Notes: a model not told the origin generated them from the sequence alone. A stretch of DNA of 35,584 nt from a virus (IMGVR_UViG_3300023284_002395:1-35584); one strand, 5' to 3'. Positions 1 to 35,584 are shown, counted from the stretch's first letter. Numbers and translations: made by a program.

Positions 1-184
1 GGGCTAGGTAAGTTGGACCCGGCGGGCTAGGTAAGTTGGACCCGGCGGGCTAGGTAAGTTGGACCCGGCGGGCTAGGTAAGTTGGACCCGGCGGGCTAGG
101 TAAGTTGGACCCGGCGGGCTAGGCAAGTTGGACCCGGCGGGCTAGGTAAGTTGGACCCGGCGGGCTAGGTAAGTTGGACCCGGC
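1..184. repeat. Eight tandem copies of a 23-bp repeat
   Basis: Eight head-to-tail 23-bp units begin at 1, 24, 47, 70, 93, 116, 139 and 162. They are identical except that the unit at 116 has C for T (GGCAAG instead of GGTAAG). The first base of the window already lies at the start of a unit, so the true copy number is unknown and the array may be an assembly edge. The core GCTAGGTAAGTT is shared with the following 15-bp repeats. Iteron-like by inference. Confidence 0.95.
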
Positions 185-186
185 GG

Positions 187-246
187 GCTAGGCAGGTTAG
201 CGCTAGGCAGGCTAGCGCTAGGCAGGTTAGCGCTAGGCAGGTTAGC
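187..246. repeat. Four tandem copies of a 15-bp repeat
   Basis: Units GCTAGGCAGGTTAGC lie at 187-201, 217-231 and 232-246, with the variant GCTAGGCAGGCTAGC at 202-216. Each unit has palindromic ends (GCTA...TAGC) and carries the core GCTAGGCAGG(T/C)T, a close variant of the core in the 23-bp array immediately upstream. The two arrays therefore look like one repeat family with two periods. Confidence 0.92.
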
Positions 247-285
247 GCGTTCTGTCCCGACCTAATCTGTCCCAGCCTTCGAAAC

Positions 286-420
286 TTATCCCCAATATTA
301 TCCACCGTGAGGCGATTATACTTATCCCCAATTTATCCCCAATATTATCCACAGACTCCGGAAAATGATATGCAAGATTGATGCCAAGTTTTGCTTACAA
401 AAGTTTACAAAAAAGATCTT
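286..420. other. DnaA-box-like cluster and AT-rich stretch, candidate replication origin
   Basis: Five DnaA-box-like 9-mers lie on the + strand: TTATCCCCA at 286-294, TTATCCACC at 298-306, TTATCCCCA at 322-330 and 333-341, and the consensus TTATCCACA at 345-353. Within groups they are spaced 11-12 bp, about one helical turn. A 20-bp direct repeat (286-305 and 333-352) contains two boxes each time. An AT-rich stretch follows (about 360-420). It includes two TTACAAAA copies and, on the minus strand at 418-406, a close relative of the E. coli unwinding 13-mer GATCTnTTnTTTT. With the iteron-like arrays just upstream, the arrangement resembles a bacterial or plasmid origin. No initiator gene is visible in the window. 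Origin function is inference. Confidence 0.6.
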
Positions 421-444
421 GACCCGCTGACTACTTCCTGATTC

Positions 445-469
445 AATGGCATTGTGGCATTTCGCCATT
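445..469. promoter_or_regulatory. Short inverted repeat upstream of the first gene
   Basis: AATGGC (445-450) and GCCATT (464-469) form a perfect 6-bp inverted repeat with a 13-nt spacer, ending about 22 bp before the ATG at 492. It could be an operator half-site pair or a leader hairpin. It also contains the alternative TTG start at 468. Confidence 0.3.
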
Positions 470-491
470 GACGACCAAACCGGAGAATTAC

Positions 492-908
492 ATGAAAGAT
501 TTAGTTGAAACTTTAGCTCGTGAGACCGCACCCGAGACCGCACCCGAGACCGCACCCGAGACCGCTTCTACGACTCTCTCGCGCGCTGTCACGCATCCTT
601 TTAGGATTGCCTTGGCCGATGGAGCCCTTTTGGGAAATCGGACTCGGTTCGAAACTGAAGCGGCCGCCAAAGCGGCGCCCGAATTCAAAAAGGGGATGAA
701 CGTCGTGCGGGCTGAGTCTGCCAGCAAGTTGAAAGCGGCGCGTAAGGGATTGCCCAAAGTTTCGCGTCGCGAGTCGCACCCCTTTCGCATTTGGGCAAAT
801 GACGAAAATAGCTGGCTAGGAAATCGCAAACGGTTTGAAACCGAGAAACTTGCCAAAGCGGCTCCTGAATTCAATGCCAAGCGGCACGAGATCCGCACCG
901 CTTCCTAG
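492..908 (+). CDS. Small protein with two copies of an HPFRI...LGNR...RFETE module
   Basis: 138 residues. The ATG at 492 is preferred because GGAG lies about seven bases upstream; an in-frame TTG at 468 has no such site. After a short acidic ETAP-repeat segment near the N terminus come two copies of a module of about 45 residues. Each starts HPFRI, then LGNR-x-RFETE, and ends AKAAPEF. The copies are joined by a basic linker. Function is unknown. Short proteins with an HPFRI/GNRxRF pattern occur in other phages, from memory. The position next to the origin-like region could mean an early or DNA-related role, but nothing in the sequence proves it. Confidence 0.8.
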   Translation: MKDLVETLARETAPETAPETAPETASTTLSRAVTHPFRIALADGALLGNRTRFETEAAAKAAPEFKKGMNVVRAESASKLKAARKGLPKVSRRESHPFRIWANDENSWLGNRKRFETEKLAKAAPEFNAKRHEIRTAS

Positions 909-920
909 TCGTTGACCGCT

Positions 921-949
921 TCCCCGCTCTCCATTGGGGAGGGCGGGGA
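921..949 (+). other. Strong GC-rich hairpin after the first gene
   Basis: TCCCCGCTCTCC (921-932) pairs with GGAGGGCGGGGA (938-949): 12 bp with one G-U pair and a 5-nt loop. It starts 12 bases after the stop of the preceding gene. No U-run follows, so it is not a classical intrinsic terminator. It may be an attenuator or an mRNA-stabilising stem. Confidence 0.55.
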
Positions 950-1188
950 CTGGATACAAAACCAGTATTTGCTGCGACGCAACATTTGCAGACCGAATTT
1001 TTCCCCGCCGACGACTATGGCCACATAAATTTTTCACGGGGGGTAAACGAAAATCGGTCCTGTTGCGAAAATTATCCAGTCTGTTCCCCAAAAGGAAATT
1101 CGGCGCTGACGATACCCTAACTATTGTGGACATGTCGGAAAAACCTGCTGATGATTTCCCGACCGGTCGGATAGTTGTATTAACGTAG
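934..1188 (+). CDS. Hypothetical protein, start and frame uncertain
   Basis: An open frame of up to 84 residues whose C-terminal half, with the stretch LTIVDMSEKPADDFPTGR, reads like a real protein. The start is doubtful. The only canonical start, TTG 934, lies in the loop of the hairpin at 921-949 with no ribosome site before it. A second frame (950-1120) is also open and protein-like but has only a CTG start. A frameshift joining the two frames, or an older gene that has decayed, is possible. No family is recognised. Confidence 0.35.
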   Translation: MGRAGTGYKTSICCDATFADRIFPRRRLWPHKFFTGGKRKSVLLRKLSSLFPKRKFGADDTLTIVDMSEKPADDFPTGRIVVLT

Positions 1189-1221
1189 CGAGACCGCATT
1201 GATATGACCGAGGGAAATGTG

Positions 1222-1284
1222 ATGGACGACTGGGTTATTGTGATAATCGTGGTGGGGCTCGTGTACCTAGCGGTGGTGCTGTAG
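1222..1284 (+). CDS. 20-residue membrane microprotein
   Basis: The ATG at 1222 follows GAGGGA at a suitable distance. The predicted peptide starts MDD and is then almost entirely hydrophobic (WVIVIIVVGLVYLAVVL), enough for one membrane-spanning helix. An in-frame ATG at 1204 would add six residues but has no ribosome site. The gene ends four bases before the next start. A real single-pass microprotein is plausible, but the length makes it uncertain. Confidence 0.4.
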   Translation: MDDWVIVIIVVGLVYLAVVL

Positions 1285-1288
1285 CGGT

Positions 1289-1534
1289 ATGACCACGCTG
1301 GAGGAAATTGCCCTGTTCCTGAAACAGCATAAGCGCCCTGTTTGGGGTGATACCGTGCTCTGGCTCCGAGACGAACACGTGGAACTGCGACGTCAACACC
1401 AAAACCTCCTTCGGGAAGTTCTTGACGTGGCTCACGCGCAGGAACGAAAGATTGATGTACGACAACTCCAAGCCCAACTGGACGAGTTGATGTTAACACC
1501 GAGGAAACAAGATGAGTGTCTGGACTCACGTTAG
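1289..1534 (+). CDS. Hypothetical helical protein
   Basis: 81 residues, rich in Glu, Gln, Arg and Leu, predicted mostly helical with a short coiled-coil tendency around residues 28-68. It starts five bases after the preceding microprotein and overlaps the next gene by 23 bases, as expected for a tightly packed phage operon. The ribosome site is weak, so translational coupling to the upstream reading is likely. No family is recognised. Confidence 0.6.
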   Translation: MTTLEEIALFLKQHKRPVWGDTVLWLRDEHVELRRQHQNLLREVLDVAHAQERKIDVRQLQAQLDELMLTPRKQDECLDSR

Positions 1535-2195
1535 CGGTAGTCTCCGTCTGGATTCAATCCCCGGTATGGGTCCTCCCATCGACCTCCATGAGGTTCTCGG
1601 GTTCACCTGTACCTTTGATGATAATCCGAACGCCTGGGATGCCTGTACCGTGCCCTGCGGAAGCGAGGGCAGCCTACAGTTTGGTACTGTACCCGGGGTG
1701 GTCCCCAGCTCGCTCAACTCGCATAATGTGATAATCTGGGGCGACCTACGGGATTATGAGAACCCCGATTCGGTGGTCGAGTGGTTTGAGGAACGGCTCA
1801 GCGTCCTGTCGGACTACCGCTGTCGGCACCGGGGAGCGACCCTCCTCGCGCAGACCGAGGGTGACAACGGTTGGTGGCTCTACCAGAGCGCTAGCGAGGA
1901 ACCGGTCCATAAAATGTGCCTGGCCAAGGTACCCGGACGAACACAACCCTTTCCCCAAACCTGTCCCGACTGTGACTCATCCCAAATTCGTGCTCGACTC
2001 GAGCACGAAACCTTCCAGTACGGATCGTTGGCTGACGACGTAAACCTCGCGGTGGAAGTGATGGTTTACACCTGCGCTGCTTGTAAGTTCCAGTGGACCG
2101 ACTACATGGCCGAGGCAGCCCGTGACGCGGCGGTCCGGGCCTACCGCGAGTCTCTTAACGTTGGCGCGCGCGACACCAGTAATAGTCATGACTAG
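1512..2195 (+). CDS. Conserved phage protein with C-terminal zinc ribbon
   Basis: 227 residues. The N-terminal half begins MSVWTHVSG and contains PCGSEGSLQF and a VIIWGDLRDYE segment. This pattern is familiar from a widespread family of unknown phage proteins. The C-terminal part has CPDC near residue 155 and CAAC near residue 193, followed by FQWTDYMAEAARDAAV, typical of a zinc ribbon. The two parts are probably separate domains: an unknown N-terminal fold with a metal-binding tail. AGGAAACAAG upstream of ATG 1512 serves as ribosome site. Function is unknown; a nucleic-acid or protein-binding role is inference from the ribbon. Confidence 0.8.
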   Translation: MSVWTHVSGSLRLDSIPGMGPPIDLHEVLGFTCTFDDNPNAWDACTVPCGSEGSLQFGTVPGVVPSSLNSHNVIIWGDLRDYENPDSVVEWFEERLSVLSDYRCRHRGATLLAQTEGDNGWWLYQSASEEPVHKMCLAKVPGRTQPFPQTCPDCDSSQIRARLEHETFQYGSLADDVNLAVEVMVYTCAACKFQWTDYMAEAARDAAVRAYRESLNVGARDTSNSHD

Positions 2196-2456
2196 TTGAA
2201 ACACGATTTGTGGAGTTTTGTGGAGTTTTGTGGAGTTTTGTGGAGTTTCATGAAGGTTTACGGAGGCTGCGGTGAAAGGGGACGTGAAAGCGTGAACGGG
2301 CAACCGTTCCAACAGATAGCCCCTGTCGTGTGGCACCGAGTAAAGATCGCACACCAGTTGAGGCCCGGTAGTTGGATCTGCAAACTGCTGATACCCTTGC
2401 ATACGGTTTAAAGTACACACAAAGTGCGGCCAGCCTCCCCCTAATTAGGAAAACTG
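2196..2456. other. Mostly non-coding gap with short repeats and a GNRA hairpin
   Basis: This 261-bp gap begins with a 10-bp tandem repeat (see 2207-2248). Further on GAACGG (2294-2299), a GCAA tetraloop and CCGTTC (2304-2309) form a compact GNRA-capped hairpin. A TTG-started frame of 71 codons (2196-2411) is open but has no ribosome site and starts across the repeat, so I do not call it a gene. The site for the next gene (AGGA, 2447-2450) closes the region. Confidence 0.45.
2207..2248. repeat. 10-bp tandem repeat, about four copies
   Basis: TGGAGTTTTG is repeated at 2211-2220, 2221-2230 and 2231-2240, with partial units on both sides. The period of one helical turn places each copy on the same face of the DNA. 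It lies directly after the stop codon of the gene ending at 2195. It may be a regulator-binding array or replication slippage. Confidence 0.9.
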
Positions 2457-2840
2457 ATGTGCATTGAGGAGAAACCAGAAATCTGGATTGCCGGTGACCC
2501 GATACGGGCGTGGAAGGTAGTTACGTTCCCCGAACGCCAGTCGCGGTGGCTCCCGGAGAAGCGGGCTATCCTGTTCCGTTGGGAATGGCTTAGCGACTAT
2601 TACGAGAGTTATCCTTTTGTCAGGGGTCACGGGGAGTTGTTTACGTACCCGGTTGGTGCCAATGTGCGGTCAATCTGGCCCGGTATTTTCTGTCTTGTAA
2701 ACTGGCTCGAACCTGACGATTTTGAGAATGAAGCTCTGACTGTTATCAAGGTGGAGATCCCAACCGGGACTGAATTTGTGAAAGGAACCTCACAAGGTCG
2801 TGAAACGATTTGCGCGCAGGTGGTGAAGGTGCTGACGTGA
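2457..2840 (+). CDS. Conserved phage hypothetical protein
   Basis: 127 residues. It starts MCIEEKPEIWIAGDPIRAWKV and ends with LTVIKVEIPTGTEFVKG and ETICAQVVKVL. This layout, MC at the start, then P-x-I-x-IA and WKV, with a late IPxGTxFxxG segment, is one I recall in many small phage proteins of unknown function. AGGA lies six bases before ATG 2457. It overlaps the next gene by four bases (GTGA). No catalytic motif is evident. Confidence 0.75.
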   Translation: MCIEEKPEIWIAGDPIRAWKVVTFPERQSRWLPEKRAILFRWEWLSDYYESYPFVRGHGELFTYPVGANVRSIWPGIFCLVNWLEPDDFENEALTVIKVEIPTGTEFVKGTSQGRETICAQVVKVLT

Positions 2841-3325
2841 GTAAGTCCCAGATGGAGAGCATCCAAGAACGGCTTCAACTGTTAAACGAAGCGCGTCGGC
2901 TGATTGACTTGATTAATTTTGAATGGCAGTCCGACCCCATGAGCGTGGCGTGCTTTGATAACCGGATTATAGCGGAAACGCAGGCGTGGCTTGCAAGGCA
3001 TGACCGGCACGTAAAGGAAATTACGCTGGCGGCTCTTGTTGGCGCGTTGGTCGACGTCTATGAGGAAGATATTTACGCCGTGCGGCAGGTGTTTAAGCGT
3101 AACTGTTTTGGTGTTGTTCTCTCCGAGCGGACAAGTGATGATCCCCACGTGTGTTTTACTATTATCGTGGAAGATGACGGTAACTGGTTCGTGAACGGAA
3201 AAGATGCCGCTTCGGCTGTTTGGGTGGGAGAATTGCACGAATTACTCGGTGAGGCGAACCGGTGGATGGTCGAACACTGTAAAAAGGATGTTGGCGGATG
3301 GAGGTTTGAAGGGACAAACGGATGA
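2837..3325 (+). CDS. Hypothetical protein
   Basis: 162 residues from GTG 2837, which overlaps the upstream stop (GTGA) and has GAAGG about eight bases before it. TTG 2810 and ATG 2852 are alternatives. The N-terminal part looks helical, with a basic WLARHDRHVKE segment. The C-terminal half contains alternating strand-like segments such as VCFTIIVEDDGNWFVNG. No family is recognised. Confidence 0.65.
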   Translation: MSKSQMESIQERLQLLNEARRLIDLINFEWQSDPMSVACFDNRIIAETQAWLARHDRHVKEITLAALVGALVDVYEEDIYAVRQVFKRNCFGVVLSERTSDDPHVCFTIIVEDDGNWFVNGKDAASAVWVGELHELLGEANRWMVEHCKKDVGGWRFEGTNG

Positions 3326-3555
3326 ATTCTACGTGCTGGCAGACCATGGGGATCGACGGGAGACGCTTTGGGGTTTCCCCGGAATATGGCGGGCGCAATA
3401 GCCCGGTGTCTGCAAGTCAGGTGGTATGCGGTTGCAAACGTGACCACCTGGCGAATTTGAATTACGGGCCAATCATGTCGAGAGGAGGGATAACTGGCGG
3501 CCTGTTGCCAAGTGTCCAGCGTGAATACGCATATCTCAATGAAACAGGCTCTTGA
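3322..3555 (+). CDS. Hypothetical small protein
   Basis: 77 residues, beginning with an ATGA overlap on the upstream stop. Glycine- and serine-rich, with a CGC pair in the middle and a C terminus reading SVQREYAYLNETGS. No motif is recognised. A competing frame (3204-3401) is open but starts deep inside the upstream gene. Confidence 0.45.
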   Translation: MNSTCWQTMGIDGRRFGVSPEYGGRNSPVSASQVVCGCKRDHLANLNYGPIMSRGGITGGLLPSVQREYAYLNETGS

Positions 3556-3597
3556 CATGAGCGGCCCACCCTACGTGAGTTGTGGAGGGACACGTTG

Positions 3598-3954
3598 ATG
3601 AACGGAACGTTATCTATACTGAATGTAGGAGAGGGTGATACGACCCTGACTTTTGACAAAAAGAACCCGAAGGAACGAGAGAGGGCGGCGAAAATAGTGA
3701 CTGATATGCTGAGGCAGGGTTACGCGCTCTTGGTGCAGGTGGGGACCCGAAAAGGAGAGCCTACTTACCAGCGGGTGAAAGAATTTGACCCGCAGCGATG
3801 CGAGTACGTGATCGCGTCGGGTCCGGACGAGACGGTGGATATCGGGAAAGAGCCCGAGGAAAAGGTGACGAAGAAAAAAATTAAGAAAAAGACCCGGCGC
3901 ATCCCGGCGGGGAAAACAAAGGCGGTGGCGATGGGGAGAAGCGCCGGTGGTTGA
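3598..3954 (+). CDS. Conserved phage hypothetical protein with basic tail
   Basis: 118 residues from ATG 3598, which has GGAGGGA seven bases upstream. The first 75 residues (LSILNVGEGDTTLTF, then KNPKERERAAKIVTDMLRQGY, then YQRVKEFDPQRCEYVIA) resemble a phage family of unknown function that I recall from memory. A lysine-rich tail (KKKIKKKTRR) follows and could bind nucleic acid or the host envelope. It overlaps the next gene by eight bases. Confidence 0.75.
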   Translation: MNGTLSILNVGEGDTTLTFDKKNPKERERAAKIVTDMLRQGYALLVQVGTRKGEPTYQRVKEFDPQRCEYVIASGPDETVDIGKEPEEKVTKKKIKKKTRRIPAGKTKAVAMGRSAGG

Positions 3955-4648
3955 TTACGAATCTCTCGAGATGGCAGATAGTTTTGCGGTGGCCCGGAAT
4001 TTTGCGCGGAAGCTGGGAAAGGTGGCGGGAGAGTGGGCTGGTATCCCGATGCCGATTGAGGGAGAGGATATTGTTGTCCACCCTAGCTACCGGTTTGCTA
4101 AAGTGTTTGAGAAGTCGAAGGAACTTGATGAGGAGGATGATATTCGGGTGAGAAACACCTTCTGGTCACACTGGCGGCGAAGAAACGTGCACGTTTACGA
4201 AGAGAACGGAAAGGTGAGGAAAGTTTTTGAGCGTGGGGTGGGAAATCTCGATCAGCAGCTGCACACCATGGGGTGCGCGGTGGCTTGGGGCGTGGAGCAG
4301 GAACACCGAGCACTTAACCTTCTGGCGACGTTGTTGAACCACCACCTTTTTAAGACTTACCTTTTGGTGGGAGCTTTTTTGGAGTCAAGTAAACGAAGCG
4401 GGCTGACGTACCTTTTTCGACGGTTGCGACCCACGGTGGTGCTGAAACTTGATACGAAGAGAGATAACGTGCGGGTTTTATGTACCCTTTGTATGCACCC
4501 GATCGGATATTACGAGAATTCTTGGGCGGGGGTGATGTGCCCGACTGATGATGTGCTGGCTCATTTGATGTTGATGCGGGGTGATGAGGCGATGTTTTGG
4601 CGACGAAGTAACCAGCACCCGTCGAACAGGCCAGAGGCAGGATTGTGA
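3947..4648 (+). CDS. Conserved phage hypothetical protein
   Basis: 233 residues from GTG 3947, with GGGGAGA about eight bases before it. The C-terminal third (GLTYLFRRLRPT, then VLCTLCMHPIGYY, then WAGVMCPTDDVLAHLMLMRGDEAMFWRRSNQHP) is reminiscent of a conserved phage protein of unknown function. CTLC and one later Cys could hold a metal. There is no clear membrane helix. It ends in an ATG overlap with the following gene. Confidence 0.7.
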   Translation: MVDYESLEMADSFAVARNFARKLGKVAGEWAGIPMPIEGEDIVVHPSYRFAKVFEKSKELDEEDDIRVRNTFWSHWRRRNVHVYEENGKVRKVFERGVGNLDQQLHTMGCAVAWGVEQEHRALNLLATLLNHHLFKTYLLVGAFLESSKRSGLTYLFRRLRPTVVLKLDTKRDNVRVLCTLCMHPIGYYENSWAGVMCPTDDVLAHLMLMRGDEAMFWRRSNQHPSNRPEAGL

Positions 4649-4935
4649 TGAACCGGATCCCGATCGGAACTTTTTGCTTGGTGACTAACGCGACCCAACG
4701 TAAGGAGTGTATTGGGCATGTAGTTGAAGTTAGCGGACATGGGATTACTCAAAATGAGCTCATGAGGTGGCCTAGTTTTGCATCTTGTGTTAACCCTCAC
4801 CGGGTTATTGATTGTCAAAAGGGATTTTCTAACGGTGATGATGGGGACTGGATTATACGGGGCGCCTACCTAATGCCGATTACCCCTGATAAAACAATCT
4901 GTGAAGAAGAGAACTTTGCTTACCTGGACACTTAA
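4648..4935 (+). CDS. Hypothetical protein, beta-rich
   Basis: 95 residues from ATG 4648; GTG 4645 is an alternative. It opens with IPIGTFCLVTNATQRKECIGHVVEVSG and ends with AYLMPITPD, a layout like small SH3-barrel-like phage proteins, though this is only an impression. It overlaps the stop of the preceding gene by one base. Confidence 0.6.
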   Translation: MNRIPIGTFCLVTNATQRKECIGHVVEVSGHGITQNELMRWPSFASCVNPHRVIDCQKGFSNGDDGDWIIRGAYLMPITPDKTICEEENFAYLDT

Positions 4936-4937
4936 CC

Positions 4938-5090
4938 GTGAATTTTCGTCAGCTAATTGAAGACCTGCAAAGTGTTTTGTGGCGTCTCGCGCATGGGGTA
5001 TTAGTCGTTGTGCTTCTTTTTGTCGTAATTCCGTTAATGGCGCAGTTATTCGTGAAAGGGCTGCCTTGGTGGCAGGAATTGCTGCTGTGA
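4938..5090 (+). CDS. 50-residue single-pass membrane protein
   Basis: GTG 4938 starts two bases after the upstream stop. The protein has a short polar N terminus (MNFRQLIEDLQSVLWRLAHG), then a hydrophobic helix GVLVVVLLFVVIPLMAQLFV, then a short amphipathic end with WWQELLL. A role in lysis or membrane association is possible, but no family is recognised. The ribosome site is weak, so coupling to the upstream gene is likely. Confidence 0.55.
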   Translation: MNFRQLIEDLQSVLWRLAHGVLVVVLLFVVIPLMAQLFVKGLPWWQELLL

Positions 5091-5111
5091 AATGCGAGGA
5101 GCTTTAGCGGG

Positions 5112-5240
5112 ATGAATAAAGTTATCGTGAAACAACTGTTGACTAGTTGGCTGGCGAAGCGGTTCCCCAAGTTGCTTCGTTACAAAAAGAGTAACCGAAC
5201 GATAGTTTGGCGTCCGTGGCCGAAAAGGTGGACCCGATGA
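5112..5240 (+). CDS. Small very basic protein
   Basis: 42 residues from ATG 5112, with GAGGAG about ten bases before it. It is rich in Lys, Arg and Trp and ends WRPWPKRWTR. It overlaps the next start by ATGA (5237). Function is unknown; nucleic-acid or membrane binding is possible from composition alone. Confidence 0.5.
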   Translation: MNKVIVKQLLTSWLAKRFPKLLRYKKSNRTIVWRPWPKRWTR

Positions 5241-5436
5241 CTGAATTTGAGAAAGAGCTGGGGCGCTGTTGAACAGGTTCTCGATGGAGAACGAGTCGAA
5301 CACGCCGGATTTTATCCTGGCGAATTACTTGGGCGGGTGCCTACGGATCTATAATGAGATTGTAGGTTTGCGAGAAGAATGGTACGGAAGAAAAACTACC
5401 GGTGATGCTGATGAGAGTAAAGATAAAAGGATGTGA
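5237..5436 (+). CDS. Conserved small phage protein split by an apparent -1 frameshift
   Basis: From ATG 5237 the frame reads MTEFEKELGRC and stops at 5272. The -1 frame from 5260 continues GALLNRFSMENESNTPDF, then ILANYLGGCL and EEWYGRK, to a stop at 5436. Joined at the G-run 5260-5263 they give a 65-residue protein. From memory this matches a common phage family (ALLNRxSxENxSNTPDFILAxYL, ending WYG) over both parts. A lost G (five to four), a sequencing error or programmed frameshifting would each explain it. If the second frame starts on its own, TTG 5269 or ATG 5284 would be used. Function of the family is unknown. Confidence 0.6.
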
Positions 5437-5524
5437 GTGCGGAGGATATTGGAAGCCGCGGTATCGGAAACAAAAGAAGCCGCGGTATTACTGCGCGTTT
5501 TGCGGGCGACGGAAGCTGGCGTGA
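5411..5524 (+). CDS. 37-residue zinc-ribbon protein
   Basis: ATG 5411 starts inside the end of the preceding gene in another frame. The sequence contains CECGGYW and, later, YYCAFCGRRK. The spacing of one C-x-C pair and one C-x-x-C pair is right for a minimal zinc ribbon. The rest is Lys/Arg-rich. It probably binds nucleic acid or a host protein; the partner is unknown. Confidence 0.55.
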   Translation: MRVKIKGCECGGYWKPRYRKQKKPRYYCAFCGRRKLA

Positions 5525-5611
5525 AAGAATGAGTGATTATGTTGTAATGACATCGGGCATGGCTCGATGGAGAAATGCCCCCGAATGAAAATTCTTAACC
5601 AGGAGATGAAC

Positions 5612-5800
5612 ATGCTTAAATTAGCTTCACTCTTTCGGTCACGTCGTTTTTGGATCGCTCAGGGAACGGTGATTGCGCTCATGGTGAACGCCCAGTTCGG
5701 GGTGGATGAGGCGACCACGATGGCGGCGTTCGATAAGATACTGGCGGTTGCAGCCGAAATAGGCTGGATTATCGGTGACGCGATTCGTAAGACCGAATGA
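5612..5800 (+). CDS. Small holin-like membrane protein
   Basis: 62 residues from ATG 5612, with AGGAG (5601-5605) six bases upstream. The layout is a basic N terminus (LFRSRRFW), a hydrophobic helix (IAQGTVIALMVNAQFGV), a DEATTMAAFDKIL segment, a second weaker helix ending GWIIGDAIRKTE. This RSRRFW...GVDE...GDxxRKT pattern is known to me in small phage membrane proteins often labelled putative holins. The lipoprotein gene just downstream supports a lysis module, although no endolysin is visible here. Confidence 0.6.
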   Translation: MLKLASLFRSRRFWIAQGTVIALMVNAQFGVDEATTMAAFDKILAVAAEIGWIIGDAIRKTE

Positions 5801-5898
5801 GAGTAATTTGAAATGGTTACACCTTGCCCCTTTGGATAGCGTTGCGTGCGGGGCGCTCTTAGGGGGCAGGGAGGTTGGCTTACAGTAAGGAGCACGGT

Positions 5899-6318
5899 AT
5901 GAGAGGAAAATGGTTAACTTTTTTGGTTGTTTTGGTAGCGGGCTGTGCCAGCACCGTGGAGGGGTTGACTCCCTCAGCCCGGGTGTATGCGGCTCAGAAG
6001 GAGTTTAATGAGCTCTACTTTCCCCCAATACAGCGGTACAGCGCGCAGCAGTACTGTGATGCAACGGCAACACCCCCGGTGTTAGTGGAGTGCGCGGACG
6101 CCCAGACGGTTGTGACGTTGAACGCGGTAGTGCAGGAAACCGGATTGGCCCTGGCGATAGCCCAAACGGCGGTTAGGACGATGGAGGAAACTTGTAAACT
6201 GCCGGATGAGGTGTCCTGTAATGATGCGACGGCTACGGTTTCTCTTAGCGCGAGCGCGCTTCGGGCGGCTCTGGCTAGATTGTCAACAGAATTTATTGCA
6301 GCGGGGTTGGATAAATGA
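5899..6318 (+). CDS. Phage lipoprotein
   Basis: 139 residues from ATG 5899, with AAGGAG upstream. A basic start (MRGKW), a hydrophobic stretch and a lipobox VAGC (Cys16) predict a lipoprotein anchored in the cell envelope after signal peptidase II cleavage. The mature part has four more cysteines, possibly forming disulfides outside the cytoplasm, and an Ala-rich helical C terminus. Next to a holin-like gene, an outer-membrane spanin-like or superinfection-exclusion role is possible. It is longer than a typical Rz1, and no proline-rich segment is seen. Confidence 0.65.
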   Translation: MRGKWLTFLVVLVAGCASTVEGLTPSARVYAAQKEFNELYFPPIQRYSAQQYCDATATPPVLVECADAQTVVTLNAVVQETGLALAIAQTAVRTMEETCKLPDEVSCNDATATVSLSASALRAALARLSTEFIAAGLDK

Positions 6319-6566
6319 GTAGCGTGATGATAATTCTTCAACTGGTTGACGGGATACTGCTCCTGGCGACAGAAATACCGGCTTTGATGGCGAGGGCGAA
6401 GCTCCTAAAGGGGGAGATGCAGGTTTTCGCGGACGAAAACCGTAGCCCTACTGATGCAGAGTGGGCTACGCTTAACGTGAAGACAAATGACATGCTTGGT
6501 TGGATGCAGACCCGGGCTGATCAGGCTCAGGCGTTTCTTGACAGCCAAGGAGGTGACTCGACTTAA
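6315..6566 (+). CDS. Small membrane-associated hypothetical protein
   Basis: 83 residues, starting with an ATGA overlap on the lipoprotein stop. The N terminus (VMIILQLVDGILLLATEIPALMA) is hydrophobic and could insert in a membrane, and the rest is helical and polar. Tight coupling suggests that it works with the lipoprotein and holin-like gene. No family is recognised. Confidence 0.6.
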   Translation: MSSVMIILQLVDGILLLATEIPALMARAKLLKGEMQVFADENRSPTDAEWATLNVKTNDMLGWMQTRADQAQAFLDSQGGDST

Positions 6567-6570
6567 GTTA

Positions 6571-6639
6571 GCCCCGACCTGGGTGCGCTCGGTAACCGCC
6601 AATGCCGGGAATTCCCACCCCCACGCACCCCGGTCGGGC
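6571..6639 (+). other. Long GC-rich inverted repeat in an intergenic region
   Basis: Positions 6571-6587 pair with 6623-6639 through about 15-16 bp with one bulge. The loop holds a GGGAATTCCC-type palindrome. It starts five bases after the stop at 6566. No U-run follows, so a factor-independent terminator is unlikely; an RNA element or attenuator is possible. Confidence 0.5.
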
Positions 6640-6675
6640 ACTATTACGGCGGGATACGTTGGATGAGGAGGTTGA

Positions 6676-6714
6676 ACGACTACGTAGTTAAATTACCATG
6701 GGTTAGGTAGTCGT
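6676..6714 (+). other. Inverted repeat ACGACTAC...GTAGTCGT
   Basis: A perfect 8-bp stem, 6676-6683 with 6707-6714, with a 23-nt loop. It lies 42 bases upstream of the strong ribosome site of the zinc-finger gene at 6757. It could be a leader hairpin or an operator. Confidence 0.45.
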
Positions 6715-6756
6715 GGTCTGTGAAATCTAGCGCCCGTCTTTATGAGGAGGAGGAAG

Positions 6757-6984
6757 ATGGCACACGATTGTTCAACGAAAGGGTGTACAAATGTTTCTGT
6801 GTCGGCCGGAAAGTGCAACAACTGTTATAGCATGATGCACTACTGGTTGAAGAAACGCAGCGTCGCGAAGCTTGTGAGGCGGGGTGAGCAGCTTGAGCTC
6901 TGGCAGAACCGGATGGACGAGTTGATGCAGGGAACTAACGTGAGAGCTCTGCGAGCGAAGCGTCGAAAAAGGAAAGTGGCTTAA
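6757..6984 (+). CDS. Small zinc-finger protein
   Basis: 75 residues from ATG 6757, with a very strong AGGAGGAGGA site upstream. The N terminus carries DCSTKGCTN and, ten residues on, GKCNNCYSMMHYW. These four cysteines form a treble-clef-like zinc knuckle common in small phage proteins. The remainder is basic and ends KAKRRKRKVA-like (ALRAKRRKRK), suited to nucleic-acid binding. Strong ribosome site and structured leader suggest regulated, high expression. Confidence 0.7.
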   Translation: MAHDCSTKGCTNVSVSAGKCNNCYSMMHYWLKKRSVAKLVRRGEQLELWQNRMDELMQGTNVRALRAKRRKRKVA

Positions 6985-6998
6985 CGGATCTCTGACCT

Positions 6999-7041
6999 GG
7001 TCCAGACCGTCCCTACTGAGTATTCTGGGGACGGCTGGACC
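6999..7041 (+). other. Stem-loop between two small genes
   Basis: GGTCCAG (6999-7005) pairs with CTGGACC (7035-7041) and CCGTCCC (7007-7013) with GGGACGG (7028-7034), with one bulged A and a 14-nt loop. It ends just before the AGGAGG site of the next gene. No U-run follows. Likely an RNA processing or regulatory hairpin. Confidence 0.5.
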
Positions 7042-7055
7042 CTATAGGAGGAACG

Positions 7056-7235
7056 ATGAACATGAAAATTGCGGCTATCCCGCCGGATGGTTATCGGGGT
7101 ACGATAGCCGATTGGTTGATAACTCTCCAAGAGAAAGGTTTCTGGGACGGTAACATACCGGAATTTTATGGGGATGTACAGCTTACTGAGGAACAGTACG
7201 TCGAATTGCTCGAGAAATGTGAAGCTAACGCGTGA
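7056..7235 (+). CDS. 59-residue hypothetical protein
   Basis: ATG 7056 follows AGGAGG (7047-7052) at short distance. The protein starts MNMKIAAIPPDGYRGTIADW, continues LITLQEKGFWDG, and ends LTEEQYVELLEKCEANA. It is acidic and mixed alpha/beta in appearance. No family is recognised. The good ribosome site and the preceding hairpin support a real gene. Confidence 0.6.
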   Translation: MNMKIAAIPPDGYRGTIADWLITLQEKGFWDGNIPEFYGDVQLTEEQYVELLEKCEANA

Positions 7236-7280
7236 TTTGAGAGAACAAAATTAATCAACTTGTGGATGGAGTAGAGACTG

Positions 7281-7772
7281 ATGAAACCAATCCCATTTCC
7301 GGTGCATGGTATTTGGGTACGGAAGATTGCAGGTAATGTTGAGGATGGCGTTTGCCATGCCCCGCTCTGTCGCCATGCGGCGAGTTGGCCAAATCGAAAT
7401 AAGGCAGTCCAGCATCAACAGATTCGTGACGGGGTTCACGGTGCTGGCACTATTGCTCCTAGCCCGGTGGGAAGCTGCCGAGACAGTCATGTCCCGCGAG
7501 AGCGGATAGACCGGGCAACTTTAGTACCAAATGCCGGAGCCCCGGTTGACAAATGCCAGTCCGGTGCGAAGCCGGGCGACTATTCGGCAATAGCCAAGGA
7601 AGTGCAACGTGCCAACCCCGCCCGAGTGCATGACGTAGGGGTGGTAGGAGAGGGACTTCGGGACGATCCTCAAGCACTGCCAAAGCTAGTCATTGATGAT
7701 GCGTTCGTCTCTCGGCTAAACGAAGGCCAGCCCGAATTACCAGGCTGGATACTGAGCGGAGGGCTGGATTGA
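7281..7772 (+). CDS. Hypothetical protein, frame uncertain in first half
   Basis: 163 residues from ATG 7281, with GGAG about nine bases upstream. Its stop overlaps the next ATG (TGATG). It holds a few Cys and His residues (VCHAPLCRHAA) but no recognised domain. A second open frame (7306-7509) encodes a 67-residue protein with a possible membrane helix (FVTGFTVLALLLLARW), so the first part is ambiguous. Only the longer frame is open from 7510 to 7770. Confidence 0.45.
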   Translation: MKPIPFPVHGIWVRKIAGNVEDGVCHAPLCRHAASWPNRNKAVQHQQIRDGVHGAGTIAPSPVGSCRDSHVPRERIDRATLVPNAGAPVDKCQSGAKPGDYSAIAKEVQRANPARVHDVGVVGEGLRDDPQALPKLVIDDAFVSRLNEGQPELPGWILSGGLD

Positions 7773-7909
7773 TGCCAATACCAAAACACTTCCCTTGGTA
7801 TCGAAAACTACGGGCCTATCTGACTTGGGCGACTGTCGAGGAGGCTTCCAGTAGCGACCCGAAAGCACTCGCGTGGTGGAAACGGCTTTTTCGTAAGGTA
7901 TTAGGCTAA
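7772..7909 (+). CDS. 45-residue hypothetical protein
   Basis: ATG 7772 overlaps the preceding stop, and the stop TAA overlaps the next ATG (TAATG). Both couplings support translation. The protein is basic and Trp-rich, with WYRKLRAYLTWATVEE and WWKRLFRKVLG. No family is recognised. Confidence 0.5.
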   Translation: MPIPKHFPWYRKLRAYLTWATVEEASSSDPKALAWWKRLFRKVLG

Positions 7910-8136
7910 TGCCTAAACCCAGCATCACGGTAGTCGATTTATCGGATTTGCCGGCAGACACCTATGTTTCGATGGCCGAGATTGGGATCTGCAAAATCTG
8001 CGGGACGAGTAAAGATTTACGATATGGGGCTTGTTTCCTCTGTTCTGAGAAGGTGTCCGGCAAAAAAGAAAAAGATGGGCATTTGTTGTGGGAAACAGCG
8101 AATCCTCGAAATAGTTGGAGGGTTTTCCCGCAATGA
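7909..8136 (+). CDS. Small zinc-ribbon protein
   Basis: 75 residues starting at TAATG. CKICGTSKDL and YGACFLCSEKV give two C-x-x-C pairs about 14 residues apart, a zinc ribbon. The following LLWETANPRNSW resembles a conserved tail I recall in other phage ribbon proteins. It begins MPKPSIT, much like the next gene (MTKPSIN), perhaps a shared targeting tail or coincidence. Function is unknown. Confidence 0.65.
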   Translation: MPKPSITVVDLSDLPADTYVSMAEIGICKICGTSKDLRYGACFLCSEKVSGKKEKDGHLLWETANPRNSWRVFPQ

Positions 8137-8324
8137 CCAAACCCAGCATCAACGACCTAATCAACGCCAAGATTATACGGTCACCGAGTCCGTTCGAAAG
8201 CTACGGCCGGTTGATGGTGGCATTAGCGATGGCGAGAGCCGTTTTACAGCATGTAAGTTATGAGCCTGAAGGTGCGCGACGTGAGGCCAGTGAGTTGCTA
8301 TGGAGTTGGGACGTGCATGACTGA
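8133..8324 (+). CDS. 63-residue hypothetical protein
   Basis: ATG 8133 overlaps the upstream stop by four bases. The protein is helical, with an amphipathic SYGRLMVALAMARAVLQHV segment and an acidic end. It begins MTKPSINDL, echoing the start of the preceding gene. No family is recognised. Confidence 0.55.
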   Translation: MTKPSINDLINAKIIRSPSPFESYGRLMVALAMARAVLQHVSYEPEGARREASELLWSWDVHD

Positions 8325-8658
8325 CATCGACAATCCGTTAACCATGAAGCCGCTAATGGCCTTAGCCGTCAAAGAGGCTTTACGACTGGCAATCGCAGAT
8401 TCAATGGCGCCAGAGGATAAGTCCCTTGCCGATATCGATCTCGATACTTTGGGTCGAAACCTTGCCTGTCGTTTGCTTGGTTACGGCGGTTGGCAGGTTG
8501 GTGATATGTATTCAGCCAACAGCTCGCCCCAGCAAATCTTATATGCTTGTGTCAAACGTCCAGCACTCGATCCATTAAAAGATATCGTGGACGCTCTTGG
8601 ATTAGAACCAGTAAATGATCCGTTGTCATTGGTGGACTCCGGGGACGAACATGATTAA
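8317..8658 (+). CDS. 113-residue hypothetical protein
   Basis: ATG 8317 overlaps the upstream gene by eight bases (ATGACTGA). The protein is helical, with a pattern MALAVKEALRLAIADSM and a following LDTLGRNLACRLLGYGGW. No membrane segment or catalytic motif is seen. It is part of the same overlapping chain. Confidence 0.55.
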   Translation: MTDIDNPLTMKPLMALAVKEALRLAIADSMAPEDKSLADIDLDTLGRNLACRLLGYGGWQVGDMYSANSSPQQILYACVKRPALDPLKDIVDALGLEPVNDPLSLVDSGDEHD

Positions 8659-8995
8659 GCGCAGTATTAATGAGATTATAATTGTGTTGGGCGATTTTGA
8701 CCCCCGATATATGAGTTCAATATCGGATGAGGAAATTGGTCAAATGGGACACGCGCTGCGTGAGGCGCAGGTAGTCTTGAAACATCAAGACGAATGGATT
8801 AGCTGGCTGGAGGGTGTCATTTATGGATGGGCAAATGGCGACGAAGATGCTAATGTTAGATTACGTGAAATAGCGGATGACATTGAAAATCCTGACGAAG
8901 ACGCGGAATTTATTCTCCAAAACGAGGCTAGTGATGGGTCGATTCAGCGTCCTAAACATAGCAGCCTACTCAAAAAGTGGGACGAAAATTGTTGA
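8651..8995 (+). CDS. 114-residue acidic hypothetical protein
   Basis: ATG 8651 overlaps the upstream stop by eight bases, with GGGGA a few bases before it. The protein is acidic and helical, containing EWISWLEGVIYGWANGDED. No family is recognised. An upstream start at 8615 is possible but lies inside the preceding gene without a ribosome site. Confidence 0.55.
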   Translation: MIKRSINEIIIVLGDFDPRYMSSISDEEIGQMGHALREAQVVLKHQDEWISWLEGVIYGWANGDEDANVRLREIADDIENPDEDAEFILQNEASDGSIQRPKHSSLLKKWDENC

Positions 8996-9004
8996 TTGCA
9001 GCAC

Positions 9005-9397
9005 ATGATCCCCGGGAAAGGAATTGATCGCAAAGGCGGGAAAGCTGACGGAATTAGATGGCGTTGGCTGTGGACACGACAATGCGATTTGTCCTGGCTC
9101 GACGAAAGTCCAAAATTAAAGGATAAACGTCGTCTTCCTTGTCAAACATGCCGTGCCGACTTGCCTAGAGTAAAAGGGGTAAAACAAAGGTCAGGTTATG
9201 GAGATAGTTATATTCAACTCTCCAGCGTCTTGTGGGGTTCGGAGCAAACAACGTACCGTTACGAGGGAACAGTAATGGTAAACGGCGATATGATTTTACA
9301 TACTCAGGAATACCCGACACGAATAGAGGCCCAACACGGAGCCGAGGAATTGCTTCGGGAGTTTTGTGAAGGGGTACTAAAAGTACTAGACAGCTAA
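9005..9397 (+). CDS. Hypothetical protein with a Cys pair
   Basis: 130 residues from ATG 9005; TTG 8996 directly after the upstream stop is an alternative. Neither has a clear ribosome site. It carries a basic N terminus (MIPGKGIDRKGGKADGIRW), a CQTC pair near residue 47 and a beta-rich second half. No family is recognised. Confidence 0.5.
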   Translation: MIPGKGIDRKGGKADGIRWRWLWTRQCDLSWLDESPKLKDKRRLPCQTCRADLPRVKGVKQRSGYGDSYIQLSSVLWGSEQTTYRYEGTVMVNGDMILHTQEYPTRIEAQHGAEELLREFCEGVLKVLDS

Positions 9398-9443
9398 GAG
9401 AAGTGAAAGAAAGCAGTGGAGGAACTGGAGAAGAGGTTTGTTG

Positions 9444-9854
9444 ATGAATGAGGTGAAAAAGCGAGGATGTACGCACGTGGAGGGTTTCTGCTTGATGTGG
9501 TATATGTGTTCGGAGTGCGGACATACCGAATGTATATGGAATTCGCGGGACGGGGTAACCCCATTTTGCGTTGACTGTCCGAGCTGTGGAAACCCGTCGT
9601 TAATGCACGTGGCGTGGCGTCCCGACGAATTTGTGATGAGCCATGAACTTAACCTGGAACAGCGATTTTTTCGGGATGGGACCCGAGATGAGGCGATAGA
9701 GATTTTGAAAAGGCGTCAGAAGTTGCTTGTGTCTAGTCAGTGGCCGATGTCCGATTCGGTGCTCCGGTCATTAATTAACGAAATTGGTACCGAACGTAGC
9801 GAATTTCAGAACGGGTGGCCGATGCTTGACCGAGAAACGTCCGGGGGCAGCTAG
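9444..9854 (+). CDS. Conserved phage zinc-ribbon protein
   Basis: 136 residues from ATG 9444, with AAGAGG seven bases upstream. The motif block CSECGHTECIWNSRDGVTPF followed by CPSCGN is a zinc ribbon, and the WNSRDGVTPF segment is a signature I recall from conserved phage hypothetical proteins. The C-terminal half is helical (RDEAIEILKRRQKLL). Function is unknown. Confidence 0.75.
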   Translation: MNEVKKRGCTHVEGFCLMWYMCSECGHTECIWNSRDGVTPFCVDCPSCGNPSLMHVAWRPDEFVMSHELNLEQRFFRDGTRDEAIEILKRRQKLLVSSQWPMSDSVLRSLINEIGTERSEFQNGWPMLDRETSGGS

Positions 9855-9873
9855 CGTCTACGGGAGGAAAGGG

Positions 9874-9966
9874 GTGTTGAACGCGAAGATGCCGAGGGTA
9901 AACTTGATTAACCTGTTTCACTACCATGAGGGAGATGGACAAGTGTCCATGCGGTATGCACAATGA
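9874..9966 (+). CDS. 30-residue peptide
   Basis: GTG 9874 lies a few bases after the strong site GGGAGGAAAGG. The peptide reads LNAKMPRVNLINLFHYHEGDG and then QVSMRYAQ. Its stop overlaps the next ATG (ATGA), so it may act mainly as a leader coupling translation into the downstream gene. A later ATG (9889) is possible. Confidence 0.4.
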   Translation: MLNAKMPRVNLINLFHYHEGDGQVSMRYAQ

Positions 9967-10424
9967 GCGATAAAGAGTTAGCGGAAGGTGAGATAAAAGG
10001 TTTGCAAATGCGACTTCACATGGCTGATGAGGGGGAGCGAGCTTATAAAAAAGAGCAGGAGGAGATGCAAGAAGAAAATGATAAGCTAGCGGGTTTAATT
10101 GAAGAGAAGGTGGAGGAAATTAAGGAGCTCGAAGGGAAGCTACTTGGGGTTTCGGAGTACGCAGCCACGTTGGAGGCAACCAAGGAGAGTAACTTTGCGA
10201 GAATTAAGGAGCTGAAGGCGGACCTTGCGAAGGAAAGGTTCTACCGAGAGGAAGATCAAACGATGTTCACGCGTTTGCGACGGAAGCAGATGGAGAAGCG
10301 AGCCCACCTGCGGATAGCGATGAAGAAGGCGTGCGCTCATACTATGGTGGAAGGGACTCCGGTTGAAAGTGTCCTGTTTGATGCGTTGAACAAAGACGAT
10401 GAAAGAGGCGGCCAGCAAATTTGA
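9963..10424 (+). CDS. Coiled-coil protein
   Basis: 153 residues. Residues 5-105 are almost entirely Glu, Lys, Gln, Arg and Leu, with heptad-like spacing (EIKGLQMRL, EEKVEEIKELEGKL), predicting a long coiled coil. The C-terminal 40 residues are more globular. ATGA overlap with the preceding peptide. Probable role in oligomerisation; no specific family. Confidence 0.65.
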   Translation: MSDKELAEGEIKGLQMRLHMADEGERAYKKEQEEMQEENDKLAGLIEEKVEEIKELEGKLLGVSEYAATLEATKESNFARIKELKADLAKERFYREEDQTMFTRLRRKQMEKRAHLRIAMKKACAHTMVEGTPVESVLFDALNKDDERGGQQI

Positions 10425-10803
10425 GTCAAAGCAGTTCTACGAACAGCGACGAGTCCTGAATGGTACACTCTCAAAAGTACTGGAATTACGTAGGGAGCAG
10501 GATAACGAAGAGCTCGGCTGGTACCACAAGAGAACGAACCAACGGGTCTCTTACGGGCTCTATCTGTTTGCAGAATGGAATGCCCTTATGGATGCGGTAA
10601 CGCAGGTAGAGACGGCGCCGGGGAATTACTTTTTCGAACGGAATCTCTGGAGTTGGAAGGTGTTCAAATTTCATGCCAACAAGGGAGAGGTGGAACTCCT
10701 GTTGGAGAAGTTCTACGATGGGGGCAGCATGGAGTCGGGAGTTCTTGCGTGCGCTTGGTGTGTCGTGGAGGTGGTGAGACATATGGATATTAATAATGCC
10801 TGA
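10399..10803 (+). CDS. 134-residue hypothetical protein
   Basis: ATG 10399 overlaps the coiled-coil gene by 26 bases. The protein has a basic helical N terminus, a central LGWYHKRTNQRVSYG segment and a hydrophobic SGVLACAWCVVEVV near the end, with two cysteines in the order C-x-x-C. No known family is identified. The ribosome site is weak. Confidence 0.55.
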   Translation: MKEAASKFESKQFYEQRRVLNGTLSKVLELRREQDNEELGWYHKRTNQRVSYGLYLFAEWNALMDAVTQVETAPGNYFFERNLWSWKVFKFHANKGEVELLLEKFYDGGSMESGVLACAWCVVEVVRHMDINNA

Positions 10804-11128
10804 CACACTAGAAGAATTTAGATACAAGCGCCAGCAGTGTACGAATTTTGAGGCGGCGTTAACCCTGATTGATGAAATGTTGGTGGGGGGTGAGAAAGAA
10901 GAAGAGCGTGTAAAAGAGGTTTACAGGGTAATTCTGGGTGTAAAGGTGGAGAACGCGCGACAGGCGCAAGAGATAAATCGTTTGCGGTCGATACTCAAGG
11001 TTTGTGTAGAGGCTATCAACGAGGCCTATAAGAGACCCGAATCTGGTGCTCTTGTTCGGGTGTGGAATTGGTTGAAAAAGGAACAGAAGATGAAGAACAG
11101 GAAAGTTCTTGGTTCGGAAGTGCGGTGA
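10796..11128 (+). CDS. 110-residue helical protein
   Basis: ATG 10796 overlaps the previous gene by eight bases. It has a long charged helix (EKEEERVKEVYRVILG; NARQAQEINRLRSIL) with coiled-coil character and a basic C terminus. No family is recognised. Confidence 0.55.
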   Translation: MPDTLEEFRYKRQQCTNFEAALTLIDEMLVGGEKEEERVKEVYRVILGVKVENARQAQEINRLRSILKVCVEAINEAYKRPESGALVRVWNWLKKEQKMKNRKVLGSEVR

Positions 11129-11158
11129 AGATGCTGTGGGTTTTAGAGGAGGGGGAAT

Positions 11159-11569
11159 ATGGCGGCGTCAAGGTTGAAAAGTAACCTTTACCATATGTTG
11201 AAGTGTCGATTGGATGTGGATCATGTGATGGTGCGGACGATTCAAGGAGGGCCAATTGTGGGAGAGCAGGTGCCGCCTGGTTGGCCGAGAGATATGCTTG
11301 ATGCGTTACAGAAGACCGAGAAGCAATATGATGATATCGCGCAGCGTTGTGACCCGTCAGGTGATGTGCAAAGGTTGCACGAAGCGTTGGACCAGGTGAA
11401 GGCGTTGGCGATAAAATTAGAAGAAAAAGAAAATGATTATAATCAGTTGAGGATAGAAGATTCTCGGAAGCGGGGTGCGATTGAGGAAATGCGACGGAGA
11501 CTGACGTTGGCGATTAAGCACGAAGATTGGTATATGGTGGGAGAGGTGCGGGGGAGGGGGCAAAATTAA
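11159..11569 (+). CDS. 136-residue coiled-coil protein
   Basis: A strong GAGGAGGGGGA site precedes ATG 11159. The N-terminal 45 residues are beta-like, and the middle (residues 60-110) is a charged coiled coil. The gene ends one base before the methyltransferase start, so the two are probably co-translated. No family is recognised. Confidence 0.6.
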   Translation: MAASRLKSNLYHMLKCRLDVDHVMVRTIQGGPIVGEQVPPGWPRDMLDALQKTEKQYDDIAQRCDPSGDVQRLHEALDQVKALAIKLEEKENDYNQLRIEDSRKRGAIEEMRRRLTLAIKHEDWYMVGEVRGRGQN

Positions 11570-12073
11570 ATGAGTACACCCGCTCAATTAATTAACCGAA
11601 CGTCTGGAACACAGGAATACTGGACTCCTCACTTTATTACATATCGTGTGAGGGAATTTTTTGGTGTTATACATTTAGATCCCGCATCGTCACAGAGTGC
11701 AAATGAATGGGTGCAGGCTCGCGAAATTTATACGAGGGTTGAAGATGGGCTTAGACAACGATGGTACGGAAATGTGTGGATGAACCACCCTTTTGGGCGA
11801 AGAGAAAATCCGTTATGGGTAAGTAAGCTCATGGGAGAATACATGAGAAAACATTTAGTGGAAGCAATATGTATTACTTATGCGTGTACGTCGGAATCGT
11901 GGTTTCAGCCGCTTTTACAGCGGTTGCAATGCTTTTTGATCCCGCGAACAAATTATTACCTCCCGGACGGTTCATTGAAACGTGGTGTTACGAAAGGAAG
12001 CGTGCTCACGTATTTAGGGGAGCGACCTGACGAGTTTCGTAATACGTTTTCTGATCTTGGTGTTGTTAAATAA
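11570..12073 (+). CDS. dam: Phage DNA N6-adenine methyltransferase (Dam family)
   Basis: 167 residues. EYWTPHFITYRVREFFG followed by LDPASS (D37) and WMNHPFG (N72-G76) is the layout of the phage Dam family (PF05869), which transfers a methyl group from S-adenosylmethionine to adenine N6. The following ITYACTSESWFQPLLQR and RGVTKGSVLTYLG segments also fit. The catalytic tetrapeptide, usually NPPY/NPPF, reads NHPF here, a substitution possibly normal for this subgroup. Phage copies usually protect DNA against host restriction. No cognate nuclease is nearby. Sequence specificity cannot be told. Confidence 0.85.
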   Translation: MSTPAQLINRTSGTQEYWTPHFITYRVREFFGVIHLDPASSQSANEWVQAREIYTRVEDGLRQRWYGNVWMNHPFGRRENPLWVSKLMGEYMRKHLVEAICITYACTSESWFQPLLQRLQCFLIPRTNYYLPDGSLKRGVTKGSVLTYLGERPDEFRNTFSDLGVVK

Positions 12074-12105
12074 CTGTCAATAACGAATTTCAGGAGGATA
12101 TAATT

Positions 12106-12627
12106 ATGACCACGGAACTGCCGATGATTAACGAGATGAACTTGGTGTCGAACGTGTATCGAGGGGGATCGCCGACGGGCGGTTGGGAGGGTGCAGCGGC
12201 TGATAATACGCATTTTGTGTCCCCTCCGAGTCAAACGTTCCCCTTTAGCGAGCGAAGGGTAAGTTTTCCGGGGGTGACTGATACGATTGTGGCTGGGTTA
12301 ACTGAACACAACGATGAAGAGGAAGAGAAAATGGCTGACAAGGAATCTACGAGACGCTTGGTGAAGGTGTTTATCTGTGATACTGATGAGCAGATACCAT
12401 TGGATAACGCGTTGCTTTATTCAGGGCCGGAGCACCTGACTGACCTGACTGATGAGGAGCTCTTTTTTGAGATCAATATCAAAGAGCTTTTGGATAATCA
12501 TAACGAGGTGCGGAAGCAGACGCCGGATAAATTAGTACCTCCGTTACCCAGCGGGGCCTACTTGATGCTGGAACCTATACGAATCCGGAACCTGACGATG
12601 TCGGTGGTGGTGATCGCGGCGTTTTGA
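12106..12627 (+). CDS. Hypothetical protein
   Basis: 173 residues, from ATG 12106 with CAGGAGGAT upstream, a strong site. The N-terminal 75 residues are low-complexity, Gly/Ser/Pro-rich and end in an acidic run (DEEEEK). The C-terminal part is more globular (LVKVFICDTDEQIPLDNALL). An internal start at the methionine before ADKEST (12331) is possible. No family is recognised. It sits between dam and thyX. Confidence 0.6.
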   Translation: MTTELPMINEMNLVSNVYRGGSPTGGWEGAAADNTHFVSPPSQTFPFSERRVSFPGVTDTIVAGLTEHNDEEEEKMADKESTRRLVKVFICDTDEQIPLDNALLYSGPEHLTDLTDEELFFEINIKELLDNHNEVRKQTPDKLVPPLPSGAYLMLEPIRIRNLTMSVVVIAAF

Positions 12628-12630
12628 ATA

Positions 12631-13320
12631 GTGTCCTCTGCGGAAATTAAATGCCTGGATAAAGGTTACGTGCGGCTTGTAGATTGGATGGGTCAAGACT
12701 TGTCTGTGGTACGAGCCGCGAGGGTTTCTTATGCGGCGGAGTGGCGATCTGGAGAGGATACGGGTAAAGACGCCCGTCTGGTTAAGTATATGTATGAGGG
12801 AAAGCACACTAGTCCTTTCGAGCATGTGGTGTTTACGTTTGAAGTTAAGGAGCCGATATTTGTGTTCCGACAATGGCACCGACACCGGACTTGGAGTTAT
12901 AATGAACTTTCGTCTCGATATGCTGAGATGAAAGATGAGTGGTACCTTCCCGATAATGCTAAGATTGGGAAGCAGTCCAAATCTAGTAAGCAGGCAAGGG
13001 ACTTATCTGAAGAAATACGAGAGGCGGAGGAAGTAGTTAACCTGATGGAGCATGCGAATAAGCAATCCTATCAGGTTTATCAGCAGTTGTTGGAGAAGGG
13101 AGTACCGAGAGAGTTGGCGAGGTCGGTTTTACCGGTAGCTATGTACTCGAAGATGTTTGCTACTGTTGATCTCCATAACCTTTTCCACTTTTGTACACTG
13201 AGGATGCACGAGCACGCGCAATATGAGATTAGAGTTTACGCCCAAGCTATGTTTGAGCTGGTTAAACCTCTTGCACCAGTGGCATGTGGTTGTTTTGAGG
13301 AACAGATTAATGAGCTGTGA
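12631..13320 (+). CDS. thyX: Flavin-dependent thymidylate synthase ThyX
   Basis: 229 residues, within the usual ThyX range. The signature RHRxxSxNExSxR is present as RHRTWSYNELSSR at 84-96. Typical flanks are seen: HTSPFEHVVFTFEVKEPIFV before it, and ELARSVLPVAMYSKMFATVD and LRMHEHAQYEIRVYAQAM after it. ThyX makes dTMP from dUMP using methylene-tetrahydrofolate, FAD and NADPH in the cytoplasm, raising thymidine supply for phage DNA synthesis. GTG 12631 starts three bases after the upstream stop with no strong ribosome site, suggesting translational coupling. Confidence 0.95.
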   Translation: MSSAEIKCLDKGYVRLVDWMGQDLSVVRAARVSYAAEWRSGEDTGKDARLVKYMYEGKHTSPFEHVVFTFEVKEPIFVFRQWHRHRTWSYNELSSRYAEMKDEWYLPDNAKIGKQSKSSKQARDLSEEIREAEEVVNLMEHANKQSYQVYQQLLEKGVPRELARSVLPVAMYSKMFATVDLHNLFHFCTLRMHEHAQYEIRVYAQAMFELVKPLAPVACGCFEEQINEL

Positions 13321-13329
13321 TTTGATGTT

Positions 13330-13358
13330 GACAATGGTGGTATTTTGATACCGTTGTC
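13330..13358 (+). other. Hairpin downstream of thyX
   Basis: GACAA (13330-13334) pairs with TTGTC (13354-13358), and GGTAT (13339-13343) with ATACC (13348-13352), closed by a TTTG loop with a small internal loop. It lies ten bases after the thyX stop. No U-run follows. It could stabilise or process the transcript upstream of the tRNA-like element. Confidence 0.4.
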
Positions 13359-13384
13359 CGCATGGTGTATTACGTTATAACGAA

Positions 13385-13450
13385 GGCCGTACCCGGCGGG
13401 GAAAGGGCTTTCAATCCCGATACCTGGGGGTTCGACTCCCCCTACGGCCT
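13385..13450 (+). tRNA. tRNA-like element, D arm shortened or missing
   Basis: GGCCGTA (13385-13391) pairs perfectly with TACGGCC (13443-13449), a 7-bp acceptor stem with T13450 as discriminator. GGGGG (13426-13430), TTCGACT loop (13431-13437) and CCCCC (13438-13442) make a perfect T arm with a consensus B box. Only 34 bases separate the acceptor from the T arm, about seven fewer than in a standard tRNA. A 7-nt loop CTTTCAA (13408-13414) would give anticodon TTC (Glu), but its stem is poor. CGGG and CCCG at 13397-13400 and 13416-13419 can also pair. No CCA is encoded. It may be a decayed tRNA, a tRNA mimic or an attachment-site relic. Confidence 0.45.
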
Positions 13451-13542
13451 CTACTTAGGAGATGAGATTATGAACTGAATGTAGAGCACCTCCCTGTTAC
13501 TTTCCGGTAGCTAAATTTCTTAACTATAACCAGGAGAGTAAC

Positions 13543-13911
13543 ATGTACCGAAAGACTGATGATAAACACGAATTAATCGACCAGCGAGAGATGCTCAAAG
13601 TGAAGGTGAAATCTCTTGCGGAGGAAGCGCGAATTATCCGTAAAGAAGAACGTAAGACTTTTGGACGGTTGAGAAACCTGCTTCAGAAGCACCGGCGTGG
13701 GACGGTTCGACAAGAGGCGAGAAGCTCGTTTGTGGCCTACGGGTTGGTGAAAGGATTGGAATATAGAAGGATTGAGAACAAGACGAAGACGGAGCCAGAC
13801 TGGAAGGTGGTGGAACGAATGTATATGCGATACGGACCGAGGGGTGCTAACGGTCTGCCATCGCACCTGATGAAGGGAAGTAAGATGGAGGGAAGTAGGA
13901 TGGATGGTTAA
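13543..13911 (+). CDS. Basic hypothetical protein
   Basis: 122 residues, strongly basic, from ATG 13543 with AGGAGAG upstream. Residues 10-50 form a charged helix, and a central SSFVAYGLVKGLEYRRIENK segment looks globular. The end (GLPSHLMKGSKMEGSRMDG) carries a short repeat. A nucleic-acid-binding role fits the charge, but no family is recognised. Confidence 0.6.
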   Translation: MYRKTDDKHELIDQREMLKVKVKSLAEEARIIRKEERKTFGRLRNLLQKHRRGTVRQEARSSFVAYGLVKGLEYRRIENKTKTEPDWKVVERMYMRYGPRGANGLPSHLMKGSKMEGSRMDG

Positions 13912-14197
13912 ATAAAACCCGTCCTGAGATGGATGGTTGAAGAAGGTATGACTTAGAAGGAGTGAATTTCTCGTGGAGGCCATTCGTGGGTCAATGAAGC
14001 GGGAATGTTGGGTTCCCGGTAAGTACGGGGGGATTAGTACTCCCGGAGCTTGCTAGGACAAAGAGTACCCGGCGGCGAGGGTGGGTTCCGTATGGGGAGT
14101 AACGGACCAGTCGCGATCTCCCCAGTATGATGAAACTACGTAATTGTTGATGACGTTGATGACAGTATTATAACAAATAACTGAGAGGAGGGCTGTT
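13912..14197. other. Intergenic region with hairpin and no convincing gene
   Basis: This 286-bp gap has no well-supported gene. A GTG-started frame (13973-14056, 27 codons) has only a distant GGAG. GGGGAG (14094-14099) and CTCCCC (14118-14123) form a hairpin. A 9-bp tandem repeat and a possible promoter precede the next gene (see 14137-14174). The region probably holds the control signals of the ParB-like gene. Confidence 0.4.
14137..14174 (+). promoter_or_regulatory. Candidate promoter with tandem GTTGATGAC repeat
   Basis: GTTGATGAC occurs twice in tandem (14146-14154 and 14155-14163). TTGATG (14147-14152), 16 bases, then TATAAC (14169-14174) is a possible sigma70-type promoter. TACGTAATTGTTGA (14137-14150) matches 13 of 14 bases of a segment (18656-18669) just upstream of the strong promoter at 18671. 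It is followed by GAGAGGAGGG, a strong ribosome site for ATG 14198. Confidence 0.35.
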
Positions 14198-15037
14198 ATG
14201 AGGAAACACCAGGGAAAGTTGGCCGAAGGGTCTGACTTTATTTTCCATGAAGTTGTCACGATGACGCCGAAGACGGCGAAGGTCCTGTTGAAGGATAATG
14301 TTTGTAATCGACCAATTTCCTGGCGGCACGTTCGCTGGTTGACTTCTCAGATTACGGAAGGAAAGTGGCGCCTGAACTTACAACCGATTATCATGGACAG
14401 TAATGATAATCTCCAGAACGGTCAACACCGGCTTTTAGCGATAATCGAGGCGGATAAGCCGGCAGACGTGGTGGTGGCTTACGGGGGTGATCCACAGGCG
14501 TTTGATACCCTTGACACGGGGCGGTCGCGGACGGGGGCGGACGCGCTGGCAATCCTTTTTGGCCTGCACGGAGAGCAGGCGACTGCGACCTCGACGGCGG
14601 TGGGGCTTTCGGTTCGTTATGAGAACGGGCGTCTTGGCCATAACGACCGGATTGACCCGACGGATACTATCGGTTGGTTTGAGGCGAACCAGAAACTGCG
14701 AACCTCGGTGGAGTATGTGCTGTCTTTTACGAGGTCGAATCGGCCGCTTTCGGCGGCGCAAATGGCCTTCCTACATTTCCAATTTTTAAAGCGTGATGTG
14801 ATAATGGCGAATAACTTTACCCGACGGTTGATGTCGGGAGTGGGTTTGGCACAAGGTGACGTGGAACTTGCGGTACGGGCGATTTTGCAACGGGACCGGA
14901 ATCGGCGTATTAAAATGTCATCAATTGACAAGGTTTGTCTGGTAATTCGGGCGTGGAACTTCGTGAGGAAGGGAAAGCGCGCGGTGAATGAGCAGACTCT
15001 GAACCGACGGGAGAAGAAAATTCCGGTGATCCGGTGA
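14198..15037 (+). CDS. ParB-like (ParB/Srx fold) phage protein
   Basis: 279 residues. The N-terminal half has the layout of phage ParB-like proteins: NRPISWRHVRWLTSQI, GKWRLNLQPIIMD, then LQNGQHRLLAII (residues 72-83). The NGQHRL block corresponds to the DGQHR phosphate-binding motif of the family. VVAYGGDPQAFDTLDTGRSR and GADALAIL follow. Members bind nucleotide and DNA; some are nucleases or transcription regulators. The C-terminal half is helical and basic. With no partner ParA visible it is probably not a partition protein. A strong AGGAGGG site and its own possible promoter suggest separate control. Confidence 0.7.
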   Translation: MRKHQGKLAEGSDFIFHEVVTMTPKTAKVLLKDNVCNRPISWRHVRWLTSQITEGKWRLNLQPIIMDSNDNLQNGQHRLLAIIEADKPADVVVAYGGDPQAFDTLDTGRSRTGADALAILFGLHGEQATATSTAVGLSVRYENGRLGHNDRIDPTDTIGWFEANQKLRTSVEYVLSFTRSNRPLSAAQMAFLHFQFLKRDVIMANNFTRRLMSGVGLAQGDVELAVRAILQRDRNRRIKMSSIDKVCLVIRAWNFVRKGKRAVNEQTLNRREKKIPVIR

Positions 15038-15270
15038 TGATTAAGTACGAGCAACTTAAACACTTGCGGGATGATTACGTGGGGGTCAGAACAACTGGGT
15101 ATCCTGATTTGGCGGTGATGGATGAGTTGCTTGATGCTGTCCGTGATCGGGATATGGCTATAGAAGAACTGAAACGGGAGATTTACAACCTGCTGCATTT
15201 TTGTGAAGGTTCGAATTCTTATGACAGAGCAAGAGAAGAAGCTCAAAGTTTGTTGAAGAAATATGACTAA
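15037..15270 (+). CDS. 77-residue helical protein
   Basis: ATG 15037 overlaps the ParB-like stop (TGATG). Residues 25-77 are a charged helix (DELLDAVRDRDMAIEELKREI). A coupled partner of the ParB-like gene is possible. No family is recognised. Confidence 0.6.
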   Translation: MIKYEQLKHLRDDYVGVRTTGYPDLAVMDELLDAVRDRDMAIEELKREIYNLLHFCEGSNSYDRAREEAQSLLKKYD

Positions 15271-15439
15271 CCCGGAGATGATCGTGACTTTTGGGAAATT
15301 CAAGGGTCGGATGATCGAGGAAATACCGTCGTCTTACTTGCGGTGGCTGGCGGAGAACGCGCATGAAGAAGACGTGGCCCAGGAGGCGGATGCGGAGTAC
15401 GTCTACCGAACCGACCATCATGGACATTTCGAGGAATGA
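15263..15439 (+). CDS. DUF3820-like small protein
   Basis: 58 residues. MIVTFGKFKGRMIEEIPSSY, followed by LRWLAENA and DEEYxYR-like ADAEYVYRTDH, is the pattern of the DUF3820 family (PF12843), small proteins of phages and bacteria whose role is not established. ATG 15263 overlaps the upstream stop by eight bases, and its stop overlaps the next ATG (ATGA). Recognition is from memory. Confidence 0.7.
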   Translation: MTNPEMIVTFGKFKGRMIEEIPSSYLRWLAENAHEEDVAQEADAEYVYRTDHHGHFEE

Positions 15440-15534
15440 AACGGAAGAATCGTCCTGACCGGGTGCTCAGGCGACGAAGGATGGCGCTTGACTCTCGTCA
15501 AAGGCATTATCGAATTTGGATAAGCGAAGCATAG
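15436..15534 (+). CDS. Basic small protein ending at an amber codon
   Basis: ATG 15436 overlaps the upstream stop. The 32-residue product MKRKNRPDRVLRRRRM then ALDSRQRHYRIWISEA stops at TAG 15532-15534. The same frame stays open for 34 more codons to TGA 15634-15636, which is coupled to the next start (TGATG). The full frame of 67 codons may therefore be one gene interrupted by amber. Very Arg-rich. Confidence 0.5.
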   Translation: MKRKNRPDRVLRRRRMALDSRQRHYRIWISEA

Positions 15535-15636
15535 CATACCCATTCTGAGGAATATAAACGGAAACTTCAAGTTAAGGCGAGCAAGGCGAAGGAGGAAGTG
15601 GTCATTTTGACCGAGCGAACCAAGGGTTACGATTGA
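15535..15636 (+). other. In-frame continuation after amber codon
   Basis: Thirty-three sense codons follow the TAG in the same frame without a good start codon: HTHSEEYKRKLQVKASKAK and EEVVILTERTKGYD. Composition (Lys/Glu-rich, helical) matches a protein continuation. The terminal TGA overlaps the next ATG, as at functional gene junctions here. Read-through, a nonsense mutation or a sequence error are all possible. Confidence 0.4.
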
Positions 15637-15863
15637 TGGAAATTGAAAAGGTTGTTCTTGATATGACCCGAGAGGATTACGCGAAAGCCTATAGGGGATG
15701 GGCTCGAACGTCCCAGCGCCTGAAATTGGCGGTAAGTTACGGAGAGGATGAGAAGGAATTAGTAGGTAGTCTTCAAAAAAAGCTGTCGTGGTGGTTGATA
15801 AGATTACGTGAGACGAAGGCCCCGCTTAGAGAGGCGATTAGGGCCTACTACGGGGGAAAGTGA
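15636..15863 (+). CDS. 75-residue helical protein
   Basis: ATG 15636 overlaps the TGA of the frame upstream. The protein is helical, with DYAKAYRGWARTSQRLK and LRETKAPLREAIRAYYGGK. AAGGG lies about eleven bases before the start. No family is recognised. Confidence 0.6.
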   Translation: MEIEKVVLDMTREDYAKAYRGWARTSQRLKLAVSYGEDEKELVGSLQKKLSWWLIRLRETKAPLREAIRAYYGGK

Positions 15864-15894
15864 GATGACGATGGATTTTAAATGAGGAGGGGTG

Positions 15895-16200
15895 ATGTTT
15901 TTTAGAGTGACTGTCCCAAAGCTTCAATTTCAAAAATCTGTGACCAAGTTGAAGAAAACAAAAAATATGGCGATGGCAAAGGCGGTGGGGTTAACGAAGA
16001 TTACGCAGAACGAGCGAGGGGATTATATCCTTTGGAACCCGTCTCCGTTTCTTTTGAAAGAGATGCTCCGGATGCTAAAACTTGAATATGTGCATTTGCG
16101 GCAAGGGTCGAAGGCGAAAGCAGATACTGATTTATTTTTTAAGTATCTAGAGCGACAAACGGAGAAAGCTGCCCAGCAAGAAACTCAAAGTGTTGGATAG
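15895..16200 (+). CDS. 101-residue basic hypothetical protein
   Basis: A strong AGGAGG site (15885-15890) serves ATG 15895; GTG 15892 is less likely. Lysine-rich N terminus, then ILWNPSPFLLKEMLRMLKLEY and a charged helix. No family is recognised. Confidence 0.6.
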   Translation: MFFRVTVPKLQFQKSVTKLKKTKNMAMAKAVGLTKITQNERGDYILWNPSPFLLKEMLRMLKLEYVHLRQGSKAKADTDLFFKYLERQTEKAAQQETQSVG

Positions 16201-16224
16201 TCATAGCTACGTTGAGTACTTTCC

Positions 16225-16305
16225 AGGAAGCGCGGTCTAGATGTGGAACTCATCTGGTTTTCTCCTCCAGGTCTAGGTGAGCGATGTGGAAGGGCCGCGC
16301 TTCCT
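16225..16305 (+). promoter_or_regulatory. Inverted repeat enclosing a start codon
   Basis: AGGAAGCGCGG (16225-16235) is an exact inverted repeat of CCGCGCTTCCT (16295-16305). The 59-nt loop holds the ribosome site and GTG start (16277) of the following gene, and the right arm lies within its codons 7-10. Smaller stems (AGATG with CATCT; ATCTGG with CCAGGT) are possible in the loop. A translational switch or RNA-processing site is a reasonable inference. Confidence 0.5.
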
Positions 16306-16516
16306 TGAGATGACTTACTGGGATGCGTTCGCTTACGGATTGCTTTGGGGTGCGGTTGGAGCGATGCTTATTGTTGTCGCGTTGAAAACTACCCCAAAAT
16401 CGTTGGAATATAAATACTTGCACCTGACCGCATTCTTCGTTTCAATACTCTGGCCGGTTTTTATTATACTTGGTGTGCTAAAGTGGTTGGTAACGCCCAT
16501 GACGAAAAAAGATTGA
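16277..16516 (+). CDS. Two-helix membrane protein
   Basis: 79 residues from GTG 16277; ATG 16310 is a later alternative. Two hydrophobic segments are clear: YGLLWGAVGAMLIVVAL (about residues 20-36) and LTAFFVSILWPVFIILGVLK (about 50-69), separated by a polar KTTPKSLEYKY loop, with a basic tail. Class II holin-like topology is possible. The start lies inside an inverted repeat, suggesting that expression is controlled, as expected for a lysis protein. Confidence 0.6.
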   Translation: MSDVEGPRFLEMTYWDAFAYGLLWGAVGAMLIVVALKTTPKSLEYKYLHLTAFFVSILWPVFIILGVLKWLVTPMTKKD

Positions 16517-16534
16517 CGGCGCGAACGTGATAGT

Positions 16535-16627
16535 GTGAGTCAAGGCGTTAGATATGTGAACGCGAGTGGACACGGTGATCCTGAGTTGCTGAAATTGCTT
16601 CGAGGATTATGGGGCTGGCTGTATTAG
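16535..16627 (+). CDS. 30-residue hypothetical peptide
   Basis: GTG 16535 opens MSQGVRYVNASGHGDPELLK and ends LLRGLWGWLY. It fills the gap between two genes, and its stop overlaps the ribosome site of the next. The start has no good ribosome site, so this is tentative. Confidence 0.3.
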   Translation: MSQGVRYVNASGHGDPELLKLLRGLWGWLY

Positions 16628-16636
16628 GAGATAAAG

Positions 16637-16969
16637 ATGGAAGGTAGGGGTAATTTTGTAATTCAGAAGCAGTTCGCGGCGGATGGTACGGTGGAGTTTA
16701 ATGTGGATCAGCGGCGAGCCGAGCATGGGGTTGGCGGGGGTCTGGAAGGGGACTTTTACGCGTCGGGAACGTTTGGTGGCGGTTCGGCGTCTTTACAGGC
16801 GTACTCAGGAAAAGTTTGGATAGATATTGGGACCCCTCTGGCGGCGGCAGGACATGAAAGACTTGGACCAGTTAACGCTCCGAAATTTAGACTCAACTTG
16901 ATTGGGTCCGCGTCTCCGGATCTGGCTGTGTTTTTTTATAGCACGCAGGAGCTCAGGAAGATTACGTAA
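16637..16969 (+). CDS. Gly-rich beta protein, possibly structural
   Basis: 110 residues from ATG 16637 with AGGAGATAAAG upstream. The sequence is rich in Gly, Ser, Ala and aromatics, with alternating strand-like segments (ADGTVEFNVD; GTFGGGSASLQAYSGKVWIDIG; FRLNLIGSASPDLAVFFYS). A small virion beta-sandwich protein is possible, but no family is recognised. The next gene starts directly after its stop. Confidence 0.6.
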   Translation: MEGRGNFVIQKQFAADGTVEFNVDQRRAEHGVGGGLEGDFYASGTFGGGSASLQAYSGKVWIDIGTPLAAAGHERLGPVNAPKFRLNLIGSASPDLAVFFYSTQELRKIT

Positions 16970-17323
16970 ATGCCGCTTTCGGAGGGAACCTCGGATGTGG
17001 CGGTCTCTCGTAATATTAGTATTCTGGTGCGTGAAGGAAGACCTCCCAAGCAGGCGATAGCTATAGCGTTAGATAAACAGCGGGTAGCTGAAAAGAAAAA
17101 GAAGAAACGGAGGAAGAGGAAAGTGGAAAAGCACGTGTTGACGATGCGACTGGAGAAACGATCCCACACTACGGGACTGAAAGATGGACACCGACACACC
17201 TATGATGATCGACAGAAGGGATTTACGTCTTTTGATGCGGGACATCGTCATAGAGTGATTAAAACTCCCAGTGGAAATGTAATTATTGGTTTTGCGGGTG
17301 GTCACACGCACAAAGCAAATTAG
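16970..17323 (+). CDS. Protein with SNISxLxxEGxPxKQAxAIAL-type N terminus and His-rich tail
   Basis: 117 residues. The N-terminal 35 residues (AVSRNISILVREGRPPKQ, then AIAIALDKQR) match a widespread small phage module of unknown function, from memory. A lysine-rich linker (KKKKKRRKRK) follows. The C-terminal half has three histidine blocks: DGHRHTYDD, AGHRHRV and GGHTHKAN. These resemble His-rich metal-binding repeats of phage virion proteins. The fusion of the two parts is notable. An intrinsic terminator follows. Confidence 0.7.
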   Translation: MPLSEGTSDVAVSRNISILVREGRPPKQAIAIALDKQRVAEKKKKKRRKRKVEKHVLTMRLEKRSHTTGLKDGHRHTYDDRQKGFTSFDAGHRHRVIKTPSGNVIIGFAGGHTHKAN

Positions 17324-17332
17324 TACCCCCCA

Positions 17333-17398
17333 GCGGCAGCCCTCCCCTGCCGCGACCCCTCAGCCCGGGTTAGTCCCAATTTAGCCCGGGCTTTTTTT
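17333..17398 (+). terminator. Intrinsic terminator preceded by a second hairpin
   Basis: AGCCCGGG (17362-17369) pairs with CCCGGGCT (17385-17392), and seven T follow (17392-17398), a clear Rho-independent terminator. Just upstream GCGGCAG (17333-17339) and CTGCCGC (17347-17353) form another perfect stem. It ends the long transcription unit from the left. Confidence 0.85.
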
Positions 17399-17605
17399 AT
17401 GGATGTGAAACTAAAAGAGCATTTGAATTTTGTGGTCGGGAGAGCACGGGAGACCGGTTACCTTGTTGATGTGCATGAGGCACTTAATAAACTTAGGGAG
17501 GTGGCAAAAACTTTTAAAGCCGAAGATATTGAGGAGATGTACGACCTACTGGCGATGCTAGAGGAAATGGAGGTTATGGAAGAAGAATTGCTAGCAAAGC
17601 AGTAG
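17399..17605 (+). CDS. 68-residue acidic protein starting at the terminator U-run
   Basis: ATG 17399 directly follows the T-run of the terminator, with no Shine-Dalgarno sequence; GTG 17405 is the next choice. The protein is acidic and helical (AEDIEEMYDLLAMLEEMEVM). It is translated either as a leaderless message or by read-through of the terminator. No family is recognised. Confidence 0.55.
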   Translation: MDVKLKEHLNFVVGRARETGYLVDVHEALNKLREVAKTFKAEDIEEMYDLLAMLEEMEVMEEELLAKQ

Positions 17606-17622
17606 CTCAGTTGTGATAAGAG

Positions 17623-17640
17623 CAGGGGGCACTCCCCCTG
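17623..17640 (+). other. Hairpin in the leader of the paralogous gene pair
   Basis: CAGGGGG (17623-17629), a CACT loop and CCCCCTG (17634-17640) form a perfect 7-bp stem. No U-run follows. It lies about 70 bases before the AAAGGAGATTGAA ribosome site and could protect the transcript from decay. Confidence 0.5.
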
Positions 17641-17712
17641 TGAATCGCTTACACAAGATATTGAAGTCAAAGGACCACTGGCATTCCGGATTAACTTCTA
17701 AAGGAGATTGAA

Positions 17713-18123
17713 ATGGGTAATTCTCTCAAGCGCGGCGCCGATCCTTATGCGGACGCCGAAGGTTCAAAGGTCCTACTGGCTCCGAGGATTCAGGGCCATA
17801 TGACCGCGAGTGAACTTCAAGGTGTACTTCCAATTTCGTTCCGGGTTCCAATCGCGGGACGTGTACGACGACTGGAGGTAACTGTGCGAGTTTTGACCGC
17901 GGGTGCAGGTGCTATAGGGGTCGATGCGAACGGAGCGACTTTGGGATCGGGCATCGTGGTACCGACGACGAGCGCGGCAGGTGTTCGATTCGCGGAAGAC
18001 TTCGCGGATGACGCGGCTGATGACAATTTGGTAGCTGAGGGTGACCTGATTGAGGTGACCACCGATGGGGTTCCGACAGCCGGCGAGATAAACTTTTCGG
18101 TGTCGATCGAACCGTCACCGTAA
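17713..18123 (+). CDS. Putative virion protein, first of tandem paralogs
   Basis: 136 residues from ATG 17713 with AAAGGAGATTGAA upstream, nearly the leader of the scaffold gene (28273) and of the gene at 30459. The protein is beta-rich (RVRRLEVTVRVLTAGAG; VDANGATLGSGIVVPTTS; VAEGDLIEVTTDGVPTAG) with small side chains and no catalytic motif. The next gene is a paralog, about 70% identical by eye. A capsid decoration or other high-copy virion role is inferred from composition, leader and position upstream of the packaging genes. Confidence 0.65.
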   Translation: MGNSLKRGADPYADAEGSKVLLAPRIQGHMTASELQGVLPISFRVPIAGRVRRLEVTVRVLTAGAGAIGVDANGATLGSGIVVPTTSAAGVRFAEDFADDAADDNLVAEGDLIEVTTDGVPTAGEINFSVSIEPSP

Positions 18124-18140
18124 GCAGAGGAGAAAGGTGG

Positions 18141-18545
18141 ATGGGTAATTCACTACTGCGGGGTACGCAGCCCTTTGCTGATGCGGAGCTTACGAAGGTA
18201 CTCTTGGCTCCGAGGATCCATGGCCATATGACGGCCACGGAATTGCAGGGGGTGCTCCCAATCTCACACCGATCCCCGATTGCGGGACGTGTACGAAAAC
18301 TTGAAATTGTGGTGCGAGTTTTGACCGCGGGTGCGGGATTGGTGGGACTTGACGCGAACGGAACGATCTTGGGGGCAAATATTGTTATCCCAACGGCGAG
18401 TCCGGCTGGCACGTTGTTTAGCGACACCTACGTGGATGACGTGGACAACTTGGTGGCTGTGGGTGACCTGTTGGAGGTGACCACTGACGGAGTTCCGACG
18501 GCGGGGGAACTGACCTATGTTATCACGATTGAACCCTCGCCGTAA
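18141..18545 (+). CDS. Putative virion protein, second of tandem paralogs
   Basis: 134 residues from ATG 18141 with GAGGAGAAAGG upstream. It aligns with the preceding protein along its whole length: MGNSLLRG, KVLLAPRIHGHMTA, LQGVLPIS, PIAGRVRKLE, RVLTAGAG, EVTTDGVPTAGE and IEPSP are shared or nearly so. Only a two-residue gap is needed. Differences concentrate at the N terminus and around residues 85-100. A tandem duplication followed by divergence is the simplest origin. A terminator follows 35 bases later. Confidence 0.7.
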   Translation: MGNSLLRGTQPFADAELTKVLLAPRIHGHMTATELQGVLPISHRSPIAGRVRKLEIVVRVLTAGAGLVGLDANGTILGANIVIPTASPAGTLFSDTYVDDVDNLVAVGDLLEVTTDGVPTAGELTYVITIEPSP

Positions 18546-18580
18546 GGGTGAAACGGAAATTCACGTAGTTTGATGAGAAG

Positions 18581-18606
18581 CAGGAGCCTAAGGGGCTCCT
18601 GTTTTT
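18581..18606 (+). terminator. Intrinsic terminator
   Basis: CAGGAGCC (18581-18588), loop TAAGG, GGCTCCTG (18594-18601), then TTTTT. A perfect 8-bp stem with a U-run, closing the paralog transcription unit before the promoter of the packaging module. Confidence 0.85.
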
Positions 18607-18655
18607 GTTGAAGAAGAAAACTCAGAGTTCTTCCCGAACTACTGAAATAAGACCG

Positions 18656-18698
18656 TACGTAATTGGTGACTTGACATGTCACGGGGATGTGTTATACT
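18656..18698 (+). promoter_or_regulatory. Sigma70-like promoter with palindromic operator
   Basis: TTGACA (18671-18676), 16 bases and TATACT (18693-18698), with TG three bases before the -10 box, is close to consensus. TGACATGTCA (18672-18681) is a perfect palindrome over the -35 box, a possible operator. TACGTAATTGGTGA (18656-18669) recurs with one mismatch at 14137-14150. The promoter faces the packaging and head genes, and follows a terminator. Confidence 0.75.
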
Positions 18699-18706
18699 TA
18701 ATTTAG

Positions 18707-18759
18707 CCTGGCCGGCTAGATAGAGAGGAAAGTCTGTCCCTTTTATTAGGAGGGCCAGG
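18707..18759 (+). promoter_or_regulatory. Leader inverted repeat covering a ribosome site
   Basis: CCTGGCC (18707-18713) pairs with GGCCAGG (18753-18759). The 3' arm overlaps the AGGAGG site (18748-18753) and the first base of the GTG start (18759). The transcript from the 18671 promoter would start near the left arm. The stem could hold back translation of the HTH gene. Confidence 0.5.
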
Positions 18760-19358
18760 TGGGTAAGTTGTATTCCGAGCAGGGGATAACGGCGTCTGCT
18801 AACCTGGCGACGATATACCAAAGAGAAATTTTCTTTCAAGTCGATCCCGCTTCCCTCGACTACCTCCCCGACGATCATCTTTACGATAAATTTCCCAGTG
18901 GGTTTTACCTGGATCTTGATGTAAAGTCGTTACTGGGATACCTTCCTGACCTGGAAGCGGAGATATTTTTCCTGGTTTACGTGAAGAAAAAGAATCAAAA
19001 AGATGTTGGACGACTTCTAAACCTGTCCCAGCCGACAGTTTCCTATAGATTTAGGAGGGTTTTCTATAAGATGTCGTATCTCTTGACGTTGCTGACTATA
19101 GATGTGAGAGCGATTATAGATGACTTGGGGTTCTTGAAGGATTATGAAAAAGATGTGCTGTTTGACCTGTTTTTTTACACTAACCAAGAAAGAGTGGGTA
19201 AGAAACATGGAGTGAGACAATCGTCGGTGAAATGGATATTTGTGAAGACCAAAAGACGACTGACCGAACTCGAAAGGGCTGACTGTGAGAGGTGGTTTAA
19301 TCATTTAGGCTTGTTTATATTACTGGAGAAGAACATGGGTATGAGGATAATGCGTTGA
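18759..19358 (+). CDS. Sigma-region-4-like HTH protein
   Basis: 199 residues from GTG 18759. Two stretches look like the helix-turn-helix of sigma70 region 4: LEAEIFFLVYVKKKNQKDVG with LLNLSQPTVSYRFRRVF (about residues 66-105), and a second, LKDYEKDVLFDLFF with KKHGVRQSSVKWIFVKTKRRL (about 127-165). The protein probably binds DNA, as a phage sigma-like factor, transcription regulator or packaging recognition protein. It is the first gene after the strong promoter and overlaps the probable terminase small subunit. A duplicated HTH in one chain is unusual but not unknown. Confidence 0.65.
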   Translation: MGKLYSEQGITASANLATIYQREIFFQVDPASLDYLPDDHLYDKFPSGFYLDLDVKSLLGYLPDLEAEIFFLVYVKKKNQKDVGRLLNLSQPTVSYRFRRVFYKMSYLLTLLTIDVRAIIDDLGFLKDYEKDVLFDLFFYTNQERVGKKHGVRQSSVKWIFVKTKRRLTELERADCERWFNHLGLFILLEKNMGMRIMR

Positions 19359-19996
19359 GTAAAGAGGGTGAGAAGCGACTAATTCCTGATCCCCACGGTA
19401 TGATAGCGCGTATCAGGGCAAAATTGAACCCTCTCTGTTCCGTGCGGAACAGTAAGTACTGTGACGTGATTATTGCGATGCGGATGCAGGGTATCGCATT
19501 CATGGAGATTGAGAAATTTCTGGTTAGTGAGGGGAAACAGCACCGAATCACAGCGTCAACAGTGTGTCGCAACTTGAAGGCGACTAAGATGCAGGTGCAG
19601 CTGCCCTACGCGGAAGAGATTGCGGAGAAGTGGGGCGGGCAAATTGACTTGGACCTGACTCGGGAGATTTCGTTGCAGATTATGAACCAACGAAAGCGAA
19701 TTGACCATATGCTGCGACAGGAAGAAGGAGTCCAGAAGACGAATCCGCGGTACGTGGATAAGCGGATAGCAAGGGAGATGGAGGTGTTGACTGGGTTTGT
19801 TAAGACCTTACAGGCACAGCTTAAAGACCCAATGGAAGCGGCAAAGGAGAGCGTGGCGGCGCAGGACATGCTGGAGCAGGCGGGACACGTGGATGTATCG
19901 GAAAAGGGAGCTGAGGAGCTGACCCGGATGGTGCTCGATGGGGATATAACACTGGGTGATCCGTCAGATGAAGACTTTTTATCAACTACGCACTGA
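19355..19996 (+). CDS. terS: Probable terminase small subunit
   Basis: 213 residues from TTG 19355, overlapping the upstream stop by four bases with GAGGAT upstream. Residues 25-75 (CDVIIAMRMQGIAFMEIEKFL and ITASTVCRNLKATKM) form an HTH-like helical domain, followed by long helices (RKRIDHMLRQEE; DKRIAREMEVLTGFVKTLQ) and an acidic tail. DNA-binding N terminus, helical oligomerisation core and a position directly before TerL fit a TerS, which recognises the packaging site. No sequence signature is decisive. ATG 19400 is a shorter alternative without a ribosome site. Confidence 0.6.
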   Translation: MSKEGEKRLIPDPHGMIARIRAKLNPLCSVRNSKYCDVIIAMRMQGIAFMEIEKFLVSEGKQHRITASTVCRNLKATKMQVQLPYAEEIAEKWGGQIDLDLTREISLQIMNQRKRIDHMLRQEEGVQKTNPRYVDKRIAREMEVLTGFVKTLQAQLKDPMEAAKESVAAQDMLEQAGHVDVSEKGAEELTRMVLDGDITLGDPSDEDFLSTTH

Positions 19997-21455
19997 CGCT
20001 GCACCCCCACAAAGAGCAATAACGGGTTTGGCGGTTCCTGACTTAAAGAAAGAGATAGCGAAGCTCTGTCGGACTAACTTTCTGGTGTTCCAGAAGGTGG
20101 AGCTGGGGATGGAGATCGGGAAGCACCATAAAGAATGGGCCAACCGTCTGATCACCAAGAAAGATGTTTGTGAAATGGCGCCCAGGGACCACGGAAAGTC
20201 GATGTCGATGGCTCGGGCGTACCCTCTTTGGAGAGCCAAATACGACCCGTGGTGCGAGGATATTTATCTCCTGGGAGCTGACCTGCCATCGGCGGTGGAG
20301 AACCTTGATAAGATAAAGGAAATGCTTTATAAGTCGCCATCGTTGCACACGTTGATTCCAACCGAGCGGGCGGACGGGATGAATTCTCGAACGGAAATGA
20401 TGCTGAAGAACGGGACCACGATAAGGTCAAAGGGTTACCAGTCACCCCTACGAGGACGGCATCCGCAATTGATTGTGCTTGATGACGTGTTGAACGAGAA
20501 GAATTCGTTGACGCCGAATCACCGGAGAGATGTTGCAAGTCATTTTTGGGAAGTGATTTTCCCGATGAAGGATAAAGGGCTGCCATCTACGAGAAGGAGA
20601 GGGCATTTTTCACAGATAGTGGTGGTGGGGACTGCGCAGGATCGAGAGGATCTGTACCATGAGTTGCATCGAAATGATGCGTTTATTGGGGATAAAATGG
20701 TATCGATTTTGGATGATTTTGAAGAGGAGGTGCTCTGGCCGGAAAGGTATAGTTATGCTGATTTGATGTCGATTAAGGCGGCAGCGGGGGCACTGCATTT
20801 TTCAAAAGAATACATGAACGAGCCCCTTTCGGATGATACGACTATTTTCCCACCCTCGTTGTTTGAGCCTCTTAAGGATCGGGAGATTAGTTACCAAAAT
20901 GGATATACGGGGAATAACCCAGTTTATCTTGGGGTGGATTTTTCGATCCCGGGGTCGGCTGACGGAGATTGGACGGTGGTGCTCGCCGTGGAATTTGATC
21001 CATTGGAGCACCTGTACACGGTGTTAAATTATTGGCGTGCAAGGCCCGACTCAACGCAAGAACAGATTCATAAGATAGAGTTGTGGTGCGAGTTATATAA
21101 GGTTAGCGCGGGGTTCTTAGAGGACAATATATTTCAGCGGATTTACGCGGAACACTTTAGGCGTAATACGGTACTGCCGTTAGTGGGACATACGGTAACG
21201 AGCCATAAGAAAATGTCGGTGGAATATGGAATTGTCTCTTTTAGGCCGCAGTTTGAAAATGGAAGATGGCGGTTCCCATACAAGAATGCGGCCGACCAGC
21301 AGAAGACGGACTTGATTGTGACAGAATTTAATGGTATTCGTCAAAAGGATGGGAAGATTGGTAATATGAGTTACCATGATGATATAGTAATGGCGATGTG
21401 GCACGCGGCTTCAGCGTCAACAGGAACGGCTTTCCAGGCTGATTGGGGTGACTGA
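19968..21455 (+). CDS. terL: Terminase large subunit
   Basis: 495 residues from ATG 19968 (GGGTGA eight bases upstream; GTG 19956 possible). Walker A is APRDHGKS (71-78), and Walker B is LIVLDD (168-173). The C-terminal RNase H-like nuclease starts with LGVDFS (D324) and ends with SYHDDIVMAMWHA (D471, D472). This is the DNA-packaging motor: the ATPase pumps DNA into the prohead and the nuclease cuts concatemers. Length is normal. It overlaps TerS by 29 bases and its stop overlaps the portal start. Confidence 0.93.
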   Translation: MKTFYQLRTDAAPPQRAITGLAVPDLKKEIAKLCRTNFLVFQKVELGMEIGKHHKEWANRLITKKDVCEMAPRDHGKSMSMARAYPLWRAKYDPWCEDIYLLGADLPSAVENLDKIKEMLYKSPSLHTLIPTERADGMNSRTEMMLKNGTTIRSKGYQSPLRGRHPQLIVLDDVLNEKNSLTPNHRRDVASHFWEVIFPMKDKGLPSTRRRGHFSQIVVVGTAQDREDLYHELHRNDAFIGDKMVSILDDFEEEVLWPERYSYADLMSIKAAAGALHFSKEYMNEPLSDDTTIFPPSLFEPLKDREISYQNGYTGNNPVYLGVDFSIPGSADGDWTVVLAVEFDPLEHLYTVLNYWRARPDSTQEQIHKIELWCELYKVSAGFLEDNIFQRIYAEHFRRNTVLPLVGHTVTSHKKMSVEYGIVSFRPQFENGRWRFPYKNAADQQKTDLIVTEFNGIRQKDGKIGNMSYHDDIVMAMWHAASASTGTAFQADWGD

Positions 21456-22951
21456 TGCCCACGGTAACACAAAGGTTAAGGCACATTATCGGAGATGAGT
21501 TTGGCGCTGCGGTAGTGGAGCAGAACTTGGAGAAGGCAATACGGCAGGCTAAGGAATCTGCTAGACCCCCGGAGACTCAGTTTTTCGACTCACTGTCGAT
21601 GTTCATGGGGACTGATTGGGTGCGGAAGAGCAGTCAGCCGCTGTCGTTCACGGATCTACGAGGTATGGCAACTAACCCGATTGTGGGATCGATTATTCAG
21701 ACGCGACTGGCCCAAACTGCGTCATTTATGAATCCCCAAGAAAGTAAGTTTGAGCACGGTTTCGTGATTGAGGCTAAGGACCGGGATGATCAAAAAGACC
21801 GGAAAGGTAAGACCGAACTGACGGCATGGTTGATGGGAGCGGGGATACCGGGCTACGGGGAACTTAGTTTGGAACAACTCGCCCGGAAGATGATAAGGGA
21901 TAGTCTGGTACTAGATCAGGCGACAGCGGAGATTGTCCCACGTAGGAATGGGGCACCCGCCTATTTGGTGGCGATAGACGCGGCGACGATACGCCTGCTC
22001 TTGGCGAAACTTAACCATGCGACCCCTCCGGGATCAGACGAGCTTCTGTACGTGCAGCTGATTAATGAAAAGATCGTGACGTCTTACACAAGCGAGCAGA
22101 TGATATTTGGGGTGCGTAACCCACGGACGGATCTTAAAGCGGCGGGTTACGGGTTCTCCGAACTGGAAATGCTGATACGGACGGTGACCACGATCTTGAA
22201 CACGGAGAGATTTAATTCGGGGCAGTTGCAGCAGGGAGGTACTCACAAGGGTATTTTTGTTCTCAGAGGCCAGGCGGATGCCACGCAGTTTGCGGCTTTC
22301 AAGCGAGATTTTAGGGAAGCCATGCGTAACGCGGGACAATACTGGCGACCCCCGGTGCTTCAAGTGTCGAAAGACTCGGAGGTGGATTGGGTGAAGTTGG
22401 ATTCTAGTAACCGGGATATGGAGTATTCGTCGCTGTTTGATTTTTTGGTGAAGCAGGCTTGCGGAGTCTACCAGATCGACCCGTCGGAGATAAATTGGAC
22501 GATCGGAGCAACTGGGGTGCGGACGACTTTTGAATCGACACAGGACAAGCGTCTTGCGTTTTCCCAGAGGAAAGGATTACAACCATTACTATCCTTTTTC
22601 GCGGACCTACTGAACCAATGTGTGATTAGCCGGATTGACCCTAGGTTTGCGATAAAATTTGTGGGATTGCTGGCGAACAGGCAACAGGATGGGGAAATTA
22701 GAGAACGAGAAGTCAAGAATTTTAAGACTATTAATGAACTGAGGGAAGAATTGGGGCTTGATCCGATTGATGGTGGAGATATTGTTCTTAACGAGCAATA
22801 TTTGCAGTCGATCGGGGTGGGGATGGATAGAGAATCGCAGCAGATGGATCTGCGAAAGTTGCGAAGTACTATTGCTCGACAAACAGGAAAAGAATTCGAT
22901 CTAGACAAGACGAATGATTCGACGAATCGCAGCGATTCTAAGAGGGGATAA
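21455..22951 (+). CDS. Portal protein
   Basis: 498 residues, ATG 21455 overlapping the TerL stop (TGATG). Features of portals are seen: NPIVGSIIQTRLAQTASFM near residue 80, KMIRDSLVLDQATAEIV, GYGFSELEMLIRTVTTILN, the stem-like SSLFDFLVKQACGVYQIDPSEINW and a C-terminal INELREELGLDPIDGGD segment. The portal forms the ring at the head vertex through which DNA passes. Length and position after TerL support the call. Its stop overlaps the polymerase-domain gene by one base. Confidence 0.88.
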   Translation: MPTVTQRLRHIIGDEFGAAVVEQNLEKAIRQAKESARPPETQFFDSLSMFMGTDWVRKSSQPLSFTDLRGMATNPIVGSIIQTRLAQTASFMNPQESKFEHGFVIEAKDRDDQKDRKGKTELTAWLMGAGIPGYGELSLEQLARKMIRDSLVLDQATAEIVPRRNGAPAYLVAIDAATIRLLLAKLNHATPPGSDELLYVQLINEKIVTSYTSEQMIFGVRNPRTDLKAAGYGFSELEMLIRTVTTILNTERFNSGQLQQGGTHKGIFVLRGQADATQFAAFKRDFREAMRNAGQYWRPPVLQVSKDSEVDWVKLDSSNRDMEYSSLFDFLVKQACGVYQIDPSEINWTIGATGVRTTFESTQDKRLAFSQRKGLQPLLSFFADLLNQCVISRIDPRFAIKFVGLLANRQQDGEIREREVKNFKTINELREELGLDPIDGGDIVLNEQYLQSIGVGMDRESQQMDLRKLRSTIARQTGKEFDLDKTNDSTNRSDSKRG

Positions 22952-25512
22952 TGCCAATACCGGGCCAGGTGCGCCCCACACAACGTCTTCCAGACACGGT
23001 TAGGAGGGCGAAGCTGCCGTTTGATATTCTTAACGTTTTTGACGAGGAAGCGACTCGGGAGTTTGGAAGGCTCCTTAACCAAGCGTTTGCTATTATCGAG
23101 GCGGAGGTGGCGAATGATGAGGGAGATCCTGAGGCCATGGTCCTGCAGGGAGCTAACGAACCCCTTAAGCGAGCGACGGATTCAGGAGAGATTGAGGAGA
23201 TCCAGGAGAGAAAATCGGTAGAGCAAGCGGTGGTGGATTACGGGAGGAGAGCACGATACGGAGCACCCACCCGACCTGGCGGGCAGCTGGCGGATAGCGA
23301 GATAGATCGGATTTTGCATATGATACCGTTTAAGAGCGGAGAATTGCGTATGGATATGCAACGAGCTCGGGTACCAATGCAAGAGCTGAGTAAGCTTAAA
23401 TGGGAAAGAAAAATAATAGCGCTGGAAAGGGTGGTAGCATTGATGCCTCTTTCGAGCGTGGAGCTTAAAGAATCTCTACAAGAGGCAAAGGCGCGGACCA
23501 TAAGAACGATAGAATTGAAGGGGAGCGATGACGTGACGGTGCTCGTGGGGAGCGCGGAAGTGCTGGCAGGACTGATTAATTTTGTGCCCGCATTACCAAT
23601 GTTGGTGGCGAGACCGAAGGAACCGGGAATGTTGGAAATGGAGACTCAGCCAACAGTGACTCTGGATGAAATGGTGGCTCTGGGAAGATTTATCACCCGT
23701 GATTGGGTATATAGACTACCTAGCGTGTTCGAGCCGGTGGCGGAACAGGCGAGAAAATTCAGTGCTGACGATCCGGTGGGGTTTGGGCGGGCTTTCGAAG
23801 GAACGGTCTCCTATAGAGAAGAGGAGCTTAGGGAAAAAGCGGATCTTGCAGACTTGAAGAGGATGCAGTTTTGGCAGAAGCTCTATAACCGGTTTCGAAA
23901 GGACCATGGTGAGACGGAAGCTCTACGGATGGTTAGGGCTCATTCGGAGTGGAAGAAGGTAGAGCAGAGGGCTCTTAACGCTCTACGGAGGATGGAGGAC
24001 GCTGAAAAAGAGGGACATGAGAAACGAGAGGCGGTGAGGGCGGCGGATAAACGGGTGGATGAGTTGGCAAAGGAAGATGGGTTGAAAGTGGTGCCGACTA
24101 ACCCGATACAACTCTACATAGAAGCGAACAAGGGAGTAGGCGGGTTCCTGAAGGATGACTTGACAACGGCTTTTATATCTGATATAATACCCACTGATGT
24201 GATGGAAACGGCAACATTCGACACGTTTCCTGATGAGAGTATTAATGAAGATATGGATATAAAAATTGACAAGTTCAATGTGATTCTCCCGAAGGACACG
24301 AATAGTTTCCGTATTGAGGAGGAGTTGACACCGATTACGGCGGAGATGAACGCGACCGCGTTGGTGGTTAACTCTCAAACTTGGAAGAAGAATAGAGAAG
24401 CGAAGATGCGGGAGTTTCGCGGTAAAGAAGAGCAGGCGCGGCAAATTGCGGGAGACCTGACTTTGAATGTGGGTTCAAGTCGTGACTGTTCGAGAATTCT
24501 TTTCGAAGAGAATGGCCTGCCAGTACAGAGGATTAACAAAAAGACCGGAGTTCCGGCGTGTGACAAAGAAACTCTCCAGGTTCTCCATAATATGGGCTCT
24601 TCGTCGGCGGGAGCGATTATCGAGGCTCGTGAGGCCAAGACCCAACTTTCCCAATTAAATAAGTGGAAGCCGTTCGCGGAGGCCGGACAAGTCCAGTGTA
24701 ATTGGCTACAACTCGGTACCCCGCACGGACGATACGCCTGTGAAAGCCCGAACCTACAAAACCGGATCGTGGCGATACGAGAGACGATTGAGGCACCGCA
24801 AGGAATGCAACTCCTGTCATTTGATCTTGGACAAACGGAATATGTGACATTTGCTTCGTTGTCGAAAGACCCGACTCTGACCGCAGCTTTTTTGGCGGGG
24901 AAAGATTTTCACTCTGCGATGTACGATGAACTCAGAGAGGCGGTGCCGGAGTTGGCTAATCTAAAAGACCTGGGTCGGAAAATTGGGAAGACGATTAATT
25001 TTGCTATTCTTTACCTGATGCAGGCGTTTACGCTTGCTAAGCGGTTGGGTGCGGATGTGAAGACCGCGGAGAAGATTCTTGTTAATTATAACCAGCGGGC
25101 ACCGATTGCGGCTAAATATATAGTGGACTACCTGGAAAGAGCGCGCCTGAACGGGAAGGCGGAGACGGCCTTCGGCCGGGTGCGTTTGATGCCCGAGTTG
25201 AAGAGGGCGCGGGGCGCGGACCTACATAAGCAACAGAAAACGGCTTGGCACCATCATAACGCGGGAACGGCGGCCGAGTTGATGAAGATTAAGCAGATTA
25301 AAGCGTGGAAAGCGGTTCGACGAAGCTTTGACGAAGCTGATGTGAGACTTGCTTTGCAGATGCATGATGAGCTTATTTTTGTGGTGAAGGATGAACTGGT
25401 GGATTCGGTGGGACAGGCTGTTCAAGCTAGTCTTGATGAGCCGATAAAAGGTTTTATAAATTTTGTGACTGATCGTCGTGTGGGTCGAAATTGGGGACAA
25501 ACATCCAAATGA
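22951..25512 (+). CDS. Family A DNA polymerase domain fused to a large unknown N-terminal region
   Basis: 853 residues, ATG 22951 overlapping the portal stop. Residues from about 454 are a PolA palm, thumb and fingers: ITAEMNATALVVN, ESPNLQN (598-604), motif A FDLGQTEY with catalytic D625 and E630, motif B RKIGKTINFAILY with R676, K680, F684 and Y688, and motif C QMHDE with D806. It should add nucleotides to a DNA primer. No 3'-5' or 5'-3' exonuclease motifs are visible. Motif A differs from the usual DYSQIE, and the glycine after the motif B tyrosine is a leucine. Residues 1-450 are unrecognised, with a charged coiled coil at about 290-375. The place between portal and minor head gene is highly unusual. 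Confidence 0.85.
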   Translation: MPIPGQVRPTQRLPDTVRRAKLPFDILNVFDEEATREFGRLLNQAFAIIEAEVANDEGDPEAMVLQGANEPLKRATDSGEIEEIQERKSVEQAVVDYGRRARYGAPTRPGGQLADSEIDRILHMIPFKSGELRMDMQRARVPMQELSKLKWERKIIALERVVALMPLSSVELKESLQEAKARTIRTIELKGSDDVTVLVGSAEVLAGLINFVPALPMLVARPKEPGMLEMETQPTVTLDEMVALGRFITRDWVYRLPSVFEPVAEQARKFSADDPVGFGRAFEGTVSYREEELREKADLADLKRMQFWQKLYNRFRKDHGETEALRMVRAHSEWKKVEQRALNALRRMEDAEKEGHEKREAVRAADKRVDELAKEDGLKVVPTNPIQLYIEANKGVGGFLKDDLTTAFISDIIPTDVMETATFDTFPDESINEDMDIKIDKFNVILPKDTNSFRIEEELTPITAEMNATALVVNSQTWKKNREAKMREFRGKEEQARQIAGDLTLNVGSSRDCSRILFEENGLPVQRINKKTGVPACDKETLQVLHNMGSSSAGAIIEAREAKTQLSQLNKWKPFAEAGQVQCNWLQLGTPHGRYACESPNLQNRIVAIRETIEAPQGMQLLSFDLGQTEYVTFASLSKDPTLTAAFLAGKDFHSAMYDELREAVPELANLKDLGRKIGKTINFAILYLMQAFTLAKRLGADVKTAEKILVNYNQRAPIAAKYIVDYLERARLNGKAETAFGRVRLMPELKRARGADLHKQQKTAWHHHNAGTAAELMKIKQIKAWKAVRRSFDEADVRLALQMHDELIFVVKDELVDSVGQAVQASLDEPIKGFINFVTDRRVGRNWGQTSK

Positions 25513-25724
25513 CGAAGGTGAAGTTTCAAGGAAATTTTACGGGAAAGGAAAAGTTCCCAGTCAGGGCGTGTCAGTTTTGTTCAGAGCCTCTGGTTGACGG
25601 GGCGATTTACGTGTTCCATCAGGGAATAGGATGTCCTTATGTGCGAGCTTTGAAATTGAATGACGAGGGAAGGTTACGGAAGATTTATTTTGAGAACAGT
25701 CAACTGGACCAGTATGTGAATTAG
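25509..25724 (+). CDS. Small Cys-containing protein
   Basis: 71 residues from ATG 25509, overlapping the polymerase stop by four bases. It carries RACQFCSEPL and, 17 residues on, a third Cys in GIGCPYV, suggesting a partial zinc site. The C-terminal part is charged. Possibly an accessory of the polymerase gene. No family is recognised. Confidence 0.6.
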   Translation: MTKVKFQGNFTGKEKFPVRACQFCSEPLVDGAIYVFHQGIGCPYVRALKLNDEGRLRKIYFENSQLDQYVN

Positions 25725-25726
25725 TT

Positions 25727-26212
25727 ATGTCAAAGGAGAAACAGCCGAGAGTTGAATATACTGCGTGGGATCCGGGTACCATGGGGTATGGTCATCACGA
25801 GTATCAGGAGATTGATCCGGATACTATTAACCTGGAAGATTACGCGACTCGATTTGAAGGAGAGCAGCAACACACCGGAGAGGTGCGGGAGTATAATTCT
25901 GCGGATAACGAGCAATATCCGGAGAATGATGTGGATTTTCTTTGGATGACTCGAAAAGGAACGATAATCAGAACTGAAGCTGCAGGACTTGAAGGTGAAT
26001 GGATGGTGGCGGATATGCCGACGGTGAAGAACCGAAAAGATATCTACGTGAGTCTTGTACGAGTGGGTCAGGAGGGTCCACCGGAAAATGTCTTAGCGTC
26101 GAGATTAGGGATAGTGGTGAATCGGAAGAACCTGTTTGAGCAGGTTAAGACGGTAATGGTGACTAAAGCAAAGGTGGGTCGTAAAGATAGGATAAGATTG
26201 ACCCAGTTATAA
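25727..26212 (+). CDS. Hypothetical protein of the head module
   Basis: 161 residues. The N-terminal 75 residues are polar and acidic (YGHHEYQEIDPDTINLEDY; NADNEQYPENDVD-like). The C-terminal part is more globular (GLEGEWMVADMPTVKNRKD; DIYVSLVRVGQEG). No ribosome site is clear, so it is probably coupled to the gene before. Its stop overlaps the next start. Confidence 0.6.
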   Translation: MSKEKQPRVEYTAWDPGTMGYGHHEYQEIDPDTINLEDYATRFEGEQQHTGEVREYNSADNEQYPENDVDFLWMTRKGTIIRTEAAGLEGEWMVADMPTVKNRKDIYVSLVRVGQEGPPENVLASRLGIVVNRKNLFEQVKTVMVTKAKVGRKDRIRLTQL

Positions 26213-26403
26213 TGATCGAGTGGATAGTTAATCTGAGGCTTTGGGAGATCGCGCAGGTTAAAGCAGCGAAGGTGCTCCCGAAGTTTTCACGCAGCTTCTG
26301 GCAGGAGGTACTTAAGATATACCGTAATGCTGGGGGTAAACTTGTTGATGAAGAGCTGAGCCAAACTGAGATAGAGGAGGAACAAGATTTGTTAGAGGAT
26401 TGA
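26212..26403 (+). CDS. 63-residue hypothetical protein
   Basis: ATG 26212 overlaps the upstream TAA. The protein has a Trp-rich helical N terminus (IEWIVNLRLWEIAQVKAAK) and an acidic C terminus (QTEIEEEQDLLED). It ends one base before the MuF-like gene. No family is recognised. Confidence 0.55.
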   Translation: MIEWIVNLRLWEIAQVKAAKVLPKFSRSFWQEVLKIYRNAGGKLVDEELSQTEIEEEQDLLED

Positions 26404-26404
26404 A

Positions 26405-27424
26405 ATGCTCCTAAACCGAGCGACCGAGAGGCGAATAGAACGTATAATTGAGGCGCTTAGCAGTTCGTTCGCGGTGTTTTCTATAGGGAGAGAGTTGGGC
26501 CAGTCTGTTCCTCAGGCGGCCCTTTCTGCGTTGTCGTTGACCACGTCAGGTCAAATTACCTTTCTTGAACAATCATACGTAGCGGGTAAAGTCGCCAGTC
26601 TTGCGGGGACGGATGCTTTGCGAAGGATGACTGTGCGGGAACTGGAAGATTTTGTCCGGGCTTCGGCGATGACTTTGACCGAAACGGACCGAGCTAAGAT
26701 ATTGGGTCTTAGGGACGATATGGAACGATTAATACAAGGAAGATCGGAGGCTTGGAGGGCCCGGATACGTACTGAAATAGCGAGAACTGACCGAGAATGG
26801 AGAGCCCTGTTGGAAGGAAGAACGTTTGCGTCGGGAGCGGCGATTACGGTAGCAAGAAATGCGGTGTTGGCTAGCTTGAGAGACAGATTACGAGATCAGG
26901 CGGCGGGAATGCAGGAAGACGTGAGTAAGTTGGTGCAGACTGAAATGAACGTTTTCTTTCAAGCTGGACAGGTGGCAGATATACTGGACGATGAATTTGT
27001 GTGGAAACAGCCACGGCTGACGGCCTGTCAGTATTGTATGCGCCTGCACACGAACGTGGACGGTTCGCCGAAGAAATACCGACTGGGAGACGTGAGGGGA
27101 ACGACAAATTTGGGAATGCCAGCATTGTCATGGTCTTTTACGATCGGCCCGGTGCACCCGTTTTGTTACTGCACGTTGTTTATAGAGTCGGCTAAGGCGG
27201 GACCGAAGAAAGATGCTCGACTAGCGGCAGCTCGACGGTCGCGTCTTAATAAAACGGAGGAGTTGAGAAAGGGGGTCTACGGGGAAAATGGGCATGTTTG
27301 CGACAGCCCCTATACCCTGTTTGAAAATGCGAACTGTGAAGATGGTGAACCGGATGTACATGTAATAAAAATGATTGAGTACGTAAGTAAGATATACGGA
27401 GACCGGTTTGGTTTTGATTTGTGA
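26405..27424 (+). CDS. MuF-like minor head protein
   Basis: 339 residues from ATG 26405. The N-terminal 190 residues are helical and charged. The C-terminal domain has ACQYCMRLHTN (about 206-216) and, 30-40 residues later, HPFCYCTLF (about 249-257), the C-x-x-C plus HPxCxC pattern of the SPP1 gp7/Mu F-type head morphogenesis domain. Such proteins sit inside the head near the portal, and some carry a toxin tail; the 65 residues after the motif show none that I recognise. Position downstream of the portal fits. Confidence 0.85.
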   Translation: MLLNRATERRIERIIEALSSSFAVFSIGRELGQSVPQAALSALSLTTSGQITFLEQSYVAGKVASLAGTDALRRMTVRELEDFVRASAMTLTETDRAKILGLRDDMERLIQGRSEAWRARIRTEIARTDREWRALLEGRTFASGAAITVARNAVLASLRDRLRDQAAGMQEDVSKLVQTEMNVFFQAGQVADILDDEFVWKQPRLTACQYCMRLHTNVDGSPKKYRLGDVRGTTNLGMPALSWSFTIGPVHPFCYCTLFIESAKAGPKKDARLAAARRSRLNKTEELRKGVYGENGHVCDSPYTLFENANCEDGEPDVHVIKMIEYVSKIYGDRFGFDL

Positions 27425-27468
27425 AGTTGTTCTTGGCACGTTAGTCTTGTCAATTAAAGGACGATAAT

Positions 27469-28263
27469 ATGTTTGCGGATACACTTCCTGACGTAAATAC
27501 GGCACTAGACGGGCCAAACCATCCTCTCTGTGATGGTTTTATGACCCTTTGCAAGGTGGCTGACTCGGATGACGAGACCAAACCTTGGAAGTTTATGGGG
27601 ATAGCCTCGGATTCTTCGCAGGATGTTGATGGAGATGAGATTCTGAAGAAGGCTCTTGACCTGACGTACGCGAAATCGCGGGGGTTTGTCAATTGGGATC
27701 ACGGCCGTGCTCCGTCTGACCAAATAGGATTCCTGACTAAAGCTGAACTGATAGATAAGGACCAAGTGACTAAACTGGAGAAGCAGTTCGGAACACCAGT
27801 TTCCCCGACTTCAACTGTTCTGGTTGAGGGAGAGCTCTATAAATACGTGCCGAAGGCGGCGGAAGTTTTTGATATCATGAAATCCACCCCTACGGGCCAG
27901 CCAGGGCTCGGTTTGTCGTTGGACGGAGTGATGGCACGAGATGTGCAGGACGGGGATATTGTTAAGGCTTTTGTGCGAGGTATTGCGGTGACGCCGGTAC
28001 CAGCACAGCCCCGGACGTTGATGCGGCTGAAAAAATCGCTGCAATCTTGGCAAGGGGTGGATAAACTGGCTATCACCCCGGAATTATCACGCACAATTGC
28101 TAATGACGTGGTAGATTTGTTAAGGAAGTCGACGAGCGATTCGACCAGGCAGTCAGGAATGTCGGATGACGAAGCTATTCTTTTCCTGCTGAGGAAGCGC
28201 CCCAAGTGGCCCTACTGGCTGGCAGAAAGAATTGTTCAGTACGCGAAGCGAAAAGGTAAGTAG
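27469..28263 (+). CDS. Prohead protease-like protein (XkdF-like)
   Basis: 264 residues from ATG 27469 with AAAGGACG upstream. GIASDSSQDVDGDEILKKAL, then FVNWDHGRAPSDQIG (His near residue 79), then LVEGELYKYVPKA, then GLGLSLDG (Ser near residue 150) follow the order of phage serine proteases of the XkdF/prohead-protease type, with His and Ser as catalytic pair. It should mature the scaffold or capsid during head assembly. The C-terminal 80 residues look like a helical extension. Gene order (before scaffold and capsid) agrees. Confidence 0.75.
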   Translation: MFADTLPDVNTALDGPNHPLCDGFMTLCKVADSDDETKPWKFMGIASDSSQDVDGDEILKKALDLTYAKSRGFVNWDHGRAPSDQIGFLTKAELIDKDQVTKLEKQFGTPVSPTSTVLVEGELYKYVPKAAEVFDIMKSTPTGQPGLGLSLDGVMARDVQDGDIVKAFVRGIAVTPVPAQPRTLMRLKKSLQSWQGVDKLAITPELSRTIANDVVDLLRKSTSDSTRQSGMSDDEAILFLLRKRPKWPYWLAERIVQYAKRKGK

Positions 28264-28272
28264 GAGACTGAA

Positions 28273-28980
28273 ATGAGCGATGAGAAGACGGAAACGGGCG
28301 CCGAATCCACCGAAAAGGAGGAGAAAAAGGAGGAGAATGGCGTTATCACTGAAGAAGACCTCCTGAAAAGCCTCAAGGGTCTTGAAGGAAAGGTCGAAGA
28401 GGAAGAGGGTGAAAAGGAAAAGAAGGTGGAAACCACGAACCTCGATAAGTCCGCGGCGGACAAGGTCAAGGAGGAAGCAAGCGAGGAGCTGAAGAAGGCC
28501 CTTGAAGTGTCTGATGTTCTCAGCGAGGTCGTGGGAATTATCGGCGTGCATGTCGACTCTTCGTTGGAAGCGATGCAGAAATCGGTGCAGGCGGCTGCCG
28601 ACCGTGATCTGGCAATGATTCGAGTTCTTGAGCGTCTGTCGAAGGCGGTCGAGGCGAACACCGAGGCGGTCAAGAAGTACGGGGACGAACCTACCACAGG
28701 GAAGTCGAAGACCGCGGAAGGTGACGGTGCGAACACCGAGATACTGGAAAAAGGTGCCGACGGGGGCCAGGGGGAGAAAACCCCCGAGGAGAAAGCCGCC
28801 GCGATGAGGGGACAAATCCAAGCTGGATTGGAGTCTCTGGTCAAGTCGGCTGACAGGGGGACGCAAGAGCAGCAGCAGTTGATTAACGCGGCTGTCAAGT
28901 TCGAGTCCACCGGTCAGATTGATGACATCATGCTTCAAAAGGCGATCGGAGCCTACAAGAAGCTGTCGTCGGCGGCCTAA
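28273..28980 (+). CDS. Scaffolding protein
   Basis: 235 residues from ATG 28273 with TAGGAGACTGAA upstream. Extremely rich in Glu and Lys, with no Cys; the first 90 residues are Glu/Lys runs and the middle is a helix (SLEAMQKSVQAAADRDLAMI; RLSKAVEANTEAVKKYG). This is the usual composition of capsid scaffolds. It lies between protease and major capsid genes, where the scaffold belongs. It guides head assembly and is then lost or cleaved. Confidence 0.8.
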   Translation: MSDEKTETGAESTEKEEKKEENGVITEEDLLKSLKGLEGKVEEEEGEKEKKVETTNLDKSAADKVKEEASEELKKALEVSDVLSEVVGIIGVHVDSSLEAMQKSVQAAADRDLAMIRVLERLSKAVEANTEAVKKYGDEPTTGKSKTAEGDGANTEILEKGADGGQGEKTPEEKAAAMRGQIQAGLESLVKSADRGTQEQQQLINAAVKFESTGQIDDIMLQKAIGAYKKLSSAA

Positions 28981-29011
28981 GCTGAAGCAAACCTCAAGAA
29001 GGAGTTAAGAG

Positions 29012-30388
29012 ATGCCCGAAAGTTTCAACATTGAGGAAGGCTTTGGTGAAAGCTCCATGGCTGACCTCGTGGAGCTTCGTAAAGCTCTAGAGATTGGTAC
29101 ATCCCAACCCGTGACCGGCACCGGATTCGATGCCCTCCGGGTGGAGAGTCTGGAAGCAACCCTGAAACTGCTGACCTACAGCGCGGAACATGTGAAACTG
29201 TGGAACATGATTCCCAAGCTGGAGGCTTTTAGCACGGTTGAGGAATACAACCGACTGGTGGAGTACGGTACGGAAGCCGGTGGATTCGTCGCGTCGGGTG
29301 AGTTGCCGGAGGAAGAAGACACCACGTACGAACGCGCGGACCAGAAGGTCAAGTATATTGGCTCGACTCGGTCCGTTCATCACCCAGCAACCCTGGTTCG
29401 AACGGTACCGGCTGACCTGATTTCGCAGGAAACCCAGAATGGTGCTCTCTGGATCATGAAGAAGGCCAACCGTGGCCTTTACTACGCTGATTCGGCGGTA
29501 ATCCCGTTGGAATGGAATGGTCTGCAATCGCAGCTTCTGTCAGGTGCCGGTAACGTAATCGACGCGGCCGGTGCGGGTCTCTCGGAAAGTGATGTCGAGA
29601 ATGCGGCCCAACTCGTGATAGATAACTACGGGACGCCGACACAGCTATTCTCGAACCCGAAGGTGTTCGTGGATTTCGGTAAGACCTATCAAAGCTTCCA
29701 GCGATGGGCGCAGCCGGGTGGTCGAGCTGGAGTGGCAGGTACCCCGACTACGGGTTTCAACACATTGTCGGGATTGATTAACTTCCAGGCGGACACTTTC
29801 GTGCTTCGTGGAACACGTCCGACGGCGGCAGCGAGTTCGCCAAAGTCCCCGCCGGCTCCTACGCTGACCCTGGGTACACCGGGTGCAAATCCGCTTTCAA
29901 AGTTCCTGGCAGGGGACGCGGGTAACTATCGTTACGAGGTGACGGCTATCAACCGATTTGGTGAGTCGGCTCCCTCGGTGGAAACCGCAACGGTTAACAT
30001 TTCGGCGGGTGAAGATCATGCTCTGGTTATCACCGATTCAGGAGGCACTTACCCGGCAACCGGTTACAAGATTTACCGGACCCCGGTGGGTGGTACGACG
30101 GCAACGGCAACCTGGATTAACCTGGCGATCGCTCGAGCGCAGTCCGGTGGAGTTTACACTTCGCCCACCACGTTCACGGATCTGAACGAGTGGCGGGAGA
30201 GCACGTTCATGGCACTCCTGTTGGACATGACGAGTCAATCGCTGTCCTTCAAGCAGCTGTCACCGATGATCAAGATGCCGCTGGCGACTATCAGCCCAGC
30301 TATTCGTTGGATGCAGCTTCTGTACGGGACGCCGATCTTGTACGCTCCGAAGAAGAACGTCCTGATCAAGAATATCGGCTCGCTCTAA
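29012..30388 (+). CDS. Major capsid protein with an Ig/Fn3-like insertion
   Basis: 458 residues from ATG 29012 with AAGGAG upstream. The first 280 residues (LRKALEIGTSQPVTG; SAEHVKLWNMIPKLEAFSTV; LISQETQNGALWIMKKANRG) and the last 60 (SPMIKMPLATISPAIRWMQLLYG) appear to be the capsid fold. Between them, about residues 285-395, lies a beta-sandwich-like segment, GNYRYEVTAINRFGESAPS to YPATGYKIYRTPVGG, with the AINRxGES pattern of Ig/Fn3-like domains. Such domains decorate the capsid surface. The call rests on position, strong expression signals and the following terminator. Confidence 0.85.
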   Translation: MPESFNIEEGFGESSMADLVELRKALEIGTSQPVTGTGFDALRVESLEATLKLLTYSAEHVKLWNMIPKLEAFSTVEEYNRLVEYGTEAGGFVASGELPEEEDTTYERADQKVKYIGSTRSVHHPATLVRTVPADLISQETQNGALWIMKKANRGLYYADSAVIPLEWNGLQSQLLSGAGNVIDAAGAGLSESDVENAAQLVIDNYGTPTQLFSNPKVFVDFGKTYQSFQRWAQPGGRAGVAGTPTTGFNTLSGLINFQADTFVLRGTRPTAAASSPKSPPAPTLTLGTPGANPLSKFLAGDAGNYRYEVTAINRFGESAPSVETATVNISAGEDHALVITDSGGTYPATGYKIYRTPVGGTTATATWINLAIARAQSGGVYTSPTTFTDLNEWRESTFMALLLDMTSQSLSFKQLSPMIKMPLATISPAIRWMQLLYGTPILYAPKKNVLIKNIGSL

Positions 30389-30415
30389 GCGTACCTTCGG
30401 TAACGGAGATTAAGG

Positions 30416-30443
30416 CGGGGTGGTGGTAGCACCGCCCCGTTTT
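30416..30443 (+). terminator. Intrinsic terminator after the capsid gene
   Basis: CGGGGTGGTG (30416-30425), loop GTAG, CACCGCCCCG (30430-30439), then TTTT and TATT. Ten pairs with one G-U. It lies 27 bases after the capsid stop and would give high capsid mRNA relative to the downstream connector and tail genes. Confidence 0.8.
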
Positions 30444-30458
30444 ATTAAGGAGACTGAA

Positions 30459-30779
30459 ATGGCCGAATTAAAGATAAGACATGAATCAGTAAAGAACGAA
30501 ACTATCCGACTTCCCTGGGGTGATGCCCAATGTGACGGAGACGGTTACGTAACGAATGTGGATGATCTGGGCTGTGAGGCGAAAGACCTACTGACGAGAG
30601 CAGGTTTTATTAACGCTACCCAGTTTCCGGTGGAGGGTAGAGAAGAGGGAGCGGACCCAGTGGTGCCGGATTTAACTCCGGTGGAGATCGAGGAGCCTCT
30701 CGAGGGAGAAGGACCTCCTGATGCTGATGAGGAAAAGTCGGACGAGGATGCGGACGACGATCTGGAGGATGAAGGCTAA
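30459..30779 (+). CDS. Hypothetical protein with acidic tail
   Basis: 106 residues from ATG 30459 with TTAAGGAGACTGAA upstream, almost identical to the scaffold leader. The N-terminal half (MAELKIRHESVKNETIRLPW and ARAGF-type TRAGFINATQF) resembles small head-module proteins; the C-terminal half is very acidic (DADEEKSDEDADDDLEDEG). A role in head completion is possible from position. No family is named with confidence. Confidence 0.65.
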   Translation: MAELKIRHESVKNETIRLPWGDAQCDGDGYVTNVDDLGCEAKDLLTRAGFINATQFPVEGREEGADPVVPDLTPVEIEEPLEGEGPPDADEEKSDEDADDDLEDEG

Positions 30780-31263
30780 CGAGCTTCCCGAGTTAGACGA
30801 AATAATTGATTTCGTAGACCCACCGGACAAAGAAAGGATAAAGACAGATTTCCACCAGGTTAAATGCCGGGCGATAAGGGTGGTGGAGCTGTTTCTTGAC
30901 GAGCAAGTCAGAAACAGAAAAATAAAGTTAAGGATGATGGTGGGTAACGGCCAATATCGACTTCTGCACTTCCCGGTGCGGAATTTTACTATCGTGGAAT
31001 TTCCAGAAGGACCCTACCAGTGCGCAGAGGAAACGGGCTTACTTTTTAGCGAGCTGCCGACTGGTAATTACACTTTGACGTACGAGGTGGGCTACCTCCC
31101 GGGGAACGTGCCGGCAATAGTGAAAGAGTTGGTCAAAGAGTTGATGCTTTATGAGTTAATAGACAAGGAAAGTTACCGAGAAAGCGTGATAAGGATGATT
31201 CAGATCGCGAGAGAGATTCGTCGGCGAAGAGATAAAGAGAGGCGGGCCTATGAAACTGCTTGA
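30769..31263 (+). CDS. Head-tail connector-like protein
   Basis: 164 residues from ATG 30769, overlapping the previous gene by 11 bases. Upstream in-frame starts at 30721 and 30748 lie inside that gene. The stretch YTLTYEVGYLPGNVPAIVKE followed by LVKELMLYELIDKESYRES resembles the C-terminal helices of phage gp6-like connectors, which form the ring below the portal. The ribosome site is poorly spaced, so coupling is likely. Confidence 0.65.
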   Translation: MKANELPELDEIIDFVDPPDKERIKTDFHQVKCRAIRVVELFLDEQVRNRKIKLRMMVGNGQYRLLHFPVRNFTIVEFPEGPYQCAEETGLLFSELPTGNYTLTYEVGYLPGNVPAIVKELVKELMLYELIDKESYRESVIRMIQIAREIRRRRDKERRAYETA

Positions 31264-32293
31264 AAGATCGTACGTAAAGGACCTGTCAAATGTTGCGCGG
31301 ACTGATACTTCGCAAGATTTTCTGTTGAACGCGATGATAGAACAAATATCTGAACAGGTGAAGCAGATTACCCGTCGAGAGTTTGATAAAAAGTCGAGAA
31401 CGGAGTACCATCGGTCATACGATCAATTCTTTAATGACCCTGATCCGCAGTTTGTCTATCTCAACGCGCCGCCACTGGACCTGGCGGTACCCCCAACGGT
31501 AACGTGGGCGCCCTACGAGCAGCATGACACGAGTGGAATTAGTCTTGACTTGACGGCAACACCACCGGATTTTCAGATTGTGGATGAAGATGCCCTTTTG
31601 ATTATTAGAGGAGCATCCGGACTTATTGCGAATTTCCCGCCGTTTTCACAGGGGGTACCGTTATTTCAGTATGCCCCGAGAGGATTTAAGGTAATTTATA
31701 CCGGAGGATACACGACTAGCACGAAGTCAGGAGCGACGGCGGCGAGTGGAAATGTAGTGTTCACGGAGAACCCGGCGAGCCTGGATACCTTGACTCTTAA
31801 CGTGGTGACTTGGACTTTTGTAACGGGAGCGCCGGGGGCAAACGAGACCCAAATAGGGGTAGACGTGGCGGCGACAGTGGCCCAACTGGTTCTGGATCTC
31901 AACGGGTCGGTTGTGGCGGGACTGATTGTGGCGACTTACGGGAGCGCAATGACCCTGGGGACGACGGTGGATACGTTGACGGTCACTTTTGATAATGCGG
32001 GAGAGGCAGGGAACGCTTACGTGTTAGGGTCGAGTAATGGGGCGAACGGGCCGGATTGGGTGACGTTGAGGAACGGAACTAATCAGGATGCGGATGACCC
32101 GATTGATGATTTTGGAGTGATTCAGATACCCGAAGCGTTGAAGATTATTTTGGCGCGAAAGATAGTGGATGATATTCGGGAAGGAGAGTCAAAGGCGTCA
32201 CCGTTTGGTCGGGCGGTTGGATTTTTGCGTCCGTGGACCGACGAGCAGAGAATGATGCTTCGTCCGTGGACCAAGAAGGACGTTGTGTGGTGA
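31250..32293 (+). CDS. Head-tail connector-like protein with an inserted beta domain
   Basis: 347 residues, overlapping the previous gene by 14 bases. The N-terminal part (DFLLNAMIEQISEQVKQITRREF) and the C-terminal part (VIQIPEALKIILARKIVDDIRE) look like one connector fold. They are separated by about 125 residues (165-290): GNVVFTENPASLDTLTLN, WTFVTGAPGANETQIG, DVAATVAQLVLDLN and GEAGNAYVLG. This is a beta-rich domain common as an insertion in phage structural proteins. The neighbouring IYTGGYTT strand is interrupted by it. Connector role is inferred from layout and position. Confidence 0.65.
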   Translation: MKLLERSYVKDLSNVARTDTSQDFLLNAMIEQISEQVKQITRREFDKKSRTEYHRSYDQFFNDPDPQFVYLNAPPLDLAVPPTVTWAPYEQHDTSGISLDLTATPPDFQIVDEDALLIIRGASGLIANFPPFSQGVPLFQYAPRGFKVIYTGGYTTSTKSGATAASGNVVFTENPASLDTLTLNVVTWTFVTGAPGANETQIGVDVAATVAQLVLDLNGSVVAGLIVATYGSAMTLGTTVDTLTVTFDNAGEAGNAYVLGSSNGANGPDWVTLRNGTNQDADDPIDDFGVIQIPEALKIILARKIVDDIREGESKASPFGRAVGFLRPWTDEQRMMLRPWTKKDVVW

Positions 32294-32327
32294 GTATGGA
32301 TTGTCTTGTGTGAGGAAGGATAGGTAA

Positions 32328-35300
32328 ATGACAATCACTCGCACTGATAAGGGCGGCAACACCGGCACCAGTGGCTCGACCATAGTACGCACCATGCCGA
32401 GCCGTATCGCGGTGGGCGCGTCGATCATTGTCGCCACGGTTGACTCAGACGGCGGTCCCGGCCCGCCGACCAATGTCACGGTCGGTTCTCTGGAACTTAC
32501 GCGAGACGTGTCGGTGTCCGCTTTAGTCTTTTCGAACGAGGACATCAACACTTCTATCTGGTCTGCGCACGAGATCGATGAGTCTTCGACGACTGTTACC
32601 GCAACGTGGGCGTCGGCTTTTGATAAGGGTGCGATCTTCGTCATCGAAGTCACCGAGATCAACCTGTTCGATAAGAGTTCAGCACTCGGGCAGGACAACA
32701 CCACGACTCCGACCACCAACGCCACGCCGACCACGACGGCGGATGACGAGTTCGTCATAGCGGCGTTTGGTATCAGTGACGTGCTGGAGACCGGCCCCAC
32801 GCCATCGGCGGGATTCAGCTCCGGCAGCGAGCGCGGCACGACGGGTGCAGGTGCAAACTCCAATCGATCTCTGTACGAGATTTTTCAAGTTGCAAGTGCC
32901 AAGGCGAGTTTTACGGGTGGCCTGACGTTCGTAGGCAGCGAGGAGTGCGCGGCGGTGATTGCCACGTACAAGTTCACCACGGTATCCGTGACTGACGACT
33001 GCACAATTTTGAACGATGCGGAAGACGCTGACGAGGACATAGCAGATGAGACGGTTCTTGCTATAACGGGAACGGTGTCCGATAAGGTGTTTTTCGAGGG
33101 TACTGCTTCTGTCATTTTCCAGCATAAAGGGGTTGGCCTTGGCGTGGCGGGGTTTGATCTGGCGTCTACGTTGGACGTGACGGACAAGCATTTATACTGT
33201 GCTACGTTGTCACTAGATACGGTGGAGCCGAAAGCGATTGGTGGGTGGCGTATCCGTGTATCTGGGGACGCAACGGATCTGGATACAAATTACGGCGACT
33301 GGTTTGTTGGCGGGTCTGACTCTGCGCGTATTGCCATCCGTGGGTTCCTGCTTCACGCGGTGGACTGTAACAGAGTTTTCGATGTTACTAAGGGCACCCC
33401 ACCGGCGCTGACTGCTGTTGAAAGTGTCGGCGTGGCCGGGCAGTTTATCTCCTCGACTGGGCAGAACACGCACTTTCAGGACGTGATCAAGCACTGTTCC
33501 AAGCTGACCGTTAAGGGAGGCATTGCCGCCGCGCCTGGCACCACGCCTGATATCACCGCATCGGACGACACGAATGACCGGGGTATGTTCAAGGATATCA
33601 ACGGCGTGTCGTACATCCTCTGTGGGCTCGACTTTGGCGACGCCACCGTCGCGCTCGACAGCTACTCCGATTCCAATAAGGACAGTGATACTGATCTCGA
33701 TGACGCTGTGACCGGTGTCGGGCAGTCCATTACGGGCGACGGCACCATCCTTCGTAATATCAAGTGGTTCGTGTCCACTAGTGGCACTCCCACCGGCAAC
33801 GTGGTGTCGAAGGTCTACGCGCATTCGGGGTCGTTTGGCACGACGTCCGTCCCGACAGGCGCCGCGCTCGCCACGTCGAACAACGTCGACGTGACCACTA
33901 TAGGTACGACGTTCGCGCTGCATGACTTCAAGTTCGATGATGGTTTCACACTGGTGAACACGACGAATTATGTGATTACCCTGGAATTTACTGGTACGTC
34001 GTCTGATTTTATCAACGTCGGGACAGACACCTCGACGCCAGGGCACGCCGGCAACTTTTCCACGTTCGCCTCGCCGACGTGGACGGCGGTCGGCGGAACG
34101 GATGCGTGTTTCTTTGTGTCTTCCATCGAGACGGCATTTACCGACCTCGGCGAGACGTGGGTGTTCGAGGACCAGCCGGTTAGCGCTACGTTGTACACGA
34201 TGACGTTTATCGGCGGGACCGGGCACAATGAGTTTACGCTGGGGCAGAAGATTGGCTCGGGTGTCACTGCAACCGGCGTCGGCGGCAATACGATCCTGGC
34301 GGCGGGCGAAGCGCCGTTCCTGATGGACAGCAGTGACGAAGACATCGCTGTGAACCTGTTCGGATCGAGCTTTCTGAACGCCGCGGTGTCGGGCGGTACG
34401 ATCAAGCTGGAGTCCGCGTCGACCGAGGTACTGACGTGCCTGTTCTCCGGGTGTGGAGCCATCACCGTTCGGAACGGGGCTATCCTGCGCGGCGGCTCCA
34501 CCATCGCGGCTAGCGCAGAAGTGACGGGAGGGCTCGACTTTGGTGCGACAGACCCGGCGGTCGACACCGTGCGGGATCTGAACGTAGTCAATAACACGGT
34601 TGGCATTCTGCTCGAAGGTACGGTTGACACGACCTACAACCTTCGCAATATTAAGTTTGGCGGGAATACTAACGATGTGCGCGTGGACTTTGATGCGCCC
34701 GACACTGTTACGATCAACATTCTGGATGGCGGTGACGTGCCGACCATCGATAACGTAAATAGCAGCACCGTGGTGATCGTGAATGCTGTCACGGTGCGGG
34801 TCGAGGGTGTTACTGAGGCTGCTGCGATAGTGGTTATAGCCAACGAGACCGTTGGTACTATCACCATCGGAGACGTGATTCTCACGGGGCAGGCTGACTT
34901 GACCGGGGCGCTGGAAGATACGGCGTTTAATTATGAGGGCGCTTTTAACCCTTCTGGTCTGGATGTGATTGTGCGGGCGCGAGGGTCCGGTCTACCGGCG
35001 GCAGTGATCGCGGATGACAATGGATCGTTTGTCGACGAAACAACCGTTGCTAACAATGATATCGCTAACACCATGACTCTCCTGCCGGCGTCGCCGGTGG
35101 CTAACCAAGATCGCTACTACTACGGGCACCCTGAGAAGTTCGCGGGTATTAAGTTGGATGTGACTGATGCCGCTACAGGAGCAACGATCACTTACGAATA
35201 CTACAACGGGACGATCTTCACCGCGCTCTCGGGCGTCACGGACGGGACGAGCAACTACGCGAATACGGGGAGTAACAAGGTCACGTGGACCATACCAGGC

Positions 35301-35507
35301 GACTGGGTGACGACGACGGTCAACTCACAGGGGCCGTACTTCTACGTGCGAGGGAGCCTGACGGCTGGTACACCGGACCAGGCAAGAGGTCGTAGAGTTA
35401 CTTATGATGTTACGAAGTACTTACCTTTTAACCAAGAGAATATTATTACCTCCTCGGGCTTGACAGTGAAAGCGACTTGGATCGAGGATACGATTGCAAC
35501 TTTTTAG
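32328..35507 (+). CDS. Large tail or virion appendage protein
   Basis: 1059 residues from ATG 32328 with GAGGAAGGATAGG upstream. Strongly beta-rich, Thr/Ser/Gly/Asp-rich, no Cys pattern or membrane helix. A central block (ALHDFKFDDGFTLVNTTNY, then VITLEFTGTSSDF) and parallel-beta-like stretches near residues 720-880 suggest a fibre or spike. The end, RYYYGHPEKFAGIKLDV to ITYEYYNGTIFTALSG and then GPYFYVRGSLTAG, resembles a domain of other phage structural proteins. Codons are visibly richer in C- and G-ending forms than in neighbours until about 35390, suggesting recent acquisition. Receptor binding or host attachment is the likely role, as inference. Confidence 0.6.
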   Translation: MTITRTDKGGNTGTSGSTIVRTMPSRIAVGASIIVATVDSDGGPGPPTNVTVGSLELTRDVSVSALVFSNEDINTSIWSAHEIDESSTTVTATWASAFDKGAIFVIEVTEINLFDKSSALGQDNTTTPTTNATPTTTADDEFVIAAFGISDVLETGPTPSAGFSSGSERGTTGAGANSNRSLYEIFQVASAKASFTGGLTFVGSEECAAVIATYKFTTVSVTDDCTILNDAEDADEDIADETVLAITGTVSDKVFFEGTASVIFQHKGVGLGVAGFDLASTLDVTDKHLYCATLSLDTVEPKAIGGWRIRVSGDATDLDTNYGDWFVGGSDSARIAIRGFLLHAVDCNRVFDVTKGTPPALTAVESVGVAGQFISSTGQNTHFQDVIKHCSKLTVKGGIAAAPGTTPDITASDDTNDRGMFKDINGVSYILCGLDFGDATVALDSYSDSNKDSDTDLDDAVTGVGQSITGDGTILRNIKWFVSTSGTPTGNVVSKVYAHSGSFGTTSVPTGAALATSNNVDVTTIGTTFALHDFKFDDGFTLVNTTNYVITLEFTGTSSDFINVGTDTSTPGHAGNFSTFASPTWTAVGGTDACFFVSSIETAFTDLGETWVFEDQPVSATLYTMTFIGGTGHNEFTLGQKIGSGVTATGVGGNTILAAGEAPFLMDSSDEDIAVNLFGSSFLNAAVSGGTIKLESASTEVLTCLFSGCGAITVRNGAILRGGSTIAASAEVTGGLDFGATDPAVDTVRDLNVVNNTVGILLEGTVDTTYNLRNIKFGGNTNDVRVDFDAPDTVTINILDGGDVPTIDNVNSSTVVIVNAVTVRVEGVTEAAAIVVIANETVGTITIGDVILTGQADLTGALEDTAFNYEGAFNPSGLDVIVRARGSGLPAAVIADDNGSFVDETTVANNDIANTMTLLPASPVANQDRYYYGHPEKFAGIKLDVTDAATGATITYEYYNGTIFTALSGVTDGTSNYANTGSNKVTWTIPGDWVTTTVNSQGPYFYVRGSLTAGTPDQARGRRVTYDVTKYLPFNQENIITSSGLTVKATWIEDTIATF

Positions 35508-35518
35508 GGGCATAAATC

Positions 35519-35584
35519 ATGACAGCGATTTCACTTCTTGGCGGCGACTTTGAACTGTTGCTCGATGACGAGAACAATCAGAAC
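35519..35584 (+). CDS. Start of a further gene, cut by the window end
   Basis: ATG 35519 with GGGG about eight bases upstream opens MTAISLLGGDFELLLDDENN, and the frame runs off the window without a stop. It directly follows the tail gene. Too short to assign. Confidence 0.5.
   Translation, partial: MTAISLLGGDFELLLDDENNQN

Follow-up and report, generated by a model that had tools for sequence, protein, structure and literature searches.

The 35,584-nucleotide stretch of viral DNA analyzed here (IMGVR_UViG_3300023284_002395; hereafter, the window) carries on its plus strand a head operon with the gene order TerL-portal-polA-(three small genes)-MuF-like-protease-scaffold-capsid. Ahead of TerL lies a small-terminase-like gene (19355–19996), so designated by position and conserved, without a family match; it is followed by the genes for the terminase large subunit (TerL, 19956–21455; phrog_38, E 6e-58) and for a portal protein related to SPO1-type portals (21455–22951; phrog_12, E 4e-37; PF04860). 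Next comes polA (22951–25512), which encodes an exonuclease-less family A DNA polymerase fused to an N-terminal region of ~430 residues. The genes that follow are a small one at 25511–25724, a conserved gene without assigned function (25727–26212) that stays with the operon and is also found in L002, a relative without the embedded polymerase, a further small conserved gene of unassigned function (26212–26403), a MuF-like or head-morphogenesis gene (26405–27424), a prohead protease gene (27469–28263; phrog_1028, E 1e-14), a gene in the scaffold position (28273–28980, by synteny with SPO1), and the gene for the major capsid protein (29012–30388; phrog_752, E 1.5e-84). We regard the portal, TerL, and capsid identifications, made by profile matching, as solid. 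Directly 5' of the packaging genes is a gene for a sigma-70 region-4-like protein (18759–19358, plus strand; PF04545, E 6e-8), conserved at 55–63% identity in five relatives (L003, L006, L007, L018, and L023), and genes for ThyX (Thy1; 12631–13320) and a Dam-like methylase (11570–12073) also lie 5' of the operon.

An earlier note on this DNA had placed polA between the portal and MuF-like genes with short overlaps on both sides. The overlaps stand: in the junction TAATG the last base of the portal stop codon is also the first of the polA start, and the polA stop and the start of the following gene share the sequence ATGA. The MuF-like gene is not adjacent, however, because three small genes (beginning at 25511, 25727, and 26212) intervene. 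Its name, moreover, is weakly supported, with a match to phrog_1657 ("head morphogenesis") in two of nine family members at E ~0.006 and no Pfam match for the family, which does share a conserved CxxC...HPxCYC pattern. The closest familiar arrangement is the SPO1-type (Herelleviridae) head operon, which has a homologous portal and capsid and the order portal-protease-scaffold-capsid; unlike the window operon, however, it has nothing between portal and protease.

The embedded polymerase and its active site

The 853-residue reading frame, beginning with ATG, and the placement of its PolA motifs in the C-terminal half were both confirmed by ORF calling, Pfam, and motif alignment. Pfam assigns residues 483–850 to DNA_pol_A (PF00476; E 7.4e-59; score 200 bits, cut-off 34.3), a PHROG DNA polymerase profile matches at E 6e-44, and an hmmsearch comparison of Klenow with the polymerase domain gives E 4e-53. 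The best structural match is likewise to Klenow/KlenTaq (Foldseek E 1.9e-20 to 3po4, ~27% identity), and from these profile and structure matches we delimit a domain with thumb, palm, and fingers at residues 437–853 (24259–25509). The 3'-5' exonuclease domain PF01612 is absent by Pfam search from the window polymerase and from the relatives of its N-terminal region. By its sequence, the window protein belongs to DNA polymerase family A, keeps its catalytic motifs intact, and has no 3'-5' exonuclease. The best matches to its polymerase domain among annotated phages are only ~28% identical; one of the best matches in the phage library, H7, proved to be a bacterial chromosome contig, and MT837997 and MT839172 group apart from the embedded clade in the polymerase tree.

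The catalytic residues quoted in the earlier note (D625, E630, R676, K680, F684, Y688, and D806) are all correct by alignment, to which H805 and E807 may be added. Across eight aligned embedded polymerases, motif A (D625 to E630; 24823–24840) and motif C (H805-D806-E807; 25363–25371) are invariant, as are both catalytic aspartates and, in motif B, or the O-helix (R676-K680-F684-Y688; 24976–25014), the residues R676, K680, and Y688. The L009 polymerase has an asparagine in place of the O-helix phenylalanine F684.

What sets the embedded clade apart is a segment between motifs B and C. Where family A enzymes usually have INxPxQGTA, the clade has WHHHNAGTA (25246–25271), and more broadly the Pol I segment RxxINxPxQGT is replaced by KxxWHHHNAGT in all members. 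Although not family-defining, a QGT-type segment that includes N845 and Q849 by E. coli numbering is usual in family A; in the same numbering, the substitutions are Q849 to A, N845 to H, and R841 to K. These three residues are primer-template contacts, and with all of them altered the activity of the embedded enzyme may be low or otherwise changed; it may be an active but unusual polymerase. Compared with bacterial Pol I, the embedded protein shares the Klenow/KlenTaq fold and motifs A, B, and C, but lacks the 3'-5' exonuclease and the 5' nuclease, has WHHHNAG for INxPxQG, and adds a phage-specific N-terminal region and a location in the head operon.

Conservation and ancestry

Scanning IMG/VR with portal, TerL, and polymerase alignment queries recovered relatives that a single-protein pattern search of viral contigs with the polymerase alone had not matched. 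The earlier note had proposed looking for the gene order elsewhere, and seven other contigs (L006, L009, L010, L018, L020, L021, and L023) keep it: the portal, then the polymerase, then the MuF-like gene and the protease, with the capsid gene also present in all except L020, which ends before it. Three fragments (L004, L005, and L024) are consistent with parts of the same arrangement. Of 2.9 million viral contigs, 8 contain the DNA form of the WHHHNAGTA signature; all are listed above, and each has it at the head-operon position. A search of 84,980 prokaryote genomes gave no match. The one-base overlap of portal and polymerase is shared by the window, L004, L006, L010, L020, and L021; L018 has a 300-base gap and L023 one of 12 bases.

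Between relatives, dN/dS is 0.05–0.12 for the polymerase domain, as opposed to 0.13–0.22 for the N-terminal region, values that are rough, being simple Nei-Gojobori counts with some dS above 1. The polymerase is under purifying selection, with its catalytic motifs kept. Base composition runs smoothly across the borders of the gene. The earlier note had offered insertion of a stray gene as its alternative and a chimeric join near the gene ends as a finding that would overturn its reading, and both are refuted, because the order recurs in independent assemblies from several other metagenomes, the gene is under selection, and composition is smooth. The conserved order, the distribution of the signature, and the smooth composition also rule out bacterial contamination and a recent insertion. 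Nothing speaks for an artifact confined to one contig beyond the odd contig L005, which has no bearing on the others, and we assign such an origin practically no probability.

L005 (1–7525; 7.5 kb) has a terminal direct repeat of 144 bases and would close to a circle holding the small-terminase-like gene, TerL, the portal, the embedded polA, two small genes, and an ORF of ~75 residues at the junction, without capsid genes; it is either an assembly artifact or a satellite-like element. L024 has extra genes (1218–1643) between the end of the polymerase and the MuF-like gene, one of which starts MTKLEELLRLHEGVRKKPYK, resembling the start of a phage lysozyme.

Replicative polymerases of tailed phages had been contrasted in the earlier note with the embedded one as normally sitting in a replication module, a contrast that G011 (118 kb) strengthens, since it has both kinds. 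Besides an embedded gene at 85103–87721, it encodes a 747-residue PolA at 56354–58597 that carries the 3'-5' exonuclease domain (PF01612) and has as neighbors genes for DnaB-like and SNF2-type helicases, an AP-endonuclease-like protein, and a DNA ligase. Because this separate, exonuclease-bearing enzyme resides in a replication module, the head-operon enzyme is a dedicated extra polymerase. The window phage is expected to have such a second PolA as well, outside the 35.6-kb fragment. G001 (72.6 kb), on the other hand, has only the replicative-type PolA, and the portal gene in its head operon is followed directly by the counterpart of the gene at 25727.

A tree of polymerase domains unites the nine embedded sequences in a single clade (support 100/100), set off by a stem of 1.69 changes per site; its nearest neighbors are the replicative PolA of G011 and G001 (93/87). 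Possibly the embedded polymerase arose when the PolA of the phage itself was duplicated long ago. The nearest group differs from the clade in its exonuclease (shown for G011), in a Cys-rich insert before motif A, and in lying outside the head operon. That insert, in the replicative PolA of G011 (L084 16357–18597, minus strand) and of G001 (L015), is ~120 residues long with cysteines of the CxxxxCxGCPxxC type, possibly a metal or Fe-S site. The portal tree is compatible either with loss of the embedded gene from G001 or with G001 having branched off before the gain. L002, too, has a similar head operon without the embedded gene, and so the polymerase is evidently dispensable there.

The N-terminal region

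The N-terminal 450 residues have no match among annotated phages, nor do this region and its relatives match anything in Pfam or among PDB sequences. In L009 the portal is followed by a separate 171-residue ORF and then by a 422-residue polymerase. The first ~55 residues of the window protein (22951–23115) match the start of this portal-adjacent ORF (E 1.1e-5), which is the only sequence, apart from its own members, found by a profile of the segment built without L009. The two L009 ORFs (1935–3672) lie in different frames and overlap by 47 bases. To judge by this split form, a polymerase gene became fused to a portal-adjacent one, or else L009 lost the middle; the split may also be a sequencing error in L009. 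When the segment profile was run against six-frame translations of 11 contigs as a candidate capsid-targeting tag, no other protein was found to carry it, and no known capsid-targeting signal is recognized in the embedded polymerase.

Structure prediction of the region, one of the checks suggested in the earlier note, gives AlphaFold models (mean pLDDT 69–71) in which two elements are predicted. At residues ~150–221 (23398–23613) is a predicted beta-beta-alpha-beta-beta-alpha-beta unit resembling the ParB/sulfiredoxin fold; Foldseek relates it to viral ParB/Sulfiredoxin proteins with probabilities as high as 1.00 and to 1vk1 with 0.96, at E > 0.01 throughout. It is followed by a long helical hairpin or coiled-coil region at residues ~238–376 (23662–24078). 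A Pfam profile search gave no ParB/sulfiredoxin sequence match for the unit, and none of the DdrB-ParB, MPTase, or LPD domains was detected by Pfam in the embedded protein or its N-terminal relatives. VIA-align matches of the N-terminal model were set aside, as common long-helix arrangements filled the list. At the G-x-x-R place, which we take to be the position of the ParB/sulfiredoxin active-site arginine, fused members have, by eye, residues of the GAEE/GSAE type. With the usual arginine apparently missing, the model suggests a non-catalytic unit that may serve as a binding fold. The relatives, with the exception of the window and L009, have an additional stretch, GERVEIRNAQGEWVPGVVNRIDG..., ahead of the polymerase, which is possibly SH3-like from its appearance.

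That the region acts as a localization domain, as the earlier note supposed, is plausible in view of the ~55-residue segment shared with the portal-adjacent gene of L009 and of the ParB/sulfiredoxin-like fold.

Possible roles in the phage head

Known virion cargo of tailed phages includes RNA polymerases, ADP-ribosyltransferases, and nucleases. The coupling of polA to the portal gene, the presence in a relative of a separate replicative PolA, and the portal-associated N-terminal segment together make a head-linked role for the embedded polymerase the most likely one. In our leading reading, to which we would give somewhat less than an even chance, this second, dedicated DNA polymerase is produced together with the head proteins, would be packaged and ejected, and would then fill gaps or ends on the entering DNA. 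The N-terminal half, with its docking helix, ParB/sulfiredoxin-like fold, and helical hairpin, would bind the portal vertex or the procapsid interior and carry the polymerase into the head; at infection the enzyme would exit with the DNA and extend 3' ends, either to fill single-stranded gaps or recessed ends in the incoming genome or to provide a first round of synthesis before phage gene expression. A shade more tentatively still, we propose that a clade of tailed phages packages its own DNA polymerase in the capsid through an N-terminal region that is ParB-like and docks on the portal, and that the enzyme is ejected together with the genome. In favor of the leading reading are the position kept in eight contigs including the window, the clade-only signature, the overlap with the portal gene, the purifying selection, the separate replicative PolA of G011, the N-terminal segment that in L009 belongs to a gene of its own, and the Klenow fold match. 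A ParB-type domain encoded next to virion genes has been described as characteristic of phage proteins with predicted packaging, among which a processed form of P1 DdrB has been shown in the head, and the N4 virion RNA polymerase is a precedent for a packaged polymerase (PMC5512222). Like these polyvalent or packaged effectors, the embedded protein combines several fused domains, is encoded in the late virion region close to a MuF-like gene, and has a predicted ParB/Srx-type fold; it differs in being a family A DNA polymerase, a kind of enzyme to which the survey text (PMC5512222) makes no reference. We found no packaged, virion, or portal-coupled DNA polymerase of a tailed phage described in the open-licence literature, which is weak evidence of absence.

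The main rival to packaging and ejection is a polymerase that acts at the packaging motor and never enters the virion: made late and docked on the portal or terminase through its N-terminal region, it would fill gaps or ends of the concatemer for packaging. The operon location and the translational coupling of polA to the portal gene speak for it, an exonuclease-less enzyme suits gap filling, and the TerL and portal genes accompany the polymerase throughout the clade; an elaborate 430-residue ParB-type region is nonetheless probably closer to packaged phage proteins than to motor partners, and we consider the proposal unlikely, if well worth entertaining. An accessory late gene unrelated to the head, serving, for example, lesion bypass, recombination repair, or counter-defense, could also have settled in the operon of one clade. 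Corndog encodes methyl- and glycosyltransferases between portal and protease, reported from infected cells (PMC4351075), and this analogy, of enzyme genes so placed without shown virion presence, tells against packaging in general, as do the absence of the polymerase from L002, its unusual active site, and the lack of a recognizable capsid-targeting signal. An accessory function would fit as well with L002, which does without the polymerase, with gain and loss as the portal tree allows, and with a weak match of the polymerase domain to the defense-associated PolA model RTasPolA (E 2e-12, far below the generic PolA score). It sits poorly, however, with a position that is invariable across the clade, with the in-frame joining of the polymerase to a segment whose L009 counterpart lies beside the portal, and with the stop/start overlap with the portal gene, and to us seems quite improbable. 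We think it slightly less probable again that the protein is an inner head component whose polymerase fold is kept mainly for DNA binding, with weak synthesis or none. The invariant WHHHNAG in place of the primer-template-contacting INxPxQG segment and the F684 replacement in L009 are what such a protein might show, but the invariance of the catalytic residues across eight sequences and the tighter selection on the polymerase domain than on the N-terminal region argue otherwise.

Should packaging and ejection prove true, the virion DNA polymerase would be the DNA counterpart of the virion RNA polymerases of N4 and crAss-like phages. With a dedicated, exonuclease-free PolA that always accompanies the portal, next to a distinct replicative PolA, the question arises whether these phages need DNA synthesis during packaging or at the moment of entry, possibly for repairing gapped ends. 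An enzyme with unusual properties may result from the changes in the primer-template segment. These uncultured phages, with an extra DNA polymerase and its phage-specific front section inside the head-building gene block, offer in their fused, split, and absent forms of the polymerase a natural comparison.
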